DNA of 64,000 nucleotides, from contig NZ_CP109150.1 in assembly GCF_035920365.1 (NCBI RefSeq), positions 5,084,001-5,148,000 on the forward strand, written 5' to 3'. This stretch comes from Micromonospora sp. NBC_01740. GTDB lineage: Bacteria > Actinomycetota > Actinomycetes > Mycobacteriales > Micromonosporaceae. The notes below the pieces were generated by a model. The model was not told the origin of the DNA. It made no database searches and saw nothing but the letters and a program-made list of their open reading frames with translations. The position numbers and the translations under genes were made by a program. Position 1 is the first letter of the stretch. Every line of letters starts with the position of its first letter. Below are positions 1 through 64,000 of this stretch, one piece after another.

Positions 1-1
1 C

Positions 2-2284
<2,283 letters not shown>

Positions 2285-2446
2285 CCAAGGCCGCCGGCGG
2301 GCACCGGTCCGGCGGGCGCTCCCGCGCTGCGTCGGGCCGGGCCCGCCAACCGCGCCGACTGCGAACGCTCCGCGCCTTCATGGTGGCGGGGGAGCAGCGC
2401 CCGGCGGGCCGGGATCCGGCCGCTCGGCATGCGTACGCTCGCGGCC

Positions 2447-3339
2447 ATGCCGACCGCAGTGATCGAGATGGACGACGGTGCACAGCTGCGCACCTGGACC
2501 ACCGGCTCGCTGGAGCACGCGGACACTCCCTTGGTCGTCCTGCACGGGGGTCCGGGACTGCCGGACCATCTCGGCCCGGTCGCCGCCCTGGTCGGAGACC
2601 TGTGCCTGGTCCACCGCTACGACCAGCGAGGCACAGGCGGATCGGCCTGGGAGGGGGAGCACACGATCGCCCGCCACGTCCGGGACCTGGCGCTGTTGCT
2701 GGACGCGTGGGGGCATGACCGGGTCGTCCTGGTGGGGCACTCGTTCGGAACCAACCTGGCCGGCTACTTCACGCTGGCGCATCCCGAACGCGTGGCGGGG
2801 TCGATACAGATCGCCGGGCCCTTCCTGGACCCCTGGCGGGACGCCTACCGGGCGGTGCAGCGAGCACGACGCACCGGCGAGCAGCAGCACAGGCTCGACG
2901 AACTCGACGCGCTCGCATCGCGCACCGACGCCGAAGAGATCGAGTATCTCACCCTGTCGTGGTTCACCGACCACGCCGACCGGGCTCGAGCGTGGGACTG
3001 GGCACTGGCGTCGGCCCGCGCGCTGCGACCCGTCAACTACGCGATGAACAGCCAGCTCAATGCCGCGAAGAGGGCGGACCCGCTCGAATCGCACGTGGAC
3101 GAGCTGCGCGAGCGCCTTCCCGCCGGCACCGTGATCATCGGTGGGGCAGACGACAGCCGTCCCGCCGAGGCCCTGCGACGACTCGGAGCCCGCCTCGGCT
3201 GCGAGGTCGTCTCATCCCGAACGCGGGCCACCATCCCTGGCTGGAAGCGCCGGACCAGTTCACCGCGGCGTTCCGCGCCGCGGTGACGAGAGCGTGCCTG
3301 ACGAATCACCGGGACGATGGCGAAGGCGCGGCGCCATAG
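2447..3339 (+). pseudogene. Alpha/beta hydrolase (proline iminopeptidase-like), frameshifted near the 3' end
   Basis: The N-terminal part is a clear alpha/beta hydrolase: oxyanion motif HGGPG, then DQRGTG, then nucleophile elbow GHSFG. The open frame ends at 3286 with a basic, unrelated tail. From about 3205 the sequence continues convincingly in another frame (LIPNAGHHPWLEAPDQF, stop at 3337-3339), which supplies the catalytic histidine. A one-base deletion around 3203-3210 explains this: restoring one base after GAGGTC gives EVRLIPNAGHHPW. As written, the protein lacks its catalytic His and is probably inactive. It could be a real mutation or an assembly error. The start is ATG 2447 or, less likely, 2429. 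Confidence 0.75.
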
Positions 3340-3373
3340 GCCTCAAAACCACAGGCAGACCGACCGTGGCCAG

Positions 3374-3401
3374 TGATTCGATAATGTACATTATGTCAAG
3401 T
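3374..3401 (+). other. dif: dif-type XerC/XerD recombination site
   Basis: The site has a left 11-base arm TGATTCGATAA, a 6-base spacer TGTACA, and a right 11-base arm TTATGTCAAGT. This is the 11-6-11 geometry of bacterial dif. The inner and right-hand bases (GATAA, TTATGTCAA) match the dif core as I recall it for actinobacteria and E. coli. The right arm overlaps the TAA stop (3391-3393) of the minus-strand ATPase gene. A XerC/D-type recombinase gene begins 640 bases away. Whether this is the chromosomal dif at the replication terminus or a copy used by a mobile element cannot be settled from the window alone. Confidence 0.8.
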
Positions 3402-3984
3402 AAGCCGGATCGGGCCCTCCCTCGGCTCGGTCCGACGGCAGGTCGGCGAGGCGCCACAGGTGCGCCTCCACCAGCGCCACACGCACCTGCACCGGCGCGG
3501 GCGGCACCGCGATCAGGTGGTGCCCGTGCGCCCGGTAGACCTTCTCGTGCACGCGGGCGAACGCCAGCGACTCGGCGTAGCCGATCCGGCGGGCGGCACT
3601 CGGTGTCACGAAGCCCAGCGGCTCGACCAGGAACACCTGCCGCTGGTAGGCGCCGTCCCGCAGCACCCGCCGCACCTCCTCGGTGAGCAAGCGCCCCGGC
3701 GGGCGCCCCAGATATTGCGCGAGGGCCAACGTGCACAGCGGCGACCGGTCGTGGAACTGCACCGACCCGTACGCCCCGGGCGCCTCGCGGCGCTCCCGCT
3801 GGAGCCGCGTGACGGCGTCGACGAACCCGGCCTCCCGCCACGGTTCGGCGACGCCCCGCCCCTGCTGGGCCGCGATGACGTCGGTGGCCGCCTCGGCGAC
3901 GACGTCCCACCCGCGTCGACGCAGCGCGTCGGCGAGTGTCGTCTTGCCCGCCCCCGGCGCACCTGTCAGTACGTACCGCCGCAT
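3391..3984 (-). CDS. AAA-family ATPase / NTP-binding protein (AAA_28-like)
   Basis: This 197-residue protein starts MRRYVLTGAPGAGKTTL, a Walker A at residues 8-16 with no leader. It resembles small single-domain ATP/GTP-binding proteins of the AAA_28 type, some of which resemble kinases. A likely Walker B region lies around QRQVFLVEPLGF. No transmembrane segment or DNA-binding domain is visible. It lies convergent to the preceding hydrolase and divergent from the recombinase, boxed by two palindromic sites: the dif-type site overlaps its stop codon, and the second lies just upstream. This suggests it is cargo between two Xer-type sites. Its function is unknown. Confidence 0.8.
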   Translation of the reverse strand: MRRYVLTGAPGAGKTTLADALRRRGWDVVAEAATDVIAAQQGRGVAEPWREAGFVDAVTRLQRERREAPGAYGSVQFHDRSPLCTLALAQYLGRPPGRLLTEEVRRVLRDGAYQRQVFLVEPLGFVTPSAARRIGYAESLAFARVHEKVYRAHGHHLIAVPPAPVQVRVALVEAHLWRLADLPSDRAEGGPDPAYLT

Positions 3985-4021
3985 GCTCTCCCCTCTCCCG
4001 CCGTTGCCGGCGAACCCGAAA

Positions 4022-4049
4022 ATGCTGCATAATATCCCTTATGCATGAC
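4022..4049 (+). other. Second dif-like palindromic site overlapping the recombinase start
   Basis: TGCATAA and TTATGCA form perfect 7-base inverted arms around a 6-base spacer TATCCC (4026-4045). In an 11-6-11 alignment (4022-4032, 4033-4038, 4039-4049) the inner bases GCATAA and TTATG match the dif core, but the outer bases diverge. The recombinase ATG (4041) lies inside the right arm. It could be a recombination site, an autoregulatory operator, or both. Confidence 0.5.
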
Positions 4050-5051
4050 AAACAGGACGAATCGGTACGGCGGCTCATCGAGGAGTTCCTGACGGCCCGC
4101 GCGACCCGCAAGCCCTCCCCCCACACGCTGGAGGCGTACCGGCGGGACCTGCGCGCCGTCGCCGAACTGGCGGCCGAGGAGAGCACCCCTCCCCTCCCCC
4201 TTGACTCGCTGCCCGTCGCCGCCCTCACCGCCCGCGTCATGCGCGCGGCATTCGCCCGGTTCGCCGCTCCCCGCGCGGCCGCGTCGGTGCACCGGGCGTG
4301 GTCCACCTGGAACAGTTTCTTTTCCTTCCTGGTCGCCGATGGAGTGGTCGCCGGCAACCCGATGCCGGCGGTCGGTCGTCCCCGGGCGCCTCTCCCCCAG
4401 CCCAAGCCGCTGCGCGGCGCGGACACCCCCGAGCAGCTGCTCGCCTCGGTGGCCCGGCAGGAGGGCCGGCAGCGCGACCCGTGGCCGGAGCGCGACCTGG
4501 CGGTGCTGGCGTTGGCGCTCTGCGCGGGGTTGCGGCTGTCGGAGCTGCTGGCGCTGCGGGTGGGATCGTTGACGGGCCGTGCGGGCGAGCGGCGGGTCGA
4601 CGTGGCCGGCAAGGGCGGGCGGCCGAGGGTGGTGCCGATCGAGCCGGAGCTGGACGGGGTCCTGGCGGGCTACCTGGACAGCCGGGTGCGGCGGTTCGGG
4701 TCGCGTACGGTGCGGCCGGACGCGCCGCTGCTGGTGGACCGGCAGGGTGAGCCGCTGCGCCGGGGCGGGCTGCAGTATCTGGTGGAGTCCTGCTACCGGC
4801 GGGCGGGCATCACCGACCGGGTGCCGCGGGGGGCGCGATTGCACGCGTTGCGGCACACCTTCGCGACGCGGTTGGCGGAGGACGGAGCGAGCGCGGCGGA
4901 GATCATGCGGTTGCTGGGTCACGCGTCGTTGGCGTCGTCGCAGACGTACATCGAGGTGACGGCCGGGCAGCAGCGCGCCGCGGTGCGGTCCAACCGCACC
5001 AATCGGGCGTTGGCGGGGTTGGTGGCGGCGGAGGGCGACGCGCGGTCGTGA
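4041..5051 (+). CDS. Tyrosine recombinase, XerC/XerD type
   Basis: This 336-residue protein has an N-terminal SAM-like DNA-binding domain (residues about 5-115) and a C-terminal catalytic domain. The full catalytic set is visible: Arg165 (AGLRLSEL), Lys191 (GKGGRPR), His268 and Arg271 (HALRHTF), His294 (LLGHAS) and nucleophile Tyr303 (QTYIEV). ATG 4041 is chosen because the protein then starts MHDKQDESVRRLIEEFL, as XerC/D proteins do; upstream codons in the same frame look non-coding. Length matches Xer proteins rather than phage integrases. The start sits inside a dif-like palindrome, and a dif-type site lies 640 bases upstream. The housekeeping xerC and xerD are usually elsewhere, so this may be an element-encoded copy. 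Confidence 0.9.
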   Translation: MHDKQDESVRRLIEEFLTARATRKPSPHTLEAYRRDLRAVAELAAEESTPPLPLDSLPVAALTARVMRAAFARFAAPRAAASVHRAWSTWNSFFSFLVADGVVAGNPMPAVGRPRAPLPQPKPLRGADTPEQLLASVARQEGRQRDPWPERDLAVLALALCAGLRLSELLALRVGSLTGRAGERRVDVAGKGGRPRVVPIEPELDGVLAGYLDSRVRRFGSRTVRPDAPLLVDRQGEPLRRGGLQYLVESCYRRAGITDRVPRGARLHALRHTFATRLAEDGASAAEIMRLLGHASLASSQTYIEVTAGQQRAAVRSNRTNRALAGLVAAEGDARS

Positions 5052-5158
5052 GGCGGTACGCGGCGGGCGTCGCGGAGCGCGGTGCCCGGCCGGCGGGCTC
5101 GTCGGAGCGCGCGCCCATGGCCCGTGCGGGTGTCGGGCGTGGCCGCCGAGGGGCGGTC

Positions 5159-5189
5159 GGCCCGGCGTCGGGGACCCCGACGCCGGGCC
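5159..5189. terminator. Bidirectional terminator between recombinase and folD
   Basis: Perfect 15-base inverted arms (5159-5173 and 5175-5189) around a single base form a very stable GC hairpin between two convergent genes. It has no T tract, as is usual for intrinsic terminators in actinobacteria. Confidence 0.7.
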
Positions 5190-5197
5190 GGGGACGG

Positions 5198-6064
5198 TCA
5201 GGCGTGGCCGGTGGCGCGGCGGGCGGCGTCGAGGGCGTTGCGGAAGAGCATGGCGACGGTGGTGGGGCCGACGCCGCCGACGCGGGGGGTGATGGCGCCG
5301 GCGACGTCGGCGCAGCTTTCGGCGACGTCGGGCAGGAGGCGTCGGCCTTCGTAGCGGACGCCGCCGCCGATGACGACGGCGCCGGGGCGGACGTGTTCGG
5401 GTTGGATGATGCCGGGGACGCCGGCGGCGGCGATGAGGATGTCGGCGCGGCGGGTGTGGGTGGCCCAGTCGGGGACGCCGGTGTGCACGACGGTGACGGC
5501 GGCGTTGGCGGTGGGTCGTTTCTGGGTGAGCAGCAGGGCGAGGGGGCGGCCGAGGGTGGCGCCGCGGCCGAGGATGACGACGTCGCGGCCGGCGACGGGG
5601 ATGTCGTGGAAGGCGAGCAGGGCTTCGATGCCGGCGGGTGTGCAGGGCAGGGGTCCGGGCAGGCCGAGGGCGAGGCGTCCCATGTTGAGGGGGTGCATGC
5701 CGTCGACGTCGAGGTCGGGGTCCATGGTCTGCAGGGCGCGGTCGTAGTCGAGGTGTGCGGGGATGGGGTGCTGGATGAGCAGTCCGTGCACGTCGGGTGC
5801 GGTGTTGAAGTCGGCGATGGCGTGGTGCAGGTCGGCCTGGGTGGCGGTGGCGGGCAGGTGTACGTGGGGTGAGGCGAAGCCGAGTTCGCTGGCCTGGCGT
5901 TGCTTGATGCGGATGTAGCCGGCGCTGGCGTCGTCGTCGCCGACGAGGATGGTGGCGAGGCCGGGGGTGGTGCCTGCGGCGCGCAGTGCGGTGACGCCGG
6001 CGGCGACGTCGGTGAGGATGTGGTCGGCGACGGGGGTGCCGGGCAGGAGTCGGGCGGTGGGCAT
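5198..6064 (-). CDS. folD: Bifunctional methylenetetrahydrofolate dehydrogenase / methenyltetrahydrofolate cyclohydrolase
   Basis: This 288-residue protein has the usual FolD length. The start MPTARLLPGTPVADHI is preferred over an upstream in-frame start that would add an atypical basic extension. Visible family features include the catalytic-site region SAGYIRIKQRQASELG, the block LLIQHPIPAHLDYDRAL, DVDGMHPLNMGRL, the PCTPAGI segment, and the nucleotide-binding segment VILGRGATLGRPLALLL. The enzyme interconverts 5,10-methylene-, 5,10-methenyl- and 10-formyl-tetrahydrofolate using NADP in the cytosol. It supplies one-carbon units for purines and formyl-Met and connects with the glycine-cleavage genes further right. 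Confidence 0.95.
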   Translation of the reverse strand: MPTARLLPGTPVADHILTDVAAGVTALRAAGTTPGLATILVGDDDASAGYIRIKQRQASELGFASPHVHLPATATQADLHHAIADFNTAPDVHGLLIQHPIPAHLDYDRALQTMDPDLDVDGMHPLNMGRLALGLPGPLPCTPAGIEALLAFHDIPVAGRDVVILGRGATLGRPLALLLTQKRPTANAAVTVVHTGVPDWATHTRRADILIAAAGVPGIIQPEHVRPGAVVIGGGVRYEGRRLLPDVAESCADVAGAITPRVGGVGPTTVAMLFRNALDAARRATGHA

Positions 6065-6304
6065 GGTGCTCCTCTGCCGGCGGGGCCCAGGCGGTCGACC
6101 TCCGCGCGTGGAGCTCCCCGATGGTTTGGTGCCCATCCTCTGGCCGCCAGTCGCGTCTGGGGTCAGCTTGCCACAGGGGGTCGGGTGTGGCGTGTCCCGG
6201 TGGTGGCTGCCGCGTCGGCGTACTGACTGTGGGTGTCCCGTTGGTCACTGGTTCGGGCTACCCTGTCGGCCTGTCCGTGTCGGGCGCTCGCCCGGGTGTC
6301 GTGA

Positions 6305-7459
6305 GTGGAGGCCGTGGTGCCGGTGCAGGTCGGCGGGGATGGTGTGGTGTCGGGTCCGCGGTTGGGGGTGGAGGAGGAGTTCCTGCTGGTCGATCCGGTG
6401 AGTCGGGGTGTGGTGCCGGGTGCGGGGGCGGTGGTGGATCGGGCCGTGGCGCGGTTGGGTTCGCGGGTGTCGGGTGAGATCACGACGTTGCACGTGGAGA
6501 CAAGGACGGATCCGACGGCGTCGGTGCGGGGGTTGTTGGAGCAGTTGGTGGAGGCTCGTCGGGTGGTGGCGGAGTGCGCGGCGGTCGACGGGTTGCGGAT
6601 CGTGGCGACCGGTACGCCGGTGTTGCCGGGTGCGACGGCGCCGCCGGTGACGCGGGGGCCGCGGCAGGATCGGGGTACGGCGACGTTCCGGGGGTTGCAC
6701 GACGAGTTGGCGATCTGTGCGTTGCACGTGCACGTGGAGTTGCCGGATCGGGAGCGGGCGTTGCTGGTGAGCAATCATCTGCGGGCGTATCTGCCGTTGT
6801 TGATCGCGTTGACGGCGAATTCGCCGTTCTGGGAGGGGCGGGATTCGGGTTATGCGGGTTGGCGGTCGATGATCTGGTCGCGGTGGCCGGTGGCGGGGCC
6901 ACCGCCGCGGTTCACGTCGGTGGCTCACTACGAGCGGGTGGTGGAGATGTTGTCGGCGGCGGGGGCGGTGGTGGATCCGGGGACGTTGTTCTGGGACATC
7001 CGGCCGTCGGTGACGCATCCGACGTTGGAGGTGCGGGTGTCGGACGTGCCGGTGTCGGCGCAGGAGTCGGCGTTGGTGGCGGCGTTGGTGCGGGCGTTGG
7101 TGGTGCGGGGGTTGGAGGCGGTGGATCGGGGTGATCACGGTCCGGAGGTTGCCGGGGAGTGGTTGCGGGCGGCGTACTGGCGGGCGGCGCGTGACGGGTT
7201 GGCGGGTTCGTTGCCGGAGGTCGGTTCGGGTCGGTTGCGTCCGGCGCGGGAGGTGTTGGGTGAGGTGGTGGCGTGGTTGGCGCCGGTGTTGCGGGCGTGT
7301 GGGGACGAGGATCTGGTGCGGGGCTGGTCGGAGCGGTTGTTGGCGGTGGGTGGTGGTGCGGTGCGGCAGCGGGCGGCGGCGGGTCGGCGGGGTCGGTTGA
7401 CGGATGTGGTGGATTTTCTGGTGGCGCAGACGGTGGTGGGCGAGTTGCAGCCGGCGTAG
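6305..7459 (+). CDS. Carboxylate-amine ligase, glutamate-cysteine ligase 2 family (YbdK type)
   Basis: This 384-residue protein has the GCS2/YbdK signature near the N terminus (GPRLGVEEEFLLVDP) and the block ALHVHVELPDRERAL, whose HVHV motif contributes to the metal site. Further on are the conserved NSPFWEGRDSGYAGWRSMIWSRWP and LEVRVSDVP segments. Family members catalyse ATP-dependent ligation of glutamate to cysteine or another amine weakly; the physiological product of most actinobacterial paralogues is unknown. Start GTG 6305 gives the typical short leader. It is divergent from folD across 240 bases that probably hold both promoters. Third positions are strongly G-biased. Confidence 0.88.
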   Translation: MEAVVPVQVGGDGVVSGPRLGVEEEFLLVDPVSRGVVPGAGAVVDRAVARLGSRVSGEITTLHVETRTDPTASVRGLLEQLVEARRVVAECAAVDGLRIVATGTPVLPGATAPPVTRGPRQDRGTATFRGLHDELAICALHVHVELPDRERALLVSNHLRAYLPLLIALTANSPFWEGRDSGYAGWRSMIWSRWPVAGPPPRFTSVAHYERVVEMLSAAGAVVDPGTLFWDIRPSVTHPTLEVRVSDVPVSAQESALVAALVRALVVRGLEAVDRGDHGPEVAGEWLRAAYWRAARDGLAGSLPEVGSGRLRPAREVLGEVVAWLAPVLRACGDEDLVRGWSERLLAVGGGAVRQRAAAGRRGRLTDVVDFLVAQTVVGELQPA

Positions 7460-7498
7460 GTGTGTGGTCGAGGTTGGCCCGGTGGTGGGGCGTGCGGG

Positions 7499-9079
7499 TC
7501 AGCGGTGGCGGTGCAGTTCGCGGGTGAAGTAGTCGCGCAGGGGTGTCACGTGGCGGTCGGGGCGGCGCCATTCGGCGAGCAGGTCTTCGAGCAGGTGGAG
7601 TTCGTCGACGAGGGTGTCGCCGTGGTAGCGGCGGATGACGGGGTGGATGAAGGCGCTTTCGGCGGCGCGGTCGGGTTGGGGGTGGCGTTCGATGGCGAAG
7701 ACGTCGCCGTAGTCGTCGCGGCCCCAGCGGAGGCTGACGGTGTAATAGTGCGGGTGGTCGTGGAAGCGGGCGCGGACGTGGTCTTCGGGCAGGTCGGTGT
7801 AGTGGCGTAGCTGGCCGTGGGGGTCGACGACGAGGGCGTCGCAGAGGAATTCGAACTGGGTCCAGAGGGCGGAGCTCCAGTTGACCCGGTCGAGGACGAG
7901 GGTGGTGAGGGTGTCGGGGTCGGGGTCGACGAGGGTGTGTGGCAGGGGTACGCCGTCGTAGCGTTCGCGTAGCAGGGCGGTGAGGGTGCGCAGGTTGTAG
8001 CGGAATCCGTCGATGAAGGCGGAGGAGGCCTTCTTGAGGTCGCGGTCCTGGGCGAGGGTGCCGGCGAAGTAGAGGCCGTCGATGTTGGTGGACTGCCAGT
8101 CGCCGGTGGTGGTGGGCATGCGGCCGCTGGGGACCATGTCGGGTCGGCAGGTGGGGTCGAAGGGGCTGGTGTCCATGGTGAAGCCGGTGCAGCGCAGGAC
8201 GGTTTCGTAGTCCATGACGGCGGTTTCGCCGTCGGCGTGGGTGTAGGTGAGGTGCACCTGGTAGCGGTTGTCGAGGGGGCGGATCTCGTCGATGACGCAG
8301 TCGAGTACGGAGTGCAGGGTCTTGAACTGGTAGCTGTCGAGGACGGCGCCGTGGTGGCCGCGGACGTCTCCGGGGTGTTTGGTGTTCCAGGCCAGGCGTA
8401 GTGGGCGGGGGCTGGCGAGGTGGATCATGGCGGCGTGGCCGAGGATCGCGGAGGCGGTTTCGAACGCGGAGTTGCCCTTGCCGAGGATGAGGACGCGTTG
8501 GCCGGCGTAGGCGGCGGGGTCGGTGTGCATGTCCTCGTAGCCGGTGGCGTGTTCGATGCCGCGGATGTCGGGGATGTTGGGTCGGCCCCAGCCGGTGGCG
8601 ACGATGAGGCAGTGGCAGTGCAGGACGCGGTCGGGGGTGTGGACGAGGAAGCCGTCGTCGAGGCGTTCGATCCGGTTGGCGGGGGTGTCGAAGCGTACGG
8701 CGAGTTGGTGGTAGCGCTGGAAGTCGGTGAGGTAGCGCACCATGTCGTCGGCGTGGGGGAAGTATTCGCTGCTGTACTTGGCGAAGGGCAGGTCGGCGGG
8801 TTCGTGCAGCAGTGAGTTCCAGTCCCAGCGCAGGCGGATCTCGGGGTCGGTGCTGGTGGTGTGGACCTTGTTGAGGGAGATGAGCCGGCGGTGGCGGGGG
8901 AAGTGGCGGAAGAATTCGGCGGGTGCGGGGGCGCGTTCGAGGGTGACGTAGTCGCAGCCGGCCTGTTGGAGGTAGTAGCTGAGTTGGATGCCGGCTGGTC
9001 CGGCTCCGATGATGACGTACCGGTGGTGTTCGGTGGTGGGGTCGTGGTGGCTCGTCGGGCCTGGGGTGGGTGCCGTCAC
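7499..9079 (-). CDS. FAD-dependent NAD(P)-binding oxidoreductase (flavin monooxygenase-like)
   Basis: This 526-residue protein carries an N-terminal FAD Rossmann motif (YVIIGAGPAGIQLSYYLQQAG, residues about 21-41; only its core GAGPAG is diagnostic) and a second nucleotide-binding motif GKGNSAFE in the middle. The CTGF and YFAGTLAQDRDLKK segments are the late FAD-contacting blocks of the flavin-monooxygenase/TrxR superfamily. The overall layout resembles FOXRED2-like and lysine/ornithine N-hydroxylase-related proteins. There is no signal peptide, so it is probably cytosolic. The substrate cannot be deduced. It is convergent with the YbdK-type gene, with only 39 bases between stops. Confidence 0.85.
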   Translation of the reverse strand: MTAPTPGPTSHHDPTTEHHRYVIIGAGPAGIQLSYYLQQAGCDYVTLERAPAPAEFFRHFPRHRRLISLNKVHTTSTDPEIRLRWDWNSLLHEPADLPFAKYSSEYFPHADDMVRYLTDFQRYHQLAVRFDTPANRIERLDDGFLVHTPDRVLHCHCLIVATGWGRPNIPDIRGIEHATGYEDMHTDPAAYAGQRVLILGKGNSAFETASAILGHAAMIHLASPRPLRLAWNTKHPGDVRGHHGAVLDSYQFKTLHSVLDCVIDEIRPLDNRYQVHLTYTHADGETAVMDYETVLRCTGFTMDTSPFDPTCRPDMVPSGRMPTTTGDWQSTNIDGLYFAGTLAQDRDLKKASSAFIDGFRYNLRTLTALLRERYDGVPLPHTLVDPDPDTLTTLVLDRVNWSSALWTQFEFLCDALVVDPHGQLRHYTDLPEDHVRARFHDHPHYYTVSLRWGRDDYGDVFAIERHPQPDRAAESAFIHPVIRRYHGDTLVDELHLLEDLLAEWRRPDRHVTPLRDYFTRELHRHR

Positions 9080-9182
9080 GCCAGAGACCTTCGCCGATGT
9101 GGCGGGTTGGTGTCAACGCTGGGTGGGGTGACGGTGACGCGACCGCTGGTGAGTGGTGTCGCCTCCCCTGCGGTGTGCGCGG

Positions 9183-9962
9183 TCAGCCGAGGTCGACCAG
9201 GAGGGGGCGGTGGTCGGAGATGGTGGACAGGGGGGTGTGTACGGCGGTGACGGGTGGCAGCTGGTCGAGGCTGTGGCGGTCGGCGAGGATGTGGTCGAGT
9301 TGGACGCGGGGTTGCCCGGCGGGGTAGGTGGGGCGGCGGCCGAGGGGGTGCCAGCCGGTGAGGAGTCGGGCGGCGCCGGCGGGCAGGTTGAGGTCGCCGA
9401 GGAGGATCCGTGGGGCGGGCAGGGTGCGCAGTGCGCGGACGGTCTGGCGGAGTTGGTGGGCGTTCCAGCCGGGGACGAAGGACAGGTGGGTGGCGGCGAC
9501 GGTGAGCCGTCCGTGTGGGGTGTCGAGGACGGCGGCGAGGACGACGCGGGGTTCGTCGCGCAGGAGGATGAGTCCGCCGCGGGGGCCGGGGACGTAGACG
9601 GGTGAGCGTACGGGGGCGGGGCGCAGTCGGGTGACCTGCCAGGTGTGGACGCGGTGGCGGGTGACGAGGCCGACGCCGTAGCAGGGTTCGCCGTGTCCGT
9701 CGTCGTCGTGGGTGAGGGGGCGGAACTGTTCGCCGGGGGTGCCGACGACGGCGGCGGCGAAGCGGTGTTCGCTGGCGTCGAGGGCGCGGGCGGCGATGGC
9801 GGTGAGGTCGAGTTTGCCGCTGCGGCTCTGGTCGCGGTCGACTTCCTGTAGGGCGAGGACGTCGGCGTCGAGGGCGGTGACGGCGGCGGTGAGCCGGTCG
9901 GGGTCGACGAGTCCGTCGGCGAGGGATCGGCCGTGCAGCAGGTTGAAGGTGGCCAGGCGCAC
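9183..9962 (-). CDS. Endonuclease/exonuclease/phosphatase (EEP) family protein
   Basis: This 259-residue protein has the EEP fold motifs in order: MRLATFNLLHG at the N terminus (Asn metal ligand), LALQEVD (catalytic Glu), ATHLSF, LLGDLNLPAG (the GDxN pair) and ISDHRPLLVDL at the C terminus (catalytic SDH). This is the full active site of Mg-dependent phosphodiesterases such as exonuclease III, DNase I and sphingomyelinases. There is no signal peptide. The substrate is open: DNA repair, phospholipid or nucleotide phosphodiester. The start is GTG 9962, 35 bases from a divergent small reading frame. Confidence 0.88.
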   Translation of the reverse strand: MRLATFNLLHGRSLADGLVDPDRLTAAVTALDADVLALQEVDRDQSRSGKLDLTAIAARALDASEHRFAAAVVGTPGEQFRPLTHDDDGHGEPCYGVGLVTRHRVHTWQVTRLRPAPVRSPVYVPGPRGGLILLRDEPRVVLAAVLDTPHGRLTVAATHLSFVPGWNAHQLRQTVRALRTLPAPRILLGDLNLPAGAARLLTGWHPLGRRPTYPAGQPRVQLDHILADRHSLDQLPPVTAVHTPLSTISDHRPLLVDLG

Positions 9963-9997
9963 GCTTGCACCCTACGTGGCCGTGGGAGGGTTGCCGG

Positions 9998-10084
9998 GTG
10001 TTGAAGGTGTTGTTGTGCTCGGTGCTGTTGTTCGTGGCGTTGTCGGCGGTGGGTGTGTGGCTGCGTCGGGCGCGGGGTCGGTGA
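9998..10084 (+). CDS. Possible 28-residue single-span membrane peptide
   Basis: A GTG at 9998 opens 28 codons ending in TGA at 10082-10084. A strong Shine-Dalgarno GGGAGGG (9984-9990) lies 7 bases upstream. The product begins LKVLLCSVLLFVALSAVGVW and ends in an Arg-rich tail (RRARGR), so it would be one hydrophobic helix followed by a positive cytoplasmic tail. It sits between a divergent EEP gene and a co-directional TSUP permease gene that begins 70 bases later. Such peptides can regulate or assist a neighbouring transporter, but this is inference; translation is supported only by the ribosome-binding site and composition. Confidence 0.4.
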   Translation: MLKVLLCSVLLFVALSAVGVWLRRARGR

Positions 10085-10154
10085 CCTGCGGTTCCGGTGA
10101 GGCTGGCCACAGGCGGCGTCGTGGGGTGGGTGGTGGTGGGCAGAATGGCGGCCC

Positions 10155-10934
10155 GTGGATGTGGATCCCCTGTCGTTGACGACCCTGCTCGCCGCGGCCG
10201 CGATGGCCGGTTGGATCGACGCCGTGGTGGGTGGTGGTGGTCTGCTGTTGTTGCCGGTGTTGATGGTGGCGGCGCCGGGGATGCCGGTGGCGTCGGCGTT
10301 GGCCACGAACAAGTTGACGGCGATCGCGGGTACGACGACGGCGGCGGTGACGTACGCGCGCCGCACGAAGATCGACTGGGCGGTGGCGGGGCCGTCGGCG
10401 GTGCTGGCGATGTGTTGCGCCGGGGTGGGTGCGGCGTTGGCGGGGGCGGTGCCGGCGTCGGCGTACCGGCCGGTGGTGCTGGTGGTGCTGGTGTCGGTGG
10501 CGGCGTTCGTGGTGTTGCGTCCGCGGTTGGGGGTGGTGGCGCAGCCGCATCGGCGTACCCGGGTGCGGGTGGGTGTGGCGGTCGCGGTGGCGGGGGTGGG
10601 TATCGCCCTGTACGACGGGCTGGTGGGTCCGGGTACGGGGACGTTCCTGGTGGTGGCGTTCACGGCGCTGGTGGGGGCGGACTTCGTGCACGGCTCGGCG
10701 ATGGCGAAGGTCGTGAACGTGGGCACGAACCTGGGGGCGTTGGCGGTGTTCGCGGCGACGGGGCACGTGTGGTGGCTGCTGGGGGCGGCGATGGCGGTGT
10801 GCAACATCGCCGGGGCGGCGTTGGGGGCGCGGATGGCGTTGCGGCGTGGCTCGGGTTTCGTGCGGGTGGTGCTGTTGGTGGTGGTGCTGGCGTTGGTCGG
10901 CAAGTTGGGCTTCGACCAGTGGGTGGCGGCCTGA
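10155..10934 (+). CDS. TauE/SafE (TSUP) family membrane permease
   Basis: This 259-residue, strongly hydrophobic protein has about eight predicted spans. It includes the TSUP N-terminal signature AGWIDAVVGGGGLLLLPVL followed by ALATNKLTAIAGTTTAAVTY, and a matching second-half motif GLVGPGTGTFLVVAFTALVGADFVHGSAMAKVVN. These paired repeats are diagnostic of the family, which exports or imports small organosulfur or carboxylate anions such as sulfite, sulfoacetate or taurine-derived acids. The substrate is unknown here. Start GTG 10155 lacks a strong ribosome-binding site. A 28-codon membrane peptide may lie just upstream. The 3' end coincides with a hairpin terminator. Confidence 0.88.
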   Translation: MDVDPLSLTTLLAAAAMAGWIDAVVGGGGLLLLPVLMVAAPGMPVASALATNKLTAIAGTTTAAVTYARRTKIDWAVAGPSAVLAMCCAGVGAALAGAVPASAYRPVVLVVLVSVAAFVVLRPRLGVVAQPHRRTRVRVGVAVAVAGVGIALYDGLVGPGTGTFLVVAFTALVGADFVHGSAMAKVVNVGTNLGALAVFAATGHVWWLLGAAMAVCNIAGAALGARMALRRGSGFVRVVLLVVVLALVGKLGFDQWVAA

Positions 10935-10950
10935 CGGTCGCCACCCACTG
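10917..10950. terminator. Hairpin terminator overlapping the TSUP permease stop codon
   Basis: Perfect 12-base arms (CAGTGGGTGGCG at 10917-10928 and its complement at 10939-10950) flank a 10-base loop containing the TGA stop (10932-10934). The position between convergent genes suggests bidirectional termination. Confidence 0.65.
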
Positions 10951-10977
10951 CTCGTCGGTCCCCCGGTGGTCGCCGGG

Positions 10978-11589
10978 TCAGGCGTGTCGGACGACGTCGG
11001 TGTAGTCGAGGCGGGGCAGGCGGGGGAACCAGGCGTTCTCGCCGGGGCGGCCGATGTTGACCACGAGCAGGGTCTTCCAGGTGTTGTCGGCGAAGAACTC
11101 GCGGTCGATGGCGGCGGCGTCGAAGCCGGCCATGGGGCCGGCGGCGAGGCCGGCGGCGCGGACGGCGAGCAGGAAGTAGCCGATCTGGAGGGTGGCGTTG
11201 AAGCGGGCCATGCGCTCGCGCGCCTCGGGCTTGTCGGCGAGGTCGTCGCGCATCTGGGGCCGGATGGGGAAGACCTGCGGGATGAACTCGTGGAAGTCGG
11301 TGTCGGCGGCGAGTACGGCGACCATGGGGGCGCTGGCGGTCTTGGCCTTGTTGCCTTCGCTCATGTGGGCGACCAGGCGGGTGCGGGCGTCGCCGGGGCG
11401 CACGTAGAGGATGCGCAGGGGCTGGGTGTTGGCGGCGGTGGGTGGGAACTTGGCGATTTCGAAGATCGCCTGGAGTTGTTCGTCGGTGACCGGCTCGTCG
11501 GTGAAGGTGTTGGCGGTGCGGGCGTCGGTGAACAGCAGCGCCTGGGCCTCGGGGTCCAGGTTGATCAGGGGCGAGTGGACGTCGGTCAT
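10978..11589 (-). CDS. Nitroreductase-family malonic semialdehyde reductase (RutE-like)
   Basis: This 203-residue protein has the RutE/HadB subgroup blocks FTDARTANTFTDEPV, KFPPTAANTQPLRILYV (FMN phosphate site), MAGFDAAAIDREFF and NIGRPGENAWFPRLPRLDY. Family members are FMN-dependent and reduce malonic semialdehyde to 3-hydroxypropionate with NAD(P)H, in pyrimidine breakdown or as general detoxification. No other rut gene is nearby, so a standalone detoxification role is more likely. It is divergent from an HxlR regulator across 100 bases with a CTAG-type repeat, the usual layout for HxlR control of a quinone- or aldehyde-detoxifying flavoprotein. Confidence 0.9.
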   Translation of the reverse strand: MTDVHSPLINLDPEAQALLFTDARTANTFTDEPVTDEQLQAIFEIAKFPPTAANTQPLRILYVRPGDARTRLVAHMSEGNKAKTASAPMVAVLAADTDFHEFIPQVFPIRPQMRDDLADKPEARERMARFNATLQIGYFLLAVRAAGLAAGPMAGFDAAAIDREFFADNTWKTLLVVNIGRPGENAWFPRLPRLDYTDVVRHA

Positions 11590-11637
11590 CGGGGTGTCTC
11601 CATCGAATCGGCGGACTTGCTTCGGCTACGGTAGCAG

Positions 11638-11652
11638 CTAGCTTTTTACTAG
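11638..11652. promoter_or_regulatory. Candidate HxlR operator (CTAG-N7-CTAG)
   Basis: CTAG at 11638-11641 and CTAG at 11649-11652 are separated by CTTTTTA, an AT-rich patch that stands out in this GC-rich sequence. It lies midway between the divergent reductase (start 11589) and HxlR (start 11690) genes, where a dimeric winged-helix repressor would bind. Confidence 0.5.
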
Positions 11653-11689
11653 TCCCTTGTTCGGGGGATGTCCGCCGTATCCTGGGGTC

Positions 11690-12058
11690 ATGACGGTCAG
11701 GCCACAGGTGGGCGACACGCCCCGCACGTGTGACGGGGGCGTCGCCCGGGCCTTCGCGTTTCTCGGCAAGCGGTGGAACGGCATGCTCCTGAGCACCCTC
11801 GCCGACGGGCCGGCCGGCTTCGCCGAGCTGACCCGCGCCCTGCCCGGGATCAGCGAGTCCGTGCTCTCCGACCGGCTGGGCGAGCTTGTGCGGATCGGGC
11901 TGGTCAGCCGCAGCGTCCGGCAGGGTCCCCCGGTGGGGGTGAGCTACGAGCTCACCGGGCCGGGCGCGGCACTGCTGCCGGTGCTCGACGCGTTGGGCCG
12001 GTGGGCGCACGAGAACCTTCCCGCCGAGCCGGAGGCGGCCACCCCGTCGGGCTGCTGA
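11690..12058 (+). CDS. HxlR family winged-helix transcriptional regulator
   Basis: This 122-residue protein has the HxlR layout. A Cys near the N terminus (PRTCDGGVARAFAFLGKRW) is the redox-sensing position in QorR/YodB-type members. It is followed by the winged helix: GFAELTRALPGISESVLSDRL as recognition region, then VSYELTGPGAALLPVL. ATG 11690 is used; upstream in-frame codons lie within the operator region. The protein probably represses the divergent RutE-like reductase and itself, with thiol modification of Cys releasing DNA; that mechanism is inferred from relatives. A GNAT gene follows on the same strand after about 50 bases. Confidence 0.9.
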   Translation: MTVRPQVGDTPRTCDGGVARAFAFLGKRWNGMLLSTLADGPAGFAELTRALPGISESVLSDRLGELVRIGLVSRSVRQGPPVGVSYELTGPGAALLPVLDALGRWAHENLPAEPEAATPSGC

Positions 12059-12110
12059 GCACGCCGGCGTCGGGCGGAGCGCCCCGCGCCGGATGTGTGA
12101 TCATCGGCGG

Positions 12111-12887
12111 ATGCCGGTACGCGCCGAACACGACCGGACCGTCCTGGCCGCGCTGCTCGGGCGGGACCCGGTGCTGCACGCGTACCAGCTCGGTGACCTG
12201 GACGACTTCTTCTGGCCGTACACCTCCTGGTTCCGCCACGACGAGGAGGTGGCGTTGCTCTACCACGGCGCGGACCCGCCCACGTTGCTGGCGTTCGCGG
12301 CCCCGCCACGGGTGCACCGGCTGGCGGCGCTGCTGCGCCAGATGGCGCCGGTGCTGCCGGCCCGCCTGTGGGCGCACCTGTCCCCCGGCCTGGAGCCGGC
12401 CCTGGCCGGGATGTTCCGGATGGACGCGGCCGGCCCGCACCACCGGATGGCCCTGACCGACGCGGCGCGGCTGGACACGGTGACCCCGGCGGGATCGGTG
12501 CTGGACGCCGACGACCTGCCGGCGCTGCGCCGGCTGTACGACGTGGCCTACCCGGGCAACTGGTTCGACCCGCGGATGCTCGACACCGGCCAGTACGTGG
12601 GCGTGCGCGACGGCGGTGAGCTGGTGGCGGTCGCCGGGGTGCACGTGTTCTCCCCCGCGTACCGGGTGGCGGCGCTGGGCAACGTGACCACCCATCCCCG
12701 GCTGCGCGGGCGGGGGCTGGCCGGAGCGGTGGTGGCCGCGCTGTGCCGGCGGCTGCGCGAGCACGTCACGCACGTCACGCTCAACGTGAAGGCGGACAAC
12801 GCGGCGGCGTTGCGGCTCTACGGGCGGCTGGGCTTCACCCGGGTGGCCGACTACGGCGAGTACGCGCTGCGCCCCCACGACAGCTGA
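12111..12887 (+). CDS. GNAT family N-acetyltransferase
   Basis: This 258-residue protein has the GNAT fold in its C-terminal half: VGVRDGGELVAVAGVHVFSP (beta4 region), GNVTTHPRLRGRGLAGAVVAALC (acetyl-CoA binding loop with R-x2-G-R-G-L-A) and LNVKADNAAALRLYGRLGFTRVADYGEY (motif B). The N-terminal half is a diverged GNAT-like domain, as in FR47-type proteins. It transfers an acetyl group from acetyl-CoA to an unknown amine. ATG 12111 (MPVRAEHD) is preferred; an ATG at 12093 is possible. It ends just before a strong terminator. Confidence 0.85.
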   Translation: MPVRAEHDRTVLAALLGRDPVLHAYQLGDLDDFFWPYTSWFRHDEEVALLYHGADPPTLLAFAAPPRVHRLAALLRQMAPVLPARLWAHLSPGLEPALAGMFRMDAAGPHHRMALTDAARLDTVTPAGSVLDADDLPALRRLYDVAYPGNWFDPRMLDTGQYVGVRDGGELVAVAGVHVFSPAYRVAALGNVTTHPRLRGRGLAGAVVAALCRRLREHVTHVTLNVKADNAAALRLYGRLGFTRVADYGEYALRPHDS

Positions 12888-12889
12888 GT

Positions 12890-12922
12890 CACGCCCCCGA
12901 CGACCAGGGCGTCGGGGGCGTG
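12890..12922. terminator. Bidirectional hairpin terminator between GNAT gene and def
   Basis: Perfect 13-base arms (12890-12902 and 12910-12922) with a 7-base loop lie between convergent genes. Confidence 0.75.
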
Positions 12923-12937
12923 CAGGGTGCGGGCGGG

Positions 12938-13447
12938 TCAGCCGCGGCGGCTGGGTGAGTCGAAGCGGCCGGCGCGGATCTCCCGCAGCGCCTTGCGGCG
13001 GGTGTCGCCGCGCAGGGTGTCGACGTAGAGGCGGCCGGCGAGGTGGTCGGTCTCGTGTTGCAGGGCCCGGGCGAGGAAACCGCTGCCGGAGATGGTCAGC
13101 GGCTCGCCGTGCTGGTCGAAGCCGTGGGCGGTGGCGTGCAGGGCGCGCCTGGTCGGGAAGTAGAGCCCCGGGATGGACAGGCAGCCCTCGTCGTCGTCCT
13201 GCAGTTCCTCCGACAGCTCGAGCGTCGGGTTGACCAGGTGGCCGCGGTGGCCGTCGGCGTCGTAGACGAACACCTGGGCGTTGACGCCGATCTGGGGAGC
13301 GGCGACGCCGGCGCGGCCGGGGGCGCCGAGCAGGGTGTCCATCAGGTCGGTGACCAGGGCGCGCAGTTCGGCGTCGAAGCTGGTGACGGGCTCGCTGGGG
13401 GTGCGCAGCACGGGGTCACCGATGATCCTGATGGGGCGCATCGTCAT
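12938..13447 (-). CDS. def: Peptide deformylase
   Basis: This 169-residue protein has all three deformylase motifs: GVAAPQIG (residues 47-54), EGCLSIPG with metal ligand Cys89, and HETDH with His131, catalytic Glu132 and His135. It removes the formyl group from the N-terminal Met of nascent proteins at the ribosome exit and needs Fe2+ or a similar metal. The start MTMRPIRIIGDPVLRTP is typical. It follows the TetR gene by 10 bases on the same strand and could be read through from it, which is an unusual partner for an essential gene. Actinobacteria often carry more than one def; which copy this is cannot be told. Confidence 0.95.
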   Translation of the reverse strand: MTMRPIRIIGDPVLRTPSEPVTSFDAELRALVTDLMDTLLGAPGRAGVAAPQIGVNAQVFVYDADGHRGHLVNPTLELSEELQDDDEGCLSIPGLYFPTRRALHATAHGFDQHGEPLTISGSGFLARALQHETDHLAGRLYVDTLRGDTRRKALREIRAGRFDSPSRRG

Positions 13448-13457
13448 GTCGGCCAGG

Positions 13458-14246
13458 TTATCGCTCGCCGGTCGTGGCGGCGGCGTCCGGGCGGGTGGCG
13501 ACGAGGACCTCGATGCCGTCGAGGATGCGAGCCAGGCCGAACTCGAAGGCGCCGTGGGGGTTGGCGGCGGCCTGGTACTCCTGGCCGGCGGCGGTGCCGA
13601 CGCGGGCGGCGAGGGGGTAGCGGCGCGGGTCGAGGGCCTTCTCCAGGTAGGGGGCGTGGGCCTGCCACCACTGCTGCTCGGTCATGCCGGTGCGCGCGGC
13701 GGCCTGGGCGGCCTCCACGGCGCTGCGCACGGCGCCGTGGACGTAGCCGGAGACGAGGGTGACGACGGCGTCCATCTCCAGGTCGGTCAGGCCGATGCCG
13801 TCGACGGCGCGCAGTTCGTACTCGTAGCGGGCGATGACGTTGGGGCCCAGCGGGGGGCGGGTGGTGGCGACCTGCAGCAGCCAGGGGTGGCGCAGGTAGA
13901 GCGCCCAGGTCTCGCGGGCGACGTGGGTGAGCCGCTCCCGCCAGCCGCCGGGCACGTCGTCGGGGCGGGCGGTCTCGCCGTAGACGGTGTCGAGCATGAC
14001 GTCGAGCAGTTCGCCCTTGCCCGGGACGTAGGTGTAGAGGGACATGGTGCCGACGCCGAGGCGTTCGGCGACGCGGCGCATGGACAGGGCGGCGAGGCCC
14101 TCGGCATCGGCCACCTCGATGGCGGCGCGCACGATGCGGTCCACCGACAGGTCGGGCCGGCCCTTGCGGCTGGTGCGTTCGCGGGTACGCCAGAGCAGGG
14201 CGAGGCTGCGCGCGGGGTCGCCGGTGCCGCTGTACTCGGTCGTCAT
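13458..14246 (-). CDS. TetR/AcrR family transcriptional regulator
   Basis: This 262-residue protein has the TetR helix-turn-helix at residues about 30-80 (VDRIVRAAIEVADAEGL, then MRRVAERLGVGTMSLYTYVPGKGELLD). The C-terminal ligand domain is of the TetR class-A-like type (WRERLTHVARETWALYLRHPWLLQV). It is divergent from the ABC exporter genes. A perfect 11-base-armed palindrome lies in the 74 bases between the two starts, so the protein is very likely the local repressor of the exporter, released by an exported compound. Confidence 0.9.
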   Translation of the reverse strand: MTTEYSGTGDPARSLALLWRTRERTSRKGRPDLSVDRIVRAAIEVADAEGLAALSMRRVAERLGVGTMSLYTYVPGKGELLDVMLDTVYGETARPDDVPGGWRERLTHVARETWALYLRHPWLLQVATTRPPLGPNVIARYEYELRAVDGIGLTDLEMDAVVTLVSGYVHGAVRSAVEAAQAAARTGMTEQQWWQAHAPYLEKALDPRRYPLAARVGTAAGQEYQAAANPHGAFEFGLARILDGIEVLVATRPDAAATTGER

Positions 14247-14264
14247 CCCGGCACTGTATCGTCC

Positions 14265-14291
14265 GCCGTACCGTATGCCGTACGGTACGGC
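14265..14291. promoter_or_regulatory. TetR operator palindrome
   Basis: Arms GCCGTACCGTA (14265-14275) and TACGGTACGGC (14281-14291) are exact reverse complements around a 5-base centre. The site is 19 bases from the TetR start and 30 bases from the exporter start, so binding would block both promoters. Confidence 0.75.
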
Positions 14292-14320
14292 GTACGAGTC
14301 GAGTGGGTGGAGGGGCGCTG

Positions 14321-15304
14321 ATGCACCACGACGGACCGGCTGTCGAGGCGGAGGGACTGCGCAAGCGCTACGGCGGCACGCAGGCCCTCGCCGGCCTCGA
14401 CCTGACGGTGCCCGCCGGCACCGTGTGCGGCCTGCTCGGCCCGAACGGGGCGGGCAAGACCACGGCGGTACGGGTGCTGAGCACCCTGCTGCGGCCCGAC
14501 GCCGGCGCGGCGCGGGTGGCCGGCGCCGACGTGCTGCGCCATCCCGAGCGGGTCCGGGCCCGCATCGGCCTGGTCGGCCAGCACGCCGCGCTCGACGAGG
14601 TGCTCAGCGGCCGGCAGAACCTGGTCCTGTTCGGCCGGCTGCACCACCTCGGCGGCGCGCGGGCCCGCGCCCGGGCCACCGACCTGCTCGCCCGCTTCGA
14701 CCTGACCGACGCCGCCGACCGGCCGGTCGGCACATACTCCGGTGGGATGCGCCGCCGCCTCGACCTCGCGGCGAGCCTGATTCTCGACCCACCGGTGCTC
14801 TTCCTCGACGAGCCCACCACCGGCCTCGACCCGCGCGCCCGGGCGCAGGTGTGGGACGCGGTGCGCCGGCTCGTCGCCGGCGGCACCACCGTGCTGCTGA
14901 CCACCCAGTACCTGGAGGAGGCCGACCAGCTCGCCCACACCGTCCGGGTCGTCGACGCCGGACGGGTCGTCGCCGACGGCACCCCCGAGCAGTTGAAGAC
15001 CGCGCTCGGCGGCGACCGCGTCGACGTCGTGCTGACCCGCGCCGACGACCTGGACCGGGCGGTACGCGTCGTCGGCGCCGCCGTCGCCGCGACCCCGCTC
15101 GTCGACGCGGCGGACCTGCGCCTCAGCGTCGCCGTCACCGGGCGGGTGGCCGCGCTGGCCGCCGTGCTGCGGGCCCTCGACGACGCCGGCCTCACCGCCG
15201 CCGACGTCGCGGTGCGCCGCCCCACCCTCGACGAGGTGTTCCTGCAGCTCACCGACGGCCACTCCCCCACCACCCGCCCCGACGAGGACAGGGTGGGCGC
15301 ATGA
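14321..15304 (+). CDS. ABC exporter ATP-binding protein (DrrA-like)
   Basis: This 327-residue protein has the ABC motifs in order: Walker A LGPNGAGKTTAV, Q-loop GQHAALDE, signature TYSGGMRRRLDLA, Walker B LFLDEPTTGLDP and the switch His in TTQYLEEADQL. The C-terminal extension ends in PTLDEVFLQLTDG, the DUF4162-type tail of daunorubicin-resistance DrrA proteins. ATG 14321 has a GGAGGGG ribosome-binding site 5 bases upstream. It forms a drug or lipid efflux pump with the following membrane protein, whose ATG overlaps its TGA (ATGA). It is controlled by the divergent TetR protein. Confidence 0.93.
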   Translation: MHHDGPAVEAEGLRKRYGGTQALAGLDLTVPAGTVCGLLGPNGAGKTTAVRVLSTLLRPDAGAARVAGADVLRHPERVRARIGLVGQHAALDEVLSGRQNLVLFGRLHHLGGARARARATDLLARFDLTDAADRPVGTYSGGMRRRLDLAASLILDPPVLFLDEPTTGLDPRARAQVWDAVRRLVAGGTTVLLTTQYLEEADQLAHTVRVVDAGRVVADGTPEQLKTALGGDRVDVVLTRADDLDRAVRVVGAAVAATPLVDAADLRLSVAVTGRVAALAAVLRALDDAGLTAADVAVRRPTLDEVFLQLTDGHSPTTRPDEDRVGA

Positions 15305-16119
15305 GCACGACCGGCGTGCACCCCGTGCCGCAGCGCCTGCGCTGGGCCGTCGCCGACACCGTCACCCTCACCGGTCGGGCGCTGGCGCACTGGCGGCGCC
15401 AACCCGGGCAGTTCGTCGTCGGGCTGCTCTTCCCGGTGCTGATGGTGCTGATGTTCGGCTACCTGTTCGGCGGCGCGATGAGCGTGCCCGGCGGCGGCGA
15501 CTACCGGGAGTTCCTGCTGCCCGGCATGTACGCCATGACGGTGCTCTTCGGCGTCGAGTCGACGTACGCGGCCGTGGCCACCGACACCGCGCGCGGCGTC
15601 ACCGACCGGTTGCGGTCCCTGCCGATGACGCCCTCGGCGGTGCTCACCGGCCGGGCCGCCGCGGACCTGCTGCACTGCGCCGCCGGTCTGGTCGTCATGC
15701 TCGCCTGCGGGGTCGCCGTCGGCTGGCAGTGGCGGGCCGGGGCACCGGCGGCGCTGGCCGCCGTCGGGCTGCTCCTGCTGCTGCGTTTCGCCCTGATCTG
15801 GGTCGGCATCCATCTGGCGCTGGTGCTGCGCGCACCCGGGTCGGTGGTGGTGCTGCAGATCCTGGTCTGGCCGGTCGGGTTCACCTCCAACGCGTTCGTC
15901 TCCCCCGACACCATGCCCGGCTGGCTCGCCGCCGTCGCCGGGTACAACCCGCTGTCGGCGACCGTCGCGGCCTGCCGGGAACTGTTCGGCAACCCCGGCT
16001 GGGGCGGCGAGTCGTTCGCCGCGCAGCACGCCGTCGCGCTCGCCGTGGCCTGGCCGCTGCTGCTGACCGCCGTGTTCGGGCCCCTGGCGGTACGTCGGTA
16101 CCGCGGGCTCGGCCGGTGA
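15301..16119 (+). CDS. ABC-2 type exporter permease (DrrB-like)
   Basis: This 272-residue membrane protein has six predicted spans. The N-terminal cytoplasmic stretch precedes FVVGLLFPVLMVLMFGYLFGG. The ABC-2 family motif near LRSLPMTPSAVLTGRAAADL follows, and the late segment FTSNAFVSPDTMPGWLAAVAGYNPLSATVAACRELF is characteristic of DrrB-like permeases. It overlaps the ATPase gene by four bases, implying translational coupling and a fixed ratio. The pair would export a hydrophobic compound; the identity is unknown because no biosynthetic genes are nearby. Confidence 0.92.
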   Translation: MSTTGVHPVPQRLRWAVADTVTLTGRALAHWRRQPGQFVVGLLFPVLMVLMFGYLFGGAMSVPGGGDYREFLLPGMYAMTVLFGVESTYAAVATDTARGVTDRLRSLPMTPSAVLTGRAAADLLHCAAGLVVMLACGVAVGWQWRAGAPAALAAVGLLLLLRFALIWVGIHLALVLRAPGSVVVLQILVWPVGFTSNAFVSPDTMPGWLAAVAGYNPLSATVAACRELFGNPGWGGESFAAQHAVALAVAWPLLLTAVFGPLAVRRYRGLGR

Positions 16120-16140
16120 CGGAGGCCCGAGCCGGTGACG

Positions 16141-18840
16141 TCACAGCTGCTGGCCGGTCCTGGGGTCGTAGCTCACCTCCACCGCCACCACCTGGTCGGT
16201 GGGCAGCACCTCGATCCACTGGTCGAAGACCTCGTACGGGGCCGCCGGGCGGAAGCCGCCGTCGAGCGGGTCGAACCCGGTCTCGAAGACCTTCTCGGCG
16301 ACGAGGGTGTTGGCGATCTGCGTGTTGTCCTTCTGCAACTTGAGCGCGAGGATGTTCAGGACCTGCCCGACCGTCTTGTTCCGGTACTCCTCGGGATCGC
16401 CGTCCTGGAACGGGTAGGGAAGCCCCAGCGCCGCCTGCCCCTCCACGTTGGCCTGCTTGAGCCACTCCAGCGCCGCCTGTTCGCGCCCGGGTCGTACGGG
16501 CAGGACCGCCTTGGCCCACGCGGCGTTGAGGAACTCGTTGCGGCGCGCGTCGCCGTCGGCCTGGATCAACCAGCCCAGCGAGCTCCCCGAGGGGGCCGGC
16601 TGGGTCTGCTCGGTGATGAGGTAGTTCACCCGCCACTCGTCGGAGACCGTGCCGTCCGGATTCATCGCGTTCGTCTTGTCGGTGTGGGAGTACCAGGTGA
16701 CCACGGTTCGGTCCGCGAGGACGCTCGGGTCCCGCACCGGGTACTTGCCGAGGCTGGTGTGGGTGGGCGGGGCAGGCGCCGGCGCAGTGGTGGGCGGCGG
16801 GGTGACCTCGCGGGGCCGCCAGTAGTCCGGTGCCACGAAGTACAGCATCTCGTCGACGTCGAAGATCTGCCGGAGCAGCTCCGAGCCCAGATACAGGTCC
16901 GCGAACAGGTCGAACGGCTTCAGCTTCTGGATCAGGCTCCCGTAGATCGCCTGGCGTTCCTCGGTGCGCAGGTCCTGCGACGGCCGTGGGCGCATGGCGC
17001 TGAGCAGACCGAGCCGGTCCCGCACGGCCGAGGCGTACGCCGTGCGTTGCAGCTCCGCCACCTGCGCCTGGTAGGCCTTAAACTCCTCGTTGTACCGGTC
17101 GTGGGCGTCGTTGGTCTGCGGTGGGTCCCACGTGACGTCGAAGGTCAGGCTGATCGGGCTGAGGTCGCCCGAGTGGAAGAACTTCGCGAAGACCGCGAAG
17201 CCGGTCTGCTCCTGGTTGGTGCGGATCAGGTCGGGCACGAACGCGCGACCCGGTGCGACAGAGACGAGTCGCGCGTCCTTCAGCTTGTAGCCCCGCTCGG
17301 GCGGCGACGGAGTGAAGTCGATGCGGGCCACCGCGTGGATGGCGTTGTCGTGGTCGGTGATCCCCTCGGCGTCCGGGGCGGTGTGGTGCACGAACTCCAT
17401 GTTCGCTTCCGGCGGGTCCTGGGTGGCCCGCACCTTCCGGATGGGGAACGTCCCGGTGAACGCGGTCGTCCTGGCCACGAGCGGCGGTGGCGGCTCCGGC
17501 TTCCGCAGGGCGGTGAGGTCCGGCGCCGCGACGATGTGCACCAGATCCCCCAGGCCCAGGTTGCGGCCCGGCCCGGGGAGGTACACCTGCCAGCACAGCC
17601 GCCCGCCGATGTGCTGCACCTGCACACCGACCTTGCGCATCTTGCGCCGCAGCTCGTAGTTCACCAGCTTGCCCGTGGTGTTCTGCACGAGGTAGCGGCG
17701 GCTCGACAGGTCGGTGCTCTCGGTCACCGTCTTGAACGTCGTCTTGTAGTTCCTCTTGATCTCGCTGGTGACCTTCGCGCTCTGCGTACGGGAGTGCTTG
17801 TGGGTCTCCTCCGAGGACCGCTTCACGGTGGCGTTCAGGCTGAAGCTGGCGCTGGCGTCCGCGTGGTAGACACCGACGTTGGCGCCACCGGAGGCACTGA
17901 TGCCGAGCTTCGTGTCATTGGCGTTGTCCTCCTTGACCGCGTTGGCGATGTCCTCCTGATCCGTCAGGCTCTCCTCGACCTTGCGGGTGGTCTCCTCGAA
18001 CTGCTCGGCGGTCTTCTCGACCAGGGTGCGCCGCGTGCTGGTCTCGACGAGTTCCACGGTGCCGCCGGGGCTGAGCCACAGGTGCCCGGCGGGCGGACCC
18101 AGGAAAGTGTCGAACTCGAAGAAGTACTGCCGGAAGAGATTCACCAGCCCGACCGGCGAGAGCACCCCACGGATCGGGGCGTCGAAGTGCTCCGCCAGGG
18201 CGGTGAGCGCCGCGTCGTCGAGCGTGCTCGCGGCCGCAGCCCTGGAGAACGACTCGTGGCTCAGGTCCACCAGGGCGCGGTCGGTGGCGCCGTGGGCGAC
18301 GCGCAGCGCGCTCTGCATGCCGAACCAGCCCGCCAGCGGCTGGTAGATGCCGAACAGTTCGCTGGCGTACGGCAGGGTGCCGGCGAAGGCGGTCAGGGGC
18401 CGGCCGGTGTGCACCGGCGGGCCGTTGACGGGCGCGGTCAGCACCTGCGCCGGAGCCGGTGTGCCGCCGGGGACGGTGGCGAAGGGCAGCGGAGTCGGCG
18501 ACTGGCCGGTCACCAGCTTGACCAGCAGCGTCTCGGCGGTGCCGTCGGCGGCCGGAGCGACGAACGAGATGGTCTGCGTGCCCGCCGAGCTGGTGACCCG
18601 GCCGGCGTACTGACGCGACGAGCCGGCCTCGCGGACCAGGAACATGTTGGCCAGCGCGGGGGTGTTCGGGAATTCGCTGGGGTCCCGGACGTCCATGTCG
18701 CGTGGCAGACCGAGGGCGATCCGTTGGTTGGCCGGGATCTCCCCGGGCGGGTTGGGCTCGATCGTGTAGGACCAGATCCGGTAGCCGGGGTCGGCCCCGG
18801 CGAGGGAAGCCTTGCCGCTGAACGTGACGGTGATCGCCAT
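16141..18840 (-). CDS. Large protein of unknown function (899 aa)
   Basis: I do not recognise a named family. ATG 18840 has an AAGGGG ribosome-binding site and gives MAITVTFSGKASL. Visible parts: an N-terminal beta-rich region (about 1-150); a helical segment around 180-270; a charged coiled-coil-like stretch about 280-305 (EETTRKVEESLTDQEDIANA); then about 310-370 an alternating Ser/Thr/Lys/Glu region with small hydrophobics (HADASASFSLNATVKRSSEE) recalling the amphipathic hairpins of beta-pore-forming proteins. Next comes a conserved-looking block with GGRLCWQVYLPGPGRNLGLG, then a Pro-rich linker about 690-710. There is no signal peptide or transmembrane helix. The next gene upstream, 113 bases away on the same strand, encodes a 540-residue protein whose N terminus starts similarly (VAITLTV), suggesting a pair. 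Confidence 0.75.
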   Translation of the reverse strand: MAITVTFSGKASLAGADPGYRIWSYTIEPNPPGEIPANQRIALGLPRDMDVRDPSEFPNTPALANMFLVREAGSSRQYAGRVTSSAGTQTISFVAPAADGTAETLLVKLVTGQSPTPLPFATVPGGTPAPAQVLTAPVNGPPVHTGRPLTAFAGTLPYASELFGIYQPLAGWFGMQSALRVAHGATDRALVDLSHESFSRAAAASTLDDAALTALAEHFDAPIRGVLSPVGLVNLFRQYFFEFDTFLGPPAGHLWLSPGGTVELVETSTRRTLVEKTAEQFEETTRKVEESLTDQEDIANAVKEDNANDTKLGISASGGANVGVYHADASASFSLNATVKRSSEETHKHSRTQSAKVTSEIKRNYKTTFKTVTESTDLSSRRYLVQNTTGKLVNYELRRKMRKVGVQVQHIGGRLCWQVYLPGPGRNLGLGDLVHIVAAPDLTALRKPEPPPPLVARTTAFTGTFPIRKVRATQDPPEANMEFVHHTAPDAEGITDHDNAIHAVARIDFTPSPPERGYKLKDARLVSVAPGRAFVPDLIRTNQEQTGFAVFAKFFHSGDLSPISLTFDVTWDPPQTNDAHDRYNEEFKAYQAQVAELQRTAYASAVRDRLGLLSAMRPRPSQDLRTEERQAIYGSLIQKLKPFDLFADLYLGSELLRQIFDVDEMLYFVAPDYWRPREVTPPPTTAPAPAPPTHTSLGKYPVRDPSVLADRTVVTWYSHTDKTNAMNPDGTVSDEWRVNYLITEQTQPAPSGSSLGWLIQADGDARRNEFLNAAWAKAVLPVRPGREQAALEWLKQANVEGQAALGLPYPFQDGDPEEYRNKTVGQVLNILALKLQKDNTQIANTLVAEKVFETGFDPLDGGFRPAAPYEVFDQWIEVLPTDQVVAVEVSYDPRTGQQL

Positions 18841-18953
18841 GATGCCCCTTCGGCCGATGCGCGGGGGGGTGACGCCAGGATCGTACGATCGGTGACGGGC
18901 TCGCATCCTGCCGTAATCGGATGTCCGTCTGTCCTGGTCCCGCCGCAGGCGGC

Positions 18954-20576
18954 CTAGGGACGCGTCGCGGCCGCCCGGCCGAGTGTGGTCATCGACAGGG
19001 CGTGCGAGAACCCGATCCGGGGCATGGTGTGGTGCGGGTCGAGGAACACCGGCAACTGCGGTCCCGAACTGCCGTCCACGTACGGGTTCGACACCCGCAG
19101 GTCCGTCCAGCGGGCGTTCTGCAGCAGCCGCGCCCAGAACGCGCCCCGTGCCGGTGGCGTCGGACGGTCGAGGTCGAGGCCGGCGCCGCGCAGGTCCGTC
19201 CACACCGGATGGGGGTCCGTCAGCGGGTCGGGCGGGCCGGTGTCCCCCGAGTGGTAACTGCGTACGACCCGGCCCGGGTCGTGGTTGAACCACACCCGCA
19301 GCAGGTCGAGGTAGGCGCGCCAACCGCCGGTGCCGCTGTGGTGGCCGTCGAGGTCCCACACCTCGCGAAACGCGCGGGCCCACTCCCGCCGGCCGTCGGT
19401 GCCGCCACCCATCGGCACGCCCCAGAGCGTGGAGTTGAGCCCCACCGGGAAGGTGAGGTCGGACATGAGGGCCTTGACCGCACCGATGCCCTGGCTGAAG
19501 CCGGCGACCGCCACCTGCCCGACGCCGGGCACCGTGCCGAAGTCACCGGAGTAGAGCGGCGGGAAGATCGTCCGCAGGTTCGGCCCGGCCAGCTCGTGCG
19601 CGGTGGCGTCGGGCTTGCGCAGCCCGAGGCTGCTGGTGCGGCACTGCCGGTGCAGGAACACCGCGACCTCACGCAACATCCGCAGCAGCCCCTCGCCGGT
19701 CGCGAACGGGCCCCACTGCCCCTGTGGGAACAGCGGCATCACCAGCACCGAGCGGTTGCCCCAGCCCAGCGACTGGAAGGCGAAGAAGGCCTCGTCGAGA
19801 AGGTACTTCCGGGCCAGGTTCAGGTACTCCTGAAGTGGCGCCGCCGCGTTGACCAGCCCGTACGGGTACCGGGCGGTGTAGTCGCCGGTGCTGGGGCTGC
19901 AGTAGACGACGAAGTCCAGACTCGTCACGGGCTTGGGGTCCGGCAGGTTCGGCGACACCACGGCGACGACGAACTTCGGCTCGGACTGCGTCGCGGCGTA
20001 CTCCAGGAAGTGGAACCGGCTCAACGCCGCGATGTTGACCGTGACCTCGCGTTTCTCGCCGAACCGGTCCCAGCCCGCGTCGCTCTCGGCGGCGGCTGCG
20101 GGCTTCAACAGCTCCCGGTTGGCCTGACGGAACGTCAGCGTGTTGTTGTAGTGCCCCGCGTAGGTGTGGATCCTCGGGTTGTTGGGCCAGCCCACGACCC
20201 GTGCGGCCCTCGGGTCGCGCCCCCGGCTGGCCATGATCCGCGTGACGTCGGCGTCGGAGAGCGTGACGACGGGCGACGGATCCATCCGCCCGAGCGTCAC
20301 GGTCATCGTCACGTCGTCGCCGGAGACCGCGCGGCGGGCGAGGGAGTTGTCCCATGTGGCGGAGCGCAGGTCTCCGGCGAAGGTCACCCGCTCAGCGACG
20401 TACGCCGGATGGCTGACCCGGATCTGCGGCACCGTCGGCTGGTGGGACACGACGGTGCTCCAGCGCCCGGCTGCGTCCGTGGTCCCCTGTCCCCCGTCGA
20501 GCACGACGAGCGCGCCGGGCACCGCGCCGAGGTTGGCGTCGACCACGCGGACGGTGAGGGTGATGGCCACCGGCAC
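18954..20576 (-). CDS. Unknown protein with Ig-like N-terminal domain and alpha/beta-hydrolase-like core (540 aa)
   Basis: The start is taken at GTG 20576 (VPVAITLTVRVVD); GTG 20570 is also possible. The upstream in-frame sequence is Arg/Pro-rich and non-coding in character. Residues about 1-90 look like a carboxypeptidase-regulatory or Ig-type beta domain (LGAVPGALVVLDGGQGTTDAAGRW is the typical cue, of which GTTDAAG is the core). Further on, near residue 358, GFSQG has the form of a hydrolase nucleophile elbow, with upstream beta-strand-like FVVAVVSPNL and SVLVMPLFPQG. No catalytic triad can be assigned with confidence. It lies between a MarR gene and the 899-residue unknown gene on the same strand. 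Confidence 0.7.
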   Translation of the reverse strand: MPVAITLTVRVVDANLGAVPGALVVLDGGQGTTDAAGRWSTVVSHQPTVPQIRVSHPAYVAERVTFAGDLRSATWDNSLARRAVSGDDVTMTVTLGRMDPSPVVTLSDADVTRIMASRGRDPRAARVVGWPNNPRIHTYAGHYNNTLTFRQANRELLKPAAAAESDAGWDRFGEKREVTVNIAALSRFHFLEYAATQSEPKFVVAVVSPNLPDPKPVTSLDFVVYCSPSTGDYTARYPYGLVNAAAPLQEYLNLARKYLLDEAFFAFQSLGWGNRSVLVMPLFPQGQWGPFATGEGLLRMLREVAVFLHRQCRTSSLGLRKPDATAHELAGPNLRTIFPPLYSGDFGTVPGVGQVAVAGFSQGIGAVKALMSDLTFPVGLNSTLWGVPMGGGTDGRREWARAFREVWDLDGHHSGTGGWRAYLDLLRVWFNHDPGRVVRSYHSGDTGPPDPLTDPHPVWTDLRGAGLDLDRPTPPARGAFWARLLQNARWTDLRVSNPYVDGSSGPQLPVFLDPHHTMPRIGFSHALSMTTLGRAAATRP

Positions 20577-20602
20577 AGTCTGCAACCGTTGGCCGGTGCA
20601 CG

Positions 20603-21181
20603 TCAGGACAAATTGCCGACATCGGGTGCGGAGCCGGCGCGCGGGGCCTGCGGGTGGGTCTGCCGCCGTCGCTGTGGCGCGGCCGGCGGCGGGCCGGGGT
20701 CCGGGGCGGGTGGCAGGCCCGCGTCGGCGATGCGTTGGCGCAGCGGCCGTCGGCGCACCGCGGCGAGGACCTCGTGCAGCACGTCGGCCAGCGGCACCGT
20801 CAGTTCCGCGTCCAGTTCGCGTATCGCGGCGGTCGTCGCCGCCCACTCCGCCTCGATCAGTGGCAGCAGTTCGCGGGTCCGGTCGCTGAGGTGCACGATG
20901 CGCTGCCGGGCGTCCGCCCCCGCGGTCAGCTCGACCAGGCCGGCGCGGGCCATCTGCGCGACGGTCTGGCTGGCCGCCGAGTGGGTGACCCCGACCCGGC
21001 GGGCTAGGTCGCGGATGGGCAGTGGGCCGTCGGCGACCAGCACCCGCAGCGGGGGCGAGAACCGGGGCCGGTAGTCGGGCAGGCCCCGTTCGGCGTAGAC
21101 CGTGGCGACGTCGCCGTCGAGCACGTCGAGCACGTGCCGAAGCAGCGTGCCCAGGGCCTCACGTTCAGGTACGGCTGTCAC
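20603..21181 (-). CDS. MarR family transcriptional regulator
   Basis: This 192-residue protein has a winged helix-turn-helix (LPIRDLARRVGVTHSAASQTVAQMARAGLVE, residues about 54-84) and the wing segment ADARQRIVHLSDRTRELL, typical of MarR. The extended C-terminal tail is Pro- and Arg-rich and probably disordered. The GTG start at 21181 lies 8 bases from a palindrome shared with the divergent proline iminopeptidase gene, so it probably autoregulates and controls that gene. The two unknown genes downstream on the same strand (27 bases from the first) could be in the same transcript. Confidence 0.88.
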   Translation of the reverse strand: MTAVPEREALGTLLRHVLDVLDGDVATVYAERGLPDYRPRFSPPLRVLVADGPLPIRDLARRVGVTHSAASQTVAQMARAGLVELTAGADARQRIVHLSDRTRELLPLIEAEWAATTAAIRELDAELTVPLADVLHEVLAAVRRRPLRQRIADAGLPPAPDPGPPPAAPQRRRQTHPQAPRAGSAPDVGNLS

Positions 21182-21192
21182 TCCGCTAATGT

Positions 21193-21204
21193 AACAGCGC
21201 TGTT
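21193..21204. promoter_or_regulatory. MarR operator palindrome
   Basis: AACAGCGCTGTT is a perfect 12-base palindrome, extended imperfectly to 21189-21208. It lies in the 50 bases between the divergent MarR (start 21181) and peptidase (start 21232) genes. Size and position suit a MarR dimer. Confidence 0.6.
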
Positions 21205-21231
21205 GTATCGATGATCACGAAGGGGACGACG

Positions 21232-22191
21232 ATGGCGCAGCGGTACCCCCCGATCGAGCCGTACGCACACGGGATGCTCGACGTCGGCGACGGGCAGCTC
21301 GTGCACTGGGAAACCTGCGGCAACCCGGACGGCAAACCCGCCGTGGTGCTGCACGGCGGGCCCGGCTCCGGCTGCACGCCCGGCTGGCGGACCCTGTTCG
21401 ACCCGGCCCGCTACCGGGTGGTCCTGTTCGACCAGCGGGGCTGCGGCCGCAGCACCCCGCACGCCGCCGACCCGGACGTGGACCTGTCCACCAACACCAC
21501 CGACCACCTGGTCGCCGACATCGAACTGCTGCGTGAACACCTCGGCGTGGACCGCTGGCTGGTGCTCGGCGCCTCCTGGGGCGCCTCCCTCGCCCTGGCG
21601 TACGCGCAGCGGCACCCGCGGCAGGTCAGCGAGCTGGTGCTGTTCAGCGTGACCGCCGGCACCCGACGGGAGATCGAGTGGCTCACCCGGGAGATGGGGC
21701 GGATCTTCCCGGCCGAGTGGGCGCGTTTCCGTGACGGCGTGCCGCCGGCCGAGCGCGACGGCGACCTGGCCGACGCGTACGCCCGGCTGCTGGCCGACCC
21801 GGACCCGGCGGTGCGCGAACGGGCGGCGCGGCAGTGGTGCGACTGGGAGGACACCCACGTGGCCACCGCCCCCGGTCACCGGCCCGACCCCCGCTACGAC
21901 GACCCGGTGTTCCGGATGCTGCAGGCCCGGCTGGTCACCCACTACTGGCGTAACGGATGCTTCCTGCCGGAGGGGCAACTGCTGCGCGAAGCGGGGCGGC
22001 TGGCCGGCATCCCCGGCGTGCTGCTGCACGGCAGGCTCGACATCAGCAGCCCGCCGGAGGTGGCGTGGCAGCTGGCCCAGGCCTGGCCCGACGCCCGGCT
22101 GGAACTGCTGGAGACCGCCGGGCACGGATCCGCCAACGGCATGGCGGAGCGGGTCGTGGCGGCGCTGGACGACTTCGCCGAGCGCCGCTAG
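21232..22191 (+). CDS. pip: Prolyl aminopeptidase (proline iminopeptidase)
   Basis: This 319-residue alpha/beta hydrolase of peptidase family S33 starts MAQRYPPIEPYAHGMLDVGDG. Motifs: HGGPGSGC (oxyanion), FDQRGCGRS, nucleophile elbow GASWGA, the cap region with THYWRNGCFL, HGRLDISSPPEVAWQLA (catalytic Asp) and TAGHGSA (catalytic His). It removes N-terminal proline from peptides in the cytosol. ATG 21232 is preferred over 21211 because AAGGGG lies 8 bases upstream. A MarR operator precedes it, so expression is probably inducible. Confidence 0.93.
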   Translation: MAQRYPPIEPYAHGMLDVGDGQLVHWETCGNPDGKPAVVLHGGPGSGCTPGWRTLFDPARYRVVLFDQRGCGRSTPHAADPDVDLSTNTTDHLVADIELLREHLGVDRWLVLGASWGASLALAYAQRHPRQVSELVLFSVTAGTRREIEWLTREMGRIFPAEWARFRDGVPPAERDGDLADAYARLLADPDPAVRERAARQWCDWEDTHVATAPGHRPDPRYDDPVFRMLQARLVTHYWRNGCFLPEGQLLREAGRLAGIPGVLLHGRLDISSPPEVAWQLAQAWPDARLELLETAGHGSANGMAERVVAALDDFAERR

Positions 22192-22213
22192 CCACCCGGG
22201 GGTACGGCGCCGG

Positions 22214-23869
22214 CTACGGCACCATCCAGGACAGCAGAGGCGTCGCCTGCAGCCCGATGAGCACACACATCAGGGCGAGCAGCAGCACGCTCGGGCCGAA
22301 CATCCGCCGGAACAGGTCGCCCTCGCGGCCGGTGAGACCGACCGCCGCGGCGGCGATCGTGAGGTTCTGCAGGCTGATCATCTTGCCGAGGGTGCCGCCG
22401 GAGGCGTTGGCCGCGGCCAGCAGGACCGGATCGAGGCCGGCCCGCTGCGCCGCGGCCACCTGGAGCGCGCCGAACAGCGAGTTGGACGACGTGTCCGAGC
22501 CGGTCAGGGCGACGCCGAGCCAGCCGAGCACCGGCGCCAGCACGGCGAAGAGTCCGCCCGCGCCGGCCATCCAGACGCCCAGCGTGGCGACCTGCCCGGA
22601 GGCGTTCATGGTGAACGACAGCGCCAGCAGCCCGACCACCGTCAGCACGGCCCACCGCAGCTCGAACAGGGTGCGCCCGTAGAGCCCGACGGCCTCGCGC
22701 GGCGGCACCCGCAGCAGCGCCACCGTGATCAGGCCGGCCACCAGCAGCAGCGACCCGGGGGCCGCGAGCCAGGCGAACCGGAACGTCGTCAGCGGTGACG
22801 GGTCACCGGAGGCGGTGACGACGTGCAGTCCGGGCCAGGAGAACGCGAGCGTGCCGGCGTCGAGCAGCCGCTTGACGGCCGGCACCTGGGAGACGGCGAA
22901 GACCGCCACGATCGTCGCGTACGGCGCGTACGCCCGCCAGCGCGATCCCGCCGGATCCGGCGCGTCGGGCTCCGACGGCCCTGCGGCGTCAGGCTCCGAC
23001 AACCCGCCGGCGGCGCGCTCCGGCGGCCCGCCGCCGACCGGCACGGCAACCGTCCGCCGCGCCGCGCCACGGCGGACGACGAGCAGCAGGACGCCCGCCC
23101 CCGCGAACGCGGCGGTGATGTCGGCGAGGGCGGCCGTCAGCCAGTTCGCCGTGACGAACTGGGCCACCGCGAACGCGCCGCCGCACGCCAGCGCCGGACC
23201 CCACAGCTCGCGTACGCCCCGGCGGCCGTCGGCGACGACGAGCAGGACCAGCGGGACGACGACCGCGACCACCGGGACCTGCCGGCCGGCCATCATGCCC
23301 AGTTCCGTGGCGGGCAGCCCGGTCACGCCGGCGAGGGTGGTGATCGGCAGGCCGAGGGGTCCGAAGGCGGCCGGCACCGTGTTGCCGACCAGCGCCACGG
23401 CGGCCGCCCGCAGCGGGGTGAAGCCGAGGGCCAGCAGCATGACCGTGGTCACGGCGACCGGCGTGCCCTGCCCGGCCAGGGCCTCGAGCAGCGACCCGAA
23501 GCAGAACGCGATCACCAGGGCCTGCACGCGGCGGTCGTCGCTGATCCGGGCGAAGCCCTGCCGCAGCGTGTCGAAGTGCCCCGTGTGCACGGTCAGGCGG
23601 TGGATCCAGATCGCCGTGCCGAACGTCCAGACGAGCGGGAAGAGGGCGAAGGTGGCGCCCTGACCGGCGGCCAGCAGCGTCTGCGGCAGCGGCATCCCCC
23701 ACAGCCACCAGGCCAGCACGACCGCCACGCCCAGCGCGCCGAACGCCGCCACCCAGGCCCGCGTACGCACGACTCCGAGCAGCACGAACAGGGTGAGCAG
23801 GGGCAGCGCGGCGCAGGCGGCGCTCAGCGCGAGCGACCCACCGACGGGTTGCAGGGGTTGCTGGTACAT
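22214..23869 (-). CDS. L-lactate permease family transporter
   Basis: This 551-residue protein has about 13-14 hydrophobic spans. Diagnostic blocks of the LctP/LldP family are FCFGSLLEALAGQGTPVAVTTVMLLALGF, of which LEALAGQGTPVA is the core, and VGNTVPAAFGPLG. Near the C terminus, LTGSDTSSNSLFGALQVAAAQ and LAAANASGGTLGKMISLQNL match the family. It imports lactate or glycolate by proton symport. A Pro/Ala/Gly-rich cytoplasmic insertion around residues 265-315 is longer than usual. No lactate dehydrogenase gene is adjacent. It is convergent with pip and about 140 bases downstream of the PabB-like gene on the same strand. Confidence 0.93.
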   Translation of the reverse strand: MYQQPLQPVGGSLALSAACAALPLLTLFVLLGVVRTRAWVAAFGALGVAVVLAWWLWGMPLPQTLLAAGQGATFALFPLVWTFGTAIWIHRLTVHTGHFDTLRQGFARISDDRRVQALVIAFCFGSLLEALAGQGTPVAVTTVMLLALGFTPLRAAAVALVGNTVPAAFGPLGLPITTLAGVTGLPATELGMMAGRQVPVVAVVVPLVLLVVADGRRGVRELWGPALACGGAFAVAQFVTANWLTAALADITAAFAGAGVLLLVVRRGAARRTVAVPVGGGPPERAAGGLSEPDAAGPSEPDAPDPAGSRWRAYAPYATIVAVFAVSQVPAVKRLLDAGTLAFSWPGLHVVTASGDPSPLTTFRFAWLAAPGSLLLVAGLITVALLRVPPREAVGLYGRTLFELRWAVLTVVGLLALSFTMNASGQVATLGVWMAGAGGLFAVLAPVLGWLGVALTGSDTSSNSLFGALQVAAAQRAGLDPVLLAAANASGGTLGKMISLQNLTIAAAAVGLTGREGDLFRRMFGPSVLLLALMCVLIGLQATPLLSWMVP

Positions 23870-24007
23870 CGGGACCGCCTTGGCTGCGCACCCCCCTGGC
23901 CCGGGTGGCGTGGAGTACGGCCCATCTCACCGGACGCGGCCGGCGCGCGCCCCTTCCAACGTGCGCAGCCCGGCGGATGCGCCGACCGGCCGGTGGGGCC
24001 GCGCCGG

Positions 24008-25210
24008 TCAGCCGCCGGCGAGCGCGGCGCGCACCGGGGCGGCCTTCGCGGCGGCCTCGGCGACCTCGGCGTCGGGATCGCTGCCCCACGTGATGCCCCC
24101 ACCCGCCCACACGTGCACCCGCTCGGCGTCCACGGCGGCGGTGCGGATGGTCAGGCCCAGGTCGATGCGGCCCGGGGCGACCCAGCCGAGCGCGCCCATG
24201 CTGGCGCCCCGGCCGACCGGCTCCAGCGCGGCGATGCGGTCGAGGGCGGCGAGCTTCGGAGCGCCGGTGACCGAGCCGCCGGGGCAGACCGCGCGCAGCA
24301 GGTCCGCCAGGCCGAGCCCGTCGGCGACCGCCGCGGAGACCGTCGATTCCGCCTGCCACAGGTCGCACCACCGGCGTACGGCGAACAGCTCGTCGACGCG
24401 CACGCTGCCGGTGCGGGCGACGCGGGCCAGGTCGTTGCGTTCCAGGTCGACGATCATCACGTGCTCGGCGCGTTCCTTGGCCGAGTCGAGCAGCTCGGCG
24501 CGGCCGGCGGCGGTGGCCGGCCGGGTGCCCTTGATCGGCCTGGTGATCAACCGCCCGTCGGTCAGCTCCACCAGGGTCTCGGGGCTGGCGCAGCCGATCG
24601 CCCAGCCCGCCCCGGCGAGGGTGCCGCCGTAGCGTGCGCCGGGCAGCGCGGCCAGCCGGCTCAGGGCCGGCAGGGGGTCGCCGGTGTAGCGGGCGGCGGC
24701 GTGGCCGACGACGTTGACCTGGTAGACGTCGCCGCGGCCGATCGCCGCGCGGACCGCGGTGACGGCGTCAGCGTGCTGGCGGGGCGTCCAGCTCTCCGCG
24801 AAGGTGCCACGCCACCAGGGGGTGGCGGGGCTGGCGGCGCCTGCGCCGGGCGGCGTGCCCGGGCCGTGGCCGTAGACGACCACGGCGACCTCGGGCAGCC
24901 CGGTCACGGGGTTGGCGGCGCCGGCCGGCGCGCCGACCAGGGCGGCGCCGGCGGCCGCGGAGACGTAGAGAGCGGCCCCGCACACCCCGGCCGCGTCGTG
25001 GCGGCCGGCGGGGCGGGCCAGGTCGTGCAGCGGCAGGCCGTGCGCGGCGAGGAACTCCTCGGCCCGCGCCGCCGGGTCACCGCCGTCGGCGGGCCGCCAC
25101 TGCCAGCGGGCCCGCTCGACGAGGGTACGGCGGCAGTCGGCCGGCGCTCCCGGCGCACCGACCGTCAGCCCTGGGAGCGTGTCCACGCCGTCCGGCCCAT
25201 CTTGCCTCAT
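24008..25210 (-). CDS. Chorismate-binding enzyme, aminodeoxychorismate synthase component I (PabB-like)
   Basis: This 400-residue protein carries the C-terminal chorismate-utilising domain: GDVYQVNVVGHAAA, SPETLVEL, ITRPIKGTRPA (with the PIKGT signature of PabB/TrpE), ERAEHVMIVDLERNDL, GGSVTGAPK and VWAGGGITWGSDPDAE. In PabB, the Lys of PIKGT attacks chorismate to give 4-amino-4-deoxychorismate with ammonia from PabA. No PabA or PabC is adjacent. It may serve folate or a secondary pathway. ATG 25210 (MRQDGPDG) is chosen; an in-frame start at 25243 lies in likely promoter sequence. Confidence 0.88.
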   Translation of the reverse strand: MRQDGPDGVDTLPGLTVGAPGAPADCRRTLVERARWQWRPADGGDPAARAEEFLAAHGLPLHDLARPAGRHDAAGVCGAALYVSAAAGAALVGAPAGAANPVTGLPEVAVVVYGHGPGTPPGAGAASPATPWWRGTFAESWTPRQHADAVTAVRAAIGRGDVYQVNVVGHAAARYTGDPLPALSRLAALPGARYGGTLAGAGWAIGCASPETLVELTDGRLITRPIKGTRPATAAGRAELLDSAKERAEHVMIVDLERNDLARVARTGSVRVDELFAVRRWCDLWQAESTVSAAVADGLGLADLLRAVCPGGSVTGAPKLAALDRIAALEPVGRGASMGALGWVAPGRIDLGLTIRTAAVDAERVHVWAGGGITWGSDPDAEVAEAAAKAAPVRAALAGG

Positions 25211-25333
25211 CCGTTCAGTGGATTTCGGAAAAACGACGCGCATACCTGCTCGATGCCGGCCACTTTCGCTTGGTACTGTGCGTCACTGGTCATGTGAACC
25301 ATGACACAGTGCCCCCACAGTCCGGAGAACCCG

Positions 25334-25534
25334 ATGTGCCAGCACCAACCCACCTGCCCCTCCGCCGAAGCGACCGACCGGGACGCCGCCCGAGTCCTCG
25401 CCTGCTTCCCTGAGCAGGGCTGGAGCCTGCTCTGCAACGGTGTCATCGTCTTCGAGGACACCGGCGAACTCCTCCCCGACGGCAGCAGCATCGCCCCCCA
25501 CCGCGGCCCCGCCCGACACGCCCTCGTCGCCTGA
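25334..25534 (+). CDS. DUF5999 family small protein
   Basis: This 66-residue protein starts MCQHQPTCPSAEATDRDAA and has the strongly conserved core PEQGWSLLCNGVIVFEDTGELLPDG, as in DUF5999 proteins of Streptomyces and Micromonospora. It has three cysteines, two close to the N terminus, which could bind metal. ATG 25334 has GGAGA 6 bases upstream; an upstream ATG at 25301 would add 11 residues not typical of the family. Function is unknown; its abundance in actinobacteria suggests a developmental or regulatory role. It is divergent from the PabB-like gene. Confidence 0.85.
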   Translation: MCQHQPTCPSAEATDRDAARVLACFPEQGWSLLCNGVIVFEDTGELLPDGSSIAPHRGPARHALVA

Positions 25535-25621
25535 CCCCTGTCACGCTGAGTCACGCCTTTTACACTCGTCGATCCGGGCTGGTCCCCCGGTCGGGACACC
25601 CCCCGCCCAGGTCGACGCACC

Positions 25622-25651
25622 CGCCGGGGCGGCACCACGACCGCCCCGGCG
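25622..25651. terminator. Terminator between DUF5999 gene and gcvP
   Basis: CGCCGGGGCGG (25622-25632) and its complement (25641-25651) flank an 8-base loop, 10 bases past the gcvP stop and between convergent genes. Confidence 0.7.
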
Positions 25652-25661
25652 TCACGCGAGG

Positions 25662-28508
<2,847 letters not shown>

Positions 28509-28587
28509 GGGCGGCGCTCCCGGGGGGCGAGGTCGACAGGTCGGCCTCCCCCTCTGTCGCGCCCGCGAGGCGCTCCACAGTGCCTGC

Positions 28588-28677
28588 CCACGAGGTCCTT
28601 TTGCCTGAGAGGTTCCGGGGAGGATTTGCCCCTTCGGCGCCGCCCGGGATGCTGCTGGGCGGTCTCTCCCACGTGGG
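28588..28677 (-). promoter_or_regulatory. Glycine riboswitch (single aptamer) upstream of gcvP
   Basis: Read on the minus strand, the leader shows the conserved glycine-aptamer pieces: GGGAGAGACC at the 5' side, a hairpin GCCGAAGGGGCAAAT, and CTCTCAGGCAAAAGGACC at the 3' side. The P1 stem pairs CGTGGG (28672-28677) with CCCACG (28588-28593). Only one aptamer is visible rather than the tandem pair common in Bacillus. It lies 80 bases upstream of the gcvP start. Confidence 0.9.
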
Positions 28678-28785
28678 TGCTGCCGGCATGGTCAACGCTA
28701 CCAGCGCCGCACCGCCCACCGGAGGTCGTACCCCCGCCGGCGACGACAGTCGATGACCGGCCGGCCCCGCACCCCCGGCGGACCG

Positions 28786-29646
28786 CTACCGGCCGACGCC
28801 CGCCAGCCCCGCCGCGGCGTCGCCAGCCGTCCGGTCGGCCAACGCCGGCAGCAGCCGCCCCAGCGGTGCGTCGACGGTCAACGCCGCATACCCGTCGCCC
28901 CGGGTCGGGCCCTGGTTGACGATCACCACCGGAATGCCCAGCTTCGCCGCGCGCACCACGAACCGGCGACCCGACATCACCGTCAACGACGAACCCAGCA
29001 CCAGCAGCAGCCGCGCCCGCGCCACCAGCTCGAAACAGCGCGACACCCGGGCCGCCGGCACCGTCTCCCCGAAGAACACCACGTCCGGCTTCAGCATGCC
29101 GACCCGGCAGAACGTGCAGCCGACCGTACGGAACCGGGCCACCTCGTCGTCGGCGAGATCCACGTCACCGTCCGGGTTGACCGCCGCGGCCCGCGCGTCG
29201 AAGCCCGGGTTCGCCTCCCGCAGCCGCCGGTCCAACTCCTCCCGCGACGTCCGGTTACCGCAGCCCAGGCACACCACCTCGTCGAGGCGGCCGTGCAACT
29301 CCACCACCCGCGGGCTGCCCGCGGCGGTGTGCAGCCCGTCCACGTTCTGCGTGATGATCCCCTCGACCAACCCGCCGGCCTGCAGCCGCGCCACCGCCCG
29401 GTGCCCCTCGTTCGGGGCCGCCCGCGCGATCACCCGCCACCCCAGGTGGCTGCGCGCCCAGTAGCGCCGCCGCGCCTGCGCGTCGCGCGTGAACGCCTGG
29501 TACGTCATCGGGGTGTGCCGCCGCGCCGCGCCGCTGGGCCCCCGGTAGTCCGGGATGCCCGACTCGGTGGACAGGCCCGCCCCGCTCAACACCACGACAC
29601 CACCGCCGGCCACCAGGCCGGCCAGCGCGTCGACCGTCTCCGTCAC
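28786..29646 (-). CDS. NAD-dependent protein deacylase, SIR2 family
   Basis: This protein of about 286 residues has the sirtuin motifs: VVVLSGAGLSTESGIPDYRG (NAD site; GAGxSxxSGIPxYR), TQNVDGLH with catalytic His in VVELHGRLDEV, two CxxC pairs (CLGC and CTFC) for structural zinc, and LKPDVVFFGE. GSSLTVMSG and IVNQGPT complete the NAD pocket. It deacylates lysines using NAD+, for example on acyl-CoA synthetases. GTG 29646 (VTETVDALAG) is taken as start; GTG or ATG codons upstream would add a Cys-rich leader not usual in the family. It lies downstream of nothing on the same strand within 150 bases. Confidence 0.9.
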   Translation of the reverse strand: MTETVDALAGLVAGGGVVVLSGAGLSTESGIPDYRGPSGAARRHTPMTYQAFTRDAQARRRYWARSHLGWRVIARAAPNEGHRAVARLQAGGLVEGIITQNVDGLHTAAGSPRVVELHGRLDEVVCLGCGNRTSREELDRRLREANPGFDARAAAVNPDGDVDLADDEVARFRTVGCTFCRVGMLKPDVVFFGETVPAARVSRCFELVARARLLLVLGSSLTVMSGRRFVVRAAKLGIPVVIVNQGPTRGDGYAALTVDAPLGRLLPALADRTAGDAAAGLAGVGR

Positions 29647-29815
29647 CCGTCCATGCTGCCTCAGGCAACCACCCTGCGGCGAACACCCGGGCACCGCCGC
29701 CGCCCCGCGGCGGAGCTCGTGAAGATCACCACCGGCTGGTGATCTCTACCGCCGCGCCCGACCCGGGCCCCGCCGACCGGCCCCGCCGTGGCGCGACGGC
29801 GGCTAGGTTGGCGGT

Positions 29816-30475
29816 ATGCGCGTCGTCATCGCCGGAGGACACGGCAAGATCGCCCAGCTGACCCACCGCGAACTCGCCGGACGCGGCGACACCGCCATCG
29901 GGCTGATCCGCAACCCCGACCACTCCGCCGCCCTGCGTGCCGCCGGCGCCCAGCCCGTCGTGGCCGACCTCGAACACGTCGGCGCCGACGAGCTCGCCGC
30001 CCACCTCGAGGGCGCCGACGCCGTCCTCTTCGCCGCCGGCGCCGGCCCCGGCAGCGGCGCCGCCCGCAAGGACACCGTCGACCGGGCAGGCGCCGTCCTG
30101 CTCGCCGACGCCGCGCAACGCGCCGACGTCCGCCGCTACCTGCTGCTGTCCTCGATGGGAGTGGAAGGCGAACCACCCGCCGGCACCGACGAGGTGTTCG
30201 CGGCGTACCTGCGCGCCAAGAAGGCCGCCGAGGACGACCTGACCGGCCGCGACCTCGACTGGACGATCCTGCGACCCGGCCGGCTCACCGACGACGCGCC
30301 CACCGGGCGGATCACCCTCACCCGACACGCCCCCGCGGGCGCCGTGACCCGCACCGACGTCGCCCGGGTCCTCGTCGCCCTGCTCCACCACCCACACAGC
30401 GCCGGCGCGATCCTGGAACTCGTCGGCGGCAACACCCCCATCGCCGACGCCGTCGCCGCCGTCGACCAGCACTGA
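29816..30475 (+). CDS. NAD(P)-binding atypical short-chain dehydrogenase (SDR, NmrA/YwnB-like)
   Basis: This 219-residue protein has an N-terminal Rossmann motif MRVVIAGGHGKIAQLTHREL, a family-typical GxxGxxG-like loop. VLFAAGAGPGSGAARKDTVDRAGAV and YLLLSSMGVE follow, with AYLRAKKAAEDDLTGRDLDWTILRPGRLTDDAP near the active-site side. It resembles the sugar-epimerase-like SDR subgroup that binds NADP and often acts as redox sensor or reductase. The usual YxxxK is replaced by YLRAKK. Its substrate is unknown. It is convergent with the NO synthase operon. Confidence 0.85.
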   Translation: MRVVIAGGHGKIAQLTHRELAGRGDTAIGLIRNPDHSAALRAAGAQPVVADLEHVGADELAAHLEGADAVLFAAGAGPGSGAARKDTVDRAGAVLLADAAQRADVRRYLLLSSMGVEGEPPAGTDEVFAAYLRAKKAAEDDLTGRDLDWTILRPGRLTDDAPTGRITLTRHAPAGAVTRTDVARVLVALLHHPHSAGAILELVGGNTPIADAVAAVDQH

Positions 30476-30491
30476 CCCGCCGTCCGGCGGG
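30476..30491. terminator. Short GC hairpin between convergent genes
   Basis: CCCGCC (30476-30481) and GGCGGG (30486-30491) with loop GTCC lie directly after the SDR stop, facing the end of the NO synthase operon at 30504. Confidence 0.5.
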
Positions 30492-30503
30492 CAGGCGACG
30501 CCG

Positions 30504-31133
30504 CTACTCGCCGAGCACGGCACGCAGCTGCGCGCCGACCGCCCCGGCCGCCTCCGCGTCGGAGCGCAACTGCTCCGACTGCTCCGACAGGTACGCCTGC
30601 CACCGGCTCAGGTGCTGCTGCGCCGCCGCCACCGCCGCCACCAACGCCGCCTGCCGGCCCTCCAGCTCCCGCACCTGCCGCCGCAACTCCTCGCCCTCCG
30701 CCCCCGCCGGGCCGGCGACACCCCCGGCCAGCACGTGCGCCTCGGCGATGATCTCGTCGGCCTGCCGCCGCGCCTCCGCGATGATCTCCGCGCCCTCCGC
30801 GCTGGCCTCACCGATCGTCCGGTTCGCCTCGTCCTGCGCCCGCACCGCCAACTCGATCACCATCGGATCCGGGCCCTGCGCGCCGGTGCTGGGCAACGCG
30901 CCGTGGCGCAACATCTCCACCTGCCGCGCCAGGCCCTCGTTCTCCCGCCGTAACCGGTCCACCTCACCACCCAGCAACGCCGACCGCTCGTCGGCCGACC
31001 GGGCCAGGCCCGACACCTCGTCGGCGGACAGCCACCGGCCACCCCGGAACCGGCGCGCCTCCAACGCGCCCACGGCCCGGGTCAGCTCACCGTGCGCATC
31101 GGCGACCACCCGGTCGCCGTGGTCGACGCTCAT
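30504..31133 (-). CDS. DivIVA-like coiled-coil protein in the NO synthase operon
   Basis: This 209-residue protein starts MSVDHGDRVVADAHGELTRAV. The segment ARRFRGGRWLSADEVSGLARSADERSALLGGEVDRLRREN (its core FRGGRWLSADEV) recalls the N-terminal crossing segment of DivIVA-type proteins. It is followed by coiled coil about 45-75, then EANRTIGEASAEGAEIIAEA with heptads to about 140, and another coiled coil 155-195. There is no membrane helix. The ATG overlaps the TGA of the flavohemoglobin-like gene (ATGA, 31130-31133), so it is translationally coupled to the heme genes. A scaffold or localisation role for the NO-making enzymes is possible but only inferred. Confidence 0.75.
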   Translation of the reverse strand: MSVDHGDRVVADAHGELTRAVGALEARRFRGGRWLSADEVSGLARSADERSALLGGEVDRLRRENEGLARQVEMLRHGALPSTGAQGPDPMVIELAVRAQDEANRTIGEASAEGAEIIAEARRQADEIIAEAHVLAGGVAGPAGAEGEELRRQVRELEGRQAALVAAVAAAQQHLSRWQAYLSEQSEQLRSDAEAAGAVGAQLRAVLGE

Positions 31134-32350
31134 CGCACACCCGTCCAACTGAAGTCGTCCGGCGCGGCGGCGGCAGCGCCCGCCAGCGGCGGATACAGGC
31201 AATGGTCGTAACTCTCCACCAGGATCCGCTCCCGCGGCACCCCCGACGCCGTCAACGCGGCAACCGTCGCCCCGGTCATCTCCGGACTGCCGCACACCAG
31301 CACCTCGGTGTCGTGCCACGGACCCAACCGCACCGCGGTCTCACCGGCCGTGCCCACCGCCCCCTGCCACTGCCAGCCGGACTCCACCGTCGGCACGTAC
31401 CGCAGCCACCCGGACTGCCACGACTGCGCCGACGCGGCCGCCGCCAACTCCCGCAACGCCACGTCGTCGTACAGGTCGTCCGGGGTCCGTCCCCCCACCA
31501 CCAACGTCGTCGAGCGCCCCGGACCCAGCCGCAACGCCTCCACCACCGCCCGCAGCGGCGCCACCCCGGTGCCCCCCGCCACCAGCAGCAACGGCAGGCC
31601 CGGCGACCGGTCGTACGACGACAACGCCGTCCCCACCGGCGCGCCCAGCAGCACCCGGTCACCCTCCCGCAGCCTGCGCACCAGATGCGTGGAGAACCGG
31701 CCCGCCGCCCGCACGTGGAACTCGATCGTCCCGTCCGGACGCGGCGCGTTCGCCGGCGACAGATACCGCCACGTCCGCAGCTGCGGCACCTGCATTGGCA
31801 GCGACTGCCCCGGCAGGTACTCACACAGGTAGTTCGGACGGACCGTGAACACACACACGTCGGCCCGCCGCCGCTGCACCGCCAGGACCTCCGCCTCCCA
31901 GTACGGCGGCGACGTCCGCTCCGCCTCCACCGCCCCGGCCAGCATCAACCGCGCCACCAACTCGTACGCCGCGGCCCACTCGGCGTGCAGCTGCGGCGTC
32001 CACCGTGGACCCAGGAACCGCTCCAACGTCGCCAGCAACGCCTGCCCGACCCGGATGTAGTGCCACTCCGCCAACGGCACCGGCCGGCCCTGCCGGTCCT
32101 CGCCCTGGAACCGCCGGTGATCGGCGCCCAACCGCTGCGCGAACGCCGTCACCTCCCGCTCGTCGTCGACATGGGTGACGATGTGCCCCAACGCCGCCAG
32201 CAACTTGTCCTGCTGGTACTGCATGTTCGTCGGGAACATCGCACGCGTCTCCGGCGCGATCAGGAACAACGTCGCGTAGAAGTACTTCGCCGCCTCCGGC
32301 CCGGCCACCGACAGCTGGGCCCAACTCTGACGCAGCGCCACCACGTCCAT
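31130..32350 (-). CDS. Flavohemoglobin-like protein (globin + FAD/NAD reductase)
   Basis: This 406-residue protein has a globin domain at residues about 1-135 (YFYATLFLIAPETRAMFPTN at the B-C helices with a distal Tyr; GADHRRF with the probable proximal His). A ferredoxin-reductase-type module follows: RTWRYLSPAN as FAD site, LLLVAGGTGVAPLRAVVEAL as NAD site, and LVCGSPEMTGATV near the C terminus. Flavohemoglobins convert NO and O2 to nitrate at the expense of NAD(P)H. Here the gene starts 3 bases after the NO synthase stop, so it may detoxify the product or deliver electrons to the synthase, which lacks a reductase domain. The variant RYLSP instead of RxYSL suggests a divergent flavin site. 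Confidence 0.88.
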   Translation of the reverse strand: MDVVALRQSWAQLSVAGPEAAKYFYATLFLIAPETRAMFPTNMQYQQDKLLAALGHIVTHVDDEREVTAFAQRLGADHRRFQGEDRQGRPVPLAEWHYIRVGQALLATLERFLGPRWTPQLHAEWAAAYELVARLMLAGAVEAERTSPPYWEAEVLAVQRRRADVCVFTVRPNYLCEYLPGQSLPMQVPQLRTWRYLSPANAPRPDGTIEFHVRAAGRFSTHLVRRLREGDRVLLGAPVGTALSSYDRSPGLPLLLVAGGTGVAPLRAVVEALRLGPGRSTTLVVGGRTPDDLYDDVALRELAAAASAQSWQSGWLRYVPTVESGWQWQGAVGTAGETAVRLGPWHDTEVLVCGSPEMTGATVAALTASGVPRERILVESYDHCLYPPLAGAAAAAPDDFSWTGVR

Positions 32351-32353
32351 GCC

Positions 32354-33577
32354 TCAGCCCTCCCGCCGACGGGCCACGTCGTGCCGCTGCCGCAGGGACA
32401 GCGCCTCGACGCCCGCCGGACCGTACGCACGATCGGTCTGCCACAGGTTCGGGTTCGGCACCCGGGTGTCGTAGTACCGGTGGTGCACCGCGTGCAACGC
32501 CGCCCACCCCACACTGCCGTTGAGCCACGACCAGTCGCCGTGCACCGGCCGGCCCGCCCGCTCCTCCTGCGCGCAGAACCGCATGAACAGCTCCGACTCC
32601 GTGTGCGGATCCGACACCCGCACCCCCGCCGCACGGAACGAGTGCAGCACCGCCTGGTTGATGACCAGAGCCGCGTGCTCCCGCCACAGGGTGTCCTCCC
32701 GCGAGGTGTCCAACCCCAACCCCCGCGCCACCGGCAGCAACTGGTCGTACCGGTCCCCGTCACCCATGTTCCGGGTGCCGACCTCGTCGCCCAGGTAGTG
32801 CCCGTTGAACGGGGCGCAGCTGTAGTCCACCCCACCCACCCGCAACCGCATGTTGCTGATCACCGGCAGCGCGTGCCAGCGCAACCTCAACTCCTCGAAC
32901 CACGGATACGCCGGATGCGTCAGGGCGACCTCACGCACGAGCTCCCGCGGCACCTCCACCAACGTCGGATCCTCGTACGCCGTCTCGAGCACCCACGGCA
33001 GCAGATCGAACCGGCCCGGCACCGGCGGCGGATGCCAGCCCAGCGCCCGCACCGCGTCCGTCATCGCCACCTGCGCCGGATCACCCAGGATCGACCCGTC
33101 GTCCATCCGGTGTCCGCAGTAGCGGATCAGCTGGTCGTTCCAGAGCCGCGCCCGCGGACCCACCCCCGGCCGGTCCGGCGCGAACACCGTCATCACCGAC
33201 TGGATCCGCCCGCCGTTGTCCGCCACCGCCAGATGCCGCGCCAACTCCTCCGCGATGCCCGCGACCGTCGTCACCCCACGGCGGTCGCGGACCCTCAACC
33301 CCGCCCACCGGACCCGCCCCACGCAGCGCGCCGACTGCCGCCACGCCACCTTCGCGCCGTGCACCAACTCATCGCCGGTGTGCCGGTACGTGCCGGTCAC
33401 CGCGATCTCCTCCCGTACCCGCGCGACCCGGTCCGCCACCCCCGGCAGCCGTCGCTCCTCGTGGTACAGGTGCAGGAACTCCACCGCTTCCGCGGTCACG
33501 TCCACCGGCGAGTCGGACGCGTGCGACACGGGACAGCCGCCCGCGTCCCCGGCCCGCACGCCGACGCGCGCCGACAT
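32354..33577 (-). CDS. nos: Bacterial nitric oxide synthase, oxygenase domain
   Basis: This protein of about 407 residues has the NOS fold markers: AWRQSARCVGR with the heme-ligating Cys85, then FELRLRW-like block (WFEELRLRWHALPVISNM), GGVDYSCAPFNGHYLGDEVGTRN with the arginine-binding Glu265, and DRYDQLLPVARGLGLD. It oxidises L-arginine to citrulline and NO with a pterin and external electrons. The C-terminal region after DWSW reads LNGSVGWAALHAVHHRYYD where most NOS have a PPxSGS and FHQEM motif, so it is a diverged member. ATG 33577 is taken; GTG 33667 would add 30 residues. It is the first gene of a three-gene operon with flavohemoglobin and a coiled-coil protein. Confidence 0.9.
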   Translation of the reverse strand: MSARVGVRAGDAGGCPVSHASDSPVDVTAEAVEFLHLYHEERRLPGVADRVARVREEIAVTGTYRHTGDELVHGAKVAWRQSARCVGRVRWAGLRVRDRRGVTTVAGIAEELARHLAVADNGGRIQSVMTVFAPDRPGVGPRARLWNDQLIRYCGHRMDDGSILGDPAQVAMTDAVRALGWHPPPVPGRFDLLPWVLETAYEDPTLVEVPRELVREVALTHPAYPWFEELRLRWHALPVISNMRLRVGGVDYSCAPFNGHYLGDEVGTRNMGDGDRYDQLLPVARGLGLDTSREDTLWREHAALVINQAVLHSFRAAGVRVSDPHTESELFMRFCAQEERAGRPVHGDWSWLNGSVGWAALHAVHHRYYDTRVPNPNLWQTDRAYGPAGVEALSLRQRHDVARRREG

Positions 33578-33980
33578 CGCGCCGGCATCCACGTCGGTCT
33601 GCACTTCGCACTCAATCCGATCGTCGGGCAAGCGTCGCCGCCCGCTGCCTGCGTCGTCGCGTGACACCGGCCCGCAACTGCCCGTACCCCGACGGAACAG
33701 CGACCCACGTGCGAAACAGGCGCAACGACGCAGACAGGATTGCCATGATCGTCAGAAGTGTCAACAAGCCGACAGGTCAGGACGTGGCGCACGCCACACC
33801 GCCGCAGGCCCCCACGCCACCAGCCGATCGGACGGTTCGGTCGTGGACGACGATTACCGGGCAGCGCTGGTGACGCGAACCAACGACGTGCAGCGAACCC
33901 GGCCCGGCCCGGGCGGATCAGCCCGAGCGACCCCAGCGAACCCGGAGTGCGCGGGGCGGATCAGCCGAGCCGCCGGCCCC
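33578..33980. other. Intergenic region upstream of the NO synthase operon
   Basis: About 400 bases hold the operon promoter. On the minus strand a TTGACA lies at 33764-33759, but no convincing -10 box follows at 16-18 bases (AATCCT is the best). On the plus strand a 42-codon frame (33745-33873) has an AGGA 6 bases before its ATG but weak codon bias. Nothing else recognisable is present. Confidence 0.4.
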
Positions 33981-34565
33981 TCAGCCGGCCCGGCGCCGCG
34001 CCCGACGCGCCGCCAACTCGTCACCCACCGGCTCCGCCGCCACCTGCGGCTCCACCGACGTCGCCGGCTCAGACGGCAGGTGCGACAGGGAACCCTGGAT
34101 CTCCTTGAACGCCCCACCGATCGCGATACCGAACACGCCCTGGCCACCCTGCAACAGGTCGACCACCTCCTCCGGCGACCGGCACTCATACACGGTCGTG
34201 CCATCGGAGATCAACGTGATGCCCGCCAGGTCCGCCACCCCACGGGAACGCAGCGCCTCGATCGCCTTCCGGATGTTCTGCAACGACACCCCGGCGTCCA
34301 GCAGCCGCTTCACCACCTTCAGGACCACCAGGTCCCGGAACGAATACAACCGCTGGGTGCCCGAACCCGAAGCGTCACGCACACTCGGCACCACCAACCC
34401 GGTGCGGGCCCAGTAGTCCAACTGCCGGTAGCTGATCCCCACCGCATGGCAGGCCGTCACGCCCCGGTAGCCCACGGCACCGTCACCCTCGGTCGCCCAC
34501 CCCGGCGGCGCCACACCCGGCTCGTCCAGCTCCGTACCCGGATCGGGATCTCGCGGCTCGTGCAT
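33981..34565 (-). CDS. MerR family regulator (Rv1830-type)
   Basis: This 194-residue protein has a MerR helix-turn-helix (YRGVTACHAVGISYRQLDYWARTGLVVPSVRDASGSGTQRLYSFRDL; the core ISYRQLDYWARTGLV is diagnostic) at residues about 30-75. The C-terminal part LLQGGQGVFGIAIGGAFKEI is the conserved segment of the Rv1830 group. ATG 34565 has GGGGAGG 8 bases upstream. In mycobacteria this gene ends the gcvH-garA-Rv1828-Rv1829-Rv1830 cluster; the order is the same here. Members of this group are linked to growth and cell-cycle gene control; the ligand is unknown. Confidence 0.92.
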   Translation of the reverse strand: MHEPRDPDPGTELDEPGVAPPGWATEGDGAVGYRGVTACHAVGISYRQLDYWARTGLVVPSVRDASGSGTQRLYSFRDLVVLKVVKRLLDAGVSLQNIRKAIEALRSRGVADLAGITLISDGTTVYECRSPEEVVDLLQGGQGVFGIAIGGAFKEIQGSLSHLPSEPATSVEPQVAAEPVGDELAARRARRRAG

Positions 34566-34752
34566 CCGGACAACCTCCCCGCCAGTGCGGTGACACGTCG
34601 TTTCCGGGACGTGCACCCCTCGACACGGCAACCCTATAGCCGCCTTCAGGAATTGCCCCGCAGAAGTCGCCGCGACACGCCGCGACACGACAACGAAGAT
34701 CACCCACAGCACCGGGACATCACCGAACGTGACATCCCGAAGAAGACCGGAC

Positions 34753-35217
34753 TCAGCCGGCGAAGTCCTCCGGACGCACCTGGTCCAGGAACTCGCGGAA
34801 CTTCTCCACCTCGTCCTCCTGCTCGTCCGGGATCACGATCCCCGCCTCGCTGAGGACCTCCTCCGCACAACGAATCGGCGCACCGACCCGCAACGCCAGG
34901 GCGATGGAATCGCTCGGCCGGGCCGACACCCGCACCCCGTCCCCGAGCAACAGATCGGCGTAGAAGACGTTCTCCTTCAACTCGGTGATCTCCACCGCCT
35001 GCAAGGGCGCCTTCAACGCCGTCAACACGTCCCGTAGAAGATCGTGGGTCAGCGGCCGGGCCGGCTTGACCCCCTGCTGCTCGTAGGCGATCGCCGTCGC
35101 CTCGACCGCACCGATCCAGATCGGCAGATAGCGGTCCCCCTCGACCTCCCTGAGCAGGACGATCGGCTGGTTGCTGGGCAGCTCCACCCGAACTCCGACC
35201 ACGCTCAGCTCGCGCAC
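34753..35217 (-). CDS. Bifunctional nuclease family protein (DUF151, Rv1829-type)
   Basis: This 154-residue protein starts VRELSVVGVRVELPSNQPIVLL, with GTG 35217 and GGAGG 6 bases upstream. It has the DUF151 core RYLPIWIGAVEATAIAYEQQGV and RPLTHDLLRDVL, and the C-terminal metal-binding acidic stretch GIVIPDEQEDEVEKFREFLD. Relatives show DNase/RNase activity, but the cellular role is unclear. Its place between two MerR genes is conserved across actinobacteria. Confidence 0.92.
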   Translation of the reverse strand: MRELSVVGVRVELPSNQPIVLLREVEGDRYLPIWIGAVEATAIAYEQQGVKPARPLTHDLLRDVLTALKAPLQAVEITELKENVFYADLLLGDGVRVSARPSDSIALALRVGAPIRCAEEVLSEAGIVIPDEQEDEVEKFREFLDQVRPEDFAG

Positions 35218-35393
35218 CGCCGCCTCCGTGTCGTTGTCACCTACGCCGCACCGCGCCCTTCCCTGCACGGTACACGGACCGCGACACGGCCGTCCCATGC
35301 GCTACCCGCACACGCCCGCGCCAGAAAGGGGTTACCCCGGCAAGCCTACGACACGCTTCCCGGGGAAGATCTTTCCGCACAGCCCCCGCCGGA

Positions 35394-36149
35394 TCACCGA
35401 CCCAACGTCGACCGCAACCCCACCCGCACCAACGCCGCATGCAACTGCTGCGACAGCGCCACCAACTCCCGCGCCGTCTCCGCCGCCCGCGCCCGCGCCG
35501 CCGGATCACTCTGCCGCGCCAACGGCGTCAACAACTGCGCGAACAGACCGGCCTCCCGATCCGCCGCCGTACGGAACGCCCGCAGATGCCGCGGCTCCAA
35601 CCCGTACGCCGCCAGACCCGCCACCGCCCGCGCGATGATCAACGCGTCGTCGTCGTACCAACCCGGCGGATCCGACACCACCACACCGAGGCGCTCCAAC
35701 TCGCCCAGCGTCGACTCGTCGATCCCGCTGCGCGCCACCAGGTCCAGCCGGCCGAGCCGCACCTGCGGCGACCCGACCGGCTCCTCCGGCACCCGCCCCG
35801 GAACCTCACCGTCCGGACCCACCGCCACCAACGTCGGCCGCTGCCGACCCGGCGACTCCCCGGACGCGTCCCACTGCGCCAACTGATCACGGATCACCCG
35901 CAACGGCAGATACTGGTCCCGCTGCGCAGTCAGCACGAACCGCAACCGCGCCACATCGTCCCAGCTGTACTTCCGGTAACCCGCCGCCGTCCGCTGCGGC
36001 TCCACCAGGCCCTCGGCCTCGAGGAACCGCAACTTCGAGATGGTCACGTCCGGGAAATCGACCCGCAGCTGACCCAGCACCTCACCGATACTCATCAGCG
36101 GGCGCGCACGGGCCGCCTCGGGCGGCGTGGAGGCCGCAGGCTCGTTCAC
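35394..36149 (-). CDS. ftsR: MerR family regulator FtsR
   Basis: This 251-residue protein has a MerR DNA-binding domain (MSIGEVLGQLRVDFPDVTISKLRFLEAEGLVEPQRTAAGYRKYS; core DVTISKLRFLEAEGL) after an Ala-rich leader. The C-terminal domain is longer than in most MerR proteins and is Arg/Ala-helical. Corynebacterial FtsR and M. tuberculosis Rv1828 are the recognised relatives; FtsR activates ftsZ. The GTG start overlaps the garA stop (GTGA, 36146-36149), so the two are translationally coupled. Confidence 0.9.
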   Translation of the reverse strand: MNEPAASTPPEAARARPLMSIGEVLGQLRVDFPDVTISKLRFLEAEGLVEPQRTAAGYRKYSWDDVARLRFVLTAQRDQYLPLRVIRDQLAQWDASGESPGRQRPTLVAVGPDGEVPGRVPEEPVGSPQVRLGRLDLVARSGIDESTLGELERLGVVVSDPPGWYDDDALIIARAVAGLAAYGLEPRHLRAFRTAADREAGLFAQLLTPLARQSDPAARARAAETARELVALSQQLHAALVRVGLRSTLGR

Positions 36150-36598
36150 CCCCGGCCGGCCCCCTCCTCGGGACGCGGACCGGCGATGAACACCACCCGG
36201 AACTTGCCGATCTGCACCTCGTCACCATTGCTCAACGTGGCCGCCTCGACCCGCTCCCGGTTCACGTACGTGCCGTTCAGGCTCCCCACGTCCCGCACCG
36301 TGAACGTCCCACCGTCACGGTGGAACTCGGCGTGCCGCCGCGACACCGTCACGTCGTCGAGGAAGATGTCACTGTCCGGGTGACGGCCACTGGTCGTCAC
36401 ATCGTGATCCAACAGGAACCGGGCACCCGCATTCGGACCCCGGCGAACCACCAGCAGCGCCATACCCGGCGGCAACGAACCGGACATCCGGCTCGGCACC
36501 ACATCGGTGTCCGGCCCCTCCAGCACTTCGTCGAGCGAACCGAGATTGAGCGTCGAAGTGACGTCGAGTGGGGGGAACTCGTCGTCTGGGCGCGTCAT
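36146..36598 (-). CDS. garA: FHA-domain regulator GarA/OdhI
   Basis: This 150-residue protein has an FHA domain (residues about 50-140) with SGRHPDSDIFLDDVTVSRRHAEF and VGSLNGTYVNRERV; the GRH, SRRH and NGTYVN phosphothreonine-binding residues are all visible. The disordered N-terminal tail has VTSTLNLGSL at 14-23 in place of the mycobacterial ETTSVF phosphorylation motif. GarA binds and inhibits 2-oxoglutarate dehydrogenase and glutamate dehydrogenase when unphosphorylated; Ser/Thr kinases such as PknB and PknG switch it off. Here a TST triplet provides plausible phospho-sites. Confidence 0.93.
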   Translation of the reverse strand: MTRPDDEFPPLDVTSTLNLGSLDEVLEGPDTDVVPSRMSGSLPPGMALLVVRRGPNAGARFLLDHDVTTSGRHPDSDIFLDDVTVSRRHAEFHRDGGTFTVRDVGSLNGTYVNRERVEAATLSNGDEVQIGKFRVVFIAGPRPEEGAGRG

Positions 36599-36812
36599 GG
36601 GACCACCTCACGGATCTGTTCGGTCGGCGTCGGGTAATGGCGGGTCTGGCCGCCGGGCAGTGCAACACCCGGCGGCTGGCTCCCCGTGCCCGGAAAGGCA
36701 ATTCCGCAACGCTGAACTATTTGGTTCTCGGTCGACTGGGCGAGCCTAGCCAGCGCCGAAATGCAGGGCAACCGGACGCGCGGAACACCCGCCACGCCCG
36801 AAGGGGACGCAC

Positions 36813-37193
36813 TCAGCTCTCGGTGAGCTCACGATACGCGTCCGCGGACAGCAGACCATCGACCGCCGCCGGATCGTCCGGGGTGATCTCCAGCAACCAA
36901 CCCGCACCGTACGGATCAGTGTTGATCACCTCAGGGGTGTCGCCGAGCGCCTCGTTGCGCGCCGCCACCGTACCGCTGAGCGGGGCGTAGATCTCCGACA
37001 CGCTCTTCGTCGACTCGATCTCACCCAACGACTCACCGGCCGCCACCACCACACCCGCATCAGGCAGCTGGACATACACGATGTCACCCAGGGCGTCCTG
37101 CGCGAAGTGCGTGATGCCGACCCGGACAGTGCCGCCGCCGTCACCCGCCACCCACTCGTGCTCGGCGGTATACCGCAGATCCTCAGGAATCAC
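36813..37193 (-). CDS. gcvH: Glycine cleavage system H protein
   Basis: This 126-residue protein has the normal length. The lipoyl-lysine is Lys63 in EIESTKSVSEIYAP, and HEWV near residue 12 is conserved in the family. It shuttles the aminomethyl group from GcvP to GcvT and then the dihydrolipoyl group to Lpd. It is the first gene before garA in the same direction. No glycine riboswitch is seen here, unlike gcvP. Confidence 0.96.
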   Translation of the reverse strand: MIPEDLRYTAEHEWVAGDGGGTVRVGITHFAQDALGDIVYVQLPDAGVVVAAGESLGEIESTKSVSEIYAPLSGTVAARNEALGDTPEVINTDPYGAGWLLEITPDDPAAVDGLLSADAYRELTES

Positions 37194-37247
37194 CAGACGC
37201 GTCCTTCATCCATCGGCGCACCGGAAACCCGGTGCGGGCCGCGCCGG

Positions 37248-38228
37248 TCAGGAGACCGGACGGGCGTGTTCCAGCTTGATCGGCGCGTGCAGCGCCGAAA
37301 CCTCGGCAGCCTCACGATCCTCGACGATCAACTTACCGCCGTCACCCGTCACCGACGCCACCACCCCGCCGGGAATGTTCAAGGCCGTACGCATCGTCGC
37401 CGGATCACCGATCACCGTGATCGTGAACGGACCCGTCAACCGACGCCCGTCCACCACCAACGACCCGCCCTCCCCGTCCAGGAAGAACGTCGACGCGATG
37501 ATCCGCACCGTCGCCCGGTCACCACCGGAGATCTGCATCGCCTCCGCGCCCGCGCCCCGCAACTCCTGCACCGCGTCCAACACCCGCGACGCCGAGATCG
37601 GCTTCTCACCCGCCTCGAACCGCACCGACAACCCCGGCCCCGTCGCCGGCAAAGTCCCCGCCAGGATCCCCAACTCGTCGGCCCGCCGCGTCGCCTCCTC
37701 CAACGCCGCCTGCCGCCCCTGCTGACCCGAACGCAACTGCCGCTGACTCTCCTCCAGCGTCGCGATGTCCTGCCGCAGCCGGACCTCCCGCGAGTTCAGG
37801 TCGTACAGGATCCGCACCAGATCCTCCTGCCGCGTCGCCGCCACCGTCGGATCCGTCGACGTCGACTTGAACTGCACCACCAGGGTGAACCCCAGCAACG
37901 CCAACAGCGCCGCGATCATCACCCCGGCCGAACTCACCCGCCGCCGCGGCGTCCCGCCACCCCCGGCCACCGCCGGCGCGGGTGGGATGGCACCGGCGGC
38001 AGCCCGGCTCAGCTCCACCGTCACGCCGTCGTCGGGCTCCACCACCGCCCGCTCCTGCACGGGCGGCTCCACCGGCGGCGCGGACCGCTCCGGCGCCAAC
38101 GGGCTCAACTCGTCCGGATCCGGCGCGTCCGGCCGCGGATCGGGCTCCCCCGCCGGACCCGACGGCCGCCCCGGACCCGCCGGCTGCGGCCAACCCGTGC
38201 CCGTCTCGGTGTGCTCGTCGCTGCTCAT
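37248..38228 (-). CDS. DUF881 membrane-anchored protein (Rv1825-type)
   Basis: This 326-residue protein has a long Pro/Glu-rich cytoplasmic leader (about 1-95), one transmembrane helix (VMIAALLALLGFTLVVQF), a coiled-coil segment, then the DUF881 domain (GPGLSVRFE, VLDAVQELRGAGAEAMQISG, FTITVIGDPATM, PGGVVASV). ATG 38228 is preferred because it starts the acidic leader. DUF881 proteins are found next to division or envelope genes in actinobacteria and Firmicutes. A second DUF881 protein is encoded two genes upstream, separated by the small basic protein gene. Confidence 0.9.
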   Translation of the reverse strand: MSSDEHTETGTGWPQPAGPGRPSGPAGEPDPRPDAPDPDELSPLAPERSAPPVEPPVQERAVVEPDDGVTVELSRAAAGAIPPAPAVAGGGGTPRRRVSSAGVMIAALLALLGFTLVVQFKSTSTDPTVAATRQEDLVRILYDLNSREVRLRQDIATLEESQRQLRSGQQGRQAALEEATRRADELGILAGTLPATGPGLSVRFEAGEKPISASRVLDAVQELRGAGAEAMQISGGDRATVRIIASTFFLDGEGGSLVVDGRRLTGPFTITVIGDPATMRTALNIPGGVVASVTGDGGKLIVEDREAAEVSALHAPIKLEHARPVS

Positions 38229-38238
38229 CGCCACCAAC

Positions 38239-38571
38239 CTACGCCCGGAACAGGTGCCGACGGATCGCCGCCACGTTCCCGAAGATCCGCACCCCGAGCA
38301 CGACCACCACGCCGGTGGAGAGCTGACCGCCCACCCCCAACTGGTCACCCAGGTACACGATCAGACCCGCCACCAGCACGTTCGAAATGAACGACACCAC
38401 GAACTGCTTGTCGTCGAAGATCCGGTCGAGCTTCGCCCGCACCCCGCCGAACACCGCGTCCAACGCGGCCACCACCGCGATCGGCAGGTACGGCTGCAAC
38501 GCCGTGGGAACCGTGGGGTCGAGCCACACGCCGAGGACCACACCGGCGAACAACGCCAGCACCGCGATCAT
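38239..38571 (-). CDS. sbp: Small basic family membrane protein (DUF1290, Sbp)
   Basis: This 110-residue protein has four hydrophobic spans and the conserved core YLPIAVVAALDAVFGGVRAKLD and FISNVLVAGLIVYLGDQLGVG. It matches Sbp/DUF1290, found beside DUF881 genes. The ATG overlaps the TGA of the upstream DUF881 gene by four bases. Function is not known; genetic context suggests envelope or division work. Confidence 0.93.
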   Translation of the reverse strand: MIAVLALFAGVVLGVWLDPTVPTALQPYLPIAVVAALDAVFGGVRAKLDRIFDDKQFVVSFISNVLVAGLIVYLGDQLGVGGQLSTGVVVVLGVRIFGNVAAIRRHLFRA

Positions 38572-39512
38572 CGACCACCTCCGGAGGGGCTGGGAGACGT
38601 CCTCGAACCGGTCGGCCCAGGACTGACGGAACGGTCGGCCCTCGACGGCGACGGCGTCGGGCTCACCGAGGGCTGCGCGTAGCGTAGCCGCGGGTCCGGA
38701 GCGGCCGGCAGGGTGAGGTCCTCCGCCTCACGCACCCCGAACGACAACCCGGTGTCCTCGGCCACCTTCCGCATCGTCAACGCGCTGCGGCTGTCCTCGT
38801 ACCGGTCCCGCATCGACCCCGGACCGATCGCCGACACCTCGTACGGCCCCGTCACCGGCCGGAAGTCCACCAGGATCGCCTGCCCCGCCGAACGGATCGT
38901 CGACATCGCCGTCAACCGCTGACCGTTGATCGCGATCGCCTCAGCCCCCGCCGCCCACAGGTCGTTGGCCACACCCTGCAGATCGCTGTAGATCACCCGG
39001 GACGGCCCCACGTCCGCGCCCGTCACCGCGTCCTGGTTCTGCGGCGCGTCCGCCAGTCGCACCACCACGCCGTCACCGCGCACCCGCCCCAGGCCGGTGC
39101 CCGCCTCCAGGTTGTGCAGCCGCGCCGCCTCCGAGCCACCCAGCGCCGCCGCCCGCTGCCGCGCCACCTCCGCCCGCAGCTCGTCGGCCCGCACCGACAA
39201 CCGGTCCGTCTCGGTCTCCCGCTGCTTGATCTGCTCGACCAGGCCGGACCGGGCCTGGCTGCGCCCCGGCTCGGCCTCCAGCGTCTGCCGGTACGCCACC
39301 GCGAACAGGAAACCCAGCAGCAGCGCCACCACCACGGTGACGGAACGCGCCGACCACCGCCGCCACCTCGGCGACGGCGTCTGCCGCTCCCGGCGCCGGG
39401 CCGCCGCGTCGGCGTAGCCGGGATCCAGCGGATTGCGGAACAGCTCGGTGAGGAAGTCCGGGGCGTACACCCGGTCGCCGCGGCCCCGGCCGTCGCCCGG
39501 CGTGCCCGTCAT
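38568..39512 (-). CDS. DUF881 membrane-anchored protein (Rv1823-type)
   Basis: This 314-residue protein starts MTGTPGDGRGRGDRVYAPDFL. One transmembrane helix is at about residues 62-80 (VTVVVALLLGFLFAVAY), followed by coiled coil (RETETDRLSVRADELRAEVA) and a DUF881 domain (GDGVVVRL, VIYSDLQGVANDLWAAGAEAIAINGQRL, YEVSAIGPGSM). The C-terminal tail is Pro/Ser-rich. ATG 39512 overlaps the preceding phosphatidyltransferase stop by four bases. It has about 20 percent visible similarity to the other DUF881 protein and probably arose by duplication. Confidence 0.9.
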   Translation of the reverse strand: MTGTPGDGRGRGDRVYAPDFLTELFRNPLDPGYADAAARRRERQTPSPRWRRWSARSVTVVVALLLGFLFAVAYRQTLEAEPGRSQARSGLVEQIKQRETETDRLSVRADELRAEVARQRAAALGGSEAARLHNLEAGTGLGRVRGDGVVVRLADAPQNQDAVTGADVGPSRVIYSDLQGVANDLWAAGAEAIAINGQRLTAMSTIRSAGQAILVDFRPVTGPYEVSAIGPGSMRDRYEDSRSALTMRKVAEDTGLSFGVREAEDLTLPAAPDPRLRYAQPSVSPTPSPSRADRSVSPGPTGSRTSPSPSGGGR

Positions 39513-40150
39513 GCCGGCGCTCCCCCGGCCCGAACCGCCCTGACCAGCCGGCCGGCCTGCACGACGTAGAGCGCGCCGGCCACCCAGTAGAGCACCAGGC
39601 CCCACCAGGCCAGGCCCCAGCCGATCGCCCCGGCGACGGTCGCCGCACCCGGCACCGCCGCGGCGAGCAGCAGGACCGGGAAGGCGGCCAGCAGCAGGAA
39701 GGTCGCGGTCTTGCCCACGTAGTGCACCGGCGGCGGGCCGTACCCGTGCCGGCGCAGCACAGCCAGCGAACCGAGCAGGAGCAACTCCCGGGCCAGCAGC
39801 GCCGCGGTGAACTGCCAGGGAACCACGTCGCGGGCGGTGAACCCGAGCAGGGTGGCGAGGATGTAGAGCCGGTCGGCGAGCGGGTCGAGCAGCTCCCCCA
39901 GCCGGCTGACCTGGCGCATCCGGCGTGCGACCCAGCCGTCCACCCAGTCCGTGGTGCCGCCGATGGCCAGCACCACGAGCGCGGCCACGTCGGCGTGCGC
40001 GACGAGCAGCAGGTAGAGGAAGAGCGGCACGCCGAGCAACCGGACGAAGCTGATGACGTTCGGCAGCGTGAGGATCCGGTCGCCGACGGCCGATCCGCTC
40101 GTGCCGTCGGTGGCCCCCGGGTGCTCTTCCCGAGCCGGCGGACGCGACAC
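39509..40150 (-). CDS. CDP-alcohol phosphatidyltransferase family protein (PgsA-like)
   Basis: This 213-residue membrane protein has the full CDP-alcohol phosphotransferase motif at about residues 69-95: DWVDGWVARR, then GELLDPLADR (D-x2-DG-x2-AR-x8-G-x3-D-x3-D). It has about five membrane spans. The enzyme would transfer a phosphatidyl group to glycerol phosphate, inositol phosphate or another alcohol. The genomic place equals M. tuberculosis pgsA2 (Rv1822). It is the first gene of the DUF881-sbp-DUF881 unit. Confidence 0.9.
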   Translation of the reverse strand: MSRPPAREEHPGATDGTSGSAVGDRILTLPNVISFVRLLGVPLFLYLLLVAHADVAALVVLAIGGTTDWVDGWVARRMRQVSRLGELLDPLADRLYILATLLGFTARDVVPWQFTAALLARELLLLGSLAVLRRHGYGPPPVHYVGKTATFLLLAAFPVLLLAAAVPGAATVAGAIGWGLAWWGLVLYWVAGALYVVQAGRLVRAVRAGGAPA

Positions 40151-40468
40151 CGAACCTCCTCCGCGACACGCTCCGCCGCCCGGCCGAGGACCGGCGGCGC
40201 GGAGAACGTGGGCGCTGTCGGGCCGGCTGCCGCCGGCGTCCCCTGCGGTCCCCCGTATACGGGACCTTCGCCTGACATCGGCCCGCGATCGTGACGATCA
40301 CGGGCCGGTTGCGCTGCCACTATATCGGGCCCTCGGCGCCTCCTCCGGCCTCAGGCGTCCGGGCCCGTCGGCGACGGTGTCGTCGGGTATGGTGCGTCAC
40401 CACCCGTAAGGCATCCTAGGACACTAGTGGAGCAGGTGTGGAAGGCGCGTACGGCGGGAGACGACCCG
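40151..40468. other. Intergenic region with palindrome and terminator
   Basis: This holds the pgsA-like promoter region. CCCGTATACGGG (40252-40263) is a perfect 12-base palindrome that may be an operator. Between it and the MarR stop lies a terminator hairpin at 40280-40306. No reading frame here has convincing support. Confidence 0.5.
40280..40306 (-). terminator. Terminator after the MarR gene
   Basis: Two 13-base arms (40280-40292, 40294-40306) pair with one wobble when read as minus-strand RNA. The site lies between the MarR gene end and the pgsA-like gene. Confidence 0.55.
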
Positions 40469-40996
40469 TCAGGCGGTGCGGGCCTGGGAGTCCGCCGGCG
40501 ACTCGGTCGGGGCGGCGGTGGCCGCGCGTTCGAAGGCCATCAACGCCAGCAGCAGCTCGTGCTGCGCCCGACCGGGCATCCGGTCCAGCACGGCCTGCAC
40601 CGCCCGGTGCCGGTGCTCCTGCAGCTCGCGCAGCAGCGCCTCGGCGGCGGCCGTCGGCATCAGCCGCACCTCCCGCCGGTCGCGGGGATCGGGCACCCGG
40701 CGCAGCAGCCCGGTGGCCTCCAACCGGTCGCAGAGCCGGCTCGCCGAGGACGGCACGACGTCCAGCAACTCGGCCAGGCCGTTGACGTTGGTCTCCGGCC
40801 GGCCGCTGATCAGCGACAGCACCCGCAGCTGCGTCGGGGAGACGGCCATCTGGTGCCGGGGCACCGCCGAGTCGAGCACACCGACGAGTGCCTCGGCGGC
40901 GGCGTCGATCGCCGCGGCGAGATTCGGAGGTCGCTCCACCCGGTGTCCCCTGCGATCGTCCCGCTCGTGCCCTGCCGGTGCGACGACGGCTCTCAC
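40469..40996 (-). CDS. MarR family transcriptional regulator
   Basis: This 175-residue protein has a MarR winged helix: SPTQLRVLSLI, then VNGLAELLDVVPSSASRLCDRLEATGLLRR (recognition helix about 70-90) and the wing DPRDRREVRLMPT. GTG 40996 overlaps the TGA of the phosphatase gene (GTGA), implying coupling; an alternative GTG at 40939 would remove a 19-residue leader. It is unusual for a MarR gene to be coupled downstream of a PP2C phosphatase, which suggests shared stress signalling. Confidence 0.88.
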   Translation of the reverse strand: MRAVVAPAGHERDDRRGHRVERPPNLAAAIDAAAEALVGVLDSAVPRHQMAVSPTQLRVLSLISGRPETNVNGLAELLDVVPSSASRLCDRLEATGLLRRVPDPRDRREVRLMPTAAAEALLRELQEHRHRAVQAVLDRMPGRAQHELLLALMAFERAATAAPTESPADSQARTA

Positions 40997-42171
40997 CCGT
41001 CGCCCCGCCCGGCGGAACCACGCCAGTCCAGGCAGACGACGACCGCGTCGTCGCGCAAATCGGCGTCCGCGTGCCAGGCGTGCAGTTCGCGCATCACCGT
41101 ACCAACTGCTTCCGCCGGCGGTTGCAGCCGCGTGGACCGCATCGCCCGCGCCATCGTCCGTTCGCCGTACGCGCCGCGGTCACCGGGATCGGCGGCCCAC
41201 ACCCCGTCGCTGACCACGAACAGCCGGTCCCCCGGTTCCAGCGCGAACTCCTGGACGTCGTAGCGGGCCTCGGCGAACATGCCCAGCGGCAGCTGCTGCT
41301 CCAGGTCGATGGGCGTCACCGTGCCGCCGCGCACCCGCAGCAGGTGCGGGGAGCCGGCGTCCACCGCCCGCACCCGGCCGGTGACGGTGTCCAGTTCGAG
41401 GAGCAGCGTGGCCACGTACCGGCGACCGCGGTGCTGGTAGAAGACCGTGTCGGAGGCCAACTCGGCCTGCTCGACGAGGCTGCCTCCGGAGCGCCGGGCG
41501 TTGCGCAGCGCGTTCACGGTGACGGCGGTCAGCAGCGCCGCAGACAGCCCGATGCCGGCGCCGTTGAGCACCGTCACGGTGAGCCGGTCGTCGTCCACGG
41601 ACCAGTCGAAGTGGTCTCCGCCGACCGTGTACGCCGGTTCCAGCTGGCCGGCGAGATCGAACGCCGCGTGGCTCACGCCGCGTCCCGGCAGCAGTTCCCA
41701 CTGCATCTCGGCGGCCATGCTGAGTCGCTCCCGTCGGCGGACCCGGCGGTACCGGTCGGTCTCCCGGTCCGCCGCGCGCAGCACGACGGCCAGCTCGCCG
41801 GCGATGTCCGCGGCCCGCTCGACGACGTCCGGTTCGGGCTGGTCGGGCAGCTCGACCAGGAGCACGCCCAGCCGCTCCCCCCACACCGACAGCGGCAGGT
41901 AGAGCCGGCACCGGCCCTCGTCGTCGGTGTCGGTCATCGGCTGCTGGCTGCTGAAGCAGCGCTGCGCCGCGTCGTGGCAGGCGAGGAAGCCGCCGCCGGA
42001 GAGGTCCGCGTCGAGCACCGGCCAGAGCCCGGTGATCCGGTAGTCGGCGATGAACACGTCCGTTCGCGAGGCGCCCAGGGCGGACCGGATAGCCTGGTCC
42101 GCCGCCTCCACCACCTGGTCGGGCGGGGCCGCACGAAGCGCACGCGAGACCTGGCCCGGTGCCTCCAACAT
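40993..42171 (-). CDS. GAF-domain PP2C/SpoIIE family serine phosphatase
   Basis: This 392-residue protein has an N-terminal GAF-like sensor domain (about 10-150), a helical linker with MAAEMQWELLPG at about 180, and a SpoIIE/PP2C catalytic domain: YTVGGDHFDWSVDDDRL (metal Asp), VLNGAGIGLSAALLTAVTVNAL, DAGSPHLLRVRGG, GDRLFVVSDGVWA. Such phosphatases dephosphorylate anti-sigma-factor antagonists of the RsbV/SpoIIAA type. ATG 42171 has GGAGG 6 bases upstream. No antagonist or anti-sigma gene is adjacent. Confidence 0.9.
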   Translation of the reverse strand: MLEAPGQVSRALRAAPPDQVVEAADQAIRSALGASRTDVFIADYRITGLWPVLDADLSGGGFLACHDAAQRCFSSQQPMTDTDDEGRCRLYLPLSVWGERLGVLLVELPDQPEPDVVERAADIAGELAVVLRAADRETDRYRRVRRRERLSMAAEMQWELLPGRGVSHAAFDLAGQLEPAYTVGGDHFDWSVDDDRLTVTVLNGAGIGLSAALLTAVTVNALRNARRSGGSLVEQAELASDTVFYQHRGRRYVATLLLELDTVTGRVRAVDAGSPHLLRVRGGTVTPIDLEQQLPLGMFAEARYDVQEFALEPGDRLFVVSDGVWAADPGDRGAYGERTMARAMRSTRLQPPAEAVGTVMRELHAWHADADLRDDAVVVCLDWRGSAGRGDG

Positions 42172-42511
42172 GATCATCCTCCGGAAGCTTGCCGTAGGGC
42201 AAGCATCATACGGAGCCCCCTCCCCCACCCTCCGGGCGGGCGGGCACACGGCGGGTGCCCGCCGCCGTGGCCCCGCACCCGGCTCGGGGCCCGGCGCGCG
42301 GCGCCCACGTCGCCTCGGCCGGCGCCGGCGACAGTTGGGGGTGCTGCGGGGCAGCGGGGTGCACAGGTCAGGCCAGGTTGCTGCGGCAGCAGCGGGCGCT
42401 CAGGCGGCGACTGGTGTTGAGACGACCGGTGGTCAGGTGGCGACCCGGGTGCCGCGGTGACGGCCGGTCAGGACGGCAGGCCGCACACGCGTACCTCGCC
42501 GTCCGGAGGCG
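42172..42511. other. Intergenic region between phosphatase and methyltransferase genes
   Basis: About 340 bases hold the promoter of the phosphatase-MarR operon and a terminator hairpin (42239-42263) for the methyltransferase gene. Nothing else recognisable is present. Confidence 0.4.
42239..42263 (-). terminator. Hairpin terminator
   Basis: GGCGGGCAC (42239-42247) and GTGCCCGCC (42255-42263) with a 7-base loop lie downstream of the methyltransferase gene on the minus strand. Confidence 0.5.
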
Positions 42512-43261
42512 TCAGCACGCCGGCGAGTGGACGGCGACCCCGCCGTGGAAGGCGTCGGGCACCTGCGCGGGCGGGCCGTCCGGCCGCCACCGGGCGATCG
42601 GGACGATGCCGTCCTCGGTGGGCGTCCAGCGGCCCAGCAGCGGCACGAACGCGGCCGGCGGGCGCATCCGGAACGCCGGGCCCATCATCGCGAGGGCCGC
42701 CGGGAAGCCGGCCAGCTCCTCCGTGTCGAAGTCGACGGCGAGCAGGCTGCCCGGCGCGGTGGCACCGTAGAGCTCGTCGAGGGTGCGGGCCAGCGTCTCG
42801 TCGTCGAGGAACGCGGCCAGACCGAGGAAGACCACGCCGACCGGTCTCCTCCCCCACCCCGGCACGAACCGGTGCAGCTGGGCGCGGTCGACCGTGCCGA
42901 TGTCGGTGGCGTCGCCGTAGCCGTAGCCGGCCCGGTCGCTGCCGGCCAGCAGGCGCTGGCCGAGGCGGATGGTGACCGGGTCGACGTCGGTGTAGAGGAC
43001 GGTGGCGTCCGGGGCGACCTCATGCACGTTGCCCATGGTGGGCACCCCGGCGCCGAAGACGAGGAAGCTGTCGACCCCCCGCGCGGCCATCGCCCGGACC
43101 GCCCGGCCGAGAAAGGCGCGCAGCTCGCGGAAGACCGGCTCGCACGGCCCGTACGCCTGCTCGAAGTCGCGGGCGGCCGCCACGTCGACCGGGAAGTGGT
43201 GCTCCCCGCCGAGCCAGAAATCGATCATCCGCGCGGTGCTCGGCTGGTCCGGCTCAACCAT
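42512..43261 (-). CDS. SAM-dependent methyltransferase (DUF574 / S-adenosyl methyltransferase family)
   Basis: This 249-residue protein starts MVEPDQPSTARMIDFWLGGEHHFPVD, with the family-typical ARMxDFxLGGxxxFxxD opening. It has a SAM pocket (FLVFGAGVPTMGNVHEVAP, VLYTDVDPVTI), then VVFLGLAAFLDDE and SLLAVDFDTEE. This family is expanded in Streptomyces and relatives; substrates are unknown. The family's usual GxG in the SAM loop reads FGAGVPT here. ATG 43261 has GGGAGGGAG about 8 bases upstream. It is divergent from the universal stress protein gene. Confidence 0.88.
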   Translation of the reverse strand: MVEPDQPSTARMIDFWLGGEHHFPVDVAAARDFEQAYGPCEPVFRELRAFLGRAVRAMAARGVDSFLVFGAGVPTMGNVHEVAPDATVLYTDVDPVTIRLGQRLLAGSDRAGYGYGDATDIGTVDRAQLHRFVPGWGRRPVGVVFLGLAAFLDDETLARTLDELYGATAPGSLLAVDFDTEELAGFPAALAMMGPAFRMRPPAAFVPLLGRWTPTEDGIVPIARWRPDGPPAQVPDAFHGGVAVHSPAC

Positions 43262-43380
43262 CGACGACGCTCCCTCCCCGGTGGGCGTGGACAGCGTACC
43301 CACCGGCCGGCCTACGCGGTATCGGCCCGCCGACGGGTTCCCGGCCGCGATACTGGCCGGGAAGCGGCGGGAGGTGGGCG

Positions 43381-44316
43381 GTGAACTCGGCGAACGGCGC
43401 GGCGGTGGTCGTCGGCGCGGACGGCTCGGACTCGTCGCTGCGCGCCGTGCGGCTCGCCGCCGTCGAGGCGGCCCGCCGGCACCGGCCACTGCGGATCGTG
43501 CACGCCTTCATCTGGCCCCTGCTGCGCGTGCCGGTCGACGCCCCCGCCGCCGGCCCACCCGGCGCCGGCCTGCGGCACCAGGCGGAGCAGGTCGTCGCCG
43601 CCGCCACGGACGAGGCCGAGGCGACGGTGCCCGGCTTGCGGATCTCCGGCGAGATCATCGACGGCGAGGCCGCCGCGGTGCTGCTCGGCGAGTCGCCGGC
43701 CGCCGCGATGATCGTGCTCGGCGACCGGGGGCTCGGCGGCTTCTCCGCCCTGGTGGTGGGGTCCGTCGCGGTGCAGGTCGCCGCGTACGCCGACTGTCCC
43801 GTGCTGGTCGCCCGGGGCACCGACCACCCCGACGGGGCCGTCGTCGTCGGCGTGGACGGCTCCGAGACGGCCCGGCTCGCCGCGGAGTTCGCCATGGAGG
43901 AGGCGTCGGTGCGCGGCGCGGCGCTGGTCGCGTTGCACGCCTACCGGCATCCGACCTCCACCGGGCCCGGGGACATGCGACCACTGGTGTACGACGACAC
44001 CGAACTGCGTTCCGAGGAGGAGCGGGTGGTCGCCGAGTCGCTGGCAGGGCTCACGGAGCGGTGGCCGGACGTGCCGGTCAGCCGGGAGACCACGCGCGGC
44101 CGCCCCACCACCGTGCTCGCCGAGGCGTCCCGGCGGGCCCAGCTGCTGGTGGTCGGCCGGCAGGGACGCGGCGAGCTGACCGGGCTGCTGCTGGGCTCGG
44201 TGAGCCAGTCGCTGCTGCACCACGCCGACTGCCCGGTCGCGGTGGTCCGGCACGCCGCGCTGAGCCGGGCGCCGCGCCGGACCGGTCGCGGGGTTGGTCC
44301 CCGCGCAGGCGGGTAG
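43381..44316 (+). CDS. Universal stress protein, two tandem UspA domains
   Basis: This 311-residue protein has two Usp domains (about 6-145 and 152-290). The second has a full ATP-binding signature near its C terminus (VVGRQGRGELTGLLLGSVSQSLLHHADCPVAVV); the core GRQGRGxxxGLLLGS is diagnostic. The first has the matching LGDRGLGGFSALVVGSVAVQVAAYADCPVLV. GTG 43381 has GGAGGTGGGCG directly upstream. Such proteins bind ATP and appear under hypoxia and stress. A small protein gene follows after 45 bases on the same strand. Confidence 0.93.
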   Translation: MNSANGAAVVVGADGSDSSLRAVRLAAVEAARRHRPLRIVHAFIWPLLRVPVDAPAAGPPGAGLRHQAEQVVAAATDEAEATVPGLRISGEIIDGEAAAVLLGESPAAAMIVLGDRGLGGFSALVVGSVAVQVAAYADCPVLVARGTDHPDGAVVVGVDGSETARLAAEFAMEEASVRGAALVALHAYRHPTSTGPGDMRPLVYDDTELRSEEERVVAESLAGLTERWPDVPVSRETTRGRPTTVLAEASRRAQLLVVGRQGRGELTGLLLGSVSQSLLHHADCPVAVVRHAALSRAPRRTGRGVGPRAGG

Positions 44317-44361
44317 ACGAGCGCGGTACGCCAACGGCGACGACGACCGGAGGAGGCAGTG

Positions 44362-44574
44362 ATGCCAGGACCACGGCCGGGCAGCAACGCGTACGACAAG
44401 CAGCGGGCGCGCATCCGGAACGCGATCGACGATTCGGGACGACGGGTGCCGGACGACAAGGCCAACGACGTGGCCAACCGGATCCTGCAGTCCGACCGGG
44501 GACAGCGGGGGGTCGTCCGCGGCGAGCGGGTCTACGGCCCCAAGGGCGAGCGCGAACCGGGCGACCCGAGGTGA
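44362..44574 (+). CDS. Small hydrophilic protein of unknown function
   Basis: This 70-residue protein starts MPGPRPGSNAYDKQRARIRN and is rich in Arg, Asp and Gly, with a helical middle (DDKANDVANRILQSDRG). ATG 44362 has GGAGGAGG 5-6 bases upstream. Its TGA overlaps the GTG of the next gene by four bases. No family is recognised. It lies 45 bases after the universal stress protein gene and may be co-transcribed. Confidence 0.7.
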   Translation: MPGPRPGSNAYDKQRARIRNAIDDSGRRVPDDKANDVANRILQSDRGQRGVVRGERVYGPKGEREPGDPR

Positions 44575-45053
44575 GGGCCGCGAACCTGGCCGACGGGGCG
44601 ATCGCCGGCGCGGTCGGCAGCGCCGCCCTGAACATGGTCAGCTACCTCGACATGGTGCTGAGGGCGCGGCCGGCGAGCAGCACCCCGGAGGAGAGCGCCG
44701 GGCGGGTGGCCCAGGTGGCACACGTCGACCTGGGGCCCGAGGACCGGGCGGCCAACCGCCGCTCGGGCCTCGGGCCCTTGCTCGGCTACGGGATCGGCGT
44801 GGCGGCGGGCGTCGGGTACGCCCTGCTCGCCCGGGGCCGCCGGATGCCGCTGCCGCTGGCCGCCGGGGTCCTCGGCGGCACCGTCATGACGATGTCCGAC
44901 GGGTCGATGACCGTGCTGGGCGTGACCGATCCGCGCACGTGGCGTCGGTCGGACTGGCTGGCCGACATCGTGCCGCACCTCGCGTACGGCGTGGCGGCCG
45001 CAGCCACCTGGAACCGGCTGCGGCCGCCCGTCTCGGGCCGGGGCTGTTATTAG
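44571..45053 (+). CDS. Membrane protein of unknown function
   Basis: This 160-residue protein starts VRAANLADGAIAGAVGSAALNMVSYLDM. Three or four hydrophobic segments are visible (GAIAGAVGSAALNMV, LLGYGIGVAAGVGYALLA, LPLAAGVLGGTVMTM, HLAYGVAAAATW). The central part has polar Asp/Glu residues between spans. GTG 44571 is coupled to the preceding small gene by GTGA. It resembles actinobacterial integral membrane proteins of unclear role. Its end overlaps the convergent small gene by four bases. Confidence 0.75.
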   Translation: MRAANLADGAIAGAVGSAALNMVSYLDMVLRARPASSTPEESAGRVAQVAHVDLGPEDRAANRRSGLGPLLGYGIGVAAGVGYALLARGRRMPLPLAAGVLGGTVMTMSDGSMTVLGVTDPRTWRRSDWLADIVPHLAYGVAAAATWNRLRPPVSGRGCY

Positions 45054-45253
45054 CCCCGGGCGCTCTCGTCGTCGGCGACCGGCTCGGTGGCCGGGCCGTA
45101 CGGCGACACCTGCCCCCGGGGCACCGGGCGGCCCTCGTCGCCGTGCGACGAGCCGCGGTTGCGCGGGTGCCCCGCGGGGTTGGGGCCCTTGCTGTCCTGG
45201 CTGGTGGCGCCCTTGTTGTTGCGGCGGAATTCCTCCTGCTGCGGATTCACCAC
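45050..45253 (-). CDS. Small hydrophilic protein of unknown function
   Basis: This 67-residue protein starts MVNPQQEEFRRNNKGATSQD and is rich in Asn, Gly, Pro and Ser, likely disordered. GTG 45253 is supported by AAGGAG about 7 bases upstream. Similar low-complexity proteins are common in actinobacteria, but no function is known. It overlaps the end of the convergent membrane-protein gene by four bases. Confidence 0.6.
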   Translation of the reverse strand: MVNPQQEEFRRNNKGATSQDSKGPNPAGHPRNRGSSHGDEGRPVPRGQVSPYGPATEPVADDESARG

Positions 45254-45373
45254 GGGTTTCTCCTTCCGGGGTCCGGCCGTGTCCGACGTCGGTTACCCGT
45301 CCGCCCCGGCGGCATACCCGCCGGGGCGGACGGTCGCAGGGGTGGCCGGGCGCAGGGCGGGTACACCCCGAGG

Positions 45374-46024
45374 ATGGGCGACGACCGGAAGGTGGCGCGG
45401 GTCCTGCTGGAGCGGCGGGGCCGCACGTACGCCGAGGAGGCGGGCATCACGCTCGCCGACCGGCCCGCCCCGCTCTACCAGCTGCTGGTGCTCGCCACGC
45501 TGCTGAGCACCCGGATCCGGGCCCGGGTGGCCGTGGCGGCCGCCCGGGAACTCTTCGCCGCCGGCTACCGGACCCCGCAGGCGATGGAGGCGGCGAGCTG
45601 GCAGGACCGGGTCGACGCGCTGGGCCGGGGCCACTACCGCCGCTACGACGAGCGGACCTCGACGATGCTCGGCACCGGCGCCCGGCTGTGCCTGGACCGC
45701 TGGCGGGGCGACCTGCGCCGGCTGCACCGCGACGGCGGCGGTGAACCGGCCGGGCTGCGCCGGCTGCTGACCGAGTTCCCCGGCATCGGCCCCACCGGCG
45801 CCGACATCTTTTTGCGCGAGGCGCAGGTGGCCTGGGCCGACCTGCGCCCGTACGCCGACCGGCGGGCCCTGGCCGGCGCGAAACGCCTCGGCCTGCCCGG
45901 CTCGGCGGACCGGCTGGCCGGGCTGGTCGACCCGGGCGACTTCGGCCGGCTCGCCTCGGCGCTGGTCCGGGTGGCCCTCGGCGAGGAGTCCGCCGGTGAG
46001 GTCACCCGCGCCGCCGCCACCTGA
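45374..46024 (+). CDS. Endonuclease III-like HhH protein
   Basis: This 216-residue protein starts MGDDRKVARVLLERRGRTYAEEAGI. The first part (LYQLLVLATLLSTRIRARVAVAAARELFAAG) matches the N-terminal helical region of the Nth/MutY fold. LTEFPGIGPTGADIFLREAQ is the helix-hairpin-helix with the GxG loop. The usual catalytic Lys of endonuclease III is not obvious, and the four C-terminal cysteines of the iron-sulfur cluster are missing. It is therefore a short, cluster-free relative, perhaps a DNA-binding repair protein with altered activity. Confidence 0.8.
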   Translation: MGDDRKVARVLLERRGRTYAEEAGITLADRPAPLYQLLVLATLLSTRIRARVAVAAARELFAAGYRTPQAMEAASWQDRVDALGRGHYRRYDERTSTMLGTGARLCLDRWRGDLRRLHRDGGGEPAGLRRLLTEFPGIGPTGADIFLREAQVAWADLRPYADRRALAGAKRLGLPGSADRLAGLVDPGDFGRLASALVRVALGEESAGEVTRAAAT

Positions 46025-46029
46025 CCGGG

Positions 46030-46200
46030 CTACTTGGCCGTCTTGTCGCCCGGCTTCGTCAGGTGCCACACCAGCAGCGCCGCCAGCAGCGCGAGCACGA
46101 CGAGGCCGCCGGAGACGCCTCGGCCGTCCTCCTCGCTGCGGCCGGTGGTGCCGAAGTAGATCACCGCGAGCCCGGCCAGCACGGTGACGAACGTCCGCAT
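46030..46200 (-). CDS. Small two-span membrane protein
   Basis: This 56-residue protein starts MRTFVTVLAGLAVIYFGTTG and has a second span (GGLVVLALLAALLVWHL). AAGGA lies about 8 bases before ATG 46200. Function is unknown. It is convergent with the endonuclease III-like gene, 5 bases apart. Confidence 0.6.
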   Translation of the reverse strand: MRTFVTVLAGLAVIYFGTTGRSEEDGRGVSGGLVVLALLAALLVWHLTKPGDKTAK

Positions 46201-46267
46201 CCCTCGGTCCTTCACGTACCGGACGGTACGTCCTGATCCACGCCATTCGTGGCGGTTCCCGCCGCCG

Positions 46268-47557
46268 TCACCCGACCGGGTCGGGGCCCGCGGAGAAGCC
46301 GCGCAGCCGGACCCGGCGGATCGTGCGGCCGGCCACCTCCACCACCTCGACGGTCAGCCCCGGCAGGTGCACGGTCTCCCCCGGCCCGCTCGGCAGGTGC
46401 CCCAGCCCGGCCAGCACCAGCCCGGCCACCGTCGTGTACTCCCGCGACGGCCGGAAATGCAGGCGCACCCCGACGTCGGCCAGGTCGTGCAGCGGGAAGT
46501 CGCCGGGCATCAGCAGCGAGCCGTCCGGTTCCCGGGTCACCCCGGTCACGTCCCGGTCGGTCTCGTCGTACAGCTCCCCGACGACCTCCGCCAGCAGGTC
46601 CTCCATGGTGATGATGCCGTCGACCCCGCCGTGCTCGTCGACGACGAGGGCGAGCTGCTGGTGGCACAGCCGCAGTTCACGCAGCGCGTCGGAGACCGGC
46701 AGGGTGCCGGGCAGCAGCAGCGGCGGACGGGCCCGGTCGGCGACCGTCGCCGCGTCCGCCCCGACGAGTTCGCGGATGTGCACCACGCCCCGCACCGCGT
46801 CGAGCCCACCCGGCCCCACGACCGGGGCGCGGGAGCGGCCGGCTGCGGCGAGCCGGCGCAGCCCGTCGGCCGCGGGCATCGTCTCGGGGAGCACCGTCAC
46901 GTCCAGCCGGGGCACCAGGATGTCCCGCAGCGTCCGGCCGGCGATGTCGAACGCGCCGGTGAGGATCTCCCGCTGCTGTGCCGACAGGCCCCGCTGGCTG
47001 ACCAGGATCTCCCGCAGCTCGTCCTCGGTCATCTCCGTACGGCTGGCGCGGGGGTCCCCGCCGGCGAGCCGCACCACCACGTCGGTGGCCTTGCTGAGCA
47101 GCCAGACCGCCGGCCGCGACAGCCGGGCCAGCAGGTCCAGCGGCCCGGCGCTGACCAGCCCCCAGCGTTCCGCGCGCTGCATCGCCAGCCGCTTGGGGGC
47201 CAGTTCGCCGACGACCAGGGTGACGAACGTCAGCAGCACGGTGACCAGGACGACCGCCGCCCCGCGCGCGGCCCCGCCCAGGAAGCCCAGCGGCCCGACC
47301 AGTGGCTCGGACAGGGACACCGCGGCGGCGGCGGAGGCGAGGAACCCGGCCAGGGTGATGCCGAGCTGGATGGTCGCCAGGTACCGGTTGGGGTCGCGGA
47401 CCAGCCGGGCCAGCCGCTCCCCCGACCGGCTGCGCCGGCCCAACTGCCGCACCTGCCCCTCGCGCAGCGTCACCAGCGCCATCTCGCTGCCCGACAGGGC
47501 CGCGTTGACCAGCACCAGCACCGCCACCAGCGCGAGCTGACCGAGCTGCGCCCCCAT
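46268..47557 (-). CDS. CNNM/CorC-HlyC family transporter-like protein
   Basis: This 429-residue protein has an N-terminal DUF21/CNNM membrane domain (about 1-180, LVNAALSGSEMALVTLREGQVRQL; core SGSEMALV), two CBS domains (about 200-320; RDILVPRLDVTVL, ALVVDEHGGVDGIITMEDLLAE) and a C-terminal CorC_HlyC domain (TVAGLVLAGLGHLP). Relatives mediate magnesium or cobalt efflux or membrane homeostasis. The upstream 65-residue gene stops immediately before its ATG. Confidence 0.92.
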   Translation of the reverse strand: MGAQLGQLALVAVLVLVNAALSGSEMALVTLREGQVRQLGRRSRSGERLARLVRDPNRYLATIQLGITLAGFLASAAAAVSLSEPLVGPLGFLGGAARGAAVVLVTVLLTFVTLVVGELAPKRLAMQRAERWGLVSAGPLDLLARLSRPAVWLLSKATDVVVRLAGGDPRASRTEMTEDELREILVSQRGLSAQQREILTGAFDIAGRTLRDILVPRLDVTVLPETMPAADGLRRLAAAGRSRAPVVGPGGLDAVRGVVHIRELVGADAATVADRARPPLLLPGTLPVSDALRELRLCHQQLALVVDEHGGVDGIITMEDLLAEVVGELYDETDRDVTGVTREPDGSLLMPGDFPLHDLADVGVRLHFRPSREYTTVAGLVLAGLGHLPSGPGETVHLPGLTVEVVEVAGRTIRRVRLRGFSAGPDPVG

Positions 47558-47558
47558 G

Positions 47559-47756
47559 TCAGTCGACCTCCAGGTCGTCGAGGGAGATCTTGTGCGTCAT
47601 CAGCCACCGGGCCAGCGCCGACATCCCGAACAGCCACAGCGGCGCGGACTCGGTGGTGCCGTTGGTGGCGAAGATCGCGAAACGCAGGTCCGGCGCCCGG
47701 TACGCCTCGATCCGCCACTTGTGCTGCCTGTCCCGCCAGACCGCGGAAGGGTCCAT
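47559..47756 (-). CDS. Small protein of unknown function coupled to the CNNM gene
   Basis: This 65-residue protein starts MDPSAVWRDRQHKWRIEAYRAP. The composition is that of a folded soluble protein with an amphipathic hydrophobic middle (LWLFGMSALARWLMTHKI). No convincing ribosome-binding site is visible. Its TGA lies one base from the ATG of the CNNM gene, which supports expression by coupling. It lies 40 bases after selB on the same strand. Confidence 0.5.
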   Translation of the reverse strand: MDPSAVWRDRQHKWRIEAYRAPDLRFAIFATNGTTESAPLWLFGMSALARWLMTHKISLDDLEVD

Positions 47757-47796
47757 GGCGCCACGCTAGGCGACCGCCGACCTCGCCGGGGCGGCT

Positions 47797-49560
47797 TCAG
47801 GACCGGGCCGTCACCACGACCCGCGCGTCGTCGGGCAGCCGGCGGGTGGCGCCGCGACGGTCCAGCAGCTCCAGCAGCGGCACCGCGACCCGGCGGGTGG
47901 TGTCCAGCGCCCGCCGCGCGGCGCTGAGCGTGAACGGCTGGGGCAGCCCGGCCAGCACCCGCACGGCGTCGTCGGCCGCGCCGGGCAGCAGCACCACGTT
48001 CTCGGCGAGGCGCAGCAGCGCCCCCGCGCGTACGGCCGCGCCGATCTCCCGGGGACCCAGCCCCAGGTCGGCGAGGTGCTCGACCTCGGGGGCGCGGAAC
48101 GGGCGGTCGGCGTACTCGGCGCGGACCCGGGCCACGGCCCGGGCCACCGGTTCCGGCAGCGCGTCGACCGCCGACGCGGTGACCCGGCCGGCGCGCAGCC
48201 GCAGCGGCGGCCGGACCAGCGCCTCGACCAGCGCCCGCTCGGGCAGGTCCAGGCGCTGGCGCAGCAGCTCGACCGGCGCGCCCGCCTCCAGCGGGTGCTC
48301 CCGGGCGTGCCGGGCGACCTCCTCGACCAGCCGGGTGCCGAGGCCCCGCCAGTGCTCCGGGTCGGCCAGCCAGTCGCCGGCGACCGGCCGGCCGGTGGCC
48401 TCGACGCCCATGCGGATCAGGTCGGCGGCCCGGGCCAGCCGCCGCCGGCGCAGCTCGCCGGCCAGCTCGGGGCGGCCGTCCACCGTCGCCAGCACCGCCG
48501 CGCGGGCGACGGCCGCGCCCCGACGGGTCAGCGGCGGCGGAGCCACGTCCAGCACGGTCACCCCGCCCGCGACGTGGTGCCGGCCCGGGTCGCGCAGCAG
48601 CGCCCGGTCCCCGACCAGCAGCGGCAGCGGCCGGGCCAGCCGCAGCCGGGCCGTGTCCGGGCCGAGCGGCCGGACCCGGGCCGGCACCGCCGCCGCGCCG
48701 ATGTGCAGGGTCAGGGTGGCCGGCAGCTCCCCGGCCGGGTCGCCGGCCAGCCGCACGTCCAGCAGGTCCGTGCGGTGGAACCGGCCGGGGGTGAGCAGCG
48801 CGTCGCCGCGCCCCAGGCGGTCCCGGGGCGTGCCGCGCAGGTTCACCGCCACCCGGGCGACCGGGGCGACCTCGGGCCGGGCCACGCCGAGGGAGTGCAG
48901 GCCGCGTACCCGCACCGTCTCCGCGCTGCCGGCCAGCTCCAACTCGTCGCCCACCCGGAGCCGACCGGCGCCGAGCGTGCCGGTCACCACCGTGCCGGCG
49001 CCGCGGACGGTGAAGGCGCGGTCCACCCACAGCCGCACCGGGGCGTCGGCCCGCGGGGCGGGCAGCCGGGCGGCGAGCCGGTCCAGCGCCGCGCGCAGCT
49101 GCGGCAGCCCGGCGCCGGTCACCGCGCTCACCGCCACCGCGTCCACCGCGCCGAGGGAGGTGGCGGCCAGCTCCGCCCGGGCCCGGGTCGTCGCCGGCCC
49201 CGGATCCGCCAGGTCCGCGCGGGTCACCACCAGCAGGCCGTACGCCACCCCGAGCGCGTCCAGTGCCGCCAGGTGCTCGGCCGACTGCGGCATCCAGCCC
49301 TCGTCGGCGGCGACGACGACCAGCGCGGCGGGCACCGGGCCGACGCCGGCGAGCATGTTCGGCACGAACCGCTCGTGCCCCGGCACGTCGACGAACGCCA
49401 CCGTCGCGCCCGAGGGCAGGGTGCTCCAGGCGAAGCCGAGGTCGATGGTCATGCCCCGGCGGCGTTCCTCGGCCCACCGGTCGGGTTCCATCCCGGTCAG
49501 CGCCCGGACCAGTGTCGACTTGCCGTGGTCGACGTGCCCGGCGGTGGCCACCACGAACAC
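47797..49560 (-). CDS. selB: Selenocysteine-specific elongation factor SelB
   Basis: This 587-residue protein starts VFVVATAGHVDHGKSTLVRAL. G-domain motifs: GHVDHGKS (G1), GMTIDLGFAW (G2), DVPGHERF (G3) and TRADLAD in place of the usual NKxD/TKxD (G4). EF-Tu-like domains II/III follow, then four winged-helix domains at the C terminus that bind the SECIS hairpin. The length suits bacterial SelB. It brings Sec-tRNA to UGA codons in mRNAs with SECIS. GTG 49560 starts 4 bases after the selA stop, consistent with an operon. Confidence 0.95.
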   Translation of the reverse strand: MFVVATAGHVDHGKSTLVRALTGMEPDRWAEERRRGMTIDLGFAWSTLPSGATVAFVDVPGHERFVPNMLAGVGPVPAALVVVAADEGWMPQSAEHLAALDALGVAYGLLVVTRADLADPGPATTRARAELAATSLGAVDAVAVSAVTGAGLPQLRAALDRLAARLPAPRADAPVRLWVDRAFTVRGAGTVVTGTLGAGRLRVGDELELAGSAETVRVRGLHSLGVARPEVAPVARVAVNLRGTPRDRLGRGDALLTPGRFHRTDLLDVRLAGDPAGELPATLTLHIGAAAVPARVRPLGPDTARLRLARPLPLLVGDRALLRDPGRHHVAGGVTVLDVAPPPLTRRGAAVARAAVLATVDGRPELAGELRRRRLARAADLIRMGVEATGRPVAGDWLADPEHWRGLGTRLVEEVARHAREHPLEAGAPVELLRQRLDLPERALVEALVRPPLRLRAGRVTASAVDALPEPVARAVARVRAEYADRPFRAPEVEHLADLGLGPREIGAAVRAGALLRLAENVVLLPGAADDAVRVLAGLPQPFTLSAARRALDTTRRVAVPLLELLDRRGATRRLPDDARVVVTARS

Positions 49561-49564
49561 GCCC

Positions 49565-50869
<1,305 letters not shown>

Positions 50870-50888
50870 GATCCCCACTTCCGCAGCA

Positions 50889-50984
50889 TGGCGGAGACGG
50901 ACGGGAATCGAACCCGCCTGGCCCGGATCCCGGACCACACCGGTTTTGAAGACCGGGAGGGGCACCAGCCGCCTGAACGCCTCC
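50889..50984 (-). tRNA. selC: tRNA-Sec (anticodon UCA)
   Basis: On the minus strand this 96-base gene folds as tRNA-Sec. The acceptor stem pairs GGAGGCG with CGTCTCC, with an encoded 3' CCA. The anticodon loop CTTCAAA carries UCA for UGA codons. There is a long variable arm, and a T arm with GGTTCGATTCC. Length and long extra arm fit tRNA-Sec. It sits between the formate dehydrogenase genes and selA. Confidence 0.93.
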
Positions 50985-51029
50985 ACGCAGCAGTGAACCA
51001 CAGGCCCGGCGGGCGTGTGCGGGAGGGCG

Positions 51030-52019
51030 TCAGCCCTCGGCGGCGCGCCGCCGCTCGAGGCGCTCCCGCTGCGGCACCACCGTGTACTTCGGATCCTTCG
51101 CCGAGGCCACGCCGCCCTCGAAGATGCCGAACCGGGTCGCCACCGAGGCGCCCAGCAGCGCGACCCCGGACAGCGCGGAGAGCGTGCGGCTGCGCCGACC
51201 CAGCAACGCGCCGGCCACCCCCACGGCGGTCAGGGCCCTCCCCGCGCGCAGCAGGCGACCGGGCCGGCCGGTGCGGTAGGGCTCGCTGAGCAGCCCGAGC
51301 CGGGTCTCCACCCGGTGCGCGCCGTACAGCTCCAGGGCCGCGCCCGCCACCGCCATCCGCCGGGCGGGCCCGGCCTGCGCGCAGGGCGCGGCGATCAGCC
51401 CGACGCCGGCGCCGCTGGCCAGGGCGCTGCCCGCGAAGATGACCGGCAGTTCCGGGTACGCCTCGTGCCAGGACGGCACGGCCGTGTCGGCCAGCAGCAC
51501 CCCCGTGTACGTCGCCAGCGCCGGCGCGGTCGCCGCGGCGGCCAGCCCGGCGGCGTGCCCGACCGGCGGCAGCGCCCGGCGGACGAGCCCCGGCAGGCCG
51601 CGCCCGGGCAGCCATGCCGCGCCCTCGGCGACCGCCGCGAGCCCGGCGGCCGGGCCGAAGGCGCCGAGGATCCAGGTGCCCACGGACATGGGCGAGGTGG
51701 GCTTGGCCACCCGGAGCATGTGGTGGAACCGGGCGGGCCGCCCCAGGTCCTTGATCAGGAAGACGGTGCTGGCCGTGACCGCCGCCAGCGAGGCGACCCG
51801 GCCGGCGCGGCGCAACGCGGGCCGGCCGGTGAGCTGCCCGCCCGCCGCGAGCAGCGACGAACCGGCTGCCAGCCCGCCGGTGAACAGGTACGCGGCGATG
51901 TCCCACTTCCAGACCGGCGCCTTGAGGATCGGCCGGCCGTAGTAGGAGGTGAACTCGGCCTCCGGGACCCTCAGCTCCTCGCCGCCGCGCCGCCTGCGCC
52001 CACCGCGCTCCGGACTCAT
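51030..52019 (-). CDS. Formate dehydrogenase membrane subunit (NrfD/PsrC type)
   Basis: This 329-residue protein starts MSPERGGRRRR, then SYYGRPILKAPVWKWDIAAYLFTGGLAAGSSLLA, whose core YYGRPILKAPVW and YLFTGGLA is typical of NrfD-like subunits. It has eight to nine spans, with FLIKDLGRPARFHHMLRVAKPTSPMS in the quinone-side loop. It probably carries electrons from the iron-sulfur subunit to menaquinone. ATG 52019 overlaps the fdhB stop by four bases. Cytochrome-type FdoI is replaced by this subunit. Confidence 0.9.
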   Translation of the reverse strand: MSPERGGRRRRGGEELRVPEAEFTSYYGRPILKAPVWKWDIAAYLFTGGLAAGSSLLAAGGQLTGRPALRRAGRVASLAAVTASTVFLIKDLGRPARFHHMLRVAKPTSPMSVGTWILGAFGPAAGLAAVAEGAAWLPGRGLPGLVRRALPPVGHAAGLAAAATAPALATYTGVLLADTAVPSWHEAYPELPVIFAGSALASGAGVGLIAAPCAQAGPARRMAVAGAALELYGAHRVETRLGLLSEPYRTGRPGRLLRAGRALTAVGVAGALLGRRSRTLSALSGVALLGASVATRFGIFEGGVASAKDPKYTVVPQRERLERRRAAEG

Positions 52020-53131
52020 GAGGAACCTCCCACGAACGCGGCCACAGCCGCCGCCGCCATCGCCAGCGCGGCCAGGCCGGCGCGCTTCCACATCTTCGGC
52101 AGGTCCCGGGTGGTGACCACCGGGTCCGGCGGCAGCCCGTACACCTCGGGCTCGTCGAGCAACAGGAAGAACGCGCCGTCACCGCCGACCCCGTCGCCCG
52201 GGTCGTGCCCGTAGAGCCGCGCCTCGGGCACGCCCCGCTCGTGCAGCGTCGCCACCCGGGCCGCGGCCCGCTCCCGCAGCTCGTCGAGGGGGCCGTACTG
52301 GATGGACTCGGTCGGGCACGCCTGGGCGCAGGCCGGAGTGTTGCCCGCGCCGATCCGGTCATAGCACAGCGTGCACTTCCACGCCCGGCCGTCGCCCTTG
52401 CGCTGGTCGATGACGCCGTAGGGGCAGGCGGAGATGCAGTAGCCGCAGCCGTTGCAGATGTCCTCCTGCACCACCACCGTGCCGAACTCGGTGCGGAACA
52501 GCGAGCCGGTGGGGCAGACGTCGAGGCAGGCCGCGTGGGTGCAGTGCTTGCAGACGTCGGACATCATCAGCCAGCGGAAGTCGGTGCGCCCCTCCGCGCC
52601 CCCCGCGCGCCCCGGCGGCTGCGCCCCGGGCATCCCCAGGAACTCCGGCCCGCCGGCGGGGCCCGTGCTCGTGCCGGTGCTGGTCGCGCCGGCGTCGGTC
52701 CCCGGGCCGGCACCGGTGCCGGCGGCCATCCGCGCGGCCGCGTCCGCCGCGCCCGGCGGCACCCCCGGCTCGGTGCCGGTCGGGTTGCCGACGCCGGCGG
52801 CCACGGCCGCCGACGAGGCGCTGACCGAGCCGCCCGTCGGCGTGCCGGCGAACGGCGGGCTGCGGTGCCCCGCCGGGCGGGGCTGCTCGACGAACGCGAC
52901 GTGCCGCCACGAGTTCGCGGTCAGCGCGCCGGTGTTGTCGTACGACATGCCGAGCAGGTCCAGCCCCGAGCCGGGGACGTCGTTCCACTCCTTGCACGCC
53001 ACCTCGCACGCCTTGCAGCCGATGCAGACGCTCGTGTCGGTGAAGAAGCCCATCCGGGGCGGGGCGTCGGTCCAGCCGGCCTCCGGAGCCGGGTCCAGCG
53101 GCCCGGACAGGCTGTGCGGGTCAGGAAGCAT
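52016..53131 (-). CDS. Formate dehydrogenase iron-sulfur subunit with unusual linker
   Basis: This 371-residue protein has four CxxCxxCxxxC clusters: CIGCKACEVAC (about residue 35), CKHCTHAACLDVC, CNGCGYCISAC and CTLCYDRI. It ends in a single transmembrane helix (AALAMAAAAVAAFVG). Between the first and second clusters is a low-complexity insertion of about 90 residues rich in Gly, Ala, Pro and Thr (about 75-165), longer than in typical homologues. ATG 53131 overlaps the fdhA stop by 11 bases. It passes electrons from FdhA to the membrane subunit. Confidence 0.92.
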   Translation of the reverse strand: MLPDPHSLSGPLDPAPEAGWTDAPPRMGFFTDTSVCIGCKACEVACKEWNDVPGSGLDLLGMSYDNTGALTANSWRHVAFVEQPRPAGHRSPPFAGTPTGGSVSASSAAVAAGVGNPTGTEPGVPPGAADAAARMAAGTGAGPGTDAGATSTGTSTGPAGGPEFLGMPGAQPPGRAGGAEGRTDFRWLMMSDVCKHCTHAACLDVCPTGSLFRTEFGTVVVQEDICNGCGYCISACPYGVIDQRKGDGRAWKCTLCYDRIGAGNTPACAQACPTESIQYGPLDELRERAAARVATLHERGVPEARLYGHDPGDGVGGDGAFFLLLDEPEVYGLPPDPVVTTRDLPKMWKRAGLAALAMAAAAVAAFVGGSS

Positions 53132-56100
53132 CGCGGCCCTCCCCGGCGCCGTCGGCGTCCGGCGGGGCGAGCGCCCCCGGGGTGAGCGTCGGGGCCGGCT
53201 GGCCGGGGACGATGCCCGCCCGCCGCTGGTAGTCGGCCACCAGGTCCAGCAGGGCCGGGCCGGTGGGCCGCCGACCGGGCCGTACGTCACAGGTACCGAT
53301 CTTGCTCTCCTGGATCAGCACGTTCGGGTCCAGGGTGATCCCGAACAGGTCGTTGGCCGAGTCGCCCGTCACCAGGCCCTCGAACCCGAAGTGGTACGGC
53401 AGCCACACCTGGTGGATCACCCGGCCGTCCACGCGCAGTGGGCTGAGCCGGTCGGTGACCAGCACCTTCGCCTCGATGACCGCCCGCCCGCTGACCAGGT
53501 GCGCCCAGCCCAGGTGCGCCAGGCCCACCTCCGCGGCCAACTCCGGGGACACCTCGACGAACATCTCCGGTTGCAGCTCCGCCAGGGGCCGCACCGTACG
53601 GCTCATCCCGCCTGCCGTGTGGTGCTCGGTGAGCCGGCTGACCGTGAACACGTACGGGAAGACCTGGCTGTACTCCTGCGGCGGGCTCGGGTTCACCGAG
53701 TTCACCGGGTGCGCGTACACCTTGCGGGTGGGGTTGGCCTGCTGCCGGTAGAACGGGTTGCGCACCGGCGACTCGGCCGGCTCGTAGTGCGTCGGCAGCG
53801 GGCCGTCCAGCACGCCGCTGGGCGCGTACAGCCAGCCCTTGCCGTCGCCCTGCATGACGAACGGGTCGTCGCCGGCGATCCCCTCCGGGCCGGACGCGCC
53901 CTCCGGCGGCCGGTACGTCGGCGGCTTGGTCCGCTCGAAGTCCGGCACGTCGTAGCCGGTCCACTCCCCGGCGTCCGGGTCCCACCACACGTAGCGCTTG
54001 CGCTCGCTCCACGGCCGGCCCTGCGGGTCCGCCGAGGCCCGGTTGTAGAGGGTGCGCCGGTTCGCCGGCCACGCCCAGCCCCACTCGGCGGCCACCCAGT
54101 CCTGCTCGTGACGGGACCGGCGCCGCGCCGCCTGGTTGACGCCGTCGGCGTACACCCCGGAGTAGATCCAGCAGCCCACGGCGGTGGAACCGTCGTCGCG
54201 GGCCTCGGCGAACGCGGACAGCGGGCGGCCGGTCGCCACCTCGTACCCGTTGATCTCGCGCAGCACCGTCTCGGCGTTCGGCTCGGCGTGCGGACCGTGC
54301 GTGGGATAGTCCCAGGCCAGGTCGAGCAGCGCCCGGTCGCGCGGCAGGTCGGAGCCGGCCAGCTTCTCCCGCAGCCGACGCCCGAGGTGGTAGAAGAACC
54401 ACAGCTCGGAGCGGGCGTCGCCCGGCGGGTCGACGGCCTTCTCCCGCCACTGCAGCAGCCGCTGGGTCTGGGTGAAGGTGCCCTCCTTCTCCACGTGCGA
54501 GGCGGCCGGCAGGAAGAACACCTCCGTCTTGCACTGCTCCGGCACGATCTCGCCAGTGGCGACCTCGGGACTGTTGCGCCAGAACGTGGCGCTCTCGATC
54601 ATGAACAGGTCGCGGACCACCAGCCAGTCCAGGTTCGCCATGCCGAGGCGCTGCGCCCGGCCGTGCGCCGAGCCGACCGCCGGGTTCTGACCGAGCAGGA
54701 AGTAGCCCCGCACCTTCCCGTCGATCATGTTCAGCACCTGCTGGTACGTCCCGTGGTCGCCGGTCATCCGGGGCATGTACCCGTAGCAGAAGTCGTTCTC
54801 GGGCGTCGCCGCGTCGCCCCAGTACGCCTTGAGCAGGCTCGCCGCGTAGGCGCGGGCGTTGCCCCAGAAGCCCTTCTGGCCCGGATGGCGGATGCTGTCC
54901 ACCCACTCGTCGAAGGTGGGGTGGTCGGCGTGGTGCGGCATCGGCAGATAGCCGGGGAGCAGGTTGAACAGCGTCGGGATGTCGGTGGAGCCCTGGATGC
55001 TGGCGTGCCCGCGCAGGGCCAGGATGCCCCCGCCGGGGCGGCCCATGTTGCCCAGCAACAGCTGGATGATCGCGCCGGTACGGATGTACTGCACGCCGAC
55101 GCTGTGCTGCGTCCACCCCACCGAGTAGATCAGCACGCCGGTGCGCTCCCGGCCCGAGTTGGCCGTCCACGCCTCGGCCAACTCCAGGAACTTCTCGCGC
55201 GGGATGCCGCAGACCCGCTCCACCATCTCCGGGGTGTAGCGGGCGAAGTGCCGCCTGAGGATCTGGTAGACGCAGCGCGGGTGCTGCAACGTCTCGTCCC
55301 GCTCCACCTGCCCGCCCACGTCGGCGCCGTGCGACTCGTGGCGCAGCCCGGCGGCGGTGTCCCGCTCCTTCGCGGTGTGCCCGCTGCCGGAGTCGGACTC
55401 GTGGCCCGCGTACTGCCAGGAGTCCTGCACGTAGCTGCCCGTCTCCGGATCGAACCCCGAGAAGAAGCCGTCGCCGTCCTCGGTGTCGACGAAGCGCTCG
55501 CTGACGATCGTCGCGGCGTTGGTGTAGGCCAGCACGTACTCCCGGAAGTCCAGCCCGTTCTCCAGGATGTGGCGCACCACGCCACCGAGCAGCGCGATGT
55601 CGGAGCCCGCGCGGATCGGCAGGTACGTGTCAGCCACCGCGCTGGTGCGGGTGAACCGCGGATCGACGTGGAACACCTTGGCGCCGCGCCGCTTGGCCTC
55701 CATCACCCACTGGAAGCCCACCGGATGGGCCTCGGCCATGTTCGAGCCCTGGATGACGATGACGTCAGCGTTGGCGACGTCCTGCTGGAAGTCCGTCGCG
55801 CCGCCGCGACCGAAGCTGGCCCCCAGACCGGGGACGGTGGCGGAGTGTCAAATGCGCGCCTGGTTCTCGATCTGGAGCGCCCCCATCGCCGTGAAAAGCT
55901 TCTTGATGAGGTAATTTTCCTCGTTGTCCAGCGTCGCCCCACCCAGACTGGAGATGCCCAGCGTGCGGTTGAGCGGCCGGCCCTGCGCGTCGACGTCCTC
56001 CCAGGTCTCCGCCCGCGCGGCGAGGATCCGGTCGGCGATCATGTCGAGCGCGACGTCGAGCTCCAGATCCTCCCACTCGGTGGCGTATGGCCGCCGGTAG

Positions 56101-56417
56101 CGAACCTTCGTCTGCCGCAGGGGGCTGGTGACGAGGCTCTTGCTGGCCGACCCCTTCGGGCACAGCCGCCCCCGGGAGATCGGGCTGTCCGGGTCGCCCT
56201 CGATCTGGGTGACCGCTCCGTCGGTGACGAAGACGCGCTGGCCGCAGCCGACCGCGCAGTAGGGGCAGACCGACCGCGCCACGCTGTCGGCGGTCTCGGT
56301 GCGGGCGGTCAGCTCCGCCGAGCGGCCCGACTGCGCCGCGGCGCCCCGGCCCAACGGGTCGGTCCCGGTGAGCTGCCGGTACACCGGCCAGCCCTGGATG
56401 AAAGTCCGCAGGCCCAC
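53121..56417 (-). CDS. fdhA: Selenocysteine-containing formate dehydrogenase, alpha subunit
   Basis: One reading frame of about 1098 codons runs 56417-53121 and is interrupted by a single in-frame TGA (55848-55850) at position 190. Both halves are one protein: before the TGA, a 4Fe-4S motif (CPYCAVGCG, Cys51/54/58, Cys86) and LGGATLDNEENYLIKKL; after it HSATVPGLGASFGRGGATDFQ and the molybdopterin domains. The context NQARI-Sec-HSATV matches the Sec site of Fdn/Fdo-type enzymes, where Sec binds molybdenum. Formate is oxidised to CO2. GTG 56417 is preferred because GGGAGGGG lies about 9 bases upstream; GTG 56426 is possible. Confidence 0.93.
55819..55850 (-). promoter_or_regulatory. SECIS hairpin with selenocysteine UGA codon
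   Basis: Read on the minus strand, the UGA (55850-55848) is followed after 12 bases by GTCCCC, loop GGTCT and GGGGGC. The six-base stem includes one wobble pair. The apical GGTCT resembles the AGGUCU loop of the E. coli fdhF SECIS that SelB reads, at a similar distance from the UGA. Confidence 0.85.
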
Positions 56418-56873
56418 GCGCGACACCCCCTCCCGGCCCGTCCGACACAGCCACCATGAACATAGGCCAGGCCGTCCGGGACCGCGACCCGTGCCGCGGG
56501 ATCACCCCCCGACGGTCACCGCCCGCTTCCCACGGCGTCGCCCATGGCCGTACGCGACCGGTGTCCCGGCGGCGGTCCGCTCGATGTCGGCTGCGGGGCC
56601 GGCGAAGACAGCGCCGCCCCCGGGCCCGGAGGCTCGGGGGCGGCGCCGGTGTCGGTGTGCAGGTCGCCTCTCGGCGAGTGGCGCGACGCGGCTCCAGCCG
56701 GACGGTATTCCGCGAAGGCAATTTAGGTGAGGCCCGGGGACACTGGACACACCGACACCTCATTCAACCAGCCGACGGGCTGCGATGTTCCACCGGCGGT
56801 GGATGTGCCGCTGGCCGGCACCCCGTGTTCGGGTGCCGGCCAGCGATCCCCCTTGTGGTGGAAAGTCTGCGTG
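56418..56873. other. Intergenic region upstream of fdhA
   Basis: This holds the fdhA promoter and, at 56809-56845, the terminator of the secreted-protein gene. No convincing gene is seen. No clear sigma-factor box can be called. Confidence 0.4.
56809..56845 (-). terminator. Strong hairpin terminator after the secreted-protein gene
   Basis: Perfect 15-base arms (56809-56823 and 56831-56845) flank a 7-base loop, 29 bases past the stop of the secreted lysozyme-fold gene on the minus strand. Confidence 0.75.
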
Positions 56874-57467
56874 TCAGCTGTTCCAGTGCTCGGTGACGAG
56901 GTCGGCGGCCTGCTGCTCCCACTGGGCGTAGTGGTCCGGGTACGCCGACACCTGCACCGTCTGCGCGGCCTTGGTCAGGGGCTTGTCCTGCCACCCGTCG
57001 ACCTGCTTCAGACCCTTCAGGAACGCCGTCGTCGAGTACTCCGGGTCGGTGATCTGCTCGATCGTGCCCCACCCACTGGACGGGCGCTGCTGGAACAGGC
57101 CCTGCGAGTCATGGTCGTTGCGGTCACCCAGATGACCCAGGTTCTCCAGCTTCGACTCCTGCAACGCCGTCGCGATCGACACCACCGCGGCGCGCTCGTC
57201 CATGCCGGCCTTCTTCGTCGCGGCGATGATCGCCTTCACGTTCGCGACCTGCTCGTCGGACAGGTCGATACGCGACTGCGCGCCCTGCACACCGTGCGGG
57301 ATCAGCGTGGCCTTGTCGACCGACGGCTTGTCGGCCTGCACGACAACTGCCACCGGCGTCGACTCCACCGACGGGACCGCCTGCGCGGTCGCGGGACCGG
57401 CGAACACGCCACCGGCGAACGCGAGACCAGCAACACCAAGAACGCTCTTACGAATGATCGTGTTCAT
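56874..57467 (-). CDS. Secreted lysozyme-fold protein
   Basis: This 197-residue protein has a Sec signal peptide (MNTIIRKSVLGVAGLAFAGG, cleavage probably after ATAQA, about residue 31). The mature part has VVSIATALQESKLENLGHLGDRNDHDSQGLFQQRPSSGWGT; the Glu in ALQES and the GLFQQRP-GWG loop match the lysozyme-like transglycosylase fold of actinobacterial cell-wall proteins. It probably cleaves or binds peptidoglycan. ATG 57467 is used; it has a long leader with repeats upstream. Confidence 0.85.
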   Translation of the reverse strand: MNTIIRKSVLGVAGLAFAGGVFAGPATAQAVPSVESTPVAVVVQADKPSVDKATLIPHGVQGAQSRIDLSDEQVANVKAIIAATKKAGMDERAAVVSIATALQESKLENLGHLGDRNDHDSQGLFQQRPSSGWGTIEQITDPEYSTTAFLKGLKQVDGWQDKPLTKAAQTVQVSAYPDHYAQWEQQAADLVTEHWNS

Positions 57468-57545
57468 CAGAAACGCTCCATTCGGGGGTTGGCACCCACA
57501 CACCGAAAGGGGGATCGGCTTCACGCGGGTGCAAGCACCGTCGGC

Positions 57546-57605
57546 GCTCATACGAACTCAAGAAGGCTCATGCGAACTCAAGGGGGCTCATGCGAACTCA
57601 AGGGG
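57546..57605 (+). repeat. Three 20-base tandem repeats
   Basis: Unit GCTCATGCGAACTCAAGGGG occurs at 57566-57585 and 57586-57605 exactly, and at 57546-57565 with three changes. A partial fourth copy follows. The array lies 80-140 bases upstream of the secreted-protein gene, possibly in its promoter or leader. Confidence 0.85.
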
Positions 57606-57730
57606 GCTCCGGCGAAACCTGGAGGGAATCTCCGACGATCAAGCGATCAAGCCGAAGGAAAGACCAGACGAAAGATCAGATCGGCCGTGCCGGCCGGATG
57701 TCCAACCCTGTGCGGGCCGGGGGGCCGGGG

Positions 57731-57766
57731 GGCCGGGCTGTCGTGCGGGGCCGGGCTGTCGTGCGG
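57731..57766 (+). repeat. Two 18-base tandem repeats
   Basis: GGCCGGGCTGTCGTGCGG occurs twice head to tail (57731-57748, 57749-57766), preceded by a GGCCGGGG doublet (57715-57732). There is no coding evidence. Confidence 0.8.
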
Positions 57767-58040
57767 GGCGGGGGACGCCCTCACCTCGGCCGGACCATGT
57801 GTAACCACCGCCGGCCCGCGATCATTCCGGGGCCCCGGGCCCGCCAACCCATCGGGCGGCGAGACCTCAGCAGCGTGGGTCTTCCTCGGTCGTACGCAGG
57901 GTGTAACGACCCCGCCCCCGCCACGATTCCGCCCCCACGATGCCCCCGGTCACACCCACAAACCGCACACCCGCGCACCGTCACGCCACCCCTGACGACT
58001 TCACCGGCTCAACCCGCCCCGGACAGCCACCACGAAACCG

Positions 58041-58262
58041 ACACCCGGTCACACCCGGGTCCACGGGTTACCCACTCCCGGCTCACCCGGCTCACTTGGC
58101 TCACTCTGGCTCACCCCGGCTCACTCTGGCTCACCAGGCTCACCAGGCTCACCGGGCTCATCCGGCTCATCCGAGTGAACCCGGGTGAGCCGGGTCCTCG
58201 GGTCACTTGAGTCACCCGGGTCCCTGAGGTCACCGGGGTCGCCCGGGACACCCGGGTCACGA
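58041..58262 (+). repeat. Degenerate array with 9-10 base period
   Basis: From 58080 to 58172 GGCTCA(C/T) recurs ten times at spacings of 9 or 10 bases (starts 58080, 58089, 58098, 58108, 58118, 58128, 58137, 58146, 58155, 58164). To the right the array continues as GGGTCAC-type units to 58262, and to the left as looser CACCCGG units from 58041. It is most simply a minisatellite. Confidence 0.8.
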
Positions 58263-58271
58263 GGCGCCGGT

Positions 58272-58325
58272 GGAGATCTTGGTACGAGAGTGCCCCTGGA
58301 GGGGCCGTTTCTTGCCAAGATCTCC
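58272..58325. repeat. Nested inverted repeat
   Basis: Outer arms GGAGATCTTGG (58272-58282) and CCAAGATCTCC (58315-58325) are exact complements. Inside is a hairpin GCCCC-TGGA-GGGGC (58292-58305). The result is a 54-base folded element with a symmetric internal loop. Confidence 0.8.
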
Positions 58326-58365
58326 GGGAGGAGCCCGGCGGACGGACGCGAGAGTAGCCACCGAC

Positions 58366-58439
58366 GGGGTGTGGCCCGCCGTGCCCGGCGCAGGGATCAA
58401 GCCTGACCGCCCGGAGCCGGGCACGGCGGGCCACACCCC
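58366..58439. repeat. Long perfect inverted repeat (24-base arms)
   Basis: Arms 58366-58389 and 58416-58439 are exact reverse complements, separated by 26 bases. Such a long perfect hairpin could be a strong terminator, a structured RNA or a mobile-element relic. No gene overlaps it. Confidence 0.85.
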
Positions 58440-58636
58440 CACCACGACGCACCGCACCCCACGAAACCATCCGGCGCCGACAGTAACCACCACGCCAAGA
58501 ATGCAGAACCCAGCCCCGGTGACCCGCGCTCACCGCCGGCCAGGAGCACGAAAAACCATCCCGACCACGCCCCGCCAGCCGCGACACCGGCGAAACCGCG
58601 ATCCCCAGCGGCCCGACCTGGGGTTACCCTGACAGC

Positions 58637-58978
58637 ATGCAGGCCCTCTCCCCCGCTCCGACCCGCACGGCCCATCTGGCCCGTCCGGGGCGGCCCGCCG
58701 TGGTGGCCCGCACCCTCACAGAGCTGACCGGCCCCACCCGTGGCGTGGTGGAGCTGCCGGTGCGGCTGATGTGGAACTCCGACCGCACCTTCGACCTGGG
58801 CGATCCGGACGAGTTGCTCTGGATGTACGAGAACGTGCTGCGCGAGACCACCCGCGCGGAGGATCTCCGGCTGCTCATCAACGGGCGCACGCTGCGCCGG
58901 GTGTGGCGGCTGCTCAACCTGCCTCGGGGCGTACGCCAGGCGTGGGAGAGCCGGCACCGGGGGCTGCGTACGGCGTGA
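58637..58978 (+). CDS. Conserved hypothetical partner of nucleotidyltransferase
   Basis: This 113-residue protein starts MQALSPAPTRTAHLARPGRP. Its middle (GVVELPVRLMWNSDRTFDLGDPDELLWMYENVLRET; core LGDPDELLWMYE) and C-terminal helices (LRRVWRLLNLPRGVRQAWE) recall a family of actinobacterial small proteins found next to nucleotidyltransferase genes. The TGA overlaps the GTG of the next gene by four bases. It could be an antitoxin or adaptor; this is unproven. Confidence 0.75.
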   Translation: MQALSPAPTRTAHLARPGRPAVVARTLTELTGPTRGVVELPVRLMWNSDRTFDLGDPDELLWMYENVLRETTRAEDLRLLINGRTLRRVWRLLNLPRGVRQAWESRHRGLRTA

Positions 58979-59634
58979 GCACGCCCCATCCGCACGAGTT
59001 CTACCGCGAGGTGGCCCGGGTGGCCCTGTCCGCCGCCGGGCCGTACCGGTTCGTGCTCGGCGGCGGGGTGGCCTGGGCCGCACACGGGCTGGTGACCCGC
59101 CCGACGGAGGACGTGGACCTGTTCGCGGACGTGGAGGGGGCCGCCGCCGCGGCGGCGGACGGGGTACGGACGGCACTGGAGCGGGCCGGGTTCGAGGTGA
59201 CCGACGCCGACCCCGACAGCGAGCTGGCCGAGCTGTTCGACGGCTTCGACCGGGACCTGAGGGACTTCGTGGTGAGCCGGGACGGGCGGCTCATCCGGCT
59301 CAGCCTGGCCCGCCTCGACCGGCACCGGAGCCCGGTGGTGATGGACCTCGGCCCGGTGATGGACGTACGGGACCTGATGGCGAACAAGACCGCCGCCCTG
59401 GTCAACCGGCGGGAGGTCCGGGACTACATCGACGTCGCGGCGGCCCTGGAGCACCACGACGTGGCGGAGTTGCTGGAACTGGCCCGCCAGCTGGACCCGG
59501 CCCTGGACGAGAACGACGTCCGGGCCGCCGGCCGCTACCTGGACCGGCTGCCCGACCGCCGGTTCGCCCGCTACGGCCTGGACCCCGCCGCCGTCGCCCA
59601 GGTCCGTACCCGCCTGACCTCCTGGCCCCGCTGA
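58975..59634 (+). CDS. Nucleotidyltransferase, AbiEii-like
   Basis: This 219-residue protein starts VSTPHPHEFYREVARVALSAAG. The nucleotidyltransferase core is FVLGGGVAWAAHGLVTRPTEDVDLF: a GG pair and the DVD metal-binding motif, as in AbiEii and related minimal nucleotidyltransferases. Later LMANKTAALVNRREVRDYIDVAAAL is the family's conserved C-terminal helix. Such proteins act as toxins by modifying tRNA or as defence components. GTG 58975 is coupled (GTGA) to the preceding small gene. Confidence 0.82.
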   Translation: MSTPHPHEFYREVARVALSAAGPYRFVLGGGVAWAAHGLVTRPTEDVDLFADVEGAAAAAADGVRTALERAGFEVTDADPDSELAELFDGFDRDLRDFVVSRDGRLIRLSLARLDRHRSPVVMDLGPVMDVRDLMANKTAALVNRREVRDYIDVAAALEHHDVAELLELARQLDPALDENDVRAAGRYLDRLPDRRFARYGLDPAAVAQVRTRLTSWPR

Positions 59635-59686
59635 CCACCCACCCGCCACCCCCGTCTCTTCGCGCGCCCCGCGCCCCGCACCTCTC

Positions 59687-59766
59687 GCGCCGATCATGCA
59701 CTTCTGGTGGGCGGGAAGTACTGATCCTTCCCTTTTGCGGGGCACCACAACTGCATGATCGACGCG
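59687..59766. repeat. Imperfect 80-base extragenic palindrome
   Basis: CGATCATGCA (59691-59700) and TGCATGATCG (59752-59761) are exact complements. The pairing extends outward (GCG and CGC) and inward (GGTG with CACC, GGAAG with CTTCC). It lies between convergent genes, so it may also terminate transcription. Confidence 0.7.
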
Positions 59767-59769
59767 GGC

Positions 59770-59816
59770 CAGCGAGGGGGCGGGGCAGCGAGGGGGCGGG
59801 GCAGCGAGGGGCGGGG
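59770..59816 (+). repeat. G-rich 16-base tandem repeat
   Basis: CAGCGAGGGGGCGGGG occurs at 59770-59785 and 59786-59801, with a 15-base copy at 59802-59816 ending at the SDR stop codon. Runs of four or five G make a G-quadruplex possible. Confidence 0.85.
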
Positions 59817-60719
59817 TTACTTCGTGGGGCGGCCGCCCGTTACGCCGAGGATCTCGCCGGTGACGTAGCTGGATTCCTGGGAGGCGAAGAAGACGTACGC
59901 CGGGGCCAGCTCGGCCGGTTGGCCGGGGCGTTCCTCCGGGGTGTCCTGGCCGAACTTCTCGACCTTCTCGTTCGGCATCGTCGCCGGGATCAGCGGCGTC
60001 CAGATCGGGCCCGGCGCCACCGCGTTCACCCGGATCCCCCGCTCGGCCAGGTCGGCGGCGAGCGCCTTGGTGAAGTTGGCGATCCCCGCCTTGGTGGTGG
60101 CGTAGTCCAGCAGCTGCGGCGAGGGGTCGAACGCCTGGATCGACGAGGTGTTGATGATCGCCGAGCCCTCGGGCATGTGCGGCACGGCCGCCCGGCAGAG
60201 CCAGAACATCGCGTACAGGTTGGTCTTCAGCACCCGGTCGAACTGCTCGCCGCTGATGCCGAGGATGCCCTTGTCCTGCGCCATCTGGTAGGCCGCGTTG
60301 TTGACCAGGATGTCGATCCCGCCGAGGTCGCGCAGGGCCCGTTCGACCAACTCCTGGCAGTGCCCCTCGTCGGTGATGTCGCCGCGCACCGCGATGCCCT
60401 TGCGGCCGGCCTCCTCGACCAGCCGGACGGTCTCCCGGGCGTCGGCGTCCTCCTCCTCGCTGAGGTAGGAGATGAGCACGTCGGCGCCCTCCCGGGCGTA
60501 CGCGATGGCGATCGCGCGGCCGATGCCGGAGTCGCCACCGGTGATCAACGCCCGCCGGCCGTCGAGCTTGCCGCTGCCGCGGTACGACTCCTCGCCGTGG
60601 TCCGGCTTCGGGGTCATCTCCTCCGTCGAGCCGGGCGGCGTCTGCTGCTGCTTCGGTTGTCCCTCCTGCTGGCCGTACTGGCTGGTGGGGTCCTGCTGGG
60701 TGTGCTGGTCCTCGCTCAC
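59817..60719 (-). CDS. Short-chain dehydrogenase (general-stress type)
   Basis: This 300-residue protein has a Gln/Pro-rich leader (residues about 1-45), then a classical SDR: ALITGGDSGIGRAIAIAYA (NAD(P) site TGxxxGIG), NNAAYQ, the catalytic Ser in INTSSIQ, and YATTKAG (YxxxK). The layout matches YhdF/YdaD-type stress dehydrogenases of Bacillus and actinobacteria. GTG 60719 (VSEDQHTQQ) has GAGGAG about 8 bases upstream; GTG 60737 is possible. Substrate is unknown. Confidence 0.9.
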   Translation of the reverse strand: MSEDQHTQQDPTSQYGQQEGQPKQQQTPPGSTEEMTPKPDHGEESYRGSGKLDGRRALITGGDSGIGRAIAIAYAREGADVLISYLSEEEDADARETVRLVEEAGRKGIAVRGDITDEGHCQELVERALRDLGGIDILVNNAAYQMAQDKGILGISGEQFDRVLKTNLYAMFWLCRAAVPHMPEGSAIINTSSIQAFDPSPQLLDYATTKAGIANFTKALAADLAERGIRVNAVAPGPIWTPLIPATMPNEKVEKFGQDTPEERPGQPAELAPAYVFFASQESSYVTGEILGVTGGRPTK

Positions 60720-60931
60720 CGACGTCTCCTCGCGCACCGGTCGGGTCTGGGGTCTCCCACGCCCTACCCTGCGGCGGCAAGCGGAAACGGCCGTCGCCGT
60801 GTTACATGACCATGCCCCCGCGCGCCGGTGTGATGAAACACCTCGGGCGGCTGTGGCAGGAGTGACCGCCGCTCGTTTATGGTGCGCTCGGCGCTCACCG
60901 GGCGTCCCGAACCCCCATGGAAGGGCACCTC

Positions 60932-62722
60932 ATGACCTCTCCCTCCGGCCCGTCGCGTCGGACGGTGCTCGCCGCCGCGGCCGCGGCGGCGAGCGTCCCG
61001 CTGATCGCCGCCGCCCCCGCCCAGGCGGCCGGCCCGGCCCGGTCGCGGACCTGGGATCTGACGATCCTCGGCACGTCGGACACCCACGGCAACGTCTACA
61101 ACTGGGACTACTACTCCGACGCCGAGTACGACGACAGCAAGCACAACGACGTGGGCGTCGCCAAGCTGGCCGCCCTCGTCAAGCAGATCCGCGCCGAGCG
61201 GCGCGGCAAGGCGACGCTGGTGCTCGACGCCGGCGACACCATCCAGGGCACCCCGCTGGCCACCTTCTACGCCAAGCAGGAGCCGATCACCACCACCGGT
61301 GCGACGCACCCGATGGCCAACGCCATGAACGTGCTCGGCTACGACGCCGTGACGCTGGGCAACCACGAGTTCAACTACGGCCTGCCGCTGCTGGCGAAGT
61401 GGATCTCGCAGCTGGGCTTCCCGGCGCTGGCCGCCAACGCCGTCAACGTCGCCACCGGCAAGCCGGCCTTCCTGCCGTACATCATCAAGAAGGTCGACGT
61501 CGGCTTCGCCGCACCGCCGCTGCGCGTCGGCATCCTCGGCCTGACCAACCCGGGCAGCGCGATCTGGGACCGGGCCAACGTCGAGGGCAAGCTGCGGTTC
61601 GACGACATGATCGCCACCGCCGCGAAGTACGTGCCGATCATGCGGGCGCGCGGCGCCGACATCGTGCTGATCTCCGCCCACGGCGGCGACAGCGGCACCT
61701 CCAGCTACGGCCCGGAGCTGCCGATCGAGAACCCGACGGCGCTGATCGCCCAGCAGGTCCCCGGCATCGACGCGATCCTGTTCGGCCACGCCCACGCCGA
61801 GGTCGCCGAGAAGTTCGTGGCCAACGAGCGGACCGGCGAGCAGGTGCTGCTCACCGAGCCGTCGAAGTGGGGCCAGCGGCTGAGCCGGATGGACTTCACC
61901 CTGGCCCGGGAGCGGGGCCGCTGGAAGATCACCAAGAAGTCCGCCGCCCTGCTGAACACCAACACCGTGGTCGAGGACCCGAAGGTCCTCGCCGCCGTAC
62001 GGGCGCAGCACCAGAAGACCGTCGCGTACGTCAACCAGGTCGTGGCCCGCTCCACCGTGGAGCTGTCGGCGGCGGAGAGCCGCTACAGGGACACCCCCAT
62101 CCTGGACTTCATCAACCACGTGCAGACCCAGGTCGTCGGTGAGGCGCTGGCCGGCACGGCGTACGCGGACCTGCCCGTGCTGTCGATCGCGGCACCGTTC
62201 AGCCGCACTGCGGTCTTCCCCGCCGGCGACGTGAAGATCCGCGACGTGGCCGGGCTGTACGTCTTCGACAACACCCTCGAGGCGGTCGTGCTCAGCGGCG
62301 CCGAGGTGCGCGCCTACCTGGAGTACTCGGCGAAGTACTTCCGGACCCTCGCCCCCGGCGCCCCGGTCGACCCGGCGACGATCAGCGACCCGGCCGTGCC
62401 GGACTACAACTACGACGTCTTCTCCGGCCTGGACTACGACATCGACATCTCCAAGCCGGTGGGGCAACGCGTCACCCGCCTGGTGCTGCCCGGCACCGAC
62501 ACGCCGGTGGCGGACAACGCGCAGTTCGTGGTGGCGGTCAACAACTACCGGCGCAGCGGCGGCGGCAACTTCCCCGGCATCGTGAAGACCCAGGTCTACA
62601 ACGAGCAGCAGGAGATCCGGCAGCTGCTGATCGACTGGGCGCAGGCCAAGGGCACCATCGACCCGGCGGACTTCTACCAGCCGAACTGGCGGCTGGTGCG
62701 CGAGGGTGTGCCGGTCTTCTGA
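60932..62722 (+). CDS. Tat-exported 5'-nucleotidase / bifunctional UDP-sugar hydrolase family protein
   Basis: This 596-residue protein has a twin-arginine signal (SRRTVLAAAAAAASVPLIAA) with cleavage near APAQA. The N-terminal metallophosphoesterase domain shows ILGTSDTHGN, DAGDTIQG, LGNHEFNYG, ISAHGGDSG and FGHAHAE. The C-terminal 5'-nucleotidase domain (about 340-590) has the substrate pocket residues in YVFDNTLEAVVLSG and NNYRRSGGGNFPG. It dephosphorylates extracellular nucleotides or similar esters for phosphate and nucleoside salvage. ATG 60932 has GAAGGG about 7 bases upstream. Confidence 0.93.
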   Translation: MTSPSGPSRRTVLAAAAAAASVPLIAAAPAQAAGPARSRTWDLTILGTSDTHGNVYNWDYYSDAEYDDSKHNDVGVAKLAALVKQIRAERRGKATLVLDAGDTIQGTPLATFYAKQEPITTTGATHPMANAMNVLGYDAVTLGNHEFNYGLPLLAKWISQLGFPALAANAVNVATGKPAFLPYIIKKVDVGFAAPPLRVGILGLTNPGSAIWDRANVEGKLRFDDMIATAAKYVPIMRARGADIVLISAHGGDSGTSSYGPELPIENPTALIAQQVPGIDAILFGHAHAEVAEKFVANERTGEQVLLTEPSKWGQRLSRMDFTLARERGRWKITKKSAALLNTNTVVEDPKVLAAVRAQHQKTVAYVNQVVARSTVELSAAESRYRDTPILDFINHVQTQVVGEALAGTAYADLPVLSIAAPFSRTAVFPAGDVKIRDVAGLYVFDNTLEAVVLSGAEVRAYLEYSAKYFRTLAPGAPVDPATISDPAVPDYNYDVFSGLDYDIDISKPVGQRVTRLVLPGTDTPVADNAQFVVAVNNYRRSGGGNFPGIVKTQVYNEQQEIRQLLIDWAQAKGTIDPADFYQPNWRLVREGVPVF

Positions 62723-62789
62723 TCCCCGCATCACCGGGCGGGCCGTGGGCTGATCGCCTGCGGCCCGTCCGGCGCCCGGCGGCACGACC

Positions 62790-62824
62790 GGCCCGGTGCC
62801 ACGTACGCGACGTGACACCGGGCC
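62790..62824. terminator. Bidirectional terminator between nucleotidase and ABC-F genes
   Basis: Arms 62790-62804 and 62810-62824 are near-perfect complements (one mismatch) around a 5-base loop, between convergent genes. Confidence 0.7.
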
Positions 62825-62845
62825 GGGCCGGCGCCGCGAGCCGGG

Positions 62846-64000
<1,155 letters not shown>

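Follow-up and report, generated by a model that had tools for sequence, protein, structure and literature searches.

What supplies electrons to bacterial nitric oxide synthase (NOS) inside the cell is a long-open question, and it is posed in a concrete form by a locus of Micromonospora sp. NBC_01740 in which genes for a NOS, a flavohemoglobin (FHb), and a coiled-coil protein lie together: does the FHb serve the synthase, and what is the third protein for? The locus was analyzed within a window of 64,000 nt (NZ_CP109150.1, GCF_035920365.1, positions 5,084,001 to 5,148,000), whose own coordinates are used here. The minus strand holds three open reading frames, for NOS from 33667 (or 33604) to 32354, for the FHb from 32350 to 31130, and for the coiled-coil protein from 31133 to 30504. 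The fhb start lies 3 nt past the nos stop, and the fhb stop overlaps the start of the third gene by the 4 nt ATGA, which bears out the three tightly packed genes of the preliminary description. The extent first given to nos holds only in part: the frame is indeed open to 33667, but GTG 33604, codon 22 of that frame, is the likelier start, because it is kept across the clade and because an in-frame TGA falls inside the matched N-terminal stretch in 7 of 27 genomes with a close NOS. Read from this GTG, nos (32354..33604) encodes a NOS oxygenase of 416 aa; fhb (31130..32350) encodes a flavohemoglobin of 406 aa, and the third gene, divL (30504..31133), a coiled-coil protein of 209 aa.

A search for the triplet in other genomes, one of the checks named in the preliminary description, revealed that the gene order is conserved, in favor of a three-gene unit. 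At all 26 other loci with a NOS at least 70% identical, nos adjoins fhb, and divL comes next in each of the 24 nos-fhb loci where the contig continues. The nos-fhb gap is 2-5 nt in 23/23 loci measured, and fhb overlaps the third gene by 4 nt in 19 of 23, the remaining four having spacings of -8, 4, 7, and 1340 nt (these counts exclude two loci at contig ends and another whose fhb is broken). Because the order is conserved and the spacing largely constant, the arrangement exceeds chance. Strong matches to divL occur in 25 of 354 family genomes, every one of them among the 27 that carry the nos cassette. Elsewhere in the genus, fhb and divL were absent at all 13 of the other NOS loci fetched (of 16 such places), and an FHb gene was found beside none of the 81 NOS loci checked outside the cassette (flanks of 1.5-6 kb; 76 distinct places after duplicates were removed by hand). 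Seven other Micromonospora NOS from the same wider NOS clade likewise have no adjoining FHb. At two canonical NOS loci, a single-domain globin gene without a reductase is placed tail to tail.

A promoter-like element, GTTGACA-N17-AATCCT (33736..33765, minus strand), lies 5' of nos in the window. Among the 22 other nos-type loci at this chromosomal place, 19 have it as well; it occurs in none of 41 upstream regions of the truncated-hemoglobin-type loci described below. A generic scan for sigma-70 promoters and terminators listed nothing in 30000-34400, this element included. The cassette is a conserved, coupled set of genes with its own content and order, a shared chromosomal place, and its own promoter-like element.

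In other Micromonospora, the same chromosomal place holds genes for a truncated hemoglobin (trHb), an FHb, and a DivIVA-domain protein, an arrangement seen at all 66 loci examined, which were drawn from the 116 genomes of the genus that carry this kind of FHb. The order trHb-FHb-DivIVA also holds at 16/16 loci of four further actinomycete families and, within the family, in 9 of 11 other genera, FHb-DivIVA being present in 11 of 11. The nos cassette shares with this operon its place in Micromonospora, its order, and homologous second and third genes, but its first gene encodes NOS, its FHb is 44% identical to that of the trHb operon, and its third protein is strongly diverged. This makes the cassette a NOS-bearing version of a broader actinomycete heme-protein/FHb/DivIVA operon, the usual form of which is trHb-FHb-DivIVA; given the presence of that operon at the same place, a free-standing invention of three genes was rejected. 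The earlier claim of an undescribed three-part unit must thus be narrowed: literature searches found neither a described nos-fhb-divL operon nor a paper on the trHb-FHb-DivIVA operon, but the unit is one version of something more general. The nos-type FHbs group in one clade (SH-aLRT 100); closest to it are proteins from metagenomes, rather than the trHb-type FHbs found at this site. Since the two kinds of FHb are not closest kin, the operons are not related by a simple one-gene swap, and a change from trHb to NOS in place was rejected. The common place has undergone several allele changes, and in four genomes (L084-L087) the nos cassette sits at other chromosomal places.

The first protein matches Pfam NO_synthase (PF02898) with 412.5 bits against a cut-off of 22.7, and its best PDB match is a NOS oxygenase of the B. 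subtilis type (E 8e-95). The heme-ligand Cys C94 (RC94VGR) and the substrate Glu E274, which we take to be the guanidinium-binding residue of NOS structures, are invariant in 15 aligned members and align with bacterial NOS structures. Other positions differ. Where canonical NOS has the W of F-N-G-W-Y, 15/15 members have H269, while W stands at the equivalent position in 69 of the 76 distinct non-cassette places; on the pterin side, W358 and W360 are kept, but IVPPxS is replaced by LNGSVG. The motifs FNGHYLxDE and WSW[LI]NGSVGWAA are invariant in the clade, as against canonical FNGWYMGTEI and W[ST]WIVPPxS, and in a wider NOS clade (SH-aLRT 99) the otherwise-W position is occupied by H, F, S, T, or V. 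Judged from these alignments, the NOS departs from the canonical form on both the substrate side and the pterin side. Therefore, the conversion of L-arginine to NO, and with it the arginine-to-nitrate route that had been put forward, cannot be assumed. The protein has its fold, heme Cys, and substrate Glu in common with oxygenase-only bacterial NOS of the B. subtilis type (PDB 4d3u among others); however, the canonical loci checked have no dedicated reductase gene alongside, and they keep the W and IVPPxS that are changed in the window.

The second protein matches Globin (39.4 bits), FAD_binding_6 (28.2 bits), and NAD_binding_1 (43.3 bits) in Pfam; it has an FAD domain but no FMN domain. Y25, Q46, and H78, presumably Tyr B10, Gln E7, and His F8 by alignment to Hmp, are invariant in 15 aligned FHb members. 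As far as sequence goes, the catalytic residues of NO dioxygenases are kept and the protein is predicted to be competent in that reaction, in agreement with the suggestion that it could convert NO. It resembles Hmp-type flavohemoglobin (NF009805) in its globin-FAD-NAD layout and heme-pocket Tyr, Gln, and His, but it is encoded with NOS rather than NsrR, scores 73.4 bits against the equivalog cut-off of 432, and carries a 10-residue insertion, spanned by residues 83-96, past the presumed proximal His (in 4/4 cassette FHbs versus 0/24 other FHbs aligned). A separate Hmp-like FHb is encoded in the genome beside an Rrf2-family regulator, and the cassette FHb is therefore not the strain's only NO scavenger. 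In this it is like the type II flavohemoglobins of mycobacteria, a second actinobacterial kind beside Hmp, though those are reported to oxidize D-lactate (PMC6950321).

The description of the third protein as DivIVA-like stands by one kind of comparison and fails by another. As a single sequence, divL gave nothing above cut-off in Pfam, with PF05103 not listed, and its best NCBIfam match, DivIVA_Wag31 (E 2.5e-4), scored 21 bits where the cut-off stands at 260. When family profiles were compared by hhalign, however, the divL family matched the DivIVA partners of the operon with a probability of 98.5% (E 3.8e-15) over columns 17-195, the N-terminal part included, a value in which coiled-coil bias is uncontrolled; the match to the organism's own Wag31 was 43.7% (E 2.4e-4) and covered only columns 59-142. 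The DivIVA partners of the trHb operon themselves score 26.2, 41.1, and 34.8 bits on PF05103, the first of these below the cut-off of 28. By the profile comparison, divL is a diverged DivIVA-domain homolog. An AlphaFold2 model of it is mostly helical, at low confidence (mean pLDDT 69.6). The reading of weak divL matches as SepIVA was dropped; those inspected proved to be the DivIVA-domain protein encoded in the trHb operon.

A plasmid of Micromonospora zamorensis carries a second, diverged NOS-FHb pair (51% and 46% identical) together with a third gene. The latter has no Pfam or NCBIfam match and is weakly DivIVA-like, with an hhalign probability of only 64.5%. Among the matches listed from 354 family genomes, none was an ortholog of this plasmid NOS above 55%.

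The formation of nitrate from arginine by a NOS with a globin and a reductase is already known from SyNOS of Synechococcus PCC 7335, in which the globin is reported to oxidize NO to nitrate and arginine N to reach nitrate (PMC6104048, PMC12922734). NOS oxygenase, globin, and FNR-type reductase parts are found together in the window too. SyNOS is one fused chain of 1468 residues with a flavodoxin domain and a Ca-responsive C2 domain, whereas the cassette has two separate chains, no flavodoxin domain in any of the three proteins, and a DivIVA homolog in addition.

These comparisons lead to a model, to which we give about an even chance, in which the FHb directly serves NOS as electron donor and NO sink and the DivIVA homolog places them. 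The FAD of the FHb, once reduced by NAD(P)H, would pass single electrons to the heme of whichever protein the first gene encodes, NOS in the cassette and trHb in the usual operon, and would also feed the FHb's own globin, which would turn NOS-made NO into nitrate. NOS and FHb would thus be a SyNOS split into two chains, without the flavodoxin domain, and the DivIVA homolog may be a coiled-coil scaffold positioning the pair in the cell; the three proteins would work as one local unit. The role of the FHb as a reductase is supported by the trHb-FHb-DivIVA operon at the same place and by the plasmid pair; the cassette order and spacing, the non-cassette NOS without FHb, the restriction of divL, the FHb residues, and the separate Hmp-like FHb elsewhere in the genome also count for the model. 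Against the model count the FAD without an FMN domain, the altered NOS active site, the separate kinship of the nos-type and same-place trHb-type FHbs, the seven NOS of the wider clade without an adjoining FHb, and the poor matches of the plasmid third gene. Furthermore, the first gene of the usual form itself encodes an O2/NO-binding globin, so FHb and DivIVA may have a role other than its reduction. The most doubtful steps are the making of NO from L-arginine by NOS of this clade and its supply with electrons from the cassette FHb.

It is possible, though we think it rather improbable, that the role of the FHb is confined to local NO dioxygenation, for protection or for making nitrate, and that NOS is supplied by general flavodoxins or ferredoxin reductases with the electrons it needs, as is thought for other oxygenase-only bacterial NOS. 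The retained NO-dioxygenase residues are consistent with this, as is canonical NOS, which works elsewhere without an adjoining FHb (0/76 places), and the tail-to-tail globins suggest NO removal rather than electron supply. However, the trHb of the usual form would then merely add scavenging, and the tight coupling and exchanged first heme protein fit a shared reductase better. The electron-donor role of the FHb would be retained if the NOS homolog were a NOS-fold oxygenase with another substrate or product. The clade-invariant motifs and the loss of the W in the wider clade argue for this, but the heme Cys, the presumed guanidinium-binding Glu, and both pterin-side Trp are kept, and we regard it as unlikely. 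That the genes are mere neighbors, held together only by moving as a block, is very improbable: the cassette does move, given its other places in four genomes and the several allele changes at the common one, but coupled spacing, a single promoter-like element, a divL confined to the cassette, and a parallel trHb operon across families speak against it.

If the FHb does act as donor and sink, the cassette may be a self-sufficient two-chain NOS, in which an operon FHb that also converts NO to nitrate would be the first electron donor dedicated to a bacterial NOS of the oxygenase-only kind, and a DivIVA-type scaffold would hold the pair in place. It would have arisen when NOS took the place of trHb in the general actinomycete operon, the two forms being alternative alleles exchanged at one site; this fuller proposal is tentative, and we hold it to be doubtful as a whole. 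That the trHb and NOS forms occupy one location is a hint of a bacterial synthase equipped with an electron donor or NO sink of its own, and because this NOS is always encoded with one FHb, the question of the NOS reductant becomes directly testable within one genus.

The three open reading frames on the minus strand, together with their spacing, that the preliminary description had proposed were borne out by an ORF reading of the window, whose genome is a single 7.32-Mb contig. The first frame (nos, 32354 to 33604) matches NO_synthase in Pfam, and its start is more likely the GTG at 33604 than position 33667. The second (fhb, 31130 to 32350) matches Globin, FAD_binding_6, and NAD_binding_1 and encodes a flavohemoglobin (FHb), and the third (divL, 30504 to 31133), for a 209-residue coiled-coil protein, fell under every cut-off in Pfam and NCBIfam. 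The alignment shows no variation in the cassette FHb at the Tyr, Gln, and His of the haem pocket; four of four cassette FHbs, but none of the 24 other FHbs aligned, carry a 10-residue insertion after the presumed proximal His. The same genome encodes a separate Hmp-like FHb (383 bits to NF009805, under its cut-off of 432), whose gene is divergent from that of an Rrf2-family regulator, and a third FHb as well. Elsewhere in the window, 47797-56426 holds a selenocysteine set: tRNA-Sec (50889-50984), selB-like and selA-like frames judged by eye, and a formate dehydrogenase alpha-like frame in which codon 193 is an in-frame TGA.

The suggested triplet recurs in other genomes with its order kept. 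A protein search found NOS in 43 of 160 genus genomes; in 27 of these, that of the window included, it is at least 70% identical to the window NOS, and the remaining 16 show 42-52% identity, except for a fragment in genome G144. Among the loci fetched (all 26 other close-NOS loci and 14 of the remaining ones), fhb adjoins nos at 26 of 26 close loci, with the match in broken pieces at one (L068), and divL comes next in all 24 where the contig continues, including locus L085, where it lies 1.34 kb from fhb. This gap (L085 3660-5000), in which the gene finder called no gene, belongs to the nos-type copy of a genome carrying both operon forms. Neither fhb nor divL was found at any of the 13 canonical-type NOS loci fetched (genomes G312, G300, and G351 lie outside this sample). 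Directly beside the NOS fragment of G144 lies a divL remnant covering the final 31 positions of the profile, as after deletion of the middle. Strong divL matches occur in 25 of 354 family genomes, all 25 of them nos-cassette genomes, with a partial extra copy in G335. Among named protein-collection records, divL relatives come from Micromonospora, Salinispora, and one Plantactinospora, for which the FHb match is on a contig of equal length; the same NOS clade comes from 13 Micromonospora and 2 Salinispora. A fused remnant of the fhb 3' end and the divL 5' part also lies elsewhere in a cassette-bearing genome (L156 4466-5002).

The window NOS clade keeps the haem Cys and Glu; H replaces the W of FNGWY, and LNGSVGW replaces IVPPxS, changes that could affect substrate or cofactor. 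The clade groups (SH-aLRT 99) with a plasmid NOS and with seven other Micromonospora NOS (L092-L096, L099, L100). In these seven, the active-site W is replaced by F, S, T, or V, the pterin side reads WLNSYPMTP, and no FHb was found beside them at the fetched loci. The plasmid NOS (M. zamorensis, NZ_CP107937.1) is 51% identical to that of the window, and its gene overlaps that of an FHb (46% to the window FHb), the sole FHb of its tree group with known context. The pair is followed by the gene for a 172-residue protein that has no family match in Pfam or NCBIfam and resembles the DivIVA partners weakly by profile (64.5%, E 6.3e-5), the shared part being an RRGY...VD motif. Also downstream of the pair are genes of the tryptophan 2,3-dioxygenase family and for an aminotransferase (L304 7388-10583), perhaps a biosynthetic cluster. 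Other NOS arrangements include a single-domain globin gene (PF00042) tail to tail with canonical NOS in other genera (L017 2635-3099 and L022 1012-1425) and a tandem pair of NOS genes (L167, G053:C24:37185-39761).

The window cassette and 22 of the 26 other loci lie between merR2 and sir2/gcvP; the remaining four (L084-L087) are at other places. In cassette-free genomes, the same place is occupied by three genes: one for a truncated haemoglobin (trHb; PF01152, 66 bits), one for an FHb, and one for a DivIVA-domain protein. Defined by 75% identity or more, this trHb-type FHb is present in 116 of the 160 genus genomes (and as a fragment in one further, G306), the nos type in 27, and neither in 17; only G150 has both, at different places. 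All 66 loci examined of the 116 have the three genes in order beside merR2. A second copy in G353 (L204) is without trHb, and each of three relatives at 49-51% (L222-L224) combines FHb with a DivIVA protein, trHb being present in two.

Outside Micromonospora, 11 of 43 genera searched yielded FHbs at least 46% identical to the operon type, followed by a DivIVA protein in 11 of 11 and preceded by trHb in 9 of 11. Across 345 genomes of the class, the 16 top-scoring loci from outside the genus, which belong to four other families, all have the three genes, and neither neighbour was found within 1.5 kb in 30 of 30 fetched loci of a lower-scoring FHb kind. An Embleya plasmid also carries trHb-FHb-DivIVA. 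Thus, FHb and the DivIVA-domain protein are the constant part of the operon, and the first haem protein is variable.

A tree built on six genes that flank the site, sampled at 64 loci, requires four changes between the nos and trHb states (five by group-table label, at least four forced by well supported branches). Consequently, either the alternative operons have been swapped at the site more than once, or the flanking genes have recombined. In the FHb tree, nos-type FHbs form one clade within the operon-type FHbs, and this clade is separate from the trHb-type FHbs that occupy the same place; therefore, the exchange involved whole operons. A promoter-like element peculiar to the nos form occurs in the window and at 19 of 22 further loci, against none of 41 trHb-type upstream regions; a generic promoter scan of the window did not list it.

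The divL family matches the operon DivIVA partners over most of its length (98.5% in a profile comparison in which coiled-coil bias may play a part) and the Wag31 of the window's genome only weakly; the divL structure model is helical, at low confidence. The operon is a conserved, tightly coupled unit that exists in two forms. Because NOS stands where trHb otherwise does, next to a reductase of the same kind, the FHb would pass electrons to the first haem protein of the operon, and given its residues and known FHb chemistry, it is also expected to consume NO. By homology, the DivIVA-type protein would place the unit. In SyNOS of Synechococcus PCC 7335, a globin and an FNR are described as serving a fused NOS and converting NO to nitrate, showing that such a combination is workable (PMC6104048, PMC12922734).
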